Positions 1-64,000 of a stretch of DNA of 64,000 nucleotides are shown here, in pieces. The notes below the pieces were generated by a model. The model was not told the DNA's origin, ran no database searches, and saw only the letters and a list, made by a program, of their open reading frames with translations. Positions within the stretch are counted from its first letter, which is position 1; every line of letters starts with the position of its first letter. Origin of the DNA: a candidate division KSB1 bacterium (GTDB lineage: Bacteria > Zhuqueibacterota > Zhuqueibacteria > Residuimicrobiales > Krinioviventaceae); contig JAXHMJ010000005.1 of NCBI GenBank assembly GCA_034521575.1, positions 1,922,001 through 1,986,000 of the forward strand, given 5' to 3'. The position numbers were made by a program, and so were the translations under genes.

Positions 1-3102
<3,102 letters not shown>

Positions 3103-5725
3103 CTACTTTAATTTGACAAGCAATTGTTTCGATTCAGGGATCATCACATCCGATTTAAAATTCAGCGCCCATCCGGTTTCGGTCTCCTGAGCATCAAACG
3201 CCAGCGGTTTATCCGAAAGCTGTACAGATTTCACAGCGGTGATTCCGAGATCGTTCAGGGTCAGTGACCGGACGCGCATCTCGCCCGCATGGTTCAGCAA
3301 TGCCACGGATTCCGCTTTTTTAATAAAATCCGCTGTGCCGCGGTTGTAGGCAAAAAAGAGGTTATAAGCATCCTCCGGATGACAGGGGAAAGGAATAGTG
3401 GTCATTGCGAATGCTCAATCCCAGCACACCGTTGATGATCGCCCACGCGGACATGGGCCGGAAATAATGACCGCCGAATTCCTGATGATCAAAATACAGA
3501 CCATTGTCCCGGTAGCGGTCGTCCACGGTCTTGATCACAGACATGGCCTCATCATACATATCTTCGTACATGAGAAACGAAGCAAACCCCAGTTCCACAC
3601 CCGTCCAGCAGGTATTGGCCTGATCCACCCACAGATTGGTCTCGTGAATGGGATACAATTCCGGATACTCGGGCCAGGTGCAGTTGCGCAGACCGAAATC
3701 CGCTTGGTAGGACAGGTCCAGCACCGTCTGCAGGGCCGAGCGCACGTGTTCCGGATTTAGGATATACCCGAATCCGCTCTGATGCGCCAGCCACTGGCCG
3801 ATCACCTGATCGGTGAGACAGGCATTGTCCACGCCTTTGTCTCCCTCCTTGTCATTGTACAGAATGTAATACTCGCCGTTCCACAGCTTGTCTTCCACCA
3901 GCTGCCGGGTGACCTCAAACACGTTCCGGCTTTTGCGCTGCATGGCCTCATCGTTCATCACCCGGGCCGCCTGTACCATCCCTTCAGCGGCGCACAGCCA
4001 CTGGCTGTGAATATACGACGCCATTCCGTACATGGGAAAATTGTCATAACTGCACATAATGCCTTCCATATCCGGCAGCAGATCACCGTCCTGGTCCCGG
4101 TCATTCAGTACGTAATTGAACGCCTTTTTCAACGACGGCCACATTTCCTTCATATAGTCTTCATCGCCGGTCCACAGATAATCGCGCACCACCTGCTGAA
4201 TATAATTACCGGGCAGATCGATACGGTGATACACGCCCCAGGTGCCGCTCTGCAGATAATCCAGGTCCACGGCCAGTCCGTGACCGATTTCACCGCGCTC
4301 AGTCTGACAGTGTTTGTGACGGCGCATGGTCGATTTCTGCAGGTCCGGGAACAGCGACAACACACTGGCGGACCCATACAGAGACACATCCATGGTGCCG
4401 TTGGGTCCCCAGGATTTATTCGGGGCCATGCCTTCGCGGATGGCAAAGTTGCCGTCCCGGTCCAGGGTAGAGCTGGCGATAAACGTATTCAGCTGCGAGT
4501 TAATCTGGTTCAGGGCAAACTGCGGCAGATCACTGGCGTAAAAATCATCGAAAAAACGGCGTGTCTGTCGTGATAACGGCGCTTTCTGCTGCACCATGTA
4601 ATCAGCAACCCCGGCTGCACTGTCAAAGAAATTATTGTAATAATGTCCAATGCGTTTGGTTTTGGTGTAATTGATCCTGTAATCGTCCTGCTGCAGCCAT
4701 TCGATGGGCTGCATGCCGTCCTGCGCCTGATGCGCGCCCCAGGCATTGGGAAAATACCAGGTAAACACAAAGGAATGGTTAAATTCTTCGCCGGCGCTCA
4801 AATCACGGGTGATGCCGATGGAACTGAAATGCCGCTGGTCTTTGGTGCCGCCCTCGGCAATGCGTCCGCGCTTTTCACCGTTGTCCAGCGTAACATTGCG
4901 GCCGGCCGTGTCATCAATATTGGGAAAATGATTTTCGACCACCAGCCGTTCGTAATAGGGGTGCTTGTGCTCCCAGCCCAGATAATAGGTGGACTCGCCG
5001 GATAGTGAAGCCAGACCCATATGCCCGTAGGTGCGGTACTCTGGATCCAGATCACCGGCGCTCATATTCAAAACTTTATAGGCGTCTTTTTCAACAATAT
5101 CCGCGGTAAAGTATTTGTCCACGGTGTCATACCCCACCAGATTGCGCAGGGATGCGATCAGGAACACGTTCACGTCTTTCGAGGAGGTATTGCGAACCTT
5201 GAAATCAAAATACACACCCGGCAGTGATGAATTCTTGACATCAAACGGGATAAAGGGATTGTAGACTGTCACATCGATCTCGAACGGCATCCCGGAATCA
5301 CGAAAGGTCATGTCCGTATACGGAAACCGCGCTTCATATTCGATCTCGTCAATGCCATTTAACCAGGGATAGTAATAGGCGATACCCTCCAGACCGGCTT
5401 CGTTATAGCCGCGGTTCAGCTGCAGCAGTTTCAGTTGCGGATCTTTTCCCTCCACCTGATAGCGCACGATGAAAAACAGCAGCGATTTATCGTCATGACT
5501 GCGCGGATGCGCCGGAATCTCAAACACCGGACCGGCGCCCAGCGGATAATTGTTAAAGATCGACCAGTTGTAAAACTGTCCGTCCTTGCGCAGTTCCACA
5601 GATCCGGTGCCCAGTCCGCCGTGCGCAATGCCGCTGCGAGGCCGGTAGGATGATTTGTATATTTCAGATGCTGACAGCAGCGAGGTCAACATGGCTGCAA
5701 TAATGAACATTTTTATAAATTTCAT
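3103..5725 (-). CDS. GH116 family beta-glycosidase, secreted, one frameshift
   Basis: Family GH116 (GBA2-like, DUF608 catalytic domain) enzymes are retaining beta-glucosidases or beta-xylosidases, and a few act on N-acetylglucosaminides. The start at 5725 follows TTGAGGATTTT. The first ~20 residues are a signal peptide, so the enzyme is exported. The N-terminal beta-sandwich (IAHGGLGTGSVELRKDG) is followed by an (alpha/alpha)6 barrel with DQDGDLLPDMEG and the family-typical segment LTDQVIGQWLA. The frame breaks in a C4 run (plus-strand G4 at 3385-3388). Removing one base joins ...RNDHYSFP to CHPEDAYNLF and adds a ~95-residue C-terminal domain ending at 3103. The precise substrate cannot be told from sequence. 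Its place between GH97 and GH2 genes suggests side-chain removal from a mixed glucose/xylose/galactose polymer. Confidence 0.88.
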
Positions 5726-5749
5726 AAAATCCTCAAATTATTCAAAACA

Positions 5750-7675
5750 TTATTTAACAGGCGTTGCATACGCCGCAAATCCGCCGTAGCGCGCTATTTG
5801 AATCTCCGTTTGATCACCCGTGTTGACGGTTATGGTTTTAAAATCATAGTCGCTGCGCAAAGAACCGTCCGAAATGATATGAACGTGATAGGATGCATCC
5901 GACAGAAAATCAAAATTCAGGCGCAGCGTCTTTTCCTGAAATTCTCCGTTGATGCCGGCAATGTACCAGATTTCACCGCTGCGGCGCGCCATCACCGCGT
6001 CGCGTCCCGGATAGCCGCTGATCAGCCGGGTTTCGTCCCAGACCACGGGCACGCGCCGGAGAAAGTCCTGAACCGCTTTGGGCTGCGACCGGTAGACATC
6101 AACATGATCGGCGGCGTGCAGTATCCCGGATTCAAACACCACGGACAGGGCCAGTTCGTGCGCATCCGAGGTGTGGTGCGGTACCGTGTGATGTGAAAAA
6201 GTGACCGGTGTATAGTCCATAGGACCGATGACATTGCGGGTAAAGGGATAAATCGTATTCAGCAGCGGCGCGCGGTGCCCGAACTCTTTATCAAACCGGT
6301 AACATTCTGCGCCTTTGACCGATTCAAGCGTGAGCAGATTCGGCCAGGTGCGGCGCCAGCCGCGTGGAATGGTACAGCCGTGAAAATTCACCACCAGCCC
6401 GGCGTCGACCGCATCGCGCAGGATATCGGTATACTGCTGCATAATACAGGGTTTGTCGCTCTGAAAAAAATCCACCTTGATGCCTTTGACGCCGATTTTT
6501 TCCAGCCAGGCAAATTCCTGACGCCGCGCCTCGGCTTTGTGCATGCGGCCGCGCAGCTGTTCGCCCACTGTATTGTGCGGCCCGCCGGAGTTGTACCATA
6601 CCAGCAGTCCGACATTTTGTTCACTGGCATACTGCGCCAGTTGTTGCAGATCGCCGTTTTCCATCATGTTCCAGTTGGCGTCCACCAGGGAATACTCCCA
6701 GCCCATCTGGGCGGAAAAATCAACAAACTCTTTTAATATATCAAAATCTTTGGGACTGTCCGACAGCGACCACCAGCTCCAGCTGGAACGGCCCGGCTGA
6801 ATCCAGTCGGTTTGATCCAGTTTCGAATCCGCGCTCAAAGACGTCACCACATTGGACTCGACAATCGCGTTCAGATCCGGACCCGCCAGGATCACGCGCC
6901 AGGCGGAGGACCAGGGTAACGACACCACCGGCTCAACGCCGCACACCCCGTAGGCTTCGTCCTGTTCCGGAAAGCGCACTTTGTATTCACCGCCCGGACA
7001 CTCGGGCTGCAGATGCATGCCAACCGAGAGTTCAGATCCGGCTTCGGTGACCAGCATCCAGTGTCCGGCTGTTTCGAACAGCATGGGAAACGCCCAGCCG
7101 CGCATGGCCAAAGGCGCCGGGGTGCCGATGGGAACGGCGTTTTCATAATAGGTTTCGTATCCCGGCGTCCATTTGGAGATGCGGTCGTAGGGGTGCATCC
7201 AGGCGGTCCCGGGCTGCGGCAGATTGAACGTGGTCTGTTCGTAAACGATCCGGCAGCGGTCTGCTCCGGCCGCCCGGTCGATCCGGTAACGGAACGCTGC
7301 GCCGCTGTCAAATACGCGCACCTCGATGCTCAGTTTGTCGCCGTCCGCATTGACAAAATGCACGGCAGCCTGATTGTAACCATCATCAATCACCCGCTGT
7401 TTGCCGCTGATCAGCGTGTACTGCTCCCGAGCGGCTGTAATGTCAGAGACCGAGTCGAACTGCAGTCGATTGGCCAGGTCCAGGTTCTGCCCGGCCAGGC
7501 CCAGAAGCGACGCTTCAATCAGCTCTGCCCCGGCGCCGGAAAGTGTATAAAACGGTGTACCGGATTCGCTGCCCACCGATAAAACAAGGTCGCCATCAGG
7601 GGACGGCACCGACACATGAATCGGAGCCGCGGCAATTGCAACGGCCGTGATTAAAAGAAAAACAACAATTCTCAT
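5750..7675 (-). CDS. GH97 glycoside hydrolase, probable retaining alpha-galactosidase
   Basis: GH97 enzymes are calcium-dependent alpha-glucosidases (inverting) or alpha-galactosidases (retaining). The start at 7675 is chosen because ATG overlaps the stop of the upstream sulfatase (ATGA) and GGGAG lies 5 bases upstream. The signal peptide MRIVVFLLITAVAIAAA is followed by the N-terminal beta-sandwich and a TIM barrel. The segment GIKVDFFQSDKP carries an Asp at about residue 402, where retaining members have their nucleophile and the inverting SusB branch does not. FHGCTIPRGWRRTWPN and LTLESVKGAE are the other family signatures. About 641 residues is a normal length. The Asp favours alpha-galactosidase activity, but alpha-glucosidase remains possible. 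It is translationally coupled to the sulfatase and lies 24 bases before GH116. Confidence 0.9.
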   Translation of the reverse strand: MRIVVFLLITAVAIAAAPIHVSVPSPDGDLVLSVGSESGTPFYTLSGAGAELIEASLLGLAGQNLDLANRLQFDSVSDITAAREQYTLISGKQRVIDDGYNQAAVHFVNADGDKLSIEVRVFDSGAAFRYRIDRAAGADRCRIVYEQTTFNLPQPGTAWMHPYDRISKWTPGYETYYENAVPIGTPAPLAMRGWAFPMLFETAGHWMLVTEAGSELSVGMHLQPECPGGEYKVRFPEQDEAYGVCGVEPVVSLPWSSAWRVILAGPDLNAIVESNVVTSLSADSKLDQTDWIQPGRSSWSWWSLSDSPKDFDILKEFVDFSAQMGWEYSLVDANWNMMENGDLQQLAQYASEQNVGLLVWYNSGGPHNTVGEQLRGRMHKAEARRQEFAWLEKIGVKGIKVDFFQSDKPCIMQQYTDILRDAVDAGLVVNFHGCTIPRGWRRTWPNLLTLESVKGAECYRFDKEFGHRAPLLNTIYPFTRNVIGPMDYTPVTFSHHTVPHHTSDAHELALSVVFESGILHAADHVDVYRSQPKAVQDFLRRVPVVWDETRLISGYPGRDAVMARRSGEIWYIAGINGEFQEKTLRLNFDFLSDASYHVHIISDGSLRSDYDFKTITVNTGDQTEIQIARYGGFAAYATPVK

Positions 7676-9083
7676 GTCAACTCCCATAATTCAGATTCAG
7701 TATGCGCGCTATTAAAAATGTCTTTAAATTCTGCAAGTTTTTCAGGATGCTGCATCGCCAGGTCCTGCTGTTCGCCGGGATCCTGCGTCAAATGGTACAA
7801 TTCCATCGGTGAATCGGGCCCGGACTGGCGCACCGCTTTCCAGTCGCCCTGACGTGCCGCCTGTCGCGGCGCCTGCCACCAGTAAAACTCCCAGTACAGA
7901 TACTCGTGCTGCGGCTGTTCTCCGCCGGTCAGTTCCGGCAGCATCGATATAGCGTCACGTTGCGGGGCCGGCGCGCCGGCAATCTCGCACAGCGTCGGAA
8001 ACACATCCCAGAACGCCGATATGTGCTCACTCACGCTGCCCGGCTGCACCTGTCCCGGCCACCTGGCAATGAACGGAACACGGATACCCCCTCGTACAAA
8101 TCACGTTTGGCGCCGCGCAGAGGACCGTTGCTGCGGAACGTCTGACACCAGGGCGCCGGCATGGCGCCGTTGTCACTGGTAAACACCATCAGGGTGTTTT
8201 TTTCCAGACCCAGTTCTTTCAGCTTTGTCAGAATGCGCCCCACATAATCATCCAGGATGCGGATAACCGTGGCGTACTGTTTCTGCTCGTGGCTCCACGG
8301 TTTATCGCGATAATCCGGATGAATCTCCGGCACTTCATTTTTCGCTCCCTCCGCTGCCTCTCCATTGTCATGCGGTATGGTGGTGGGAAAATAGAGGAAA
8401 AACGGCCGGTTTTGGTGTTGTTCAATAAATTTCAATGCTTCGTCGGCAACCACATGGCGGGCATACTCGTTTTTTTCAGTCGAATAACTGCCCAGACCCT
8501 TTGACCAGTGGTCTTTCGGCATGTAAACCACCTCGTTATCCAGATGGATTTTCCCGGCGTTTTTATAAATAAACGCGGGGAATGCATTGTGAGCGCGCAC
8601 CTGATCGTAATAGCCGCAAAACGTGTCAAATCCGTGTTTCTGAGGATCGCCGGGTGTATCCGCCAGTCCCAGTCCCCATTTTCCGAAACAGCCGGTGGCA
8701 TAGCCGGCCTGTTTCAGCGCGGCGGCCACGGTCGTCTCGTCCGCCGGCAGCGGCATCTGACCGCGCGGCTCCGCCTGGCGATTGCCGCGCACAACCGCAT
8801 GTCCGGTGTGTCTGCCGGTCATCAGCACACAGCGCGACGGCGCGCACACCGTGGATCCGGCATAGTGCTGAGTAAAACGCATGCCCTGCTGCGCCAGCTG
8901 ATCAATATTCGGCGTGCTGAAATTTGTCTGTCCGTAACAGCCCAGGTCTCCGTATCCCAGATCATCGGCCATAATAAAAATAATGTTCGGCTGTTTCGGC
9001 CTGCTGCAGCCGAACCTCGCCAGACCCAGCGCGGCTGAGCCCAGCGCTGCGTTTTTGATAAATTGTCGACGTGATACACTCAT
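7672..9083 (-). CDS. Formylglycine-dependent sulfatase, Tat-exported, one frameshift
   Basis: Type I sulfatase of the alkaline phosphatase superfamily that removes sulfate esters, here presumably from a polysaccharide. The N-terminus MSVSRRQFIKNAALGSAALG is a twin-arginine signal ending in a possible lipobox (GCSR). Metal-binding ADDLGYGDLGCYG and the formylglycine motif VCAPSRCVLMTGR (Cys near residue 80) are intact. The reading frame breaks near 8085-8092, where a run of five G (minus strand) should be six. The restored protein reads LYEGGIRVPFIARWPGQVQPG and continues to the stop at 7672, which overlaps the GH97 start. An upstream ATG at 9095 is also possible and would overlap the preceding sulfatase gene. 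No sulfatase-maturation enzyme is visible in the window. Confidence 0.9.
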
Positions 9084-9088
9084 TTCAA

Positions 9089-10696
9089 CTACCATCGCTC
9101 GAATCTGTTCTCAGGCGTCTGTTCATAATCCGGATTCGGTTGCGGCATATCCGCATTCACCGCCTTGCGCCAGGCACGCAGGCGTGCAAGCATATGCTGC
9201 GCCCGATCCGGCTGTTCAGCCGCCAGATTGTGCTGTTCGCCCATATCGGTTTTCAGATTGAACAGCTGCACAGCGCCGTTCTCATAATATTCAATCAGCT
9301 TGTAATCGCCCATGCGCACCGCGCCGCCCGGACTCTGTTGACCGTGATTGCTGTAATGCGGCCAGTGCCAGTAAATAGCCTCACGCTCGAGACGCTCACC
9401 TTTGAGAACCGGTGAGAGACTGAATCCGTCGCGATGCTGCTGCGGCATCAGCGGCAGACCCGCCGCGTCCAGAATCGTCGGATAAAAATCCGTGCTGATC
9501 ACCGGTTCGCTGCACTCCGAGCCGGGATCAACGCGTCCCGGCCAGCGGATGATCAGGGGTTCGCGAATACCGCCCTCGTACAGCCAGCCTTTGGCGCCGC
9601 GCAAGGGGAGATTCGAGGTCGAGATGGTATCCGGAGAAGCCTGTCCGCCGTTGTCGGATGTGAAAATCAGCAGCGTGTTATCCGTCAGGCCGAGTTCATC
9701 CAGCGCCTGCATCACGGCGCCGACGCTGTCATCCAGACTCTCGATCATGGCGGCGTACACCGGATTGTCCTGGATCTGCTTGATTTTGGTCAACCGGTTC
9801 GGCAGATATCCGTGACCGTCATAACGGGGGTCATCGATCAGTCGAGCCAGTGAATCACGTTTGTAAAATTTCGGAAATTCCGAGGCCGGATTGCCTTCCA
9901 GAATGAACGGGCGCCGGTCCGGCCGCGCCGAATGCGCCAGTTTGGCTTTGTATTTTTCCACCAGCTCCGGTCTGGCCTGCAGCGGATCGTGTACCGCGTA
10001 ATGCGACAAATACAGGAAAAACGGCTCGTTCTGATGCGTTTCCATAAAGCGCACCGCTTCGTGGGTCAGCCGGTCGGTCAGGTATTCGCCGGGATTGCCG
10101 CCGTCCAGGTTTTTAATTCTGGGATTGAACGGTTTATCCGATTCGTACGGGTAAAAATACGAGGCCGGAAACCCTTTTTCGTATCCGGCCACATTCACGT
10201 CAAACCCGTGATCGCGCGGCCAGGACCCTTTTTCGCCCAGATGCCATTTGCCGATACTGGCCGTGACATACCCGTGCGGTTTCAGCGCTTCGGCCAGGGT
10301 GGTCTCGGAAAACAGCAAATTCGGCTCAATGTCGGGCTGCAACAATGGCTGACAGGTCATATTGCGGCGTCCGGGCAGAAAATCCGTCAGATGCAGCCGC
10401 GCCGAATACCGGCCGGTCAGCAGCGCCGCCCGGGTGGGTGAACACACCGGACACGCGGCATAGGCATCGCTGAATATCATACCCTGTGCGGCCAGACGGT
10501 CAATATTCGGGGTCTCGTAAAACGTGCTGCCGTAACAGCCGACATCCGTCCAGCCCAGATCATCCGCGAGGATCAAGACAATATTCGGTTGGGTGCGCCC
10601 GCCGCATTTTAGTATAGGGGTAAACAATCCGGCCAGAGCGGCCGATCCCGCCGTTTTTAAAAATTGACGACGAGTTTGATCGGTATTTGATCTCAT
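9089..10696 (-). CDS. Formylglycine-dependent sulfatase, Tat-exported
   Basis: Second type I sulfatase of the operon, complete at about 535 residues. The start at 10696 is preferred because AGGAGA sits 6 bases upstream. Longer versions begin inside the esterase gene. A twin-arginine signal (QTRRQFLKTAGSAALAG) with a possible lipobox (ILKCGG) precedes ADDLGWTDVGCYG and the formylglycine motif VCSPTRAALLTGRY (Cys near residue 85). The active-site motif therefore differs from that of the neighbouring sulfatase (CSPTR against CAPSR), and so probably does the substrate. The gene ends with a short overlap or abutment with the next sulfatase and begins 14 bases after the esterase. The pair suggests that two kinds of sulfate substitution are removed. 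Confidence 0.93.
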   Translation of the reverse strand: MRSNTDQTRRQFLKTAGSAALAGLFTPILKCGGRTQPNIVLILADDLGWTDVGCYGSTFYETPNIDRLAAQGMIFSDAYAACPVCSPTRAALLTGRYSARLHLTDFLPGRRNMTCQPLLQPDIEPNLLFSETTLAEALKPHGYVTASIGKWHLGEKGSWPRDHGFDVNVAGYEKGFPASYFYPYESDKPFNPRIKNLDGGNPGEYLTDRLTHEAVRFMETHQNEPFFLYLSHYAVHDPLQARPELVEKYKAKLAHSARPDRRPFILEGNPASEFPKFYKRDSLARLIDDPRYDGHGYLPNRLTKIKQIQDNPVYAAMIESLDDSVGAVMQALDELGLTDNTLLIFTSDNGGQASPDTISTSNLPLRGAKGWLYEGGIREPLIIRWPGRVDPGSECSEPVISTDFYPTILDAAGLPLMPQQHRDGFSLSPVLKGERLEREAIYWHWPHYSNHGQQSPGGAVRMGDYKLIEYYENGAVQLFNLKTDMGEQHNLAAEQPDRAQHMLARLRAWRKAVNADMPQPNPDYEQTPENRFERW

Positions 10697-10710
10697 GTTC
10701 TGTCTCCTAT

Positions 10711-11643
10711 CTATTTGACATCCTCCCGGTTCAGCCACTGCAGCCAGTCAACGCAGCGGTCGGTCCAGCTTTGCACAGGTCCCCGATCCAGACCGAGGGC
10801 AAATCCATGTCCGCCGACAGGATAAATATGCATTTCCGCCGGAATATCAAAATGCCGCAGCGCTTTGAAAAACGCCAGCGAATGCTCCACAGGCACACCG
10901 CTGTCATCATTGGCGTGCACCAGAAACGTCGGCGGCGTGTCTGCACTCACCTGCTTTTCATTCGAATAATAATCCAGCAACTCCTGATTCGTGGAATCCG
11001 GGCCCAGCAGGGTTTTCACCGATCCGCTGCCTTTGCCGAACGACCGGATCACCGGATAGCCCAAAATCATAAAATCCGGTCGACAGCTCAAACGTTCGAT
11101 GGGGTCCTCAGCATCCGGGTCACCGCTGTCAAAATGCGTACCGGCAGTGGACGCCAGATGGCCGCCGGCGGAAAATCCCATGATTCCCACCTTGTCGGGA
11201 TGAATATGCCAGTCATCCGCATGATAGCGGGTCAGGCGCAGGGCGCGCTGCGCGTCCAGGAGCGGCGATTTGTGGCGCACCACATTGCTTTCGGACACCG
11301 GCAGACGGTATTTTAAAACCACCGCGGCAATACCTTTGGAATTCAGCCATTTTGCCATATCCGTGCCTTCCCAGTCATACGCCAGAATCCAGTAGCCGCC
11401 GCCCGGACAAATCACCACAGCCTGACCGGTGGCAATACCCTGCGCCGGAAGAAATACTGATATATCCGGTTTCTGCACGCTGCTGATCTTGATCAATCGG
11501 CCGGTGTCCTCGAGCTGTTCGGTTTCATCGGTCTGCTGAAAATTCGGAATGCCGTCCGGCCACAACGGCAGCACCAGATCCTGAGCGCCAACTGTCAAAA
11601 CCGGCAGGAACAGAGCCATCATTAAAAGCAGTTTAATATTCAT
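10711..11643 (-). CDS. Secreted alpha/beta-hydrolase, carbohydrate esterase type
   Basis: Alpha/beta-hydrolase resembling BD-FAE and acetyl-xylan-esterase-like proteins often annotated as 'xylanase B'. It is expected to remove acetyl or aryl esters from polysaccharide side chains. The signal peptide MNIKLLLMMALFLPVLTVGAQ gives export. The oxyanion-hole segment ICPGGGYWILA, the nucleophile elbow GFSAGGHLA, the acid segment HANDDSGVP and the His segment VGGHGFALG form a complete catalytic triad in the normal order. At 310 residues it has the usual length. It lies 14 bases before the sulfatase gene and about 210 bases after the AGE-family gene, so it may have its own promoter. The exact ester substrate is unknown. 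Confidence 0.85.
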   Translation of the reverse strand: MNIKLLLMMALFLPVLTVGAQDLVLPLWPDGIPNFQQTDETEQLEDTGRLIKISSVQKPDISVFLPAQGIATGQAVVICPGGGYWILAYDWEGTDMAKWLNSKGIAAVVLKYRLPVSESNVVRHKSPLLDAQRALRLTRYHADDWHIHPDKVGIMGFSAGGHLASTAGTHFDSGDPDAEDPIERLSCRPDFMILGYPVIRSFGKGSGSVKTLLGPDSTNQELLDYYSNEKQVSADTPPTFLVHANDDSGVPVEHSLAFFKALRHFDIPAEMHIYPVGGHGFALGLDRGPVQSWTDRCVDWLQWLNREDVK

Positions 11644-11854
11644 GCGAGTCCTCTAATCATTGCATCAAGCCAATCTTTTTTCGTGATACGTACCGGGGTT
11701 CAGAGACAAAAGCAGCATCAGTGATGCGGATACGATAAACCTGTTTGTAGCCGTTTCATTTATCGATTTGAAAACAAAACAGTACAGTCTTTTCTAAATC
11801 AGTTCTTTACATGCTTTGATCCCGGCACGCCATGCTGTTCAATCATGCAGCCGC

Positions 11855-13708
11855 TCACTTGATCAGCGTCAGTTTACCGGTGCGCACCTGTTGATCCGCC
11901 TGCAGCTGATAAAAATAAACACCGGATGAAAAATCAGCCGCATTCAGGGTCACGGCGTGCACACCTGAAGCCATGCGTCCATAGTCCAGATGCCGCACTT
12001 GCTGACCGAGGGTGTTATAGACAGCAAGCTGCACCTGCATCTGTTTAGGCAGATGAAATTCAATACGCGTTGCGTGGTTGAACGGATTCGGGAACGCCGG
12101 CTGCAGCCGCAAGCGATCGATGGTGTTCGGCTCATCCGCGACAAACAGCGGGGCGCCGGTATTCTCAAAGGTCACGCAAAACGTGCCGCCGGAATCCGCC
12201 GGCAGGGTGATGCTGCGGGCATCGCGGTCGTACTGCGGCCAGTCCTGACCCTCCCGTTCCACAGCTGTGATTTTGAGATGCTGATCCGGAATGGCCAGGG
12301 GATACAGCTCGACAATGCGCTGACGCTCCGCCGCCTCAAAATGATAATACAGCTGCACCGGCTGCTGATGCACATATAAATTCGTATACAGATAGGTCAG
12401 ATATCCCAGTTCCACGCCGTGATAGCCGTTTTTCCAGATATCGCCCTTGGTGTCATTGGTCACCTCACCCTCAACACGGGTCTGGGAAAACGACCCGCCG
12501 TACACGTCATCGCGCAGATAATTCATATAAAAGTCAATGGATTCATCCGCCATCTGCAGGCAGAGACGGCGCATGCTGTCGGATTCAGCGATATAATAAT
12601 TGATCAATCCGCACATCACCGCCTGTTCCACCATCCAGTAATCCTTGCCGGCATCCACTTCCCCGGTTTTCCAGTTGTATCCCATCAGGGGACCGCCGTG
12701 CACATGATCGAATCCTCCGTTTTCCCACATGTCCAGAATCAACCGCTGCGCCGCATCCCGATAGGCCTCGCGCGGTTCCACCATATAGGCGCGCGCCAGA
12801 CACCAGGCGGTTTTCAGCACATGTCCCACACTACCGCCGGCGCTCTCGGTGTTCAGGTTCCAGTCCGAGTCATATTCTTCGGCAAATCCGAATTTAACCT
12901 GCGGATTATCCATACTGGCCACCAGGCGTTCGTCCATAATGTCCGCCATGGTCAGCAGCCGGTCGCGAAACATATCCTCTTTGGTCAGCAGATACAGGAT
13001 CAGAGCGTTGGTGGTCACGCCGTCCACGGTGGGCGTAAACCCTTTGCCACGCGCATTCGACCAGTCCAGGTCCGCATCCGCAAAATAACCGGCGTATTCC
13101 GGCCGGTGATCCCACATCTGCGCATCCAGCATATCAAAACCGCGCATCATCCAGTCCCAGTGACTGAGCGAATCCACGGGTGCCTCATAGTCGGGCGGAT
13201 AGGCGCCAGCATGCACACCGCCCGTGGCTTCGACCACGGGCGCGATCCCGACCAGCGCGTAATGCTGAGTAAACGACCATTTCCAGGTGTTGGGATCCCA
13301 CCATTGATTCCAGGCCTGGAGCATTCCCGCAGCATCCGTGGTAAAATACCAGCCGCCGTTGGTTGTATCCCAGCCGTGCGTATATAAAAAGTCCAGGGCG
13401 TGACAGGCATAATCTAAATAATCAGTATTGCCGGTGAGCATAAACGCACGCGAAAAGGCGAATGCCAGCCGCGAGTTACCGGGCAAAGACTTTAGCGAAT
13501 CCGTAATCTGTGTGGCATCGCGGTTCAGATAGGAAAAGAACCCGCCGTTGACGCTGTCCCGGGCATGCGACCAGAATTCGGCTTCACCGAGTACATAATC
13601 GATATTTTTCGACGGGTGCGTCAGATAATCGGACTGCAGAACAGACTGCGCTGCACCGATATTGAAGAAAATGAGAGCCGTAAAAAACAACAGATACAAT
13701 CGTGACAT
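11855..13708 (-). CDS. Secreted AGE-family epimerase/isomerase with T9SS sorting tail
   Basis: The catalytic part (about residues 30-470) is an (alpha/alpha)6 barrel of the N-acylglucosamine 2-epimerase (AGE) family, which includes cellobiose 2-epimerase and mannose isomerase. Segments TQHYALVGIAPVVEAT and GGSVGHVLKTAWCLARAY match family-typical positions. The start at 13708 has GGAG about 8 bases upstream. A signal peptide (LYLLFFTALIFFNIGAA) is followed by the barrel, a linker/beta domain, and a C-terminal tail with AFPNPFNHATRIEFHLP and FSSGVYFYQLQ, a T9SS sorting domain. AGE enzymes are normally cytoplasmic, so an exported, surface-sorted form is unusual. It might act on oligosaccharide reducing ends, or be a barrel with hydrolase or lyase activity. 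The reaction is not established from sequence. Confidence 0.8.
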   Translation of the reverse strand: MSRLYLLFFTALIFFNIGAAQSVLQSDYLTHPSKNIDYVLGEAEFWSHARDSVNGGFFSYLNRDATQITDSLKSLPGNSRLAFAFSRAFMLTGNTDYLDYACHALDFLYTHGWDTTNGGWYFTTDAAGMLQAWNQWWDPNTWKWSFTQHYALVGIAPVVEATGGVHAGAYPPDYEAPVDSLSHWDWMMRGFDMLDAQMWDHRPEYAGYFADADLDWSNARGKGFTPTVDGVTTNALILYLLTKEDMFRDRLLTMADIMDERLVASMDNPQVKFGFAEEYDSDWNLNTESAGGSVGHVLKTAWCLARAYMVEPREAYRDAAQRLILDMWENGGFDHVHGGPLMGYNWKTGEVDAGKDYWMVEQAVMCGLINYYIAESDSMRRLCLQMADESIDFYMNYLRDDVYGGSFSQTRVEGEVTNDTKGDIWKNGYHGVELGYLTYLYTNLYVHQQPVQLYYHFEAAERQRIVELYPLAIPDQHLKITAVEREGQDWPQYDRDARSITLPADSGGTFCVTFENTGAPLFVADEPNTIDRLRLQPAFPNPFNHATRIEFHLPKQMQVQLAVYNTLGQQVRHLDYGRMASGVHAVTLNAADFSSGVYFYQLQADQQVRTGKLTLIK

Positions 13709-13806
13709 TTACATCTCCAGAGTTTGCTTTGCAGCCGCCGACGTCATGATCAGCAGCTGCATGAAATGAGCATCCAGTATCATTCTGTATTAAATTCGCT
13801 GCACTT

Positions 13807-16800
13807 TTATCGCAGCAATATACATTTTTTCGACAGGACCCGGTCACCGGAACGGATCTGGTAAAAATACACACCGCTTCCCACCTGCAGACCGTAATCG
13901 TTGCTGCCGTCCCAGGTGATCTGGTGTTCTCCCGCCTCGATTGTTCGGTTCAGCAACGTCCTGACCTTTTGACCCAGAATATTGTAAATCATCAGCGTGG
14001 CCTGTGCCGTCTCCGGAACCTGAAACCGGATACGGGTCACAGGATTGAACGGATTCGGATAATTTTGATGCAGGCGGAAAGCGGTCGGCTGCGCTTCTTT
14101 TTCATCAACAGCCACGACCACATCTCCGCTGATGCTGCCCACCAGCGTCGTGACGCTGCGGGCCGGCAGCGCCACCGATCCGTTACCGGAGGTGATGCCG
14201 CGGTATTCGAAATTCAGGTGTTCGGCCGTGGTCCAGGTATCATAGGTCTCTGCATGCCGTCCGCCGGTGAGACGAATGCTCAGGGGCTCACTGCCTTTGT
14301 TGATGATCACGATCGTCTGCTGTTTGGTGTCCGGGTGAATGAATCCGGAGGCCAGGATATCATCATGATCATCCACAATGCGCGCCCGGCGGGCGCCCGG
14401 ACGAATGTATTTGTAATAATTTTTTGACGTGTAAAAACTGGCTGTGGGCTCGTTCTTGTCCATGAGCGTGCCTTCAATATTCCAGAGCGTCCACAAACTG
14501 ACATTGCCGTACACCAGGGCCCCGTGAATGGCTCCGGCCAGAGACAGGGCGGAATTCCAATCCTTGTATTCCGGATAGGTTTCGGTCATCCACAATTCTT
14601 TTTCGTACGCACAGGATTGGCTTTGTTGCCACAGATCCTGCCAGCCGGCATAGCTCGGCTGCGCCGCGTTCACGCCGCTCTCACCGTAGCCGTGCGTGGC
14701 AATAATACCCGTAACCCGATCCGCAGTGCTGCTGTTTTTGATCGAGTTGACATATTCCTGCATGGAATAATGCGACTGGGTGAACACCTGCTCCGGCATG
14801 TACAGCTGCGTCGCCAGGCCTTCGCGGGCAAAGCGTGCGCCCACCACCCGCATCAGCCGCGTGTAATGCGTCGGATCAAACACAGCCGAAGCATACGGCT
14901 CGGTGAACGCCGGTTCGTTCTGCGGTCCCACGGCATCTATATGCACACCGGCTTCGTCTCTGAACGACTCGACCGCCGCGACGAGGCTCTCGGCAAATTC
15001 ATCGTAATAATAGGGCTCCAGCACATTGTCGGTGGCTGCGTAATGCGGCGCCGACGCATAGCCATAGGCCACGGACAAATTGCGTTTCATCCACGCCGGC
15101 GGCGACCAGGAGGTCAAAATAAAGGTCTCTACGCCTCTGGCCTGGAGTTCGCGGTAATAATCAAAATCAAAGGCGCTCTTGTCAAAGGCGTTCAGATTCA
15201 GCACATCCGGATCATTGTTGTCATTCACCGGTTCGATCTGATTGCTGATCAAACCGGTACGCACGGCTGATGCGCCCAGATCCTCGGTATACCAGTCAAT
15301 ATAGTTTTGCTGTCCTTCAAACTGAAACGTGCCAAATCCACGAATTTCCTGAAACAGCGTATCGCGAAGAATCTTGATACTGACATGTGACTGGTCGTTG
15401 ATCACGTTCACGTCAACCCGGCGGGTTCGGCTTCGCGCGCCCTCTGCGGAAACTTTTAAAATAATTTGCACATAACCGGTCTGATCCGGAGCCGGCGTAA
15501 CGGTCATCAGAACACTGTCGCCCTGCAACGGACTGAGCTCCGGATGCATGATGATTGATGTATCCGTGCTCATTGCGGTGATCTCCGGTTCAACTCCCTG
15601 CACATTGCTGGTAATGCCGGTCAGCGTCAGCGTGTGTGCACCGCTGTTTTGGTAGAACACCTGATCCGGCACCGGATCCAGTCCGCAGGCGGGCTCGATT
15701 TCGGGAACCAGACTGTCCGGCACCGCGCTGCCGAGGCGCAGATTGGCAATGTATACGGTACCGTTGTCGTGCGGAAACGGCCAGGTGAATTCGCTGGCGT
15801 AATTGAGCAACACTTTTTGAATCCGGCGCACATCGATGGGTTGACCTTCGGCATTGTTCATACCGCCTTTGCCGCGGAAATCCATCAACACGGTTTGCCA
15901 TTGCTGTTCATAGACACGCTTGCGCTGATCGTGCGCCGCATCCACATTGCGGTCCAAATCCGAATCCCAGCCGTCGTCGTAAAAATAACAGTGCGTCAGT
16001 CCCTGACCCAGACCGGCGCCGTCAATATGAAAATCACCGCCCTCAAAATAGATATCATAACTCAGATAGCGGTGTTCATTCACGTTCAGGTCCGGCGTAA
16101 AATAAATCGTGCCCGTCCAGCACGGCTTGTTCTTGAGTTGAATTTTAAGCACATTGTCTTTGCCGTGAAACGAACCGATTTCCGGCACCTGGGTGTTGGG
16201 CACGTCATCCACGCCCCAGTTCTGCAGATCGGTCATGCGCGCGGCATGGCCGGTGAGCGGCAGGGTGCCGACCTGAATCTCAAAAGAGATCACGGTCGAT
16301 GCATCGCCGTTGTTAAACCCGGCGCCCCCGTCATCATTCAAAGTCAGTGTAATTTCAGTGGTTCCGGAACTCGAGGGCGTATACATCAGCTTAGCCTGAT
16401 CTGACCCCTGAGTGTAAACGAGATTCAGAAAAGCCTGTGATATCACAGAGTCGACAGAACTCTGCGCCTGAATATCCAGCGTCTGTGTACCGTCATCACC
16501 GTCGTTGATTCCCGTCAGGATCAGGCTCTGTTGACCATGTTCCAGATACACATACTGATCCGGTACAAAATCGATCTGTGGTTGATGGTTGATCTGCTCC
16601 CAGGAACGCACATCAAACGAGGTTTCACAGGTATTCTGTTGAGCGTATTGATCATTCAGATGCAGAGTCACCGTGATACCGGAATCCGCGGCCAGCGTCT
16701 TGAATCCCAGCATGGCCTGTGTATCGCCCGGGTTATAATTTAGATCAAACAGACTGTCGGGCAGTGCGGCCTGATTGCTGCTGGTCACATGAATCAGTAC

Positions 16801-17688
16801 GGGTTGTTCCACAGCGGGATTGCCGTCGGATATGCCGGTGAGCCGGATCAGCGTCGTGTCCCCGGCCATAACCTGCTGATCCGCCACAGCGTCCAGTATC
16901 GGCGGCTGATTGCCGTTGATGGTGACCGGCACCCGGATGGTATTATCCGTGTAATCTTTAGCCCCGAACGCAGTCAGGATCAGCGTGTCCGTTGCCACTG
17001 TATCAGCAGCATCAAAAGACACTTGGGCAACCCGGGATGTTACCTCTGAGACCTGAAGATTCTCGAGCAGTCCCTGCACCGAAACTATGCCCACAGAATC
17101 AGCGTTGGTCAAATCCACCGCCTCGAAACGGTTGCCGGTCGTACCGGTAAATACCGTCAGAGCGCCCATCGCGCCTATGCCCGCCAGTTTGGCGGCATCC
17201 TCGCCGGCGGTGAGCTCATCCAGGTACAGTTCGGCCTGCAATGCATCATGGGTGTTGCCGTTCGGGGCGAGAATTAATTTGCTAATGCGCGTCTTGTCCA
17301 CTTTCCGGTCCGCGGAAAAATCAAACGGCAGCGTCACCCAGGTGTCTGACGCGTAGACTTTGCGCGAAAACGCCATATTGTTGTCATCCGCGTCCACAAT
17401 GCTCACAGTCAGCAAAAAGGGCGTATCCGCTTTTAGCTTTAGGTTTAAAAAAGGATGCCCGGACAAGTCCAGCGTATCCCCGAGTGTATAGGTGACCCCC
17501 TGCCAGCGCGCACTGAACTGCTTGCGCACATGCACATTCAAAACTCCGTCATTTTGATCAAACCCGAATGTCGGCGGCCCTGTAAACCTCATCTCGCCGT
17601 CAAAAGAATCCGTATAGCCGCTGACCTGCCCCCACAATGTACCGGTCACAAACAGGACAACCGCAATCAACACACACATGCGTCTCAT
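13807..17688 (-). CDS. Multidomain GH30 glycoside hydrolase with T9SS sorting tail
   Basis: A 1293-residue secreted enzyme and first gene of the operon. The start at 17688 follows AAAGGAGAG. Order: signal peptide (1-20); carbohydrate-binding-like jelly roll (about 25-160); Ig/cadherin-like repeats (about 180-470, 'PDQYVYLEHGQQSLILTGI' type); a second binding-like module (about 475-660); another Ig-like module; GH30 barrel plus beta domain (about 760-1190); and the T9SS tail (HQNYPNPFNPVTRI ... GSGVYFYQIR). The acid/base Glu is in GPQNEP (near residue 921) and the nucleophile Glu in WMTETYPEY (near residue 1034). GH30 members cleave beta-1,6-glucan, beta-1,6-galactan, glucuronoxylan or glucosylceramide, and the subfamily was not determined. 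The binding modules and surface anchoring suggest it attacks the polymer first. Confidence 0.9.
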   Translation of the reverse strand: MRRMCVLIAVVLFVTGTLWGQVSGYTDSFDGEMRFTGPPTFGFDQNDGVLNVHVRKQFSARWQGVTYTLGDTLDLSGHPFLNLKLKADTPFLLTVSIVDADDNNMAFSRKVYASDTWVTLPFDFSADRKVDKTRISKLILAPNGNTHDALQAELYLDELTAGEDAAKLAGIGAMGALTVFTGTTGNRFEAVDLTNADSVGIVSVQGLLENLQVSEVTSRVAQVSFDAADTVATDTLILTAFGAKDYTDNTIRVPVTINGNQPPILDAVADQQVMAGDTTLIRLTGISDGNPAVEQPVLIHVTSSNQAALPDSLFDLNYNPGDTQAMLGFKTLAADSGITVTLHLNDQYAQQNTCETSFDVRSWEQINHQPQIDFVPDQYVYLEHGQQSLILTGINDGDDGTQTLDIQAQSSVDSVISQAFLNLVYTQGSDQAKLMYTPSSSGTTEITLTLNDDGGAGFNNGDASTVISFEIQVGTLPLTGHAARMTDLQNWGVDDVPNTQVPEIGSFHGKDNVLKIQLKNKPCWTGTIYFTPDLNVNEHRYLSYDIYFEGGDFHIDGAGLGQGLTHCYFYDDGWDSDLDRNVDAAHDQRKRVYEQQWQTVLMDFRGKGGMNNAEGQPIDVRRIQKVLLNYASEFTWPFPHDNGTVYIANLRLGSAVPDSLVPEIEPACGLDPVPDQVFYQNSGAHTLTLTGITSNVQGVEPEITAMSTDTSIIMHPELSPLQGDSVLMTVTPAPDQTGYVQIILKVSAEGARSRTRRVDVNVINDQSHVSIKILRDTLFQEIRGFGTFQFEGQQNYIDWYTEDLGASAVRTGLISNQIEPVNDNNDPDVLNLNAFDKSAFDFDYYRELQARGVETFILTSWSPPAWMKRNLSVAYGYASAPHYAATDNVLEPYYYDEFAESLVAAVESFRDEAGVHIDAVGPQNEPAFTEPYASAVFDPTHYTRLMRVVGARFAREGLATQLYMPEQVFTQSHYSMQEYVNSIKNSSTADRVTGIIATHGYGESGVNAAQPSYAGWQDLWQQSQSCAYEKELWMTETYPEYKDWNSALSLAGAIHGALVYGNVSLWTLWNIEGTLMDKNEPTASFYTSKNYYKYIRPGARRARIVDDHDDILASGFIHPDTKQQTIVIINKGSEPLSIRLTGGRHAETYDTWTTAEHLNFEYRGITSGNGSVALPARSVTTLVGSISGDVVVAVDEKEAQPTAFRLHQNYPNPFNPVTRIRFQVPETAQATLMIYNILGQKVRTLLNRTIEAGEHQITWDGSNDYGLQVGSGVYFYQIRSGDRVLSKKCILLR

Positions 17689-17709
17689 AACATTCTCTCT
17701 CCTTTATGC

Positions 17710-17757
17710 AGACTGTTATATACCAGTCTAATATAAGAGAATATTGTAAAATATCAA
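17710..17757 (-). promoter_or_regulatory. Promoter and dyad operator of the degradation operon
   Basis: On the minus strand TTGATA (17752-17757), a 16-base spacer and TATATT (17730-17735) form a good sigma-70-like promoter. Immediately downstream an exact dyad, AGACTG-8 bases-CAGTCT (17710-17729), covers the expected transcription start, where a repressor would block initiation. The GH30 ribosome-binding site follows within 20 bases. Assignment as an operator is inference from symmetry and position. Confidence 0.5.
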
Positions 17758-17930
17758 GATTTTTCACAGGGAATAAAGATTGTTTACAGAAAATATCAGT
17801 TCTATCACATTTTGAGCGGGTAAATAGTAAACGCAGAAGCATAGAAAAGCATAATTTGTGCATGAAAGACAGGGCGATCGAAAGCGTCCGCTAAAGAAAA
17901 AGCTTTGTTCGCTTGGCGGTCAGTGAATCA
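17758..17930. other. Intergenic, no gene seen
   Basis: AT-rich spacer between the operon promoter and the remnant gene to its right. Short open frames here have no ribosome-binding site or recognisable content. Confidence 0.4.
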
Positions 17931-18570
17931 TTATCCATTGGCACATCCTTTTATGTTTTGCACGGATTTCAGCATGTGATCGATGAGAGCCGTCGCTTTG
18001 TACATAAACTCATCATAACGATCCGGCTGTTTGCGGTTCAGATAAAACAACAGCAATCCGGTGATGACCGGGTTCAACGGTTCTGTTTAACAAGGTGGAT
18101 ACTTTGCGACCCTGAATGTCATATATATCAATGACCACATGATCCGATACCGGGATGTTACAAGTGATACGAGTCTCGGGATTGAAGGGATTGGGATAGT
18201 TTTGACTCAATGCAAAGCATAATGGAATTGTTTTATTGTTAATCGTCGTGTCCTTTGACCCATATTTACCAATCTTGGCATTTCCGTATAGGTCTGAGGC
18301 TCACTTTCATAAGGATTCCAGGTTACAGTACCCTGAAAACGAGCATTCCATTCATGAACGTGCAATTCTCAAAACAGTTACCTGTGCCGTTCACCACATG
18401 GGCGTTCCAGGTGCCGCCATTAAAGACACAGGACTCAAACGAGTTGTTATTGCAAGATCGCCCCGGATATCCACCCGGGGCGTCAACTGGATTGGGACAT
18501 CCGTCCCGCTGGCGGCAAAAACACCCTGTACCCTCACCGGATCCCAGCACGCTTGACAGAGCACTGAAAC
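17931..18570 (-). pseudogene. Remnant of a secreted beta-helix protein with T9SS tail
   Basis: Fragments in all three minus frames line up as the C-terminal part of one secreted protein. First comes a beta-helix-like stretch (SFESCVFNGGTWNAHVVNG, then GNCFENCTFMNG). A linker (VTWNPYESEPQTYTEMPRL) follows, and then a T9SS tail (LSQNYPNPFNPETRI ... GRKVSTLLNRTVEPGHHRI). At least three frame changes separate these pieces, the last part of the tail is not recognisable, and no start is found. The final open stretch ends at 17931. Right-handed beta-helix proteins of this kind are often polysaccharide lyases or adhesins. The location beside the degradation operon and the IS element suggests a lost substrate-specific enzyme. 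Confidence 0.6.
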
Positions 18571-18629
18571 CACAATTCAGAAATGAGCGACAGGCTCTTC
18601 ACACGGCCTTGAACATGAAATCCGGAGAA

Positions 18630-18660
18630 AGGCTGTCCTGCCGGCACCCGGGGACAGCCT
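18630..18660 (-). terminator. Hairpin terminator after the nucleotidyltransferase gene
   Basis: The nine-base arms AGGCTGTCC (18630-18638) and GGACAGCCT (18652-18660) pair perfectly around a GC-rich loop. On the minus strand the hairpin is followed by TTTCT. It overlaps the stop codon (18659-18661) that the nucleotidyltransferase gene would use if the IS were absent. Confidence 0.5.
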
Positions 18661-18677
18661 ATTGATACTCAACTTCC

Positions 18678-18682
18678 TTTAA
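18678..18682. repeat. Target-site duplication TTTAA, left copy
   Basis: TTTAA directly precedes the left inverted repeat of the IS. The identical pentamer follows the right inverted repeat at 20400-20404. IS1380-type elements are known to make short AT-rich duplications. Confidence 0.75.
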
Positions 18683-20399
18683 CCTAAATTGAGCGATTTT
18701 AAAACAGAACAAAATAAACTGGCTCAAAAGGGAGCCAGTCATGTCTATTTGTGTAAATTCTATTCTGTTTTCATGTTACAAAAGTCTTTTTACCTGTTTT
18801 TAAAATGAACTATGCCTAAAAACATGAAAAAACTAACATTAGGGCGTATCAATCCTGTGAAATAAAATTTTCTGGAAACATTTTGCTCTATGTCATGAAA
18901 GCTGGTTTTTGTTCGCGAATCGCCTGCCATAAAAGTGGAATTTTTAATGCATCATAAGTAGCTTGGGTGACTTTCAAGATTACCTGTTGACTCGTCGATA
19001 TTATCTTGACAGCAAAATCAATTACAGTCCGGCGAAAAGTGCTGGGATAGCTCGTAACCGGTAACACATCCTGGGTCATATCACGCTTGAAAGCTTCGTA
19101 TAGAAAATGACTCATCAAAAAAATGTAATAAAAGGCTCTGTTCATTCCAAAGCCTTTAAAGGGAAGCTGCTCGCATACGACAAAATCCTTTTGTGAACGA
19201 TGAACAAGTTCACCCTTGCCGCGACTATGATCCAATTCAATGATCTTTTCCGCCTTTAAATAGTCATCGCCAACTGCCTGCACCAGCTTTTCATCACATT
19301 CTTTATTCTGGCCAATGTTTGTATAAATCACATTGTCCGGTCGAGCAAAATCAAAGGTCATCTGGCCATTATCTTCGGTTTCTTGTGATGTGAAAATGCA
19401 TCGCCGAAATGTAGACCACGTGTCAAGCCGGTTACCAAATTCAACAAACGACCACGACATTTGATACAAGTGAAATCGATCAACAGGAACTTCTTTAACA
19501 TATTGTTTAATACCCTTATAGAGCTTTCCGCTGCACGCATAATGAATGCCGAGGCGTTCTTCAAAAAATCTGAAATTCTTATCATCTAAAAAACCGCTGT
19601 CTTTAAGCAGTATGATTGGCACATCAGCATAATGGGTTCGAATCGCTTTGACCAAACGTCCAACAGCTTTTCTCAAATCTGTCCCATGATTGCAGTGCAC
19701 ATTGCCAGGACGGAACAATGCATCCACCACATAAGGCCCCCAGCTGATTTGCAGCGGCTGAAAGCCCTTTTTCTTCTTATAAGTTGGCTTAACGCCTTGA
19801 CGTTTTTGGGCATCGTCATTGTCAAAGACCACCGTATCAGCGAATAATATGATCACTTTGGGCTTTTCAACATGAAGGCGCCAGATAAAAAGCTTGAGCA
19901 AAATAGAACGAAAGAGCCATTGTCCGACAAAACCAAGTCGGCGAAACATTCTCTTTATCTGATGCGATGTCGCCATGTGCCAAGGCTCATTCTCTAGGAG
20001 CGCGGCATAAGCGTCGTCGTTTTTACGTCGATCAAAGCCTAACATGGAACGGTCGGTGCCATCAATGAACCAGCCCACAACTTGTTTAATAAACTGAAAG
20101 CAACTAATGCCCTTGGCCGAACCTTTTAGAGAACCAAGACATTGTTCGAAAAGCTTGAAAAAACCAATGTTTTCGACATATTTGATAAAGAAAAACAGGC
20201 CGCCGCGCCCGCTCATTTTTTCAGTTGTGACCTCGATTTTTGAAATTTTTACTTGCTTTGAATTGGTTTTTTTCTTCATATTATTGTCACCTTTTGGGTG
20301 CGTGGATTGATTTTAGTTGATTTTGTCTTAATTAAAATAATAACAATCCATTATAATCCCAAAAGGTTTTTTATTTTTCGAAGAATCGCTCAGTTTAGG
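18683..20399 (-). mobile_element. Complete IS1380-family insertion sequence, 1717 bp
   Basis: The element is bounded by terminal inverted repeats CCTAAAYTGAGCGATTYT (18683-18700 and the complement of 20382-20399), matching at 16 of 18 positions. A perfect 5-base direct duplication TTTAA flanks it (18678-18682 and 20400-20404). One intact transposase fills most of it. Intact ends, an open transposase and identical duplications indicate a recent insertion. It interrupts the 3' end of the nucleotidyltransferase gene on the same strand. Other copies are likely in the genome, but none is in this window. Confidence 0.88.
18888..20279 (-). CDS. IS1380 family DDE transposase
   Basis: A 463-residue DDE-type transposase that moves the surrounding IS by cut and paste. 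The N-terminus is basic (MKKKTNSKQVKISK). The acidic catalytic positions lie in a typical IS4/IS1380 arrangement: IDGTDRSMLGFDRR, then IILLKDSGFLDDKNF, and the later EKIIELDHSRGKGELVHR with the Y-(2)-R-(3)-E-(6)-K-like region. The length is usual for the family. The start at 20279 lies about 120 bases inside the right end of the element. The downstream 205 bases to the left end are non-coding. No frameshift is seen, so the protein is probably active. Confidence 0.9.
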   Translation of the reverse strand: MKKKTNSKQVKISKIEVTTEKMSGRGGLFFFIKYVENIGFFKLFEQCLGSLKGSAKGISCFQFIKQVVGWFIDGTDRSMLGFDRRKNDDAYAALLENEPWHMATSHQIKRMFRRLGFVGQWLFRSILLKLFIWRLHVEKPKVIILFADTVVFDNDDAQKRQGVKPTYKKKKGFQPLQISWGPYVVDALFRPGNVHCNHGTDLRKAVGRLVKAIRTHYADVPIILLKDSGFLDDKNFRFFEERLGIHYACSGKLYKGIKQYVKEVPVDRFHLYQMSWSFVEFGNRLDTWSTFRRCIFTSQETEDNGQMTFDFARPDNVIYTNIGQNKECDEKLVQAVGDDYLKAEKIIELDHSRGKGELVHRSQKDFVVCEQLPFKGFGMNRAFYYIFLMSHFLYEAFKRDMTQDVLPVTSYPSTFRRTVIDFAVKIISTSQQVILKVTQATYDALKIPLLWQAIREQKPAFMT

Positions 20400-20404
20400 T
20401 TTAA
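20400..20404. repeat. Target-site duplication TTTAA, right copy
   Basis: Identical to the pentamer at 18678-18682. Together they flank the IS1380-type element exactly. Confidence 0.75.
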
Positions 20405-20657
20405 GATATATGGCAAAAGTAAGGCCTGCGTAACAATTTCAACTTTTTGTTAAAGTCTTCAAGGAGATCGGAAAGACGGGCAAAATTATCATAGTTTTTC
20501 TTTTCAGGTTCAAATTCCACAAGAATATCTATATCACTTTCAAAATTTTGCTCATCCCGCACATAGGAACCGAATAGTCCTATCTTTTGCACCCCTAATT
20601 TATATAGTCATAACGGTTTTCCCGAAAGATATCAAATATTTTTGTTTTCGTATTCAT
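20400..20657 (-). pseudogene. Minimal nucleotidyltransferase (MntA-like), interrupted by the IS
   Basis: The protein carries the minimal nucleotidyltransferase signature GS-X10-DxD (GSYVRDEQNFESDID), as in MntA antitoxins that AMPylate HepT toxins. The start is ATG at 20657. Two single-base shifts break it, near 20600-20612 and in the T5 run (plus) at 20444-20448. Repairing them gives ...KLGVQKIGLFGS... and NKKVEIVTQALLLPYI. The gene then runs into the IS at 20400. If the IS and one TTTAA copy are removed, the frame continues across the junction as PYILKEVEYQ and stops at 18659-18661, exactly the ending expected for the family. No HepT partner is recognisable next to it, so the system is orphaned or decayed. 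Confidence 0.75.
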
Positions 20658-20728
20658 CACATATCAATGCACTTTTTTATCATAATATAAATAATTATCA
20701 AAATTCGCAAGACATTTCGCTGCTGTTC

Positions 20729-20977
20729 TCATACGGCCAGGAACTCTACAATCTGCATGCCAAAATACACGCCCAGTCCTCCGGCGGCTATCACCGCAGC
20801 GCTGTATAGGATCAGCATCAGCACATAAACGCGCTCGCTCAATTGCTGCCCCCGGTTCACCGGGTCTTTAATATATCCGTTGCGCACCGCCAGCAGCAGT
20901 TCATTGATACAGACCCCAGCCACAATCAGACAAAACACCGCAGCCAAAATCAATCCGATAAAACTTTTTTTATCCAT
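20729..20977 (-). CDS. Small membrane protein, two TM segments
   Basis: A protein of about 82 residues with two hydrophobic helices (about residues 5-25 and 55-80) and a charged middle segment (NRGQQLSERVYVL). The ATG at 20977 is preferred to an upstream TTG because GAGG lies about 9 bases before it. I do not recognise the family. It follows the 124-residue protein and the CPBP protease gene on the same strand with very short gaps, so the three are probably one transcript. Membrane location is predicted; function is unknown. Confidence 0.55.
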   Translation of the reverse strand: MDKKSFIGLILAAVFCLIVAGVCINELLLAVRNGYIKDPVNRGQQLSERVYVLMLILYSAAVIAAGGLGVYFGMQIVEFLAV

Positions 20978-20989
20978 GGTCAAACGCCT

Positions 20990-21361
20990 CTATGCGGTGA
21001 AACACCGGAACCTGTTCCTATTCAGGCGCGTGAGCCCCGGCATGCGGCTCACGGGTATAGCGGTGCAGATGACTTGATCCATACGCATTTTTTCATCCTG
21101 CACGGATCGGATAAACCGGATGGCCAGATCCTTGCGTCCGGCTTTGGCGTATACATAGACAAGCGCATCAAACAAATAGCGGGCCGTTCCATAACCGTAG
21201 CGGTCCGGTGTGGGAGTAAACCAGACATTCTTGATCGTCAAAGCCTCGGCTTTAGCGAGTTTTGCAAGCTGCAGCGCCTGTCTGTCATCTCCCTTTTTTA
21301 GAAATGCGCGCGCCGCACAAATCCGGGTCTCGTTGCGGTGGATCAGGTTCGTATCGGCCAT
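20990..21361 (-). CDS. Uncharacterised protein with TPR-like helical content
   Basis: About 123 residues, soluble, mostly helical. The stretch CAARAFLKKGDDRQALQLAK, then a long segment ending FDALVYVYAKAGRKDLAIRF, looks like two helix pairs of a tetratricopeptide-like fold. The start is ATG at 21361 (or GTG at 21364), directly after the CPBP stop at 21365, with AAAGGTG upstream, implying translational coupling. The last ~25 residues are rich in Arg and look unlike the rest, so a frameshift near the end is possible. I do not recognise a family. Confidence 0.5.
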   Translation of the reverse strand: MADTNLIHRNETRICAARAFLKKGDDRQALQLAKLAKAEALTIKNVWFTPTPDRYGYGTARYLFDALVYVYAKAGRKDLAIRFIRSVQDEKMRMDQVICTAIPVSRMPGLTRLNRNRFRCFTA

Positions 21362-21364
21362 CAC

Positions 21365-22165
21365 TCACCTTTCGATAGATTCAGGAACAGGCGTATTTTG
21401 ATAGGACAATACGTTCAAAGCAATTGCAAACAGCATCAACGGCAGCAGCGCAATGAGATTATGATCCGGCTGATAAAAAAACATAATCACCGTACCGCCG
21501 GATTGGTGAACCAGCATGGCGGTCAGCAGATTTCGACCGGACCGGTTGTACAGGGAATCGATCACAAACGACACCGACAGCATGGAGAGAAATCCATAAA
21601 GGCTCGGTTCAATACCAAACGCTATATTCATAGGCTGATGCCACAGCCACCACAGCACGCCGACAACCGCACTTCCGGCCAGCGTACCGAACCGGGACTG
21701 CAGACGCGGCAGCGCAAATCCCCGCCATCCAGGTTCTTCCAGCAGCGGACTGGTGAAAAACGCCGTGGCAAAATGAATAAGCATCACCGGAATCACCGCC
21801 CACCCCAAATCGGCAGGACCGTCTTTGATAATCTGAAACGATGCATTCGGCTTTAAAGCGTGAATCGCATTCCCGGCAATACGCAGCAGCGGCAGCGCCA
21901 GCACGCACAGCGCTAAAAGTCCTTTGCCGGCGCTGCGAATACGCAGGGTTGAAAAAATAGTTTTCAGATGATGGGTTCCGCCGATCCGGTCCAAAATCAA
22001 CAACGCCAGCAGCGGTCCGGCCGCCCCCAGCGTCGAGAGCAGAATGGTCAGCGGATTAAACGGCGAGCCGCCGACCACCACCCGGGACATGAGCAGCCAG
22101 AATGTCCAGGAAATCATAAAGGCAAATCCGTAAAAAACCAGCAACCCATACTTTACCTGTTTCAT
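21365..22165 (-). CDS. CPBP family intramembrane metalloprotease
   Basis: Member of the CAAX-protease and bacteriocin-processing (Abi, CPBP) family. These are integral membrane proteases or immunity proteins. The family motifs are present: EEPGWRGF (EExxxR-type, near residue 145) and WHQPMN (HxxxN-type), both in membrane segments, with a third conserved His in LVHQSGG. Seven to eight hydrophobic helices are visible in 266 residues, a usual length. AAAGGGC lies upstream of the ATG at 22165. It leads a three-gene run with two small uncharacterised proteins, which could be substrates or partners, though nothing in the sequence proves this. Confidence 0.85.
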   Translation of the reverse strand: MKQVKYGLLVFYGFAFMISWTFWLLMSRVVVGGSPFNPLTILLSTLGAAGPLLALLILDRIGGTHHLKTIFSTLRIRSAGKGLLALCVLALPLLRIAGNAIHALKPNASFQIIKDGPADLGWAVIPVMLIHFATAFFTSPLLEEPGWRGFALPRLQSRFGTLAGSAVVGVLWWLWHQPMNIAFGIEPSLYGFLSMLSVSFVIDSLYNRSGRNLLTAMLVHQSGGTVIMFFYQPDHNLIALLPLMLFAIALNVLSYQNTPVPESIER

Positions 22166-22292
22166 ATAAGCCCTTTATAAACAGGTGAATATCGATTTTA
22201 TCAATCCGGTTTATCCCTAAACACAGACTTTCAGCCGCCGTCAATTCGCTCTACAAAAATCACTGACATCTTTCTGTCCGGCCTGATTGATG

Positions 22293-22863
22293 TTATTGAT
22301 CACCCGGATTGTAAATCACGCCATTTTGTCGAGCATATGTATTCAGCACCCGCACCGCCTCGTCCCGCAATACCCCGCTGATCACCTCGACACCGCGCTC
22401 GCGCAGCGACTCGATCCAGTCCGCCGGTTTCGGACCTTCGTCAAAACCGATGGCCTCCACATCCGCTTTGGCCGCGCCGTACACCAACCCGCGGACCCCG
22501 GACCACAGCACGGCGCCGAAACACATCAGACAGGGTTCGGCGCTGGAATACAGCACCAGCCGTCCGCTGTGCCGGCTCAGATCAGTACTGCCGCAACCGG
22601 CGCTGCGCCGCGGACAACGCCAGTATCTCGGCATGGCACACGGATAAATTCGAGCGTGTCACCAGATTCACTCCGGCTGAAACCAGCTCTCCGGATTCAC
22701 AGTCAAACACCGCGGCGCCAAAGGGTCCGCCGCTGCCCTGCTCGACATTCTGACGCGCCAAATCAACAACAAAGCCCATGCGCGCCGGATCATCCGGAAA
22801 CGAGGTGCGGGATTTGACCGCATCGATCAGCCAGCCGGGAAATTTGATATAAAGTTCAATCAT
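22293..22863 (-). CDS. Nucleoside/guanine deaminase-like protein, one frameshift
   Basis: Zinc-dependent deaminase of the cytidine deaminase superfamily. The zinc ligands and catalytic Glu are all present: CHAEILAL (His and Glu) and SSAEPCLMCFGAV (two Cys). The C-terminal part (YGAAKADVEAIGFDEG) resembles guanine deaminase-like members more than the tRNA adenosine deaminase TadA. The first half (from 22863) and second half (to 22293) are in different frames. One extra base near 22583-22588 separates RRLRQY from DLSRHSGRLVLY. With that base removed the protein is about 190 residues, a little longer than the usual 155-165. No operon partner is evident. Substrate specificity is uncertain. Confidence 0.75.
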
Positions 22864-23555
22864 AAAATCAGTTATAATGGGTTTGGTAGGGCGGATTCGT
22901 TATTCACATCTATACAAAAATGATTTGTTCACAAACCCGCCTATCTTTGATAGCAATATAAAAAAAATAACAGCAAAAACAAGATTTATTGCAACAGCTG
23001 CAAAAATGAAAGAGGCACTGCCGTCTTTAATACGGAACCATAATCTTAGACGGATGGGTCGAAAAAACCCCATAACCGTTTTGCCAATCCCCCCTGATAC
23101 AAACCTATGTTTATCCCAATATCTCCGAAATATATTGCTCAACTTTTGAAATGCAAGGCTGGCCGATATCGCCCTTTCAGGGCTCATAAAAAAAGCATCC
23201 AAACGCTTTCACAAAATCCAATCTCATAGTACAACTTTCAGCGAGAACGGCAAAGGATGTCCAGGGGGCACGCGATCCAAGCTTGAAATTATAAAAACAA
23301 AGGATTAATTTTTTAAACAGTAAAAGCTAAACCAATCCGGCTTTTCGTTCGAGTGCCCGGTGAGTAATATATATGTCGACCCTCTGAGCGGGGCATAGGT
23401 GCCGCAGTCCGGTCAACAGCATATGCGGTTTCACCACATCGTTAGGCCCGAGTCTACTTTCCGCTTGCATCCTGTCTGTCAAATGTGTATTTTCAATCCA
23501 GGGCGGTGCAGCCGGCATCGCCGATATGTATAAAACAACACGGGAGGGCGTACAT
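22864..23555. other. 692-base stretch without a convincing gene
   Basis: Open frames on both strands (around 22877-23202) overlap each other, lack ribosome-binding sites and resemble nothing I recognise. I see no tRNA, no strong hairpin and no repeat. A GTTAGGC heptamer near 23441 lacks the partner core site needed for an integron attC. Confidence 0.4.
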
Positions 23556-23915
23556 ATGGCAACATCCGTTGTGCCGGTAATGGACAAAACCGTTCCGGAA
23601 TCCAGCCGCGATCCGCTGCGCATTATGATCGAGATCGCTGAAAGCGACACCCTGTCCGATGCGGACAAGACCAACCTGATCGAATATTCAAAACAGCGGT
23701 TCAAAAACAGACGGCGCATGGCGTATCTGGCCCTGATGACGCTGCTCGCTTCACTGGTCCTGGTTTTCATGGCCGCGTTCATCGACGGCCTGACCGGTTC
23801 CGATATCCTGACCTGCTTTAAAGAAAACGCGTCGCTGTTCATCTGGCTGGAAGGCTTTCTGACCGTCATTGTCGCTGCTTATTTCGGCGTGTCTGCCTGG
23901 CGTCCGTCCAGTTGA
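23556..23915 (+). CDS. Small uncharacterised membrane protein, two TM segments
   Basis: About 119 residues from ATG at 23556, which is preceded by GGAGGG. The N-terminal half is soluble and charged (RIMIEIAESDTLSDADKTNL). It is followed by two membrane helices (about residues 62-82 and 95-115) separated by a short loop. The layout resembles small phage-like or envelope proteins, but I do not recognise a family. It stands alone between a non-coding stretch and a gene remnant, in the accessory zone around the IS. The codon pattern and ribosome-binding site support its being real. Confidence 0.55.
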   Translation: MATSVVPVMDKTVPESSRDPLRIMIEIAESDTLSDADKTNLIEYSKQRFKNRRRMAYLALMTLLASLVLVFMAAFIDGLTGSDILTCFKENASLFIWLEGFLTVIVAAYFGVSAWRPSS

Positions 23916-23948
23916 GTCGCAACGTCTGTAAATTCAGCATGACCGGTC

Positions 23949-24420
23949 GTAACTGACGGCGGTCTGAACTTCGAGTACAGCAAATCCGTGCAATCGGCTG
24001 AGAGTCAGCGAGATAAACAAAAAACTGATAAATCAAAGGCATTTATGCGGGACCTTGCCGATTCTTTCGCAGTGGATGATGAATCGTGACCAAACCCATA
24101 TCCATGATCAAACCTACGGGTTTCTCTTCTATGAATGCAGCATTCCCAACCGCTTGCAAACGCACAGCGGCTGGACGGTGGAACAGAGCGATCTTGATGC
24201 TTTTTTCAGGCAGAATTTGACGGCCAATGGGTTTACCGCAAACGAAATCCACGATTTTATCGACTATTGGTGTCCGCGCCTGGTCGACTATCCGGTTTAC
24301 GAAATATATCCGCAAACCCGGAAGGATATTGATCCATTGGTCAAACTGCACATCTCAGAACCGCCGCAGACTCTGCTGCGCTTGTACTATTTTTTAGAAA
24401 ATGGCCCAATCCATTCACTT
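23949..24420 (+). pseudogene. Remnant of an uncharacterised protein
   Basis: Two adjacent pieces in different frames look like one former protein. The first (23949-24089) has GGLNFEYSKSVQSAESQRDK. The second (from about 24090) reads YGFLFYECSIPN, then WTVEQSDLDAFFRQNLTANG and IDYWCPRLVDYPVYEIYPQ. The latter arrangement (YExx ... W-V ... LxxFF ... YW.PRL ... YP) recalls uncharacterised proteins found in several uncultured bacteria, from memory and without a search. No start with a ribosome-binding site exists, and the 3' end changes character after LRLYYFLEN. It is probably a decaying gene. Confidence 0.45.
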
Positions 24421-24444
24421 TTGATACAGCCCCAGATTCTTTCC

Positions 24445-24489
24445 TTGACAATATCATTTTTTTTCGCATATTAGCGCAAACGTTTGCGC
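24445..24489 (+). promoter_or_regulatory. Promoter and palindromic LacI-type operator before lacI-family gene
   Basis: A perfect TTGACA (24445-24450), 16-base spacer and CATATT (24467-24472) form the promoter. The perfect 16-base palindrome GCGCAAACGTTTGCGC lies at 24474-24489. The central CG with flanking AAA/TTT is typical of LacI/PurR-family operators. It covers the transcription start 15 bases before the regulator's ATG, so autoregulation is likely. Confidence 0.7.
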
Positions 24490-24504
24490 CACATTGTTCT
24501 ACTT

Positions 24505-25536
24505 ATGAAAAAACCAACCACACTACAAACCATTGCCAGTGACCTGGGCGTTTCGCCCACCACGGTGTCGCGGGTATTGAATCACAAAGCCGATCAATAC
24601 CGCATCAGTAAGACAACACGCGAGCTTGTTTTCAGCAAAGCGCGTGAGTTGCATTTCATTCCCAATCCGATGGCGCGCGGACTCAAAATGCAAAAAACTC
24701 AGACAATTGGTTTGGTGATTCCTGATATTTCCAATCCCTTTTTTGCAAGCATTGCCAAAAGTGTGGAGCAGGAAGCCCGAAAATATAAATACTCGATCAT
24801 TTTATGCGATTCACAGGAGGATATGGAGACGGAATACGCTTCCTTGTCCCTGCTGGAACAGAGAAAAGTGGACGGTATGATCATTGCTCCGGTCGGATTG
24901 CAGGGCGGTGCAATTGAACAAATCCATCATGGCGGCACACCCGTTGTGATCGTTGATCGGTATTTTCCGAACACGGACGTTCCGTTTGTGGGATCAGACA
25001 ATTACAAGGGTGCGTACCATGCGGTCCAGTACCTGATCAAGGCCGGTCATCGCCACATTGCCTTTATCCAGGGAATTCCCGATACCACTCCCAACATAGA
25101 CCGCTTGCGCGGTTACCGGGACGCCCTGCAGGCGTCAGATTTGCCATTTAACGATACCTTAATCGTGGGCGACAGTTTCGGTGAAGAAAACGGCTATCTG
25201 GAGATGAAAATACTCGCCCGCCATCATCCACGTCCCACCGCTGTATTCGCAGCCAGCAACCTGATATCATTGGGGGCTTTGAAAGCTTTGGCGGAAAAAG
25301 GACTTTATGTGCCGGATGATATATCCATGATATCATTCGATGAACAGCCTTATTCCAATCTCCTTAAAACGCCCATGACCACGGTGGCGCAGCAAAATAT
25401 GGAAATCGGTCAAATTGCCGTCAAGATTCTGTTCAGACAAATCAGCAACACCAAACTGGAATTCAATAAAAATATCACATTATCCACAAAAATGATTGTT
25501 CGCGACTCTGTAAAAAGGATCAACCAATCCCTCTAG
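24505..25536 (+). CDS. LacI family transcriptional regulator
   Basis: DNA-binding repressor of about 343 residues. The helix-turn-helix and hinge are at the N-terminus (LQTIASDLGVSPTTVSRVLN, then FIPNPMARGLK). A periplasmic-binding-protein-like sugar sensor domain follows (TIGLVIPDISNPFFASIAK; VDGMIIAPVG; FIQGIPDTTPNIDRLRGYRD; ISMISFDEQPYSNLLKTPMT). The ATG at 24505 is chosen because the HTH begins just after it. An upstream TTG at 24484 lies inside the operator. It has no clear Shine-Dalgarno. The next genes on the strand are a sugar transporter and ribokinase, which it probably controls. The ligand is unknown, perhaps a pentose or its phosphate. Confidence 0.93.
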   Translation: MKKPTTLQTIASDLGVSPTTVSRVLNHKADQYRISKTTRELVFSKARELHFIPNPMARGLKMQKTQTIGLVIPDISNPFFASIAKSVEQEARKYKYSIILCDSQEDMETEYASLSLLEQRKVDGMIIAPVGLQGGAIEQIHHGGTPVVIVDRYFPNTDVPFVGSDNYKGAYHAVQYLIKAGHRHIAFIQGIPDTTPNIDRLRGYRDALQASDLPFNDTLIVGDSFGEENGYLEMKILARHHPRPTAVFAASNLISLGALKALAEKGLYVPDDISMISFDEQPYSNLLKTPMTTVAQQNMEIGQIAVKILFRQISNTKLEFNKNITLSTKMIVRDSVKRINQSL

Positions 25537-25628
25537 AAAGTAATATTTCAAAACCATCACGACGAAAAGCATGTAAAGACATGTATATTTATGAATTCAC
25601 TCAAACAGATGATATAATTGGACTCGAT

Positions 25629-25644
25629 AATCAACCGTTTACAC
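25629..25644 (+). promoter_or_regulatory. Possible second, weaker LacI-type operator
   Basis: AATCAACCGTTTACAC around a central CG matches the lacI-upstream palindrome at 8 of the 14 flanking positions plus the central CG. It lies 24-39 bases before the transporter start. A TATAAT (25613-25618) is just upstream, but no good -35 box is seen. This is a suggestion only. Confidence 0.25.
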
Positions 25645-25667
25645 CAACACTTTAACAAGGAGAGTTT

Positions 25668-26672
25668 ATGGTCGTCGTACAATCGTATGCTGTTGCCGTT
25701 GTCATGTGTTTTGTGACAATGCTGTGCTGGGGGTCCTGGGCCAACACTCAGAAGCTTGCCAGCAAAGAATGGAAATTTCAGTTGTTTTACTGGGATTATG
25801 CACTGGGCGTGCTGTTATTATCCCTGGTTTTCGCGTTTACACTCGGAAGTCTCGGTTCACTGGGACGCAGCTTTCTTCCGGACCTGGCTCAGGCGGATGC
25901 CTCTGCGCTCGGATCAGCCTTTTTGGGCGGAGTTGTATTCAATTTTGCCAATATTCTGATTGTTGTGGCCATCGACATTGCCGGTATGGCCGTCGCCTTT
26001 CCGGTGGGCATTGGCTTGGCGCTGGTGATCGGCGTGATTTCCAACTATCTGGCGGTACCTGTCGGAAATCCGGTTGTGTTGTTCGGCGGTGTTGGATTTG
26101 TCGTGCTGGCGATTGTACTGGATTCGATCGCCTACAAACGTTTATCCAGCGGCAGACAGCAAAGCACGGCCAAAGGACTGCTTTTTTCCGTCATCGGCGG
26201 TGTGGCGATGGGATTTTTCTACCGTTTTGTGGCTGCATCCATGTCGGAAAACTTTTTACACCCCCAGGCCGGTAAAATGACACCTTACACTGCTGTGGTC
26301 GTATTTGCAGTGGGACTACTGCTGTCCAATTTTCTCTGGAACACCATTCTCATGCGCAAACCCGTGTCCGGCGAACCGGTAAGTTACCGCGATTATTTTA
26401 AAAAAGGAAATCCGCGCTTACATTTGATCGGCATTTTGGGCGGTATCATCTGGAGTATCGGCATGTCATTCAGCATCATTGCAGCAGGGGAAGCCGGTTA
26501 TGCCATTTCCTACGGATTGGGGCAGGGCGCCACCATGATCGCCGCGTTGTGGGGTGTATTTATCTGGAAAGAATTCAAAAACGCGCCCAAAGGCACCACT
26601 CCTCTCATCACATTGATGTTTATCTTTTTCTTTGTGGGACTGGGATTGATCATCTGGGCGCGTGTCGCGTGA
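25668..26672 (+). CDS. DMT/GRP-type sugar transporter
   Basis: Integral membrane protein of 334 residues with ten hydrophobic helices, in the drug/metabolite transporter superfamily near the glucose/ribose uptake (GRP, RhaT-like) proteins. The N-terminal segment CFVTMLCWGSWANTQKLA and the repeat halves are typical. AAGGAGAG precedes the ATG. It is followed after 22 bases by a ribokinase gene and preceded by a LacI regulator, so import of ribose or a related sugar driven by an ion gradient is the likely role. The substrate is inferred from context only. Confidence 0.8.
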   Translation: MVVVQSYAVAVVMCFVTMLCWGSWANTQKLASKEWKFQLFYWDYALGVLLLSLVFAFTLGSLGSLGRSFLPDLAQADASALGSAFLGGVVFNFANILIVVAIDIAGMAVAFPVGIGLALVIGVISNYLAVPVGNPVVLFGGVGFVVLAIVLDSIAYKRLSSGRQQSTAKGLLFSVIGGVAMGFFYRFVAASMSENFLHPQAGKMTPYTAVVVFAVGLLLSNFLWNTILMRKPVSGEPVSYRDYFKKGNPRLHLIGILGGIIWSIGMSFSIIAAGEAGYAISYGLGQGATMIAALWGVFIWKEFKNAPKGTTPLITLMFIFFFVGLGLIIWARVA

Positions 26673-26694
26673 CAAACAACAAAAGGAGATTTTT

Positions 26695-27634
26695 TTGAAC
26701 AATCAGCAAACAAATATTGTGGTCATCGGAAGTTCAAACACGGATATGATCATCAAGGTCCCTCACATTCCCGCACCCGGTGAAACCGTACTGGGGGGGG
26801 CGATTCTCAACCGCAGCCGGCGGCAAAGGCGCAAACCAGGCGGTTGCGGCAGCGCGTGCCGGTGGAAACGTGGCGTTTGTTGCCAAACTGGGCCGGGATA
26901 TGTTTGGAGACAAAGCGCTGGAGGGCTTGAAAGCGGATCACATCGACACAGCAGGCGTCAGCAGAGACCCTGAGGCGCCTTCCGGTGTGGCGGAAATCTT
27001 TGTTTCGGACAGCGGGGAAAACAGCATTGCAGTGGCATCCGGCGCAAACGCCCGGCTCCAGCCGGATGTTATCAAAAAGGCCGAAGCAAGTCTTGAATCG
27101 GCGGACATACTGGTCATGCAGCTGGAGATTCCGTTGCAGACCATACAGGCTGCCGCGGAGCTTGCGCTCAAATACAACCTGACAACCATTCTGAATCCGG
27201 CTCCGGCGCAGCCGCTGTCCGATGAGTTGCTGAACACTGTGGATATCATCACGCCGAATGAAAGTGAGACCCGGCTGTTGACCGGAATCGAGGTGCAGGA
27301 CAATGATTCGGCGCAAAAAGCTGCGGACATTCTGCACGCCAAAGGCATCGGCACGGTTATTATTACGCTCGGGAAGAAAGGTGTTTATATATCCGATCAG
27401 AACACAGGTGAACACATTCCCGGTTTTTCAGTCAAGGCCGTCGATACCACAGCTGCGGGAGATGTGTTTAACGGGGCGCTTGCAGTGGGTCTTGCAGAAA
27501 AACAACCGCTGCAGAATGCAATCAAATTCGCCAATGCAGCGGCTGCGCTTTCTGTGACCCAGCTTGGAGCGCAGCCGTCAGCGCCGCATCGGGATGCTAT
27601 ACTGAATCTGCTAAAAGGCAAAGAAAACAGTTAA
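26695..27634 (+). CDS. rbsK: Ribokinase, PfkB family, one frameshift in a G8 tract
   Basis: PfkB-family kinase that phosphorylates ribose at O5 with ATP. TTG at 26695 is used as start because AAGGAGA sits 7 bases upstream. N-terminal NIVVIGSSNTDMIIKVPHIP and GETVLGG are in one frame. The body from RFSTAAGGKGANQAVAAARAG to the stop is in another. The switch is in a run of eight G (26793-26800). Six or nine G would give the continuous ribokinase signature. Motifs: GGKGAN substrate loop, NPAPAQPLSDELL, ITPNESETRLLTG, and the anion hole/catalytic base DTTAAGDVFNGALAVGL with its Asp. The length is normal (about 310). The stop overlaps the rubrerythrin stop on the opposite strand. Confidence 0.88.
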
Positions 27635-28127
27635 ATCTCTTTAAATTTGCTGCCCGGCACATTACAAATCGGACAGGAATCCGGCACATCGCCTTCGACT
27701 GTATTGCCGCAGACCGGACAAACATAAACCGGCGTTTCCGGCATATCCTGTCCGTTTTCCACGGCCTCAAGAGCTTTGGAATACAGATCATGATGTATTT
27801 TTTCAACAGCCATGGCAAACTCAAAAGACTTTTGTGCCTTTTTCTCCCCGTCCTGTTTGGCCTGCTCTACAAAATCAGGATACATGGTTTGAAACTCATA
27901 GCCTTCACCTTCGATGGCGGCCTTGAGATTTTCAATCGTATCATTGATCCCTTCCATCACGCGAAAATGAGCCAATGCATGCACGGTTTCAGCCTCGGCA
28001 GCGGCCCGAAACAGTTTGGCCACCTGATGCAGTCCGTCTTTTTCAGCCCTGGCTGCAAAGGCCAGATACATCCGGTTGGCTTGACTTTCACCTGCAAACG
28101 CTTCCTTGAGATTATCTTTTGTAGACA
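27631..28127 (-). CDS. Rubrerythrin
   Basis: Cytoplasmic peroxide reductase that protects anaerobes. The N-terminal ferritin-like four-helix domain supplies the diiron ligands (AFAGESQANRMYLAF; EAETVHALAHF; and VEKIHHDLY). The C-terminal rubredoxin domain has two CxxC pairs (VCPVCGNTVEG and SCPICNVPG). The protein is 165 residues, slightly short but complete. The start at 28127 has AGGAGA 6 bases upstream. It is separated from ppdK by the terminator hairpin, so it has its own promoter there. Its stop codon TAA (27631-27633) overlaps the stop of convergent rbsK. It suggests an anaerobic or microaerobic lifestyle. Confidence 0.95.
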
Positions 28128-28170
28128 TAAACGGTCTCCTGTTAAAAGTTGAGTATTTCAAAGGGATATA

Positions 28171-28207
28171 AAAAAAAGCGTCCGGCCATACGGTTCGGAC
28201 GCTTTTT
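28171..28207 (-). terminator. Rho-independent terminator of ppdK
   Basis: Stem GCGTCCG (28178-28184) / CGGACGC (28196-28202) is flanked by A7 on one side and T6 on the other, so it can act in both directions. It lies just after the ppdK stop at 28229 on the minus strand. Confidence 0.85.
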
Positions 28208-28228
28208 TGATTTAGGGGTGGGAAAGTT

Positions 28229-30952
28229 TTATTCCTGTTCAAGAGCAGCCTGAGCAGCGGCCAGTCGCGCGATCGGCACGCGGAACGGAGAACAGGATAC
28301 ATAGTTCATACCAACTTTGGCGCAGAACTTGACGGATTGAGGTTCACCGCCGTGCTCACCACAGATTCCGACCTTGAGGTCGGGGCGGGTGCTGCGGCCG
28401 CGCTGGGTTCCCAACTCAACCAGCTGTCCCACACCTTCCTGATCCAATACCTGGAAGGGATCTTCCTTGAGAAGATTTTTGTCCAGGTAAACCGGCAGGA
28501 ATTTACCGGCATCATCGCGGCTGTAACCAAAGGTCATCTGGGTCAGATCATTGGTACCAAAGGAAAAGAATTCAGCGCTTTCCGCAACTTTATCGGCTGT
28601 CAGAGCAGCGCGCGGAATCTCGATCATGGTTCCAACCATATAGTCGATTTTTTTACCGCGTTCCTCAAACACCTTGTCTGCAGTTTTGGTAATAATATCC
28701 TTCTGCAAGTCCAGTTCTGCCTTGGTTCCAATCAGCGGCACCATAATTTCGGGTTTGGCATCAATGCCTTTATCTTTACAGTTGAGCGCCGCTTCAATAA
28801 TGGCGCGCGCCTGCATTTCTGTGATTTCCGGATAGGTGTTGCCCAGACGACAACCGCGGTGACCCAGCATCGGATTGAATTCAGCCAGTTCATCGACTTT
28901 GGCTTTAACTTTTTCCGGAGACACGCCCATCTCTTTGGCCATATCAGCCTGATTTTTCTCTTCATGCGGCACAAATTCGTGCAGAGGCGGATCCAGCAGA
29001 CGTACCGTCACCGGCAGTCCGTCCATCGCTTCAAAGATACCCTCAAAGTCTTCGCGCTGATAAGGCAGAAGCTTTTCCAGGCCTTTACGGCGGCCTTTTT
29101 CGTCTTCAGACAGAATCATCTCGCGCATGGCTTTGATGCGGTCGCCTTCAAAGAACATATGCTCGGTCCGGCATAGGCCGATACCTTTGGCGCCGAAATC
29201 ACGTGCAACTTTGGAATCATGCGGCGTATCCGCATTGGTCCGCACATGCATTTTCGTGAATTTCTCGGTCAGTTCCATGAGTTTGGCAAACGTACCTGAA
29301 ACCTCGGGTTCTTTTGTGGCCACTTTACCTTCCAGAACTTCACCGGTGGTTCCGTTCAATGAAATCCAGTCGCCTTCTTTAAAGGTTTTGCCTTCTGCTT
29401 CGAATTCGCGTTTTCTATAATTGATTTTAACAGCCCCGGCACCGGAGACACAGCATTTTCCCATACCGCGGGCCACAACAGCGGCGTGAGAGGTCATACC
29501 GCCGCGTGCGGTCAGGATACCATTGGCCGCATCCATACCGGCGAGATCTTCGGGAGAGGTTTCAATACGGACCAGAATTACCTCTTCGTCTTTTGCTTTC
29601 CATTCCACGGCTTCATCGGCGAAAAAGACCACACGGCCGGTTGCAGCGCCGGGAGATGCCGGCAGACCTTTTCCGATCACAGTGGAATTTTTATATTGAT
29701 CCATATCAAAAATCGGGTGCAGGAGTTCATCCAGACGGTTGGGAGCGACGCGCATGAGAGCGGTTTTTTCGTCGATAAAACCCTGTTCCATCATTTCAAT
29801 GGCCATTCGAACCATGGCAGCACCGGTTCGCTTGCCGTTACGGGTCTGCAACAGCCACAATTTACCTTCCTGAATGGTAAATTCCAGGTCCTGCATGTCT
29901 TTATAGTGATTTTCCAGCTTTTCTTCAACATCACGCAGCTGTTTGTAAACTTTCGGCATGGTTTCTTCCAGTGACGGGTATTTTTCTTTGCGCTCCTGCT
30001 CGGAAATTTCAGCGCGCTCGGCCCATTTTTTCGAGCCTTCCAGAGTAATTTCCTGCGGCGTACGCACACCGGCCACCACATCTTCGCCCTGAGCATTGAT
30101 CAGGTATTCGCCGTTAAACACATCTTCGCCGGTGGCGGCGTCACGGGTAAAGGCAACACCGGTTGCAGAACTGTCGCCCATATTACCGAAAACCATGGAC
30201 TGCACATTCACAGCCGTTCCCCAATCGCCGGGGATGCCGTTCAGTCTGCGGTAAACAATGGCTCGTTCATTCTGCCAGGACCCAAACACAGCGCCGATAG
30301 CGCCCCAAAGCTGTTCCCACGGATCGGTCGGAAAATCCTGGCCGGTTACGCGTTTTACAGCCGCCTTGAACTCTTTAACCAGATCTTTAAGATCATCCAC
30401 TTTTAGCTGGGTGTCCAGTTCAACGCCTTTTTTCTCTTTCATATTTTCGATAATTTCTTCAAAAGGATCAATATCCTCTTTGCTTTCCGGCTTCATGCCC
30501 ATCACCACATCACCGTACATCTGTACGAAACGACGGTAGGAATCCCAGGCAAAGCGTTCATTACCGGACTTTTTTGTCAAACCGACAACCGCATCATCAT
30601 TGATTCCCAGATTCAAAACCGTGTCCATCATACCCGGCATGGAAACGCGGGCGCCGGAACGAACAGAAAGAAGCAGAGGGTCTTCCCGATCACCGAATTT
30701 CAAGCCCATGACGGATTCGATATGTTTGACGCCGTCTTCAACTTCATCTTTAATCAGCTTTGCAGTTTTTTCAGGACCTTTCTGAGTCCATTGGGTACAG
30801 GCCTCAGTTGTTATGGTAAAACCGGCAGGCACAGGAATACCAATTCGATTCATCTCGGCAAGATTGGCGCCTTTGCCGCCCAACAGATTTTTCATCTCGG
30901 TTGAGCCTTCAGCTTTTCCATCACCAAATTTGTACACATATTTTTGAGACAT
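28229..30952 (-). CDS. ppdK: Pyruvate, phosphate dikinase
   Basis: Interconverts pyruvate + ATP + phosphate and phosphoenolpyruvate + AMP + pyrophosphate. It serves glycolysis or gluconeogenesis in many anaerobes. At 907 residues it is full-length. The ATP-grasp domain starts with LLGGKGANLAEMNRIGIPVP. The central phosphohistidine domain has GGMTSHAAVVARGMGKCCV (His near residue 487). The C-terminal TIM barrel binds pyruvate, with NYVSCSPFRVPIARLAAAQA carrying the catalytic Cys. Start at 30952 with AGGAG 8 bases upstream. It is monocistronic, bounded by a strong terminator. No PpdK regulatory protein is adjacent. Confidence 0.97.
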   Translation of the reverse strand: MSQKYVYKFGDGKAEGSTEMKNLLGGKGANLAEMNRIGIPVPAGFTITTEACTQWTQKGPEKTAKLIKDEVEDGVKHIESVMGLKFGDREDPLLLSVRSGARVSMPGMMDTVLNLGINDDAVVGLTKKSGNERFAWDSYRRFVQMYGDVVMGMKPESKEDIDPFEEIIENMKEKKGVELDTQLKVDDLKDLVKEFKAAVKRVTGQDFPTDPWEQLWGAIGAVFGSWQNERAIVYRRLNGIPGDWGTAVNVQSMVFGNMGDSSATGVAFTRDAATGEDVFNGEYLINAQGEDVVAGVRTPQEITLEGSKKWAERAEISEQERKEKYPSLEETMPKVYKQLRDVEEKLENHYKDMQDLEFTIQEGKLWLLQTRNGKRTGAAMVRMAIEMMEQGFIDEKTALMRVAPNRLDELLHPIFDMDQYKNSTVIGKGLPASPGAATGRVVFFADEAVEWKAKDEEVILVRIETSPEDLAGMDAANGILTARGGMTSHAAVVARGMGKCCVSGAGAVKINYRKREFEAEGKTFKEGDWISLNGTTGEVLEGKVATKEPEVSGTFAKLMELTEKFTKMHVRTNADTPHDSKVARDFGAKGIGLCRTEHMFFEGDRIKAMREMILSEDEKGRRKGLEKLLPYQREDFEGIFEAMDGLPVTVRLLDPPLHEFVPHEEKNQADMAKEMGVSPEKVKAKVDELAEFNPMLGHRGCRLGNTYPEITEMQARAIIEAALNCKDKGIDAKPEIMVPLIGTKAELDLQKDIITKTADKVFEERGKKIDYMVGTMIEIPRAALTADKVAESAEFFSFGTNDLTQMTFGYSRDDAGKFLPVYLDKNLLKEDPFQVLDQEGVGQLVELGTQRGRSTRPDLKVGICGEHGGEPQSVKFCAKVGMNYVSCSPFRVPIARLAAAQAALEQE

Positions 30953-31141
30953 TCAACAACTCCTATTATTTTTTAGTTTAATATTTATGTAACTTACCGC
31001 CATCCATACTGTAATTGCCGTTATGCACCCGACCTTTTATAGTATTCATGTCCACATGCTGTATTCATATCATATTCGGGTAAGGGGCAAAGACCGGAAG
31101 AGACAGTATAGTGTATAAGATAATCATTTTTTCAGACTAAA
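30953..31141 (-). promoter_or_regulatory. Upstream region of ppdK
   Basis: About 190 bases between the S41 protease stop and ppdK. It must contain the ppdK promoter. Several AT-rich hexamers are present, but no well-spaced -35/-10 pair stands out. Confidence 0.3.
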
Positions 31142-32821
31142 TCAATTCTCAATATTCAATTTTATTTGATTCTGGTACTCTTGCTCATTTTTCAGAATAT
31201 CGATCGCTTTTTTGATCACCTCGTCGCGCTCAAATCGCGTGACATAAGACGCGTCATTCCCGAACCATTTTGCAGCCAGCTCCTGCTTGATCATAAACTT
31301 GATGTCATTTATCGATTCGCTGCGTTCTTTACTTTCAACAGATTGAAACTTGTCCCGGAGGATTTCAATCTGAGGTTCAAATTGCTCATAGAAACCGTTC
31401 CTCCTGGCTATGGTTTCCAGACTGTCCAGTTCAGCCATTCCCTCCGGACTGTATTCAAAATCACTGGTATCCACAAAGGTGAAAAATGTGTCCAGCATAT
31501 CCTTATCAACAGTAAAGTCCTTTTCCGTCGGGTTGTGATCGGCGGCATAACGAAGACTAAAATTAAAAAACAGAGAATGAAACCGCAGCATGGACACATA
31601 GCGGGACAGTTTTTCATTGTCGATCTCTATATCCGGACGTATCCCGCCGCCACCATATACCTGTCTGCCGTTTTCCGTGGTATATACAGGCCGGATCGAA
31701 TCTTCTTGCACGGGATCAAGCAATACCGATTCGCCGTTGCGTTTAAAGACATCAGAACGCTGGATCAGCCGTCCGCTGGGAAGGTAGTATTTTGCCGTGG
31801 TCATTTTCAGCTGATGTCTGCCTTTGCGGTCCAGAGGGATCACGTTCTGCACCAGGCCTTTTCCAAAGGTTTCATGACCGATGACCACACCCCGGTCCAA
31901 GTCCTGTATAGCCCCGGAAACGATTTCAGAGGCGGACGCAGAATATTGATCCACCAGAACAATCAGCGGTTTATTGGCGAATATCGGAATACCCTCTGTG
32001 CGGTATTCCTGATCCGTTCGCTGATTGCGTCCTTTGGTATATACAACCATGGTATTATCATCGAAAAAATTGCTCAGCACATTAACAGCCACATCGAGCA
32101 ATCCGCCCGGATTGCCCCGCAGGTCCAGAATCAGACTTTCCATTCCCTGATCCAGCAGCTCTTCCAGCGCGGTTTTCACCTGTTCTCCGGCTCCGCGGTT
32201 AAACACATTCACATTAATCAGACCGATTCCGGGTTCTACCATTCCTTTGTACTGAATCACGGATATGACAATCTCATCGCGAATCAATGTGATGGAAATC
32301 GGCTCTTCCACTCCAACACGGCGAATCTTGATCCGGACTTTGGAGCCTTTTTCTTCACCACGCAGCCGCGAGGCGGTTTCCGTCAACGACAAATTTTTTG
32401 TTGATTCCCCGTCAATCTCGATTATTTTATCGCCTTCCCGAATGCTCGCCTTTTGAGCCGGACTGTTGGGAAACGGCTGTTCAGCACAGGTGGGCCAACC
32501 GTTGCGCACTGTAATGCGCATACCGACTCCATAATATTTGCCTTTTGTCATCAGTTCAATATTTTCCTGGGCTTCCTTTTTCAGATAAATCGTGTATGGG
32601 TCCAGGGCGTTCATCATACCATCAATTCCGGCCCGCATAAATGCTTCCGGATCAACCGGTTCGACATATGAGCCTACCACTTTTTTATAAACTTCACCAT
32701 AGAGATGAATGTTTTCGCGAGTATCCGAATACAGATCCCGTTTGTCCTGACACATCAAGACTGTTGACCAACTCGTCAACAGCAGAAACAAAACCAATAA
32801 TTTGATGCCATATTGTCTCAT
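31142..32821 (-). CDS. S41 family C-terminal processing peptidase
   Basis: Periplasmic serine protease of the CtpA/Prc type, about 559 residues. The start at 32821 (AAAAGG upstream) gives the signal peptide MRQYGIKLLVLFLLLTSWS. A PDZ domain (about 90-175, SPAQKASIREGDKIIEIDG) is followed by the protease core. It has LILDLRGNPGGLLDVAV, the catalytic Ser in DQYSASASEIVSGAIQD (near residue 296) and the Lys about 25 residues later in ETFGKGLVQNVIPL. The C-terminal ~150 residues are helical. It is the last gene of the rsmI-ino1-MATE-tmk operon, 13 bases after tmk. A role in envelope protein turnover is likely. Confidence 0.95.
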   Translation of the reverse strand: MRQYGIKLLVLFLLLTSWSTVLMCQDKRDLYSDTRENIHLYGEVYKKVVGSYVEPVDPEAFMRAGIDGMMNALDPYTIYLKKEAQENIELMTKGKYYGVGMRITVRNGWPTCAEQPFPNSPAQKASIREGDKIIEIDGESTKNLSLTETASRLRGEEKGSKVRIKIRRVGVEEPISITLIRDEIVISVIQYKGMVEPGIGLINVNVFNRGAGEQVKTALEELLDQGMESLILDLRGNPGGLLDVAVNVLSNFFDDNTMVVYTKGRNQRTDQEYRTEGIPIFANKPLIVLVDQYSASASEIVSGAIQDLDRGVVIGHETFGKGLVQNVIPLDRKGRHQLKMTTAKYYLPSGRLIQRSDVFKRNGESVLLDPVQEDSIRPVYTTENGRQVYGGGGIRPDIEIDNEKLSRYVSMLRFHSLFFNFSLRYAADHNPTEKDFTVDKDMLDTFFTFVDTSDFEYSPEGMAELDSLETIARRNGFYEQFEPQIEILRDKFQSVESKERSESINDIKFMIKQELAAKWFGNDASYVTRFERDEVIKKAIDILKNEQEYQNQIKLNIEN

Positions 32822-32834
32822 CAATTTTACCTTT

Positions 32835-33488
32835 TCATCTTTTTTTATCTTCATAAACATATTTCCAGGCGTTTATTATTTCCTTGTGAACAGTTTCAAC
32901 AGAGTTATCTCCATTTACAACCATAAAGCGATCCGGATATTGTTTTGCGATATCCAGATAACCCAGCCTCACCCGGGTTTGAAACCGTATTCCTTCTGCT
33001 TCCATCCGATCCTGTTTCGTTTTGGAACGTGTTAAACGGTCAAGAGCCTTGTCGGGTTTCATATCGATATAAAAAGTATAGTCCGGCACCAGACCGCAGG
33101 AACCGATTTGGTTGGCGTGTTCGACAATATCCAGGTCAAGTTGACGGGCATATCCCTGGTACGCCGTGGTGGAATCATAAAATCGGTCACAAATGACAAA
33201 CCGGCCATCGGCCAAGGCAGGTTTTATCGTTTCCTCAACCAGCTGAGCGCGCGCCGCTTCGTACAGAAGCAGTTCTGTGATTGACGACATGCCGCTATTC
33301 GCCGCGTCCAGCAGTACCTTGCGAATGGACTCGGAAACCCGGGGTCCACCGGGGTCTCGCACCACAACACTTTCAATTCCCGAATTTATCAGCGCGTCGG
33401 AAAATTTGGCCGCCTGTGTGCTCTTGCCGCTGCCGTCTATACCCTCAAACGTGATAAAGATCCCGTTTTTTTCTTTTGTCTGTGTCAT
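32835..33488 (-). CDS. tmk: Thymidylate kinase
   Basis: Phosphorylates dTMP to dTDP for DNA synthesis. The P-loop FEGIDGSGKST, the substrate motif VVRDPGGPRVSE (DPGG in place of the more usual EPGG), CDRFYDSTTAYQGYAR and the lid region DRLTRSKTKQDRMEAEG identify it. About 217 residues, normal. The ATG at 33488 overlaps the MATE stop as ATGA, favouring coupling. An in-frame ATG at 33509, preceded by AAAGGG, is also possible and would add seven residues. It lies 13 bases before the S41 protease gene. Confidence 0.95.
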   Translation of the reverse strand: MTQTKEKNGIFITFEGIDGSGKSTQAAKFSDALINSGIESVVVRDPGGPRVSESIRKVLLDAANSGMSSITELLLYEAARAQLVEETIKPALADGRFVICDRFYDSTTAYQGYARQLDLDIVEHANQIGSCGLVPDYTFYIDMKPDKALDRLTRSKTKQDRMEAEGIRFQTRVRLGYLDIAKQYPDRFMVVNGDNSVETVHKEIINAWKYVYEDKKR

Positions 33489-34822
33489 TCGGATGCGCTT
33501 TTCCTCCATGACCCTTTCAGGAAACGTAAATAATTCAAACCCACGCGTATCGATTCATCCACTGTCTGTATGGACCACACACCCCAAAGTCCCCAGCCGA
33601 ATACGAATGCTGCAATATAATTGAAACCAATCTCAAACACAAGGACAAAAGCCATTACGGTATACATCAACCAGTGCAGTTCATCCGCACCGCGGAGATT
33701 GCCGCTGATCACATTATTCATAGCCTTTGGGATTTGTGCCAGGGCAAATACAAAGATGACACCGGACCCCAACGCCACGGTTTCAGGATTTGTAGTGAAT
33801 ATTTTAATGACAAAACGGGAAGACAGCAGCATGACAGCAACGATGACCATGATAAACAGCACCATCGCACGATGCGCCGCATGCGCTGCATTTTCCGCAA
33901 GCTCGCGATCTTTGGCGCCGAGATGTTTACCCATATAACTCATTGCCGCCAGACTGAATCCCATATAAAACATGGATAATATATTTTGCACACGCATAAA
34001 AATCGTATGCGTACTGAGATAAACCACCCCCATACTTCCAACGTATCCCATGACCACCAGCTGACCAAAGGCCCATCCTGCCTGCTCCATCGTGGTTGGA
34101 AATCCTTTAAGGAATAAATATTTAAAGCTCTTTAGGCGGGGACGGGACAGTTCTGAAAAACAAAGACGGACAGAGACGTTGCCGCTTCTTAAATAATAAA
34201 AAGAGAGGATAAATCCCAAAGTATGTGAAATTCCGGCAGCCAGAGCGGCCCCCGGGACACCAAGTTTTGGAAAAAAAAACAATCCGAATATCAAACAGGG
34301 TGACAGACAGACATTTAAACTGTTGATGAGAAGATTGACGGTCATGGAATGCCGGGTATCACCGGTGGCCCGGATAATGCCCGTTGCCACAAAATTAATC
34401 ATAATAAAGGGAAAATAAGAGAGGGTTCTCAGATAAGATTCGCCCGCAGCCTGAGCTGAGGACGAACTTCCTTCCTTGATCAGCTTGAACAAATGCACGG
34501 CGCCAAAGCGCCAGATCAGGCATATGCAGCAGGCGAGTATGATTCCCATGATCATTGCCTGACCAAATATATGATTCGCCTCGTGTCTGTTGCTTGCACC
34601 GAGGTAATGATTGATGATCAGCCCGGCGCCGACCACAAACGTCAGCAAGACGGCAAAAAAGACCACCACCACCTGAATGGCCATACCGTGCCCGGCCAGC
34701 GCTGCAGCAGACAACTTGCCGATGAGGATCGCTTCGATCGTCCACATGATCGTCTGCGAGGAGAGATCCGCTGCAGCAGGCAACGATGTTTTGATAAAAG
34801 ATCTAAAAGCGGACTTTTTCAA
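33485..34822 (-). CDS. MATE family efflux transporter
   Basis: Twelve-helix multidrug and toxic-compound extrusion protein, 445 residues, probably sodium- or proton-driven. Recognisable pieces are IEAILIGKLSAAALAGHGMA near the N-terminus, LGASNRHEANHIFGQAM in the first half and YMGKHLGAKDRELAENAAH in the second half. These are the paired repeats typical of the family. The start is a TTG at 34822, since an in-frame stop lies just upstream and no ATG is available. There is no obvious Shine-Dalgarno. It begins 19 bases after ino1 and its stop overlaps the tmk start. In an inositol-lipid operon it might export a lipid or metabolite, but this is speculation. Confidence 0.9.
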   Translation of the reverse strand: MKKSAFRSFIKTSLPAAADLSSQTIMWTIEAILIGKLSAAALAGHGMAIQVVVVFFAVLLTFVVGAGLIINHYLGASNRHEANHIFGQAMIMGIILACCICLIWRFGAVHLFKLIKEGSSSSAQAAGESYLRTLSYFPFIMINFVATGIIRATGDTRHSMTVNLLINSLNVCLSPCLIFGLFFFPKLGVPGAALAAGISHTLGFILSFYYLRSGNVSVRLCFSELSRPRLKSFKYLFLKGFPTTMEQAGWAFGQLVVMGYVGSMGVVYLSTHTIFMRVQNILSMFYMGFSLAAMSYMGKHLGAKDRELAENAAHAAHRAMVLFIMVIVAVMLLSSRFVIKIFTTNPETVALGSGVIFVFALAQIPKAMNNVISGNLRGADELHWLMYTVMAFVLVFEIGFNYIAAFVFGWGLWGVWSIQTVDESIRVGLNYLRFLKGSWRKSASE

Positions 34823-34841
34823 GGCTATTCATACCCGGAGA

Positions 34842-36149
34842 TTATTCGTAATAGTCCAGGCCCAAATGGGTAATCAAATCCTCTCCCATGAAATGACGCA
34901 GCGTGTTTTTCAGCTTCATCAATTGGATGAAAATATCATGTTCGGGATAAAGACCTTCTGCGACCATCGGGCTTTTACAGTAAAATGACATCCATTCCTG
35001 AATACCGGAATACCCGGCGCGCTGCGCCAGATCAATAAAAAGAGCCAAATCCAAAACCAGAGGGGCGGCCAGAATGCTGTCCCGGCACAAAAAATTGACC
35101 TTGACCTGCATGGGATATCCGCACCATCCGAAAATATCGATATTATCCCAGCCTTCTTTATTGTCACCGCTGGGTGGATAATAATTAATACGCACTTTGT
35201 GATAAAGGTTACCATAAAGGTCGGGATTTTTATCCGGTTGGAAAATATATTCAAGCGCAGACAGCTTGGTCACCTCTTTGGAGCGGAACGACAGGGGTTC
35301 ATCCAGCACTTCACCATCCCGGTTGCCGAGAATATTGGTGGAAAACCAGCCGCGCACCCCCAATTGCCGGGCTTTAAAGCCGGGCGCAAGAAGGGTTTTC
35401 ATAAACGTTTGACCGGTTTTAAAATCCTTACCGGCAACGGGCACGTTATTTTGTTTGGCAAGCTGCAAGAGGGCCGGGATATCCGTGGTCATATGCGGTG
35501 CGCCGTTTACATAGGGCACACCGGATTTGATCGCCGCATAAGCATAGATCATACTGCTGGAAATGCTTTCATCATTGTTTTTCAGTCCTTCTTCAAAGGA
35601 TTCTATGCTTTCCCATACACTGGAATATTCGAGATAGGTTTCGGTGCTGCCGCACCAAATCACAACCAGCCGATCCACATGATTTTCCGTTTTAAAGGTT
35701 TGCATATCCTGCATAAGCTGCTCGGCAAAATGCATTTTAGTGTCGCCGGTCTTTTTATTGGGACCGTCCAAACGTTTGACATAGCGTGGTTCAAACACAG
35801 CCGGCATGGGATGGATTTTCTCAAGTTCGGGTTTAACTTTTTCCAGATCCGTATCAGACAGGACACTGGCATGCTTTGCTGATTCGTAGACATTGTCCGG
35901 AAAAATATCCCATCCCCCGAACACCAAATCATGCAAATCGGCGAGAGGCACAAACTCTTTGATCTTGGGAACCCGGTCTTCAGTGCGTTTTCCAAGACGT
36001 ATGGTTCCCATTTGCGTCAAAGACCCAATGGGTTTGGCATGGCCCTTTCGGACCAGTTCAGTGCCGGCAATAAATGTCGTTCCCACTGCTCCCAAACCCG
36101 GAAGTAGTACCCCCAATTTTCCGGTGGGTTTTTTAATTTCTACGCTCAC
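34842..36149 (-). CDS. ino1: Myo-inositol-1-phosphate synthase
   Basis: Converts glucose 6-phosphate to L-myo-inositol 1-phosphate with an internal NAD redox cycle. The N-terminal Rossmann motif VLLPGLGAVGTTFIAG and the catalytic-region segments NGAPHMTTDIPALLQLA, VAGKDFKTGQTFMKT and NILGNRDGEVL are clear. GTG at 36149 is chosen because AAAGGAG stands 6 bases upstream. An ATG at 36167 would place that Shine-Dalgarno inside the coding region. The protein is about 435 residues, the short bacterial form. It lies 36 bases after the CDP-alcohol phosphatidyltransferase, so the two probably act in one pathway to inositol phospholipid. Confidence 0.95.
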   Translation of the reverse strand: MSVEIKKPTGKLGVLLPGLGAVGTTFIAGTELVRKGHAKPIGSLTQMGTIRLGKRTEDRVPKIKEFVPLADLHDLVFGGWDIFPDNVYESAKHASVLSDTDLEKVKPELEKIHPMPAVFEPRYVKRLDGPNKKTGDTKMHFAEQLMQDMQTFKTENHVDRLVVIWCGSTETYLEYSSVWESIESFEEGLKNNDESISSSMIYAYAAIKSGVPYVNGAPHMTTDIPALLQLAKQNNVPVAGKDFKTGQTFMKTLLAPGFKARQLGVRGWFSTNILGNRDGEVLDEPLSFRSKEVTKLSALEYIFQPDKNPDLYGNLYHKVRINYYPPSGDNKEGWDNIDIFGWCGYPMQVKVNFLCRDSILAAPLVLDLALFIDLAQRAGYSGIQEWMSFYCKSPMVAEGLYPEHDIFIQLMKLKNTLRHFMGEDLITHLGLDYYE

Positions 36150-36203
36150 AATTTCTCCTTTCTCCATTCTGTATCAATCCATCTATAAAAAAGCACACAC
36201 ACT

Positions 36204-36853
36204 TTATTCATGACCGGGGTTTTCGATGTTTTCCCATTTGCGCGAGTTTTCATGCTGAAACACATAAATCAGTCTTTGAACAGCGGTAATATGGGTGAAA
36301 ACGGCCAGAAACACCAGGACCGCAATCAACATATGACCGGAAATCAATGAAGCAAGGATCAACAGAACAAAGCGTTCGGGCCTCTGCAACAGACCTTTTT
36401 TGCATTCAAAGTCCAGGCTTTCCGCCCGGGCACGCACGTAACTCACCATCAGTGAACCGGAGAGAGCAAGCATAAGGACAGATGCTTTGATCCCCAAACT
36501 CAAATACGGCAGAACATCGGTCGAAATGATATGAATGGATATCCCGATAAAAATAAAAATTTCCGAAAACCGATCCAGAGTTGAATCATACAATGCGCCA
36601 AAACGCGTCACTCGATTTGATGCCCGCGCCACCTGTCCGTCAATCATATCAAAGAGCCCTCCGATCATCAGCAGCAGGGCCGCGGAACGCAGACTGCCCC
36701 GGGCAAAATAAACCGATGCGAGCATGCATAATATCAAAGAAAGTGTGGTAAACCAATTCGGATTCAGATCAAAACGAACAAAAAATGGATCACCGGATTA
36801 AAAAGTCCGCGCACGGCATTGATAAATCGCTCTCGATAGTCCGACTTTTTCAT
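36204..36853 (-). CDS. CDP-alcohol phosphatidyltransferase, probable phosphatidylinositol-phosphate synthase, one frameshift
   Basis: Membrane enzyme that transfers the phosphatidyl group from CDP-diacylglycerol to an alcohol. The full family motif D-x2-DG-x2-AR-x8-G-x3-D-x3-D is present, starting at FDMIDGQVAR. The ATG at 36853 overlaps the rsmI stop (ATGA). The N-terminal ~28 residues (MKKSDYRERFINAVRGLFNP) and the rest are in different frames. One base is missing in an A6 run (plus, 36780-36785). Adding it joins HFFVRFDLNPNWFTTLSL to the membrane core. The adjacent ino1 makes inositol 1-phosphate, the acceptor used by actinobacterial and archaeal homologues, so phosphatidylinositol-phosphate synthase is the favoured role. 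PgsA or archaetidyl-type activity cannot be excluded. Confidence 0.85.
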
Positions 36854-37580
36854 GCAACACTCCCGGCTTTTAAATTGCGGGTTAATCCCTCCAGCACGAT
36901 CACAAACTCTCCTTTTAACACAATGTTTTCAGGTGATTGCGTGACATGCTCAAGATCATCATAGATAATGGTTTCAAATTTCTTGGTCAACTCACGTGCA
37001 ATGACAACGCGGCGGTTGCCCAACATCTGATACAAATCAGACAGGGTCTTTAGAATACGATAGGGGGATTCGTAAAAAATAATAGTTCGGGCTCATGAAT
37101 CAGCGCCTCGAGCCTTTTTTTGCGGCCCTTTTTCACCGGCAAAAATCCTTCGAACACAAATCGATCCGTGGGCAATCCGGAAACAACCAGCGCCGAAATC
37201 AGTGCGGTGGGTCCGGGGATCGCGTGAATTTGAACATTTTGTTTCAATGCTTCCCGAACCAGAAAAAAAGCGGGATCGGAAATCCCCGGAGTGCCTGCGT
37301 CCGTAATGAGAGCCATATCCTCTCCCCCCACAAGCCGCTCCACCAAAACGGGTGTAACCTTTGTCTTGTTATGATCGTGATAGCTGGAACACGCGGTTGC
37401 TATCTTATAATGGGACAGCAGTATCTTGCTTTTGCGCGTATCTTCGGCCAAAATATGATCGACAGAGTTTAATACCGAAACCGCCCGATATGAGATATCT
37501 TCCAGATTACCAATGGGCGTGCTGACCAGGTACAATTTTCCTAACGCAGATTTTTCGATCTCTTCTGAATTCGTGTTCAA
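36850..37580 (-). CDS. rsmI: 16S rRNA 2'-O-methyltransferase RsmI, one frameshift
   Basis: Methylates the 2'-OH of C1402 in 16S rRNA using S-adenosylmethionine. The tetrapyrrole-methylase-like fold shows GKLYLVSTPIGNLEDISYRA, LAEDTRKSKILLSHY, ITDAGTPGISDPAF and IPGPTALISALVVSGLP, all typical of RsmI. The frame breaks in an A6 run (plus, 37074-37079). One additional base gives LLFFYESPYRILKTL and continues to the stop at 36850, where ATGA overlap couples it to the phosphatidyltransferase. The corrected length is about 243, slightly shorter than E. coli RsmI. It appears to head the lipid/tmk operon. Confidence 0.92.
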
Positions 37581-37740
37581 ACCCTTTCCGAGTCACTATT
37601 CGCATTCATACTAAAACTGGACATTATAACAATTTTATCCGTAAAAGTCAACAAAAAGGCAGATTCTTGAGATGCCCTTTTCCTTGGCAGGTTTCACAGC
37701 GAAAAGGTACGAAACAGGGTGTGGATTGTTGTGCAGCCGT

Positions 37741-39143
37741 CTATTGAGAGTACAAGCCGTCGAGACAGTGGTTACAATATTGGGGGGTACAGAGACGTGT
37801 TTTGAGGTAAATCAAACCCTGCTGGACACATCCCCGGTCCACACACTGACGCCCGCCTTTTTGATCGCCGAACAGACGAAGCCGCATCGTGCGGGTGATT
37901 TCGTTTTCACCGGACAGCGGATATTGCAGATACACATCCGCACAGCGCTCTTGAGCCGACGATCGTCGGTCTCACGGGCATAAGCAATCAATCCGGGTAA
38001 AATAATATTCAAAATAATATCACGGGCACGCTTCCGTCCAATCAGAAATGTAACGCCGAGATTAGGAGGGGCAACGGATCTGAAGGAAAAATGATTCTCC
38101 CAGAAAACCGATGCTTTGATCTGGAACAGTCGCTCCAACTCGGATATCATCAAGCGGGGACGGCGTTTTTCCTGCGCAAAAAGACTGATCAGTGTCGAAA
38201 CAAAACCGTCACGCATAAAATTTTGAGCCAGACTGGCCGCAGCCGCAATTCGACCGGGTTGGGAAATTATTGGGCCGCAATCGGAAAAACCGCCACTCTT
38301 TGGGATGAAGAACCTCTACTTTATCCCGATAGGGACACATATTCCACAACTCGACAAGTTTCTTTTACATAGGGGTCTTCCGGCTGAATTAAATTACTTT
38401 CCTCGCCGAAAAATCCGGCCGCCCCGAACAACACGGCTTCGCATTTCAACAGTCCCACCTTTGGCGGCATCATTCCAGATGTAGTCCCGAAATTTTCTCT
38501 GATGGGCACATTACAAGCTAATCTTTGGAAGGAAATTTGATTTTTAGAATACCCCAGCGCTTGGCAGATATTCGCAAATAACAACTGATCCCAGGAGAGG
38601 ATTTCGCGCTTTTCAAGCATCCTGGCAACTTTGAGAACCAGTTGTTTACGCCCCATTTGCTCCAGAACACATTGTATAGTCATGGGGTCTTTATCGGCCA
38701 GGGCACACACAATCTCGTCTGAAACGGCTTTCCGGTCTGTATTCGGTGTAGGATTCAAGTTCCTCCGCCGCCTGTTCCAGATAATGGTCCAGGTTCAATA
38801 TCGGAACCGTCCCACCGTTTTCACACAAAGTCTCGAAATTTTGCTTGCAGTCCATGGTCACCACATGCAGCAGAACGGAATTGTAACGCGGATCCTGATG
38901 ATGACGGTGCGCAAACCAATCCCCCGCAACAGAGTGTATCTCGACATCACCGCGCTTTAGTTCTCCATCAATCCTCAACAGAGCATCTAAGAAATCCGGT
39001 CCTGAATCATGATTTTGGCGGCCTTTTTCCAGAATCTCAACCCGCCGGCCGCATAAAGTCCGCAAATCATGATGTTCAAATGAACGATTCTGCCAGAGAT
39101 AATAAAGAAAACTTTCTCTCGCAGGTTCTCCGATCATACTCAT
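37741..39143 (-). pseudogene. DUF2851 family protein, broken by about four frameshifts
   Basis: DUF2851 is a conserved family of unknown function found in Bacteroidetes and relatives. The N-terminal part (ESFLYYLWQNRSFEHHDLRT; SGPDFLDALLRIDG; GDVEIHSVAGDWFAHRH) and the middle part (EIVCALADKDPMTIQ ... LFGAAGFF) are recognisable. So are the RLRPNNFPTRRIAA segment, WENHFSF, and the C-terminal CNHCLDGLYSQ. Each piece lies in a different frame. Shifts fall near 38740, 38360, 38258 and 37945. Four shifts in 1.4 kb is well above the rate elsewhere in the window, so real decay is as likely as sequence error. If repaired the protein would have about 465 residues. Confidence 0.75.
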
Positions 39144-39175
39144 ACAGCCCCCTCACATTTTTTAAGGTTATTGTT

Positions 39176-40315
39176 TTACCTTTTTTTTACCATCAAAGTG
39201 TTTATTAAACCCGTCGATACACCCCGTTTATCTATAATATCATGACCCATATTCATCTTGCGAGACAGCGCATTTAATGAATCAACCACCTCTTCTCGTT
39301 GGTTACCGGAAAGCAGTCGGGGTTGAAATCGAACCCGTTTGTTATCCACATCAATCGGATAAACAACAGCCGAAAGACTTGCTGTTTTTGAAAAAACAAC
39401 CTTTAAAATAAAGCTTTGTGTTGCGGTTTTACTGAACGAGCCAAACACATAATTGCCCAGACTATAGGCAATCAGCTTGTTCTTGTACCATTCCAGTCCC
39501 TGCATCACGTGCGGATGATGGCCCAGCACGAGATCAGCGCCATTGTCTATCGCTTTATGCGCATACAGGATCTGATAATCCCGGGGAACAGGATTTTTTT
39601 CCTGTCCCCAATGAAAACTGACCACAACCCAATCCGCTATCTGCTTTGCAGACCGTATGTCAGCTTGCATCCGTTCCAAAATCGGGTAACAGGTGCCGCA
39701 GTTTTCATCCGTGGCCCAAAACGCACTGGGATAGGTCATGGAATAACCGAAAAAAGCAATTTTCCGGTTTTTCACCCGGACAAGAGCAGGACTGCATGCT
39801 TCCGTCCGGGACTGCCCGGCACCACTGTAATGCAACCCAAGACTGTCCAGAATTCCGGTCGTTTCGTTCAAGCCGGATTCACCGTAATCCAGTATATGAT
39901 TATTCGCGAGATTCAGCACATCAAATCCGGCACGCTTCACAGCCGGTGCCATATATCCGGGGACCTTGAACGTAAACGTCTTCCCTTCATATCGATCAGC
40001 AGAAGATGTAAAGGGAGCCTCCAGATTAGCAACGGCAATATCTGCATTTTTGACAAGTCCTGCCGTCCCAGAAAATGGATAGTCGACCGTTTGTTCGCCG
40101 ACAATATCCACAATCCAGGAACCCATCATCAAGTCACCTACTGCAACGATCGATATTTCCTGCGATGTTTCAAAAAATGAATCAAAATAAAAAATATCCG
40201 GAAATTCATAATTATGACCAAAGCGGTTCGGTTGTGCAAAGATTATCGTGCCGATGCATAAAAGCACAACAAGAAGCAGACAACTTGATTTATTTTTTCT
40301 CGTCTTTTTCTTCAT
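39176..40315 (-). CDS. CapA family protein (poly-gamma-glutamate capsule type)
   Basis: Secreted metallophosphatase-fold protein of the PGA_cap/CapA family, associated with capsule or cell-surface polymer metabolism. An N-terminal signal peptide (SSCLLLVVLLCIGTIIFAQ) precedes the domain, which has AVGDLMMGSWI, ANLEAPF, NLANNHILDYGESG, SFHWGQE and LGHHPHVMQGLEW. The conserved Asp, His and Asn metal ligands are all present. 379 residues is normal. The ATG at 40315 overlaps the end of the coiled-coil gene by 26 bases in another frame. Which polymer it serves is unknown; no capsule synthesis genes are adjacent. Confidence 0.9.
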   Translation of the reverse strand: MKKKTRKNKSSCLLLVVLLCIGTIIFAQPNRFGHNYEFPDIFYFDSFFETSQEISIVAVGDLMMGSWIVDIVGEQTVDYPFSGTAGLVKNADIAVANLEAPFTSSADRYEGKTFTFKVPGYMAPAVKRAGFDVLNLANNHILDYGESGLNETTGILDSLGLHYSGAGQSRTEACSPALVRVKNRKIAFFGYSMTYPSAFWATDENCGTCYPILERMQADIRSAKQIADWVVVSFHWGQEKNPVPRDYQILYAHKAIDNGADLVLGHHPHVMQGLEWYKNKLIAYSLGNYVFGSFSKTATQSFILKVVFSKTASLSAVVYPIDVDNKRVRFQPRLLSGNQREEVVDSLNALSRKMNMGHDIIDKRGVSTGLINTLMVKKR

Positions 40316-40739
40316 CTACCAGGGTAGCATCTTCAATATCCGAAGCGTCGGAATCATCTTCAACATCTCCGGATTGTGTTTGGGTGGTTTTCTTTTGGTC
40401 TTCACGGGCTTGTTTTTCTTTTTGTCGTTCTTCGGCCCGTTTTTCACGTTCCAGTTCTTTTTCGCGTTTTATTTCCGCGATTTCCGCCTGTTTGTTGGCG
40501 ATATCATTCTGACATTCTTTGATTTTGCCAATCACATCCTGGATATGTTCGTTCTCATTCACATCCTGTTTTTCAGAAACCGCTTCGAAGGTGGCTTTGC
40601 CGAGATCTGCATAGTATTTATCCAGTTGCCGGTTCAGCCCGGCCACATCCACTTTGATTTTGCCGATTTTTCCGTATTCTTCGGTTTTATCAATTACACT
40701 TTCAAAACCGTCGCGTATTTCATTTAAAAAAGAGCTCAT
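40290..40739 (-). CDS. Uncharacterised coiled-coil protein with acidic tail
   Basis: About 149 residues, no signal peptide or membrane helix. The N-terminal third is helical (FLNEIRDGFESVIDKTEEYG). A long charged coiled coil follows (IAEIKREKELEREKRAEERQ), then an acidic low-complexity tail (GDVEDDSDASDIEDATLVDEE). The family is unknown to me, although short proteins of this kind, sometimes with a C-terminal zinc ribbon, are common. None is seen here. The 3' end overlaps capA, and the gene begins 9 bases after the subtilisin stop at 40749, so the three are probably co-transcribed. Confidence 0.7.
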   Translation of the reverse strand: MSSFLNEIRDGFESVIDKTEEYGKIGKIKVDVAGLNRQLDKYYADLGKATFEAVSEKQDVNENEHIQDVIGKIKECQNDIANKQAEIAEIKREKELEREKRAEERQKEKQAREDQKKTTQTQSGDVEDDSDASDIEDATLVDEEKDEKK

Positions 40740-40748
40740 CATTCATCC

Positions 40749-42974
40749 TCACTGTTTTGTATGTCCTAAAAAGCACAATTTTCTTACACTTTCAATACTT
40801 CCGGATTTCAAAACCACAAAATAAACTCCGGAAGCAACCGGTTTGTTCGCATCATTGGTGCCATCCCAGTAGCGCGAATAAAGTCCGGTCGGTAAGTCCC
40901 GTTCGTACAAGGTCCGCACCTTTTGCCCGAGGGCATTATAAATATTGATCGTTGTTTTCTGCTCTTCCACGGCCGTTAACTGAAATTCAATTTGAGCCTG
41001 ATTCATAAAAGGATTGGGAAACGCAGACAAGTATTTTTCTTCAGCAATGGATTCCTGTTTCGGCGTACCCTGCACAGCCTGAAGCGCGTCCAGTTTGCCC
41101 CATCCCCAGTTGTTGTCCGGGATAGCGCCGACATGTTCATCCACCAGTGCGGAACGGGTCATGATGGAGCGTACCTGTGTCGCCGTGGCGTCCGGGTATC
41201 TTTGCAAAATCAGAGCCGCGGCGCCTGTGACATGCGGCGCTGCCATACTGGTGCCGCCGGATATACCATGAATTCCGTCCTGCGCCACCCATGCATTGGG
41301 CAGATCATCACTGCCGGAATAGAAAATACTTTGCGGTTCGTCGGCCGGCGCGAATTCCGACATGCTACTTGCAATCACCTGACCCGGCGCCACAATTTCC
41401 GGCTTGATGCGGTCATCGCGAGTCGGGCCGCCGCTTGAATAGGCGGCCAGCTGACCGATTTCATACTGATCATTCACATCCCAGGTCAAACTGTGACCGT
41501 CCAAATCTTCCCATCGACGCTTTGAAATAAAAGACCCCACAGTGATCGCATCTTTTGCTGTTCCCGGCACGGAAATCTGCATTGAATAATCAAGTGTGTC
41601 TTTAAACTCCGCGTTCATCGTGCTGTATGATAACCAGATGTCCACATCTCCGGCATTGCCGGTAAATACAATTTCCCACTCGCCTGCTGCCGGGGGAGTA
41701 TCCGCATTCTCGTCCGATATTTGAATATAAATCTCCCGGTCGCCGTTTAACAAATTGGTGCCCGGTTCATAACTTCCGTCCCCGGTATCGTAAAAACCGT
41801 TCCACACATAGAGATACCCGTCTTCTGATTCTGCATCATAAACTTGTCCGGGAAGAACCGGGCCGATTCCATAGCCGTTCGGTGTGTAGACTTTGACGCC
41901 GATCTTGTCCTTGTCCTCATACCATCCGCTGAAAATCACATAATCATTCTGACTCCCTGCTTCCGGGGTATATTCCGGCACATTGAACTGGGTATTTTTA
42001 TCATCCTGCCAGTCGGCCCACGCTACATTTTCGTGAATAGATTGATCGCCTTCGTTTCCACTGGACACCACGATGACTTTGCCATTGACCTCTTTGCCCA
42101 CCGTCTCATCAATAACCTGTTCAACCGGTGAGGTGGCGTCATGAGCGCCACTGTGACCACCAAGACTGAGATTGGTCACATAGGGTTGATCCAGCACCGT
42201 GGCAATACTGTCGATAAAGGCAAGCGCAATAATCTGATCAGCGGTTTGAAACGTGCGTCCTTCATCATCACGCGTCGCTTTGACTATAACCAGATCAGCC
42301 TCGGGAGCAACGCCGCAATACAATCCATAGCCCTGGCCGTCACTGCCATCGCCCGCAGCGATTCCGGCGACATGCGTACCGTGCCCGCCCCGATCTGTGA
42401 GACCGATATTCAGCTGACCGTTCAACGCAGCGTTAATATCATCCTCGGTAATGAGCTTTGCTCCGTAAACAGAACCGGGCTGACTCAGATCAAGAACATA
42501 TTTGATACGCGTCATACCGTTGGGTTTTCGGAAATCATGGTGCTTCCAGTCAATTCCGGAATCTATAATTCCCACCAACACGCCTTTTCCTGTAATATCC
42601 ATATCACTGCGAACAAGATTGGCCCCGACCGAAACAGTGCTGACGTTCAGTTTGGCATAATCAGGCCAGGGTTTTTCAATATAGGAAACCAGCGGATCAC
42701 CTGCCAATTCAACCAATTGTGAAACCGTTCCCTCGACCACCGCAATGCGTCCTCGTCTGACAACCACTTTGACCGGCCAATTATTCGGAGTGTTTCCTTT
42801 GTGTTTCAACGTAACAATGGCACGTTCAGGCGCAGCCGGGGAAACTTTGGATAAAAGCGTCGGTTTCTCCGGAGATAATAACTGGCGTGTTAAATTCGGG
42901 CCTAATTTCGTTGTACTGGAAAACACGGTTACGGTAAAGACAAGGAGTATAAATAATATTTTTTTCACAATCAC
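40749..42974 (-). CDS. Subtilisin-like S8 serine peptidase with T9SS sorting tail
   Basis: Secreted protease of 741 residues. Signal peptide (ILFILLVFTVTVFSS), inhibitor-like prodomain (about 45-115), then the catalytic triad in order: Asp in GIIDSGIDWKHHDF (near 139), His in GGHGTHVAGIAAG (near 202) and Ser in GGTSMAAPHVTGAAA (near 575). A large insert between His and Ser holds a beta-sandwich domain (about 300-455). The C-terminal ~85 residues are a T9SS tail (LSAFPNPFMNQAQIEFQL; ALGQKVRTLYERDL; ASGVYFVVLKSG). It would be exported by Sec, then moved to the surface and processed by the PorU-type sortase encoded divergently nearby. Confidence 0.95.
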   Translation of the reverse strand: MIVKKILFILLVFTVTVFSSTTKLGPNLTRQLLSPEKPTLLSKVSPAAPERAIVTLKHKGNTPNNWPVKVVVRRGRIAVVEGTVSQLVELAGDPLVSYIEKPWPDYAKLNVSTVSVGANLVRSDMDITGKGVLVGIIDSGIDWKHHDFRKPNGMTRIKYVLDLSQPGSVYGAKLITEDDINAALNGQLNIGLTDRGGHGTHVAGIAAGDGSDGQGYGLYCGVAPEADLVIVKATRDDEGRTFQTADQIIALAFIDSIATVLDQPYVTNLSLGGHSGAHDATSPVEQVIDETVGKEVNGKVIVVSSGNEGDQSIHENVAWADWQDDKNTQFNVPEYTPEAGSQNDYVIFSGWYEDKDKIGVKVYTPNGYGIGPVLPGQVYDAESEDGYLYVWNGFYDTGDGSYEPGTNLLNGDREIYIQISDENADTPPAAGEWEIVFTGNAGDVDIWLSYSTMNAEFKDTLDYSMQISVPGTAKDAITVGSFISKRRWEDLDGHSLTWDVNDQYEIGQLAAYSSGGPTRDDRIKPEIVAPGQVIASSMSEFAPADEPQSIFYSGSDDLPNAWVAQDGIHGISGGTSMAAPHVTGAAALILQRYPDATATQVRSIMTRSALVDEHVGAIPDNNWGWGKLDALQAVQGTPKQESIAEEKYLSAFPNPFMNQAQIEFQLTAVEEQKTTINIYNALGQKVRTLYERDLPTGLYSRYWDGTNDANKPVASGVYFVVLKSGSIESVRKLCFLGHTKQ

Positions 42975-43359
42975 CTCGGCTGTTTGTTAATAGTTACAGA
43001 ACCGGCTCAAAAGTTCCTATCTATAACACATTTTGTTTCTCGATTTAATCCTTACAACCTTGAAAAAACAGAGCAGGGACAGGGTCATTTAATTTATATC
43101 GCTGTTTTTTTGACAATTCCCCGATTCTTTATAATGTCTCAATTTTTAACTCCATTGTCAATAAAAATTATACAAGATACAAAAAAATAACCGGGGTGCA
43201 ATTCAATCGATGCGTATAGCCATTAAATTTTTCAACGCTGGAATATCGGCGTTGATTTGCAAAATTTACAAACATGTTCTGCAGCTGCTATTGGAACCTT
43301 TTTATGTGAGATTTCGTTTCAATTTTTACAATATTTTAGTAAATTCCCATTGGAGGATT
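42975..43359. promoter_or_regulatory. Divergent intergenic region between S8 peptidase and RseC-like gene
   Basis: 385 bases without a convincing gene. On the plus strand TTGACA (43110-43115) and TATAAT (43130-43135) are both perfect hexamers, but the spacer is only 14 bases. GGGACAGGGTCATTTAATTT just upstream (from 43078) looks like a REP-type fragment. The ribosome-binding site of the RseC-like gene (GGAGG) lies at the right end. Confidence 0.35.
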
Positions 43360-43806
43360 ATGCAGGAACACGGAAAAATAATTAAATGTGACGGAAGAGA
43401 AGCCGTTGTCGAAATCGAGCAGGGTGAACAATGCAAGCATTGTAACGCCTGTCACATGTTCGGAGAATCAAAAATGCGCCTTACGGCCCATAACGGCATT
43501 GATGCACAGCCGGGTGATCACGTCACGGTTGTGGTTGAACCCCGGTTCGTGCTCACGAGTTCTTTTTTGATTTTTATTTTCCCCATCCTTGCCATGATTG
43601 CCGGTTATTTTGTCGGACAAACATTCAGCCAAAGCCCTGATGAAAGGTTCGGTATTTTGGGCGCATTTGCCGGTTTGCTGATGGCGCTCGGATTTAACCG
43701 AATGGTAAACCGAACCGCGTCATCCGGAGAACACCATAACAGTGCAGAAATCATCTCCCGGATTCGGGCGGATCAACAGGACAATACAGGACAATCCATA
43801 TGCTGA
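43360..43806 (+). CDS. RseC/MucC-like SoxR-reducing system protein
   Basis: Small inner-membrane protein of 148 residues. ATG at 43360 is supported by GGAGG 4 bases upstream. The N-terminal domain carries a Cys cluster (GEQCKHCNACHMFGESK), as in the RseC family, followed by two membrane helices (about residues 68-88 and 97-117). RseC proteins are linked to Rnf/Rsx-type reducing systems and sigma-E control. No rnf genes are in view. The stop overlaps the porU-like start by 7 bases, so the two are coupled in translation, which is an unusual pairing. Confidence 0.85.
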   Translation: MQEHGKIIKCDGREAVVEIEQGEQCKHCNACHMFGESKMRLTAHNGIDAQPGDHVTVVVEPRFVLTSSFLIFIFPILAMIAGYFVGQTFSQSPDERFGILGAFAGLLMALGFNRMVNRTASSGEHHNSAEIISRIRADQQDNTGQSIC

Positions 43807-46800
43807 AAAATATATTTTTCATTTGTGCATTCATCGGTTTTACTTGCCTTTACGCTGCTCAGGTCAAGCCGGTCCGTGTGATTTCCAGCTCTCCGACGCA
43901 GCTCTCGCTTGAAATCAATATCCAAAACTGGTCTATGGATTCAATCACAACAGACAATGCCATCTATCAGTCTTTGTCTTTTCCCGGAGCCCAACATGAT
44001 CAGCCTCCGGGCGCACCCGACATCCCGTCGCTGGTGATTCCCGTCGGCGTGCCCGCACAGGGACAGATCAACATCAATATCGCAAACACGCAATCACAAC
44101 GCCTTGATCCCGTTCAATTGGCGCCGGCGCCTCGCTCCGAGGTCCATAACCAGGATGTCAGTTGGTCCTACAATCCCGACCCTGAAATCTATAACCGTTC
44201 CGAATTCGCGCCCAACACCCTGATAAACAGGCCGGACACCCGCAGACTGCGATCCATACGCTATGTCCCCATCAGAGTCTATCTCTTACAGTACAATCCC
44301 AAAACTCAAAATCTCAGGCGCTACAACCGAATCACTCTGACTATCACCTTTCCACAAACCGGGCAATCTACCAAACCCGCCGCTTATGACGAACAACTCG
44401 ACAATCTGCTCATCAATTACGATCAGGCCAGGCTCTGGGCCGCAACCCCGCAACAGAGACTTGAGAAAGCTCAAACCCAACTGTTCCATGGCAGCGACTG
44501 GTACAAAATCACCATCTCCGGCAACGGCGGCGGTGGTATGGAAAATATGTACAAACTCACCGGCAAAATCCTCAAAGACAAGGGCGTGCCCGTTGAATCT
44601 ATTGATCCCGCCACTCTGCAGCTGTTTAACAACGGCGGCCGTATGCTCAACCGGGACATTGTCAACGCCGTCAATGACACCCTGATCGAAAATCCCATCA
44701 AAATTGTCGGCGCTAAAGACGGGCGTCTGGATGACAACGACTATATCCTCTTTTACGGGCGGTCCCTGGAAGGCGTTGCTTACGATTCGGTTCAAAACCG
44801 GCTCTTCCATTACATCCACCGCTTTGATTATGACAATGCCTTTTGGCTTACCTACGGCAAACAAACCGGAAAACGCATGCAGCAAAAATCCTCGCTGCCC
44901 ACACAGGGTCTCGATCCGCAACCCGCCTTTCGCGATCTGGTCTGGATCGAAGAAGAACGGCACAACATTTACAACTCGGGTACCATCTGGCTGGGACGCG
45001 AACTTTCCCGGGAAGTGAGTTCCTGGTCCGTCAACTTTGATCTCCACAATCCGCTCAACAGCGAACCAACCCAGGCCAGGGTCTCCCTCGCTCCAACATC
45101 CGGTCAAAATGAAACCTACCGGTTCTACATGAACGGAAACTCGATCGGCAGCACGCAAACCAGCGGAACCGGGCTCTATCTCAGAGAACTCGAATATGAC
45201 GCACAGGGCACCCTGATGGACGCTGAAAACACCTTTACGCTCAGCTACGTGGCCGCTTCGAACGCCTCATTTGCCTATGTCAACTGGGTCGAACTTGAAT
45301 TCGGCAGGACCTTTACCGCAAAAGACAACAAACTTTTTTTCAGAGGGCCCCTTGGAAACCAAACCGCAGCTTTTGAACTCGAGGGATTTGACAAACAAAA
45401 CATCAGCATCTTTGACGTCACGGACATGAACACGGCGCAGATTATTCCGGAATCTCAAAACGGAAGCATACGGTTTGCAGACAATGCCGGTGAAACCAGG
45501 CTGAAACGCTATCTTGCCCTCTCACCGGACGACTATGCGGAAATCGAACCCGAAAACATTGAATCTGTCGACGTGCAGCACCTGCGCAGCGAACGCAATA
45601 TTGACTTTATCATTATCACATACAAAGACTTTTACCAGCAGGCCCTGGAGCTGGAAAGCTTGCGTGAAAACTGGGACCCGGATGACCGGCTCGAAACCGA
45701 GGTCGTCCAATATGCCTCCATTGTCAATGAATTCGGGTGGGGCATTTCCGATCCCGAAGCTGTGCGGCGTTTTCTTGCCTGGGCACAAATGCACTGGAAC
45801 CAGCCCGGATACGTCCTGCTTTTCGGAGACGGTCACTTTGATTATAAAAACATACTCAGACACGATACCCCCAACCTGATACCGCCGTATGAAATTGACG
45901 GGGTTCTTGAGACCTCCTCTCGTGTATCGGATGACTGGTTCGCTTATACGAGCGGCCAGGAACAGGGCATGCAGATGGCTGTCGGGCGGCTGTGCGTCAC
46001 CTCTGTGGACGAAGCCCAGGCCGTGGTCGACAAGATCGTAAGCTATGAAACCGATCCGCCCTATGAAGAATGGATGAACCGCATCACCTTTCTTGCCGAC
46101 GACGAACTCATTGCCAACGGCAAATCCTCAGGGGTGGATTTTGTGCATATGGGGCAAAGCGAGCAATTGTCACGTTTCCATACCCCCGAGGTATTCAATC
46201 AGAAAAAAGTTTACCTTGTCGATTATCCGGCCGTGCCCTCCGCCAGCGTCAGCGGTGTGACCAAACCCGCCGCCAGTCAGGCGCTTTTGGAACAGATCAA
46301 TCGCGGCACCTTGATCCTCAATTTTATCGGACACGGCAATGACAACCTGTTAACGCATGAGCGCGTGTTCAAACGTTCCGATCACTTTGATCAGGTGCGC
46401 AACGACAATCGACTGGCACTCTGGGTGGCCGCCACCTGCGAGTTTGCCTATTGGGATCAGCCGTTTGAACAGAGCTTTGCCGAGGACCTGGTCAATGCGC
46501 GCGGACGCGGCGCACTGGCTCTGATTGGATCCGCGCGTCTGGCGTTTGCTTCGCCCAACGCGGCATTCAATTACAACTTGTTTGACAATATATTTGTGAA
46601 TTATAAAGAAACCGGGCACACAACCCGACTGGGTGATGCGGTTCTGTTGTCAAAACTCGAAATGTCTACCGGCTTTTATAAAGAAAACACTGAAAAATTT
46701 CTATTGCTGGGCGATCCGACGTTGCGCCTGCAGGCGCCGCAGCACCAGGCAGTCATCGACGACCTCGCGCCCGACAGCATCAAAGCTCTGGGCAAAACAT

Positions 46801-47792
46801 CCCTGTCCGGACACATCGAACAAAACGGCAGTATCTGGCCCGATTTCAGCGGTAACATGCTGGTGCGCGTCATGGACACGCAAATTCAAAAATCCTATCA
46901 CAACCCGGAACTCGATCGCACAACCTCCTATCTCAAACCCGGAAACACCCTGTTCAACGGCCAGGTCACCGTCGAAAACGGCCGGTTTGACGTCAATTTC
47001 ATCGTGCCCAAAGACATCTCGTACGGCGGCGACCAGGCCAAAATCTCTTTGTATTTCTGGAACCATGAAACCTCCGGCGCCGGTATCCGAAACAACCTTG
47101 TGGTCAGTCAGAAGGCAGTTGATCTTGAAGACCAAAAAGGACCTGAAATGCATTTGCACTTTGGCGACCCTAATTTTATCAGCGGCGATCTGGTCTCGCA
47201 GAATCCAACCCTGCATGTCGAACTCGCTGATTCCATCAGCGGCATCAATACCGCCGGATCCATCGGCCATCAGATCACCATGACCCTTAATGACAATTTC
47301 AACCAGTCCACGGATCTCACCGAATACTTTAAATACGATGAGGGCAGCTTTGTCAACGGTTCCCTGGAATACCCCATATTTGAACTCGAACCCGGCGAAC
47401 ACAGCATGACCGTCAAAGCCTGGGACAATTCCAACAACTCGTCTGTGACTACAACCTATTTTACAGTGATTCATGAGAAAAAACTGGAAATCAAAAACGT
47501 TGTCACCTGGCCCAATCCCATGCGCGAATCCTGTACCTTTCGCTTTCAACTCAGCCAGAACGCCGAGGTCTCGATTAAAATCTATACCCTGGCCGGCAGG
47601 ATGGTGCAAGCATTCGACGCGCTTCCCATGCGCGCCGGATACAATGTTTTTCCTATAACATGGGACGGAACCGACCGCGACAACAGCAGACTGGCCAATG
47701 GCGTCTATCTCTATCGGATCACAGCAAAAACAAAACAGCAGGAAAAAAACAAAACCGCTCACAACATCGGAAAGCTGATTATCGCCCGCTGA
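43800..47792 (+). CDS. C25 family peptidase, PorU-type T9SS sortase
   Basis: Gingipain-like cysteine peptidase of 1330 residues. In the type IX pathway PorU cleaves the C-terminal sorting domain of cargo at the outer surface and links it to an anchor. Signal peptide (IFFICAFIGFTCLYA); N-terminal beta domains (to about residue 570) with the GSDWYKITISGNG segment typical of PorU; then the peptidase domain. It has NFIGHGNDNLL (catalytic His near 845) and AATCEFAYWDQP (Cys near 880). Later Ig-like domains and a C-terminal FlgD-like tail (NVVTWPNPMRESCTFRF; WDGTDRDNSRLANGVYLYR) complete it. The tail is also found on characterised PorU. No other T9SS machinery genes are in the window. Confidence 0.93.
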   Translation: MLKNIFFICAFIGFTCLYAAQVKPVRVISSSPTQLSLEINIQNWSMDSITTDNAIYQSLSFPGAQHDQPPGAPDIPSLVIPVGVPAQGQININIANTQSQRLDPVQLAPAPRSEVHNQDVSWSYNPDPEIYNRSEFAPNTLINRPDTRRLRSIRYVPIRVYLLQYNPKTQNLRRYNRITLTITFPQTGQSTKPAAYDEQLDNLLINYDQARLWAATPQQRLEKAQTQLFHGSDWYKITISGNGGGGMENMYKLTGKILKDKGVPVESIDPATLQLFNNGGRMLNRDIVNAVNDTLIENPIKIVGAKDGRLDDNDYILFYGRSLEGVAYDSVQNRLFHYIHRFDYDNAFWLTYGKQTGKRMQQKSSLPTQGLDPQPAFRDLVWIEEERHNIYNSGTIWLGRELSREVSSWSVNFDLHNPLNSEPTQARVSLAPTSGQNETYRFYMNGNSIGSTQTSGTGLYLRELEYDAQGTLMDAENTFTLSYVAASNASFAYVNWVELEFGRTFTAKDNKLFFRGPLGNQTAAFELEGFDKQNISIFDVTDMNTAQIIPESQNGSIRFADNAGETRLKRYLALSPDDYAEIEPENIESVDVQHLRSERNIDFIIITYKDFYQQALELESLRENWDPDDRLETEVVQYASIVNEFGWGISDPEAVRRFLAWAQMHWNQPGYVLLFGDGHFDYKNILRHDTPNLIPPYEIDGVLETSSRVSDDWFAYTSGQEQGMQMAVGRLCVTSVDEAQAVVDKIVSYETDPPYEEWMNRITFLADDELIANGKSSGVDFVHMGQSEQLSRFHTPEVFNQKKVYLVDYPAVPSASVSGVTKPAASQALLEQINRGTLILNFIGHGNDNLLTHERVFKRSDHFDQVRNDNRLALWVAATCEFAYWDQPFEQSFAEDLVNARGRGALALIGSARLAFASPNAAFNYNLFDNIFVNYKETGHTTRLGDAVLLSKLEMSTGFYKENTEKFLLLGDPTLRLQAPQHQAVIDDLAPDSIKALGKTSLSGHIEQNGSIWPDFSGNMLVRVMDTQIQKSYHNPELDRTTSYLKPGNTLFNGQVTVENGRFDVNFIVPKDISYGGDQAKISLYFWNHETSGAGIRNNLVVSQKAVDLEDQKGPEMHLHFGDPNFISGDLVSQNPTLHVELADSISGINTAGSIGHQITMTLNDNFNQSTDLTEYFKYDEGSFVNGSLEYPIFELEPGEHSMTVKAWDNSNNSSVTTTYFTVIHEKKLEIKNVVTWPNPMRESCTFRFQLSQNAEVSIKIYTLAGRMVQAFDALPMRAGYNVFPITWDGTDRDNSRLANGVYLYRITAKTKQQEKNKTAHNIGKLIIAR

Positions 47793-47819
47793 AAATAAAA
47801 TGCGTTCTTTACGGTCTGG

Positions 47820-48815
47820 TCACATGCGATTTTCGTGATGCCAGTCGCAGCCGTAATTTCCGATTTTGTATTGTTCCAAACGTCCATCCAGTGCATCCTC
47901 CTTCACGACTGAATATATTTTCTGAATCTCTTCTTCAGTCATGGGCTTGAAATTCCGGGCGATGTTTACATCCTGATGCAAATTATATTGAGACTGGATA
48001 CCGCAAATCAAGGTACTGATCGGCAGAGAGAGACTGTATCGACGCGCCTGCTCTGCTGAAAGTCCAAGTCGTCGGACAATGATGCCGTTCTGAGCAGCCA
48101 GCCCTTTCATCCCCAAAACACTGACTCCCTGATCAACAGCCACCGGCAGCACCTGCTTTTGAAAGCTGTGATAATGAGCATCCAAAACATTCACAGGCAT
48201 TTGCACCGTATCCCATTGAAAGGGTTTCTCGAGCATTCGGAGATGGTAGTTCGGATGCTTGTGACCTGAAAAGCCAATGTATCGGATTTTGCCCGCTTCG
48301 CGCGCCTCCAGAGCCGCAGCAATTGCACCCTGTTCCGGATCAAAAATCAAGTCCGGATCATCATCCCATTTGATGCCATGAAACTGCCACAAGTCCAGAT
48401 GATCCGTCTGCAGTCGCCTTAGACTGTCCTCAAGCTGCTGTTTCGCTCCGTTGTAATCACGGGCGCAAACCTTGGTCATTAAAAACACCTTGTCGCGGCG
48501 ATTTTCGGTTGACAACGCCTTGCCCATCAGGGTTTCAGAGCCGCCCTGCTGGTACTCCCAGCAATTGTCAAAAAAGGTCACTCCGAGATCGATGGCTTCA
48601 TGCATGAGCGAAATGGCTTCATCCTTATCAGGAACCGCGGCAATATCCCAGCCGCCTATCCCGATAATGGACACTTTTTCCCCGGTGTTTCCCAACGGTC
48701 TGACAGGAATTCCTTCCGGCCCCGGTTCCTGTGCAGCAAGAAGATCTGCCCCAAGCACCAACCCTGCTAATGCAGTCTTGATAAAATCACGACGATCCAC
48801 ATTTTGGAAAGACAT
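47820..48815 (-). CDS. Aldo/keto reductase with Tat signal
   Basis: NAD(P)H-dependent oxidoreductase with a (beta/alpha)8 barrel, 331 residues. The N-terminus has a twin-arginine signal (VDRRDFIKTALAGLVLGADL). The four catalytic positions are recognisable: Asp and Tyr in FFDNCWEYQ, Lys in FLMTKVC and His in WQFHGIKW. LPISTLICGIQSQYNL lies in the cofactor-binding end. Most aldo/keto reductases are cytoplasmic. Tat-exported ones, folded with cofactor before export, are known in related bacteria. It is convergent with porU (27 bases between stops) and is followed upstream by the pterin dehydratase gene. The substrate is unknown. Confidence 0.92.
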   Translation of the reverse strand: MSFQNVDRRDFIKTALAGLVLGADLLAAQEPGPEGIPVRPLGNTGEKVSIIGIGGWDIAAVPDKDEAISLMHEAIDLGVTFFDNCWEYQQGGSETLMGKALSTENRRDKVFLMTKVCARDYNGAKQQLEDSLRRLQTDHLDLWQFHGIKWDDDPDLIFDPEQGAIAAALEAREAGKIRYIGFSGHKHPNYHLRMLEKPFQWDTVQMPVNVLDAHYHSFQKQVLPVAVDQGVSVLGMKGLAAQNGIIVRRLGLSAEQARRYSLSLPISTLICGIQSQYNLHQDVNIARNFKPMTEEEIQKIYSVVKEDALDGRLEQYKIGNYGCDWHHENRM

Positions 48816-48835
48816 AAGGCACCTCGCAAAACCGG

Positions 48836-49108
48836 TTATGTTTTTTCATTGATCCTTTTTGCCAGATCAATATCTTTATCCGTCACTCCACCTTCACTAT
48901 GAGTTGTGGCTGTAACAGTCACTTTGTTCCAGTCGTGCATTAAAATATTGGGATGATGGTCCGACTCTTCGGCAAGTTGACCGACCTGATTAACAAATTC
49001 CAAAGCGGATTTGAAATCTTTAAAAATATAGGTTTTCTCTATAGCATTATTCGACAACTTCCACTCCAAAAGATCAAGTTGGTCTTTAATATCATTCCTG
49101 TTAATCAT
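48836..49108 (-). CDS. Pterin-4a-carbinolamine dehydratase
   Basis: Small enzyme (90 residues) that dehydrates 4a-hydroxytetrahydrobiopterin or otherwise binds pterins. The family signature is intact: AEESDHHPNILMHDWNKVTV, with the His pair and Trp, followed by THSEGGVTDKDIDLAKRI. ATG at 49108 (MINRND) gives the normal length. An upstream start at 49123 is less likely. No phenylalanine hydroxylase is next to it. In many bacteria without that hydroxylase the protein is associated with molybdopterin metabolism. It probably shares a transcript with the downstream aldo/keto reductase (20 bases). Confidence 0.93.
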   Translation of the reverse strand: MINRNDIKDQLDLLEWKLSNNAIEKTYIFKDFKSALEFVNQVGQLAEESDHHPNILMHDWNKVTVTATTHSEGGVTDKDIDLAKRINEKT

Positions 49109-49283
49109 TTCTATAACCTCCAATCGATTATTATACTATTTAAAACGAATAATTAATGATGAATATTTCATGAATAAGTCAAAGCAACAAAGAGACAATA
49201 CTTTGCCAGGAAATGATTAATATAATTTTTTAACCCCCCTTTTAAAAACACAAACACCTGCCCCTTGAATTATTTCAAAAAAT

Positions 49284-49313
49284 TTGATATTTTTATTGAT
49301 TAATCCATATAAA
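49284..49313 (+). promoter_or_regulatory. Promoter of the SSS symporter gene
   Basis: TTGATA (49284-49289), an 18-base spacer and TATAAA (49308-49313) match the housekeeping consensus and lie about 90 bases before the symporter start. The rest of the interval 49109-49405 is AT-rich and shows no gene. Confidence 0.5.
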
Positions 49314-49405
49314 TTAAATAAGTTAATAACATATTCTACAATTGTGACTTTCGGTAATATGAAGATCAACGCTTTTACCCCTTCACGAAACATGAGGAGC
49401 TTGTA

Positions 49406-51016
49406 ATGAGTAATATGGCCTTTGGATTAACAGATGGCATCATCTTTCTTGCCTTTTTCGGGTTCGTTGTAGCTTTTAGTATGTGGAAAAGTCGTAAAGG
49501 AAAAACCGGTGAAGATTACTTTCTGGCCGGGAGAGGATTGATCTGGCCGTTAATCGGTTTGTCCATGATTGCCGCCAATATTTCGACAGAACAATTTGTC
49601 GGTATGTCCGGCCAGGGGGCGGGTCAGGCGGGATTGGCGATTGCCAGTTACGAATGGATGGCCGCTATTACTATGGTCATTACAGCTATTTTCCTTCTGC
49701 CGCATTTTTTAAAGGCCGGAATTTATACATTTCCAGAATTTCTGGAATACCGTTATTCCCCTCTTGCCAGAAACCTGATGGCGTTTTATACCATGCTGAT
49801 CTATGTTTTTGTGCTCGTGGCTTCCGTTCTCTACTCGGGGGGATTAACCATAGAAACCTTATTTCACGGCGCACAACCGTTTGGAATTGAAGTAACTCTG
49901 ACCAAAGCTGTCTGGCTTGTTGGGATAATCGCTGCGATTTACACAGTATGGGGCGGCCTAAAAGGTATTGCCTGGGCAGATCTATTTTTCGGGTCCAGCC
50001 TGATAATCGGCGGTTTTATCATTCTGTTCATAGGTTTGGACAAAGTGGGAGGAGTCGGGAGTTTCTATGAAGCAAATCATGAAAAAATGCATATGATTCT
50101 TCCCGCGGACCATCCTGTGCTTCCTTGGACCGCCCTTGTATTCGGATTATGGATTCCAAATTTTTACTATTGGAGTGTGAATCAATTTATCACACAACGA
50201 ACACTGGCAGCCAAAAGTTTGAAAGAAGGGCAGTTTGGAGTTTTGTTTGCCGCCTTTTTAAAACTCATCACGCCGTTTATCATCGTAATACCGGGCATTA
50301 TCGCTTTTCAATTGTTTAGAAATGAAATGACCGGACCAGACGCGACAACCGATGCCGCTTTTCCGCTTATTATTCGAAACATTATTCCTACCGGCCTTAG
50401 GGGATTTATCTTTGCAGCGGTCGGTGGAGCGGTAATGAGTTCTCTAGCTTCCATGTTAAATTCTGCTTCTACAATATTTACCATGGATTTGTTTAAAAGA
50501 TTTATCAATACCAATCCGTCGCATAAAACAGTTGTCTGGACCGGCCGTACTTCAACCTTGATATTCCTGCTTATCGGTTGTTTGATTGCTCCGGTTTTGA
50601 GCAATCCTGCATTAAAGGGTATTTTCACGTATATACAGGAATTTCAAGGATTTATTTCTCCAGGTATTTTGGCGGCATTTGCCTTTGGGCTTTTGTTTAA
50701 AAAAGCGCCAAAACAGGCAGGCGTTGCAGCCTTGATTTTAAATCCAGTCATTTATGGATTGCTGCTTGTCTTTTTCGGTCAGCTCCCGGTGTTTAGTTCG
50801 GTTAATATTGCCGAAGTGGCGTTTTTGAACAGAATGGCTATTACGTTTATTATCATTGTAATTATTATGGGTTTCATTACATGGCGCAACCCCCTTGAAA
50901 AACCAATGGTAATGCCGGAACGAAAAGACTTTGATGCCGCGGTCGCTCCAGGAGTTAAACGCTTAGGCGCAGTTATTATTATTATAGTCATCGCCCTTTA
51001 CATTATTTTCTGGTAA
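49406..51016 (+). CDS. Sodium:solute symporter (SSS/SGLT family)
   Basis: Thirteen- to fourteen-helix sodium-coupled transporter of 536 residues. Its N-terminal segment (GRGLIWPLIGLSMIAANIST) and the LeuT-fold core (YSVNQF-type region WSVNQFITQRTLAAKSLKEG; FAAVGGAVMSSLASMLNSAS) resemble sodium/galactose and sodium/glucose transporters such as vSGLT. GAGGAG lies 7 bases before the ATG. Galactokinase follows on the same strand after a terminator-like hairpin, so galactose is the favoured substrate. It could supply galactose released by the GH2 and GH97 enzymes of the degradation operon. Confidence 0.92.
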   Translation: MSNMAFGLTDGIIFLAFFGFVVAFSMWKSRKGKTGEDYFLAGRGLIWPLIGLSMIAANISTEQFVGMSGQGAGQAGLAIASYEWMAAITMVITAIFLLPHFLKAGIYTFPEFLEYRYSPLARNLMAFYTMLIYVFVLVASVLYSGGLTIETLFHGAQPFGIEVTLTKAVWLVGIIAAIYTVWGGLKGIAWADLFFGSSLIIGGFIILFIGLDKVGGVGSFYEANHEKMHMILPADHPVLPWTALVFGLWIPNFYYWSVNQFITQRTLAAKSLKEGQFGVLFAAFLKLITPFIIVIPGIIAFQLFRNEMTGPDATTDAAFPLIIRNIIPTGLRGFIFAAVGGAVMSSLASMLNSASTIFTMDLFKRFINTNPSHKTVVWTGRTSTLIFLLIGCLIAPVLSNPALKGIFTYIQEFQGFISPGILAAFAFGLLFKKAPKQAGVAALILNPVIYGLLLVFFGQLPVFSSVNIAEVAFLNRMAITFIIIVIIMGFITWRNPLEKPMVMPERKDFDAAVAPGVKRLGAVIIIIVIALYIIFW

Positions 51017-51024
51017 ATCATTAT

Positions 51025-51061
51025 AACACTCTCGTCGTTTGATTTGCCGGGAGTGTTTTTT
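51025..51061 (+). terminator. Terminator between symporter and galactokinase
   Basis: Arms ACACTC (51027-51032) and GAGTGT (51051-51056) pair around a loop and are followed directly by T6. It would stop most transcripts after the symporter, leaving galK to read-through or its own promoter. Confidence 0.65.
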
Positions 51062-51125
51062 GAATGGATAAGGATACATTCAACGATTGAAAATACAATC
51101 ACAGAAATCATACAGAGGTTGTTTC

Positions 51126-52277
51126 TTGAAAGACAAAAAAACATTTATCACAACATTCAGACAGCATTTTGACGCCGAACCGAGAATATTTTGCGCCCCC
51201 GGCCGAGTGAACCTGATCGGAGAACATACCGATTACAATGACGGGTTTGTTTTTCCCATGGCTATCGGTCATTACACCACTATCGCTGTGGCTCCCCGGA
51301 CGGATCGGAAACTCTATCTGATCTCCCATAACCTAAATGAAAAAGCCACAGTGGATCTGACTAAAAACGAGCCTGCTGGCAAGTGGCATGATTACATTGC
51401 CGGCATTGCGGCCATGCTGGAACAGAAAGGCGTCCGTATACCGGGCGCCAATCTGTATATTTACAGTGACGTGCCGGTTGGCGCGGGACTGTCTTCATCG
51501 GCAGCGCTTGAAATCTCAAGCGCCCTGGCCTTGCTGTCCACATCGGGCAAGACTATACCGAACAGAGAACTGGCATTGCTCGGCCAGCGCGCTGAAAATC
51601 AGTTCGTCGGCATGAACTGCGGCATTATGGATCAGTTTATTTCAGTTCACGGCGAACAGGACCACGCTTTGTTTCTGGACTGCCGCACCCTCGATTATCA
51701 ACAGGTACCCCTTCCTTCGGATCATGTGCGTATCGTTATCTGCAACACCATGGTCAAACATGAATTGGGAGCCTCGGAATACAACAATCGACGGGCTGAA
51801 TGCGAAAAAGGTGTCAGTATTTTGAAAAATGATTTTCCTGACATTAAAGCCCTGCGCGATGTATCGCTCAGTCAGTTTATTGCGTCCCAGGACAAGTTGC
51901 CTCCCGTTGTGCAAAAACGCTGCCGTCATGTCATTACAGAGAATGAAAGAACCGAGCAATCCATTCAAGCGCTCGAAACGGGGGATCTGGTTTTATTCGG
52001 AGATTTGATGAACGGTTCACACGACAGCTTGCGAGATGACTATGCCGTCAGCTGCAAAGAACTCGATATGATGGTCGATCTTGCACGGCATATAAAAGGT
52101 GTGCTCGGCGCGAGAATGACCGGAGGCGGCTTTGGCGGTTGTACAGTCAATCTGGTAAAAAAGGAAAATGCTGACCAATTTTGCAAACAAATCAGCAAAG
52201 CCTATAAAGACAAAACCGATTTAACCCCCGATATCTATGTCTCGATACCGGCGCAAGGGGCTTTTGAGTGGAAATAG
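51126..52277 (+). CDS. galK: Galactokinase
   Basis: GHMP-family kinase that phosphorylates galactose at C1, the first step of the Leloir pathway. All motifs are in order: APGRVNLIGEHTDYNDGFVF (galactose-binding), PVGAGLSSSAALEISSA (ATP loop), NCGIMDQFIS with the catalytic Asp, and ARMTGGGFGGCTVNLV. TTG at 51126 is preferred, with AGAGG about 8 bases upstream, giving 383 residues, the normal length. An upstream TTG at 51087 is possible. No galT, galE or aldose epimerase gene is next to it; other Leloir genes must lie elsewhere. Confidence 0.96.
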   Translation: MKDKKTFITTFRQHFDAEPRIFCAPGRVNLIGEHTDYNDGFVFPMAIGHYTTIAVAPRTDRKLYLISHNLNEKATVDLTKNEPAGKWHDYIAGIAAMLEQKGVRIPGANLYIYSDVPVGAGLSSSAALEISSALALLSTSGKTIPNRELALLGQRAENQFVGMNCGIMDQFISVHGEQDHALFLDCRTLDYQQVPLPSDHVRIVICNTMVKHELGASEYNNRRAECEKGVSILKNDFPDIKALRDVSLSQFIASQDKLPPVVQKRCRHVITENERTEQSIQALETGDLVLFGDLMNGSHDSLRDDYAVSCKELDMMVDLARHIKGVLGARMTGGGFGGCTVNLVKKENADQFCKQISKAYKDKTDLTPDIYVSIPAQGAFEWK

Positions 52278-52363
52278 CAGAGGACCCCCGCGAAACCATT
52301 GCGGTTTCGCAGCATTCTTTCATAAACAGCATTTTCCTCTGAACTCAAAACCACGGGAACAAT

Positions 52364-53008
52364 ATGTCCGACAGACAAAAGACTGTAACAAACGCACCTC
52401 ACACTCGCTTTGATTACATTATATTCGACCTTGGCGGTGTCCTGGTCGAATACCAAAGGTCTCCCTCAATACTGGAATACACTGAATCCCCGCTTACAAA
52501 AGAAGACCTCTCGTGGTGGTGGCAGCGCTCATCAACGGTTATCCGGTTTGAAAAAGGCGAAATAAGTGAAACCGAGTTTTCAGAAAAATCAATCAATGAA
52601 CTCAACCTCCAGGTCAGTACAGAAAAGTTTTTAGATTGGTTTGCTTCCAGCTTTAAAGGACTTTTACCCGGCGTATCGGACATTATAATGCAGTTAAGTC
52701 AAACACACCAGCTCGCCACCATTTCCAATGTTAACAAAGTATTTTGGGATAAATTTGAAAAAACAGATATTTACACCTTTTTTTCAAGGCGCTTTCTCTC
52801 ATTTGAACTGGGTATCCGCAAACCTGATTTGGAACTCTATAAAATCGTTTTACAAACTCTAAAGGCCCCCCCCCATCGTCTTTTATACTTTGACGATTTG
52901 TACGAAAATATTGATGCCGCAAAAACACTGGGGATTCAAAGTTACGTTGCAAAAAACGTTAAAGATATCATAAAAATTGCAGAAAAATTTGATCTGTTAA
53001 ACAATTAA
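52364..53008 (+). CDS. HAD family phosphatase (YihX-like)
   Basis: Haloacid dehalogenase superfamily hydrolase, subfamily IA, 214 residues. Motif I is FDLGGVLVEY, with Gly in place of the second Asp, as in YihX/epoxide-hydrolase-N-type phosphatases. Motif II is TISNVN, motif III the Lys in GIRKPDLELYK, and motif IV YFDDLYENIDAA. A four-helix cap lies between motifs I and II. YihX dephosphorylates glucose 1-phosphate. A sugar phosphate substrate here is plausible because galK is 87 bases upstream, but it is not proven. The stretch CCCCCCC near 52866 is in frame and gives APPHRLLYFDD, so no shift is implied. Confidence 0.88.
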   Translation: MSDRQKTVTNAPHTRFDYIIFDLGGVLVEYQRSPSILEYTESPLTKEDLSWWWQRSSTVIRFEKGEISETEFSEKSINELNLQVSTEKFLDWFASSFKGLLPGVSDIIMQLSQTHQLATISNVNKVFWDKFEKTDIYTFFSRRFLSFELGIRKPDLELYKIVLQTLKAPPHRLLYFDDLYENIDAAKTLGIQSYVAKNVKDIIKIAEKFDLLNN

Positions 53009-53038
53009 AAGAGCCAGAATCTACACTTTTGACTGACG

Positions 53039-54190
53039 ATGAATGAAAACCATAAATCCAAAGTTGCGCTTGTCTATTGCGACAGCTATGATGAAAACAG
53101 GCTGTATTCCGCGGTAAAGCAAGGCATTGATCTTTTAGGCGGATTTGAGCAATATATCAATCCGAACGATAAAGTTCTGTTAAAACCGAATATTTTGGTG
53201 GGAGACCCGCCTGCAAAAGCTTCCGCGACACATCCACAAGTCTTCCGTGCAGTGGCCAGACTGCTGCTTGAAACACATCCAAACGTCGCCTATGGTGACT
53301 CGCCGGCCATTGGCAGCTGCGGGCAAATGAAACGCGCCGGATTTCATAAAATCGGTACTGAACTGGGATTGCATCTTGCGGATTTTGATCAGGGTCAGGA
53401 CGTTAAATTTCCGGACTCTCCATTCACCAAATCATTTAAAATCGCAAACGGGGTCCTTGAATCGGACGCTTTGATCAGTATCAGTAAATTGAAAACACAT
53501 CAGCTTTCGCGTATCACAGGCGCTGTCAAGAACCAGTTCGGCTGCATACCCGGTCTGCTAAAAACAGAATATCATCTTTGGATTCCAAATGCTTATGACT
53601 TTTGCAAAATGTTGGTGACCCTAAATCTGTTGATCCAACCCAAACTTTACATCATGGATGGAATCACAGCAATGCAGGGAAACGGCCCGAGGGGCGGTGA
53701 ACCAGTTCCGATGAATACTCTGCTCTTTTCAAATGACCCCATCGCTCTGGATGCAACCGCTGCCCGCCTGGTGGCTCTCAATCCGGAGCATGTCACAACA
53801 TCCGGCCCGGGTGAAGAATGGGGTTTGGGTACCTGGAAAAAAGATCAAATTGAATTATTGGGACATCCTTTCGATGCCTTGTACAATCCGGACTTTGATA
53901 TTCCGCGCAAACCGGTCTCCTCTGTAACCCGAACGGGACGGATTTCTTTTATCAAAAACTGGATTTCCCCGCGACCGGTCATTGATTCGGAACGCTGTGT
54001 GCGCTGCGGTATGTGTGTCAGAGCCTGCCCGGTTTCACCGAAAGCTGTAGACTGGCAAGACGATGATAAAAAACCGCCACTCTACAATTACAAGCGCTGT
54101 ATTCGTTGTTTCTGCTGTCAGGAGATATGTCCCGAACAGGCGATAACAGTGAGGACCCCCTGGCTGGGCCGATTGCTTTTCAGACGATGA
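53039..54190 (+). CDS. DUF362 protein with 2x[4Fe-4S] ferredoxin domain
   Basis: 383 residues. The DUF362 part (about 1-290) begins KVALVYCDSYDENRL and has VLLKPNILVGDPPAK and KLKTHQLSRITGAVKNQFG. A C-terminal bacterial ferredoxin domain has two cysteine clusters (CVRCGMCVRACPV and CIRCFCCQEICPE), enough for two [4Fe-4S] centres. Proteins of this layout occur in many anaerobes as electron-transfer or iron-sulfur proteins of undefined role. There is no signal peptide, so it is cytoplasmic. It follows the HAD gene by 30 bases and precedes the YihY gene by about 60, so all three may share a transcript. The function is not known. Confidence 0.9.
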   Translation: MNENHKSKVALVYCDSYDENRLYSAVKQGIDLLGGFEQYINPNDKVLLKPNILVGDPPAKASATHPQVFRAVARLLLETHPNVAYGDSPAIGSCGQMKRAGFHKIGTELGLHLADFDQGQDVKFPDSPFTKSFKIANGVLESDALISISKLKTHQLSRITGAVKNQFGCIPGLLKTEYHLWIPNAYDFCKMLVTLNLLIQPKLYIMDGITAMQGNGPRGGEPVPMNTLLFSNDPIALDATAARLVALNPEHVTTSGPGEEWGLGTWKKDQIELLGHPFDALYNPDFDIPRKPVSSVTRTGRISFIKNWISPRPVIDSERCVRCGMCVRACPVSPKAVDWQDDDKKPPLYNYKRCIRCFCCQEICPEQAITVRTPWLGRLLFRR

Positions 54191-54251
54191 CTGGACGGAT
54201 CATGGCCTGAAATTTGCAATCTCTATGCTGAACACAAGGGTCTGATTATCT

Positions 54252-55622
54252 ATGAAAAAACAAACTCAAAAACTGGAACAATTCAAACAGGCGGTTGTTC
54301 GATTTTTCAAATATGATATCTGGCACAAAGATGTCAAACAACTGCCCGGAATCCGCAAGGCTATATACCAATGGTCTATGATCCTCTTTTTGGTGGTCCG
54401 CGGATTTTTTAAAGAACACATCTGGATCCGAGCTTCTTCTCTCGTTTTCAGTACCCTGTTGGCGATTGTCCCCATGCTCGCGGTGATTTTTTCCCTGCTC
54501 AAGGGATTCGGATTCCACAGACGGCTCGAGCCTGCGCTGCAGCGTCTGTTTGCACCGCTCGGCCAGGAAAAAATAGAAACCATTACCCCCCGGGTTATCG
54601 AATTTTTGGATAATATCGACGTGGGCGCTTTGGGTGTCATCGGACTCATGGTGTTGTTGTTTTCCGTTTTCTCTGTGGTCAGCACAATCGAAGGCGCATT
54701 CAATTCAATCTGGCAAATACGAAAATCACGGAGCTTTCACAGACGACTCAGCGACTATTTCAGCTTTCTTTTACTGGGTCCGTTCTTGTTGATTATCATT
54801 CCGGGATTTACAGCTTATATTCAGCAAATTTCTATCATACATTCAATCGGCGAGACGACAGGGCTTGATGTGTTTTTCAGACGGTTCTGGACATTGCTGG
54901 CCAGCTGGCTGCTGTTTTATCTTTTTTATGTTTTCATTCCCAATACACGCGTAAAACTAAAATCCGCATTGGTCGGCGCTATTGCGGCGGGTACAATCTG
55001 GCAAATCGTCAATTTCGCCTTTACACAGTTTTTTGTAACAGCATACCAGACCGGTCCGTCCGGCGCATTGTATTCCAGTTTTGCCACAATTCCTCTTTTT
55101 CTCATCTGGCTGTACATCAGTTGGGCCATTATACTGTTGGGCGGTGAGATTTGTTTCACCCATCAAAACCACAAGCTTTTGGGGTGGCAAATCGCTCAAA
55201 AAAGTTATAGCAGCAAAGACCGTTTGTTCCTTTCAATCAAAATTTTAATCTTGCTTTCCAGACAATTTTACCAGGGAAAAAAACCGCTCACGAGCACTGA
55301 ATTGAGCAACACCATGCAGCTTGCAGAACCGCAAATTGATAGCATGCTCAACACATTGATTCATACCGGTCTGATCTACATTGTCGAGGACGAAGAATTG
55401 CGCTACAGTCCGGCGAAAAGCCTGAACACCCTGACCATCCGTGACGTCATCACCGCGTTGCAGGAGAACGGTGATGAATTTGAACTCGATCCGGATAAAT
55501 TTCCGGTTGATGCAGTGCTCAGTACGATCCGAAAAGAATACGACACAGCGATGGATGAATTGTTTTCGGATTGGACCTTTGAAATGTTAGTGCAGAAAGA
55601 CAAGGCGGAAACGATAACATAA
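54252..55622 (+). CDS. YihY/BrkB family membrane protein with C-terminal winged helix
   Basis: 456 residues. The N-terminal ~300 residues form six membrane helices of the YihY/BrkB family (formerly called ribonuclease BN), with typical segments RASSLVFSTLLAIVPMLAV, FSVVSTIEGAFNSIWQIRKS and GPSGALYSSFATIPLFLIWL. The C-terminal ~130 residues are soluble and look like a winged-helix domain (TELSNTMQLAEPQIDSMLNT, then a beta hairpin), a known extension in some members. Suggested roles include transport or envelope maintenance; none is established. About 60 bases separate it from the DUF362 gene. Confidence 0.9.
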   Translation: MKKQTQKLEQFKQAVVRFFKYDIWHKDVKQLPGIRKAIYQWSMILFLVVRGFFKEHIWIRASSLVFSTLLAIVPMLAVIFSLLKGFGFHRRLEPALQRLFAPLGQEKIETITPRVIEFLDNIDVGALGVIGLMVLLFSVFSVVSTIEGAFNSIWQIRKSRSFHRRLSDYFSFLLLGPFLLIIIPGFTAYIQQISIIHSIGETTGLDVFFRRFWTLLASWLLFYLFYVFIPNTRVKLKSALVGAIAAGTIWQIVNFAFTQFFVTAYQTGPSGALYSSFATIPLFLIWLYISWAIILLGGEICFTHQNHKLLGWQIAQKSYSSKDRLFLSIKILILLSRQFYQGKKPLTSTELSNTMQLAEPQIDSMLNTLIHTGLIYIVEDEELRYSPAKSLNTLTIRDVITALQENGDEFELDPDKFPVDAVLSTIRKEYDTAMDELFSDWTFEMLVQKDKAETIT

Positions 55623-55675
55623 AAGTTGTATACAGGGCGCAGGCCCGGGGAGCCATTTAAAAAAGGGGATTTCTC

Positions 55676-58152
55676 ATGAAAAGCATTCTTTTTTGTTTGT
55701 TATTCACAGCCGCATCTCATTCACAGATTGTACTCTCGGAAATTATGTTCAATCCGAAAGGAGATGAACGCACTCTGGAATATATCGAATTGTTCAACAA
55801 ATCGAAAACTACAAGCCTCTCGCTCAAAAACCACATGCTCACAGATGGACAGGGGGTCGATCAAATTACAACCGTAACCGGTGAACTCTCACTGCAACCA
55901 GAGCAATTTGCACTCGTTCTTTCTCCCACATATTATGAGAAAAGCACGGCCTACGACAGCATTGTACCACCCGAAACCTTGTGGCTAACCATCCATAACA
56001 GCCAATTCGGGGCCTATGGTCTGAATAATTCGAAAGGTGAACCTGTCTCGCTATTAAGTCCGGATTCGAGCGTCCTGTCATCGTATACCTATACAGTAGA
56101 TAACGATGACGGCATATCTGATGAAAAAATTGATCTCTACGGATCAGATGCAGCGGATAACTGGGGTAATTCTCAACCCGGTGGAACGCCCGGATTTTTA
56201 AACTCCATATCCCCGGCATCCCATGATCTGTCCCTTGAATACATTGATCATTTTCCCGCTCCCTGCAGCGATCAAGACAGCGTCACCATTTTGATTTTAT
56301 TAACAAACAAAGGGTTGCACGCTATTGAATACATTGATTTGATTGTTGAAATCAGATCAGATACCACTGAACCCCACGGTTCTCCCATTTACCAATCCCG
56401 TCTCACCAACAGGATACCCATTTCAGATTCAGTGCGGAACACGATAAAGCTGTCTCCATTTGAACCCGGCAGATATGACTTGAAAATCAAGGCAAACACT
56501 GAAAAAGATGATCGACTGAGCAATAACAGCATCAATCTGAAGCTATTATGTTACCCTTTATTTTCACCCAAAGATATTCTTATTAATGAAATTTATTTTG
56601 ATCCTGCGCCTGATAGCAGTGAATGGGTGGAACTTTACAACAACAGCGGCCAAACTATCAATTTATGCAACTGGACATTTTCAGATTCTCGCACCCGCAT
56701 AAGGGTTCAGAGAGTATACAATTTTTATCCGGTGAATATATTCTGCTTGGCTCCTCTCCATTTGACCGGGACCGTCTAAAATGGATTGAATGCAATTTAC
56801 CGGCGCTGAACAACCCTGGTGACAACCTGACACTACAAAATCCCGTCGGAACGGTTATTGACAGTCTAAAGTACCAGTCGAACTGGGGCGGCGGAGACGG
56901 GATATCGCTTGAACGCATCGAATTCTCGGGAGCATCAACTGACCCTGACAATTGGCGGGGATGTACAGATTCAAGCGGACACACTGCAGGGCGATATAAC
57001 AGTAACAGTCCCAAACAATACGATCTTGAGATAAAATCATCTTTCTGGCAGCCGGAAGCTCCATCTCACAACACACCCGTTTATCTGAACGCTGTCATCC
57101 TGAATGTCGGACGATCAACTTTGAGCGGCATTACCGTCGAATGGTCGGCTCAATCATGTGCAGATCAACACCCGCACCGTATCGGCATCTATACCATTCC
57201 GTCACTGGCGCCCAAAGACAGCGCGACCGCAGGCATCAGATGGAACCATGCGATGCCAGGATCGTATCATCTCACTGCTGCAGTTCACCATTCAAGCGAT
57301 TCGAATTTGGTCAACAACATTCTTACAGATACGATAAGCATAAGCGCCCCGGCTTTATCCGCGGTGGTGACTGAAATTTTATATAATCCCGACGATAAAA
57401 TGAGTGAAAGTATAGAATTGTATAACAGGTCCCCCCACCCGCTTGAACTCTCCGGATGGACATTGACGGACAGTGATTCTTTATCGCCGTTATCTTTTGC
57501 TGTAAATAACTACTTGCTGCCATCAAACCATTATTGCGTGATTTGCCGTGATTCCTCTGCCGCAAAGGCCAACACAGATTCATGGATTGTATCTTTGATT
57601 TTACCCAATCTCAACAATACAAATGATTTGATAAAACTATCAGACGCCAATGGCCGGATGATGGACTCGCTCATTTATCATTCGGAATGGGGCGGAGAAA
57701 AAGGCCGGTCTTTGGAACGTATTCACGCAAATCTGGACTCTAATGACCCTCACAACTGGTCAACCTGTCTTCATCCGGATGGACACACTTTGGGTAAAGT
57801 AAATAGCAATTATATTCCTGTCACATCCCGGCCTGTTACTCTAACAGCAGAACCCAACCCGTTTTCTCCAAATCAGGATGGAATAGACGACCATACGATC
57901 ATTCAATACCATCTCTCCAGGCCCGCTGAATTGATAAATCTCAAGATATATGACATCCAGGGTCGACTGGTGAGATTTCTTAGGAATAACGATAAAAGTC
58001 CGATTGAACACTATGCGGTGTGGGATGGTAAAGACGACAGCGGTCAAAGGTGCCGCATGGGAATTTATATCATCTTGCTGGAGGCATTAAACACGTCAGG
58101 AAAAACCATAGACCGGAAAAAATCAACCGTTGTGCTGGCGGATAAATTGTAA
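55676..58152 (+). CDS. Secreted lamin-tail-domain protein with FlgD-like C-terminus, one frameshift
   Basis: About 825 residues once the frame is repaired. Signal peptide (MKSILFCLLFTAASHS), then three lamin-tail (LTD) domains: LSEIMFNPKGDERTLEYIEL, INEIYFDPAPDSSEWVELYN and VTEILYNPDDKMSESIELYN. Between them are CARDB/Ig-like stretches (LTNKGLHAIEYIDLIVEI). The C-terminus (AEPNPFSPNQDGIDDHTIIQ; YDIQGRLVRFLRN; WDGKDDSG) is the FlgD/gliding-type tail used for export. The frame changes between about 56690 and 56705, at NWTFSDS / KGSESIQFLSGEY; one added base would join them. LTD domains in secreted bacterial proteins are thought to help bind surfaces or nucleic acid. The role here is unknown. 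Confidence 0.85.
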
Positions 58153-58163
58153 TCTTGTATGAA

Positions 58164-58963
58164 TTATCGGGGAGCATCAATCCGGCTACTGTCTATACTG
58201 GTTTTGTGCCCTTTTACCCATTTTCGTACACGAATGGAATCCAATTTCCCAAGATCCGGCAGCTTATCGTCAAATGGTATGTCACCCAGCTCTATTTCAA
58301 GATTTTCTTCGATCCCCTGCCGCAATCGACGCCATTCCTTTTCATTCACAGTCCATTTGATCATTTTATTGCTTTTAAAACTTTCAATCAATGAATCGAT
58401 ATCCTTTGCTGCAAACATTTTGGGTATATTCTGCAGCGTATCATCCATAACCACCCGGATTCCGCTATCTGCCACGAAAAAAACCCGTTGTTTGAATACG
58501 ACAAAGGCGCTGTCGCTTTGGTACAGCGTCTCTAATTCATTTTGGAACTCCCGCATTTTCTCAAGACGCAGAGCCAGTTCTTTGTCAGTCATGCCCGACC
58601 ACTGAGAAAGTCTGTTGGGAGAACGGGAATCGATTTGTGCACGTTTTAATGCATCCATCGCTGTTTGTACATTAACAGCGTCATGCATATTTTTCATGTT
58701 TAATATTGCGGCAGCCACATTTTCAACTTGCTGAACCGATACCTGCTGGCGCTCGGCCTTTTGCATAAACTCCCGGTACTGCTGCTCAAGCATTGCTTTT
58801 TGCGGACTTAAGGGACCATAGCAAGCAATTCCTCGCCAAACAATCCCAACGTCTTACGCAATACGGAATCACGTACTTGAGTATCGTCGGTTACAATGAG
58901 ATACACGCCAAAAGACAATATCAAGACCAAAAGACCCAAACCTGCTTTTTTGAACAGTTTCAA
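58164..58963 (-). CDS. Uncharacterised membrane-anchored protein, one frameshift
   Basis: From TTG at 58963 (GGGAGA upstream) an N-terminal anchor (KKAGLGLLVLILSFGVYLIV) is followed by a periplasmic helical region. The frame breaks near 58812 after EELLAMVP. One extra base would connect it to SPQKAMLEQQYREFMQKAER and on to the stop at 58164. The C-terminal part has a conserved-looking tail (KWTVNEKEWRRLRQGIEENL). Total about 266 residues. I do not recognise a family. It is on the same strand as, and downstream of, the TPR/beta-propeller and TonB/ExbD genes, from which about 490 bases separate it. It is convergent with the lamin-tail gene, 11 bases between stops. Confidence 0.6.
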
Positions 58964-59456
58964 TGCCCTGTCTCCCAAAAAATGTTGTAAACCCTGAATC
59001 TTATATTAGACTCAATACTTTGAAACAGGTTCCTCTTGTCAGAAAAATAGAATAGCTTTATTTTTATCAGCGACAGATTTGTAGATTCTCTTGATGATCC
59101 GGGCCGTACTTTTGATTTTAGCCATGAGAACGGAGAGCATCTCAGCGCGAAATACAGCCATGCGGTAAAGGACAAATCAGGTAAAGCGTAGGGTATTTCT
59201 ATCAACACCTAACGTTGTGATATCTCCCTTGCAGAACCGTTATCAGTTTCGACGGAGTCCGTCAACGTCTGTTCGCGGTATGGTATTTTTTCCTGCCAAC
59301 CGGGAATGCAGATTGACTGTAAACCCGGGCCAGATAAAAGCTGAAACACCTGGACTCGAGTCATAAATTGACAGGTTTCAAAGCTGTCAAATATTAAAAA
59401 CACAAATATTCTTCCCGGAAAAGCCAGAACAGCATGACGGCCTTTCGTTAAAGATA
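58964..59456. other. 493-base stretch without a convincing gene
   Basis: Open frames on the minus strand (for example 59209-59460) have unnatural composition, overlap each other and lack good starts. The perfect palindrome GACGGAGTCCGTC (near 59261) is too small to be a strong terminator. The stretch may hold a decayed gene (a basic segment MAKIKSTARIIKRIYK can be read near 59070-59120), but I cannot support it. Confidence 0.35.
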
Positions 59457-62400
59457 TCAACGGAGGCTGAACGTCAAAAGTCGCATATTTTTTTTATCGA
59501 AAACAGTAAGCTGGGAACCTGAGCCATAACCGTCAACTGAAACAGAATAGAACAGATGTTGCCTGTCACGGGAATCAACGACCGTATCCAGATAATGTCC
59601 CTGAGAGTCAATAAGATGCACCCCGTTCAGATCCGCAACATAAACAAGAGTTTTCCGATAACAAAGTTGACCGTTAAATTCCACGCCGGATGGGTCAACG
59701 GAAACAGCAAGCCGCGTGGGAAAGATAAAACGCGCCATACCACCGACACGGTTATTTTGGCCGTACTCGCCGATACTTTGAAGTAAATTATAATGGTCAT
59801 CCGTAATCAAAACCCGATGATTACCGAGATCTGTGATATACACCTTTCCCGAATCGTCGACATAAACGCCTTCGGGACTGTTCAAATAATTTCGCTCTTC
59901 ATCACCCCATTTTATTTCAATATTTCTCCCCTGGGAATACGCTTGCTCAGGTGAACACAGCCTTATTTCATTATTTTTGGAATGAACCACTAAGACTTGA
60001 GAGAGCTCCTTAAGCGCATAATCGCGCAAATAAACCGTCGTATCAATATCATGGTACAAGCGGGTATTATCACCCAGGGCAGCGGCTTTCTTTTTGGTAA
60101 AATAATTATGGTCCTCTCGTGTGACAGAAACCCGGGATTCATCATTTTTTACAAAATCATATATTGGTGACAAAACAGCATACACGGTATCTACACCGGG
60201 GTTCACAAAATGATGTTCCAGAATATAAGGATAGTGATCTTCATCTCTGACAATTATGGTTTTCACCGAATTGATATCAACTTTATCCTTGGAAAACGTC
60301 TTGTTTTCACCACGGGAAAGTATTTCACCGTTTAATTGCACCTGACAATCAACCAGAATATTTCCGTCTGAATCAAGAGCAAACAACTCCAGGCCTGAAA
60401 CAATATCGCCTTGTTGTTCATCGAAAAGCCCCACCCCCTCGAAAACACCTTCCCTGTAAAATTGTGAGCTTTCCAGAATATGAACAGACGGATAAAGTTC
60501 GCGTTTCGGCAAGCCAAAACGTCTCAAACATTGTATGCTCTGGCGAGCCTTTTTGTCCCTGATATAATCAGAATCAGCGAGTTTTTCGTAATTCATAACC
60601 GCATCGTCAGTCATAAGCCAATTGTCCGGGAATTGCACTGTATAATCAATCGACTCGGCGACACCGCTTCCGACTCTGTCCAGTGCGGCCTGAGATTTCC
60701 TGTACCAATACTTTGCTTCAATGGTATTCTGACTGGTTACGTTCATCACGGCTTTATAGCATGCTCTTGCTTTTTTATTGTCTAATCTTTCCCGATAGAT
60801 CTCGCCAAGATAAAACAGTGCTCTTGCACTGTTTTCATCGCGAACCAGAGTTTGCAGAATGCGTTGAGATTCGGCGTAGCGCTCTGCGAAAAACAGAGCC
60901 CGGCTCCGAATATATTCCGCTTCTTTCTGGTAAACTCCGCTTACACCGGTTAGTATATCCGCAGATTCTTGATAAAGGCTTTGCGTTTCTGTCGGATTCG
61001 GAGCAATTTCTGCTTCAAGAGATTTTGTAATTCCTTTGTAAAACTGCGTCTCATTGCTATACGAATCTTCCGAAACTCTGAAAAGCACATTGAGGATATC
61101 CAGGTAATCCTGACGTTGTTCTCCGGTAACTCCCGACGCTGAGGGAAGCAGCTCCTTAACCAGCTGTAAGGCTCTTTGAATATCAGTCCCCAGAACATCC
61201 GTGTAAATTTTGCTGGCTTTTCTGTCAACCGGCCCGCTACCAGCGACAATTCTGAAAATGGAATTTTTGCGTTTCAATTCCTGAACTTTATCATAAATCG
61301 CACGGATTGTAAAGGACGTGGTATCAATATCCCGGGCCAATTGAGCTAACTGTTTAGGATTGTTATGGTTTTTTTCAAAACGGGACAAAAAAATACGGTA
61401 TGTTGCATCTTCATAGAGGAATTTTTGCCGAAGGTTGATTGGTTCAGAGACATGTGTTAGAAAATTTTGAAACGCGGCCTGCTCCTTGCCTTCGTTTAAA
61501 ATATACTTTAAAAATCCTGCCCAATAGTAGGATTCCCGGGTACTATCACTTGAACGGGTGTAATAACCATTCGACCCAATCAGTCTTATCAAATTTTCAA
61601 CAGACTGATAGTCAGCATGGTAGCGGTTTCCCATGCGGAATATTTTTTCCTGTTCATATTGTCGAGACTCGAGATTATCAAGCGTAAGCTCAAACTCCTG
61701 CACATCTTCCGCCTGAATATCAATCAGCAATTTGTTCAATAAAGTCATGGCATGAGAATAATCCTTAATTTCTACATTTTCATCAAACGTACCTGACAAT
61801 TGCTGATATGCTGTTTGATTAAAGTTCAACGTGGCATTGTTTTCATCCTCGATTCCGGAATATAACTTGCCGGTATAAAATGCAATATCCATCAACCGGA
61901 GTTGCGCGGCAAATTCCAAATCCTCCTCGAGATTTTTTTGTAACAGTTCCTGCAGCAATATTCCGGCGTGTTCAAGAGCTTCAAGATTGTCATTAATATT
62001 AAAATCATCCCCGATTGAATTGGCAAACATGTTATATCGGTTGAGTATGGACTTGCGCAGCTCACACTCTGATGCCATATAGAGGGCCTTGGCGGCATCC
62101 TTTCCGGAATCCCGGTAATTCAAAAAATAGTCAATTGCCTGCTCCAGATACTTTACACTGTTTTCCGGATCAAGTTCAGCAAGGCGATAACAGCTCCAGC
62201 CGGCTTTATACAGGGCATTTTCAGCATATTCGGTATAGTTTGTCTGGATATCGGCACGTTTTCTGCATTCAAGAAAATCAGCCAGCGCCCGTTGAAACAA
62301 GGTAATTGATTCATTGGACAGACCCAGGTTATACCGCGCTTCCCCCCTAAAGTAAAGCGCTACACCCTGTTGACTGGGCGGCGCTGCATCTATCCACTGA

Positions 62401-62546
62401 TTGATTTCATCAATAGCAGCGTCGTAATCTCCGCGATTAAACGTCTGCATGGCTCCGGACTGGACAAAATCTTGGGCGTATATATTGGGTAACAAGGCCC
62501 AAACAAAGCAAAAGGATATCAGTATTAAAAGTCTGTTTCTATTCAT
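59457..62546 (-). CDS. Large exported TPR / NHL beta-propeller protein
   Basis: About 1029 residues from ATG at 62546, with GAGG 6 bases upstream. A signal peptide (LLILISFCFVWALLPNIYA) is followed by a long tetratricopeptide array (about 25-200 and 400-640; typical unit DYDAAIDEINQWIDAAPPSQ). A middle beta domain (about 680-830) precedes NHL-type propeller repeats near the end (YLNSPEGVYVDDSGKVYITD; GNHRVLITDDHYNLLQSIG; FIFPTRLAVSVDPSGVEFNG). It would be periplasmic and serve as a scaffold. It begins after the TonB-like gene and the ExbD gene on the same strand, with a 21-base gap, so it is likely part of that energy-transducing complex. No family with this full architecture is known to me. 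Confidence 0.8.
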   Translation of the reverse strand: MNRNRLLILISFCFVWALLPNIYAQDFVQSGAMQTFNRGDYDAAIDEINQWIDAAPPSQQGVALYFRGEARYNLGLSNESITLFQRALADFLECRKRADIQTNYTEYAENALYKAGWSCYRLAELDPENSVKYLEQAIDYFLNYRDSGKDAAKALYMASECELRKSILNRYNMFANSIGDDFNINDNLEALEHAGILLQELLQKNLEEDLEFAAQLRLMDIAFYTGKLYSGIEDENNATLNFNQTAYQQLSGTFDENVEIKDYSHAMTLLNKLLIDIQAEDVQEFELTLDNLESRQYEQEKIFRMGNRYHADYQSVENLIRLIGSNGYYTRSSDSTRESYYWAGFLKYILNEGKEQAAFQNFLTHVSEPINLRQKFLYEDATYRIFLSRFEKNHNNPKQLAQLARDIDTTSFTIRAIYDKVQELKRKNSIFRIVAGSGPVDRKASKIYTDVLGTDIQRALQLVKELLPSASGVTGEQRQDYLDILNVLFRVSEDSYSNETQFYKGITKSLEAEIAPNPTETQSLYQESADILTGVSGVYQKEAEYIRSRALFFAERYAESQRILQTLVRDENSARALFYLGEIYRERLDNKKARACYKAVMNVTSQNTIEAKYWYRKSQAALDRVGSGVAESIDYTVQFPDNWLMTDDAVMNYEKLADSDYIRDKKARQSIQCLRRFGLPKRELYPSVHILESSQFYREGVFEGVGLFDEQQGDIVSGLELFALDSDGNILVDCQVQLNGEILSRGENKTFSKDKVDINSVKTIIVRDEDHYPYILEHHFVNPGVDTVYAVLSPIYDFVKNDESRVSVTREDHNYFTKKKAAALGDNTRLYHDIDTTVYLRDYALKELSQVLVVHSKNNEIRLCSPEQAYSQGRNIEIKWGDEERNYLNSPEGVYVDDSGKVYITDLGNHRVLITDDHYNLLQSIGEYGQNNRVGGMARFIFPTRLAVSVDPSGVEFNGQLCYRKTLVYVADLNGVHLIDSQGHYLDTVVDSRDRQHLFYSVSVDGYGSGSQLTVFDKKNMRLLTFSLR

Positions 62547-62567
62547 AATTTCCTCTGTATCCAACCA

Positions 62568-63193
62568 TTAATCATTAATATATCCGATGTGGATATTATC
62601 ATTGATAATATAATATAATAATCCATTATCAATCTGGATATTTACCGCAAAACCGGAGCTGCGCTCCAGACCCCGCAAATCGATGGTCAATTCAGCACCG
62701 ATAGAACCCACATTAAAGAAAAATTCGATATTTCCGGTCTTGTATCGGGTATATACCCAGGTTTTCATAACCTTTTCAAGATAATCACCGGCCGCAGGAT
62801 ACCTGCATCGCGCAAGCTCATAATGTTCAAATTGCCAGACTCGTCGATATATCCCTTTACGCGAATCTGAGCTGTCGCATCAATTTCCCGCAATGAACTC
62901 CAATCAACAGGAGTGATACCGGCGGCGCGGGTATTTATTTCGAACTGTTTGGTCCGGCGTGGTGGTCCGGATATTACAAGGCCCTGGGTACCGGGCCGTT
63001 CTGGGATATCCAGGTCAGGCATATTTTGCTCACCTCTTAAAAACGCGATCTCTTGCCTGGCAGGACAAAATAACGAACAGATCAAAACAATGACTATCAC
63101 AGCAACAATGGTCCAGAAAACAATTTTTTTCACGAGATTATACAAATAGGTTCTTTTGCTCCTGCTGTCTCTGTATTCTATATTGGCAATCAT
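62568..63193 (-). CDS. TonB-like protein, one frameshift
   Basis: Energy-transducing protein anchored in the inner membrane. An N-terminal helix (KIVFWTIVAVIVIVLICSLF) is followed by a short proline-containing linker and a C-terminal TonB-type domain. The two halves of that domain are in different frames: RVKGYIDESGNLNIMSLRDAG to about 62803, then YPAAGDYLEKVMKTWVYTRY and GNIEFFFNVGSIGAELTIDL. One added G near 62801-62803 restores it. Total about 209 residues. It lies 55 bases after the exbD-like gene and 21 bases before the TPR/propeller gene. The short linker suggests a narrow periplasm-spanning distance or a partner protein. Confidence 0.8.
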
Positions 63194-63248
63194 AACCGTC
63201 TACCGCAGATTCATGAAATAATAACAGGATAATCAGATTTTACTTTAA

Positions 63249-63863
63249 TTAACGCCCTGTTTCACGGAAAGTTATAACCAGATTATTTTGGAAAATCCCG
63301 TCCTGATTTTGGGTCTGAACCGTTTGAATATCGGCTTTGCGCACATCACTAAAAGAGCCTTCTACACATCCGTATTCGATCTCGTTCACTTTGGAAATCT
63401 TTTGAATAATATCAATAACATGATAGTAGGGCATCTGTTCCGGACAACGGATCAAAAAAAAGTACTCTACGGATGTGCTCTGTGCACGTTTGATAATATC
63501 TTCAACATTCTGCATCAACTCGGATTTATCAAAAAAACGAGACTGGAAATAATCGATGATCTTTGTTTGCACTTGTTCGCTGGGCAGGTACCCGTAATCA
63601 TTTATAATTTGATCCACGCGATCAGCCGCAGTAGGGTCAATAAAATAGTATCCTTGTAATGTTTCCTGTCCATAGAGCTGAATCAACACTTGAGCCCGTC
63701 CCATCTGATTCTGTGGAAGCGGCACGGATACATTGGCTTCGCCTTTTTCCATTTTTACAACAATATTGGTAACGGCAAAAAAGATTACCAGGATAAATGC
63801 CATATCAATGAGTGAAGTCCACTGTGGTTTGCGTCTTTTTCTTTCAATAGATCTAAATGCCAA
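63249..63863 (-). CDS. ExbD/TolR family proton-channel protein
   Basis: Inner-membrane component of an ExbB/ExbD- or TolQ/TolR-type proton-driven motor. TTG at 63863 is the start, with AAGGAG 8 bases upstream. The single membrane helix contains the essential Asp (SLIDMAFILVIFFAVTNI). The periplasmic domain is about 150 residues, longer than classic ExbD (~140 total), and includes an unusual insert (YLPSEQVQTKIIDYFQSRFF) before the typical VEYFFLIRCPEQMPYYHVID segment. The TonB-like gene follows, so the motor probably energises that protein. The channel partner is presumably the gene cut by the right edge. Confidence 0.88.
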   Translation of the reverse strand: MAFRSIERKRRKPQWTSLIDMAFILVIFFAVTNIVVKMEKGEANVSVPLPQNQMGRAQVLIQLYGQETLQGYYFIDPTAADRVDQIINDYGYLPSEQVQTKIIDYFQSRFFDKSELMQNVEDIIKRAQSTSVEYFFLIRCPEQMPYYHVIDIIQKISKVNEIEYGCVEGSFSDVRKADIQTVQTQNQDGIFQNNLVITFRETGR

Positions 63864-63880
63864 AAATTTTCTCCTTCAGC

Positions 63881-64000
63881 TTAGGATGTCAAAACCCGGA
63901 AACTAAGCATGTGAACGGGATTTACAGAAGGATCATCAGTAATTTCATTGCATAAATTGAAAAAATAATTAATTAATCCAAATTCGGTATTTCTTACTGC
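63881..64000 (-). CDS. C-terminal fragment of an upstream gene, cut by the window edge
   Basis: The last 39 codons of a gene whose stop is at 63881-63883, with no in-frame stop to the edge. The visible residues (EFGLINYFFNLCNEITDDPS ... HMLSFRVLTS) are not diagnostic. Only 17 bases separate it from the exbD-like start, so it is co-transcribed. Its position fits an ExbB/TolQ/MotA-type protein or a fusion, but the sequence here does not prove this. Confidence 0.45.
   Translation of the reverse strand, partial: AVRNTEFGLINYFFNLCNEITDDPSVNPVHMLSFRVLTS

Follow-up and report, generated by a model that had tools for sequence, protein, structure and literature searches.

A conserved ExbB/ExbD and TonB-like operon encoding a PorV-family barrel and T9SS-tailed proteins in KSB1 and Zixibacteria-phylum genomes

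Gene content of the locus

The window, a 64-kb stretch of DNA from a candidate division KSB1 bacterium (G000:C5:1922001-1986000; the source genome comprises five contigs), ends within a cluster of tightly spaced genes that all lie on the minus strand (Table 1). A sequence-only reading had described here an ExbD, a very short TonB-like protein, an exported TPR/NHL protein and a gene cut by the window edge, and all but the second of these descriptions hold up. The cut gene is a second ExbD (ExbD1), and, followed to the right, the contig carries the cluster on upstream past the window with ExbB, a PorV-family barrel bearing TPRs (PorV-TPR) and Ig/Fn3 proteins. The window thus displayed only part of the cluster.

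Table 1. Genes of the motor operon; plain ranges are window positions, ranges prefixed L009 are positions in locus L009.
Feature	Position	Strand	Evidence or remark
Predicted TPR/NHL periplasmic scaffold	59457..62564	-	Pfam NHL over cut-off, TPR, AF2, Foldseek
TonB-like transducer gene, frameshift-split	62568..63193	-	reading frame of relatives, TonB-CTD resemblance
TonB-like ORF, 142 aa	62765-63193	-	
TonB-like ORF, 66 aa	62568-62768	-	
ExbD2, 204 aa	63249..63863	-	PF02472, 32.6 bits (cut-off 25.4)
ExbD1, edge-cut part	63881..64000	-	whole gene L009:7881-8504, 207 aa; PF02472, 29.1 bits
ExbB, 495 aa	L009:8526-10013		outside window
PorV-TPR, 628 aa	L009:10084-11970		outside window
Ig-like proteins, 410 and 890 aa	L009:12191-13423, 13443-16115		outside window
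Fn3 protein with T9SS type A sorting tail, 610 aa	L009:16137-17999		outside window

ExbB matches PF01618 (71 bits), with the proton-channel residues G414, L415, G417, T418, G421, T455 and T456 invariant (27/27) and E451 present in 25/27 members. The transmembrane aspartate is kept in both ExbDs, as D21 of ExbD1 in 27/27 members and as D20 of ExbD2 in 27 of 28. Judged by sequence, the operon ExbB and ExbDs belong to the ExbBD/TolQR proton-channel family, whose members form a 5:2 motor with proton-driven rotation (PMC9389320), and by analogy with that family a 5:2 stoichiometry may be expected of the operon motor. The unusual periplasmic insert proposed for ExbD is likewise supported: the operon ExbDs measure 174-249 aa, mostly ~200, whereas the remaining ExbDs of the genome span 132-171 aa, and the periplasmic part of ExbD2 is enlarged.

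The scaffold, 1029 aa from an ATG or 1035 aa from a TTG, carries an NHL repeat (32.3 bits, over the cut-off), TPR matches and a signal peptide recognised by inspection. Its architecture runs from the signal peptide through an alpha-solenoid (~37-710) and a beta-sandwich (~720-811) to an NHL beta-propeller (~846-1034), in line with an AF2 prediction of good confidence (pLDDT 83.6) that shows solenoid, sandwich and C-terminal propeller. Foldseek searches with this model rank NHL propellers first and also return TPR/solenoid proteins, among them the flagellar periplasmic scaffold of Campylobacter.

The very short TonB-like protein proves to be an artefact. Its two ORFs sit in different frames and jointly match what in 27 relatives is a single frame, encoding one ~200-aa chain (about 192-228 aa). 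The single frameshift that splits the gene is probably an assembly indel, because further genes of the same genome are broken as well: SprA lies in two frames, the two Ig genes are out of frame with each other and many receptor frames are short. A programmed frameshift was rejected, given the single frame in the relatives and the other split genes of the assembly. Apparent frameshifts in a surface protein (window 55676-56779/56623-58152), in the Ig pair (L009 12191-16115) and in SprA (G000:C5:126661-131855) suggest indel errors in the source assembly.

Even when intact, the TonB-like protein is short for a TonB. It is modelled as a transmembrane helix, a disordered stretch at residues 41-74 (a linker of ~34 residues) and a beta-beta-alpha-beta C-terminal domain. 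When a profile of the 27 proteins was compared with the PDB, the seven best matches were all TonB C-terminal domains, with weak E values of 0.015-0.23, and in a fold search the E. coli TonB C-terminal domain was the best match to the model, not significant taken alone. Family matches among the 27 members are similarly weak (TIGR01352 in 2, PF03544 in 1, myxo_SS_tail in 5). The predicted resemblance to the TonB C-terminal domain is thus weak but consistent.

A histidine in the transmembrane core (SHLS motif) occurs in 0 of the 27 members; the source genome's receptor-linked TonB (L002) has this histidine, and the TonB of a further locus (L011) lacks it too. Pfam matching found no FHA domain in the operon transducer. 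An apparent ExbD-TonB fusion in one locus (L163) was rejected as an out-of-frame overlap, a separate ExbD being present. In some loci of the Zixibacteria phylum (L049, L050, L186), a cysteine follows the hydrophobic stretch of the TonB-like protein, which might be a lipoprotein there.

The sequence-only reading had also raised a link to the T9SS, to which the presence of PorV and CTD proteins inside the operon lends support. The PorV-TPR of the source genome matches NF033709 (PorV/PorQ) at 96.7 bits against a cut-off of 90, and 23 of 24 barrel members match the PorV family at E<=0.001, some of them under the curated cut-off. The first operon gene bears a T9SS type A tail in 15 of 16 loci, and 9/10 of the small proteins encoded ahead of PorV end in a PorZ-like tail. 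Several KSB1 families have a ~360-aa T9SS-tailed protein before PorV, and in several PorV-TPR and ExbB are separated by a ~370-aa protein that, by inspection, is Fn3-like at its N-terminus and barrel-like at its C-terminus. PorV-like genes and genes for T9SS-tailed proteins are both common across these genomes, so their adjacency alone is modest evidence of function. The T9SS sortase PorU is also encoded in the window, at about 43800-47792 on the plus strand (NF033707, 852.9 bits), at a distance of about 12 kb from the motor genes.

Conservation across two phyla

Loss of the gene order among relatives had been named beforehand as evidence against the sequence-only reading; a survey finds the order kept in 26 KSB1 genomes and 7 of the Zixibacteria phylum. 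Read with profiles built from the operon proteins and judged on loci whose contigs extend far enough, the core order PorV-TPR / ExbB / ExbD1 / ExbD2 / TonB-like / TPR-NHL is present in essentially all contigs reaching that far. In four loci the ExbDs were at first missed by an overlap filter and are present on re-inspection. The order is shared by KSB1 and Zixibacteria at 22-32% identity, and conservation across two phyla places the arrangement far beyond chance.

TPR/NHL homologues, whether full-length or at contig edges, occur in 26/82 KSB1 genomes (28 if NHL-only matches in two further genomes, G032 and G046, are counted) and in 7/132 genomes of the Zixibacteria-containing phylum, in one of which (locus L187) the TPR/NHL gene stands alone. 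In KSB1 these homologues are patchy within the source genome's class and nearly universal across the other families (f15-f23). In a quick tree of the TPR/NHL proteins the Zixibacteria sequences form one clade and the KSB1 sequences group largely by family, with two copies in each of G063 and G066. In both genomes the whole operon is duplicated (L149/L152 and L157/L166, respectively), and the L166 copy is very divergent.

Searches of the open-access literature for KSB1 T9SS, Zixibacteria T9SS or ExbD with PorV and TPR found no papers. The operon is real, conserved and, within that literature, apparently undescribed; it is a variant of the ExbBD/TonB motor class, which is itself known.

A candidate motor for surface proteins

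The sequence-only reading had proposed a proton-driven motor acting on a large periplasmic scaffold rather than on nutrient uptake. We consider that the operon may move or assemble PorV-docked, T9SS-secreted surface proteins, and give this reading a probability of about 45%. An inner-membrane motor of the 5:2 type, formed by ExbB (with a periplasmic Fn3-like domain) and two different ExbDs, would use proton flow to drive the short TonB-like transducer. Because its linker is short, the transducer would be likelier to meet a periplasmic partner such as TPR/NHL than to reach the outer membrane directly, and, since its length would span the periplasm only with difficulty, TPR/NHL is its probable partner. 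The TPR/NHL protein may in turn pass force on to the PorV-family outer-membrane barrel by way of the barrel's periplasmic TPR tail, and the barrel would hold the Ig/Fn3 proteins, whose genes lie upstream and which the T9SS would secrete. The output of these presumed contacts would be moving or assembling surface proteins, as in gliding, adhesion or surface-fibre dynamics, rather than nutrient uptake. A bolder version, which we hold more tentatively, is a new trans-envelope machine of uncultured phyla in which ExbB/ExbD1/ExbD2, by way of a TonB-like arm with TPR/NHL as the relay, moves PorV-docked T9SS surface proteins. It would then join GldLM and AglRQS as a third motor for gliding or surface motion, or be one of two alternatives that take the place of GldLM in T9SS-bearing phyla.

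Such a surface-protein motor would be analogous to the Glt/Agl or Gld gliding machines. The Glt/Agl gliding core of Myxococcus combines TolQ, two TolR, a TonB-like protein and TPR proteins (PMC3169522), and the operon resembles AglRQS-Glt in its TolQ-type protein with two TolR/ExbD-type partners, its TonB-like transducer and its large exported TPR protein, as well as in the clustering of the genes and the conservation of the core across lineages (PMC3169522). It differs in that the transducer has no FHA domain, the TPR protein bears a beta-sandwich and an NHL propeller, and a PorV barrel and T9SS-tailed proteins are included; furthermore, a Glt-like cluster exists separately. This second cluster of the source genome (L010, G000:C1:390000-406000) resembles the Glt/Agl core and encodes a TonB of 457 aa with an FHA domain (assigned by inspection of its N-terminus), two ExbDs, TolQ, a 134-aa protein, TPR proteins of 947 and 447 aa and a 308-aa protein. 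A recently reported and uncharacterised motor operon, in which vWA-domain force transducers accompany TPR, TolQ and two TolR genes (PMC12204202), likewise shares the TPR protein and the pair of TolR-like proteins, whereas the transducer here is TonB-CTD-like rather than vWA and has no SHLS/His motif.

Alternative functions

SprA occurs in 82/82 KSB1 genomes (80 over the cut-off) and 129/132 genomes of the Zixibacteria phylum, and PorU is over the cut-off in 73/82 KSB1 genomes. GldLM/PorLM is the Bacteroidota motor for the T9SS and for gliding. GldM was detected in 0/82 KSB1 genomes, compared with 4/4 Bacteroidota controls, leaving a T9SS that lacks this known motor component; the operon brings PorV and T9SS cargo together with an ion-driven motor in a specific, testable gene set. 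One alternative, which we regard as unlikely, is that the operon energises T9SS protein export itself in place of the missing GldLM/PorLM. PorV and CTD genes within the operon fit this role, and like GldLM/PorLM it ties a proton-motor class to SprA, PorV and CTD proteins, although its channel is of the PF01618 ExbB/TolQ type and no homology of GldL or GldM to the operon ExbB/ExbD profiles was detected. The Glt-like TPR protein of the 947-aa type is found in about 69 of the 82 KSB1 genomes, and 12 of the ~13 without it carry the window operon, so that every KSB1 genome has one or the other except G069, which is 76% complete; this complementarity rests mostly on one clade and is a lead rather than a statistic. 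Against an export role, the operon occurs in only 26/82 and 7/132 genomes where SprA is near-universal, and most T9SS genomes therefore do without it. A general T9SS motor is weakened on these grounds, the Zixibacteria-phylum counts in particular indicating that the T9SS in general does not need the operon.

Slightly less probable still is a TonB2-like energiser, in which TonB, ExbBD and a TPR accessory would open a transporter in the outer membrane; the PorV barrel, of the FadL superfamily, might itself be that transporter. The Vibrio tonB2 operon (ttpB-ttpC-exbB-exbD-tonB-ttpD) places its TPR protein last, has no receptor gene and serves siderophore uptake (PMC6957404), the same two traits of a TPR gene directly after tonB and no adjacent receptor gene being seen here. 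Because a TPR protein, TtpD2, takes part in siderophore uptake by Vibrio TonB2 (PMC6957404), a TPR protein beside TonB is on its own no proof against uptake, and to that extent the claim that the cluster does not serve nutrient uptake is softened. The source genome has about 34 TonB receptors, but, as the sequence-only reading had noted, none lies in the cluster; the nearest is about 130 kb or more away, and a separate receptor-ExbB-ExbD-TonB locus exists elsewhere in the genome. Taken together, receptor distance and this dedicated locus argue, on genomic evidence, against an uptake role, as do the T9SS-tailed surface proteins, the two divergent ExbDs and the short linker. The Vibrio system, with its known iron uptake, also has a separate TtpC, no PorV or T9SS proteins and a TPR protein of 425 aa (PMC6957404), compared with ~1070 aa and a propeller in the operon.

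A Tol-Pal-like envelope-integrity system, with the TPR/NHL protein standing in for both the TolB propeller and the TPR of CpoB, is improbable: a TPR and propeller protein does adjoin TolQ/R/A-like genes, the best NCBIfam matches are TolQ for ExbB and a YbgF/CpoB-type TPR for the TPR part of the scaffold, and the partners recall E. coli Tol-Pal in concept, but Pfam finds no Pal/OmpA or TolB-N domain among the operon proteins, the transducer has a TonB-like C-terminal domain, PorV and T9SS cargo are present and the patchy distribution is unlike that of a housekeeping system.

Elsewhere in the source genome, an ExbB-ExbD-ExbD-TonB set has two genes of the PorV family nearby, together with a T9SS-tail-like protein (L011 9044-12511).
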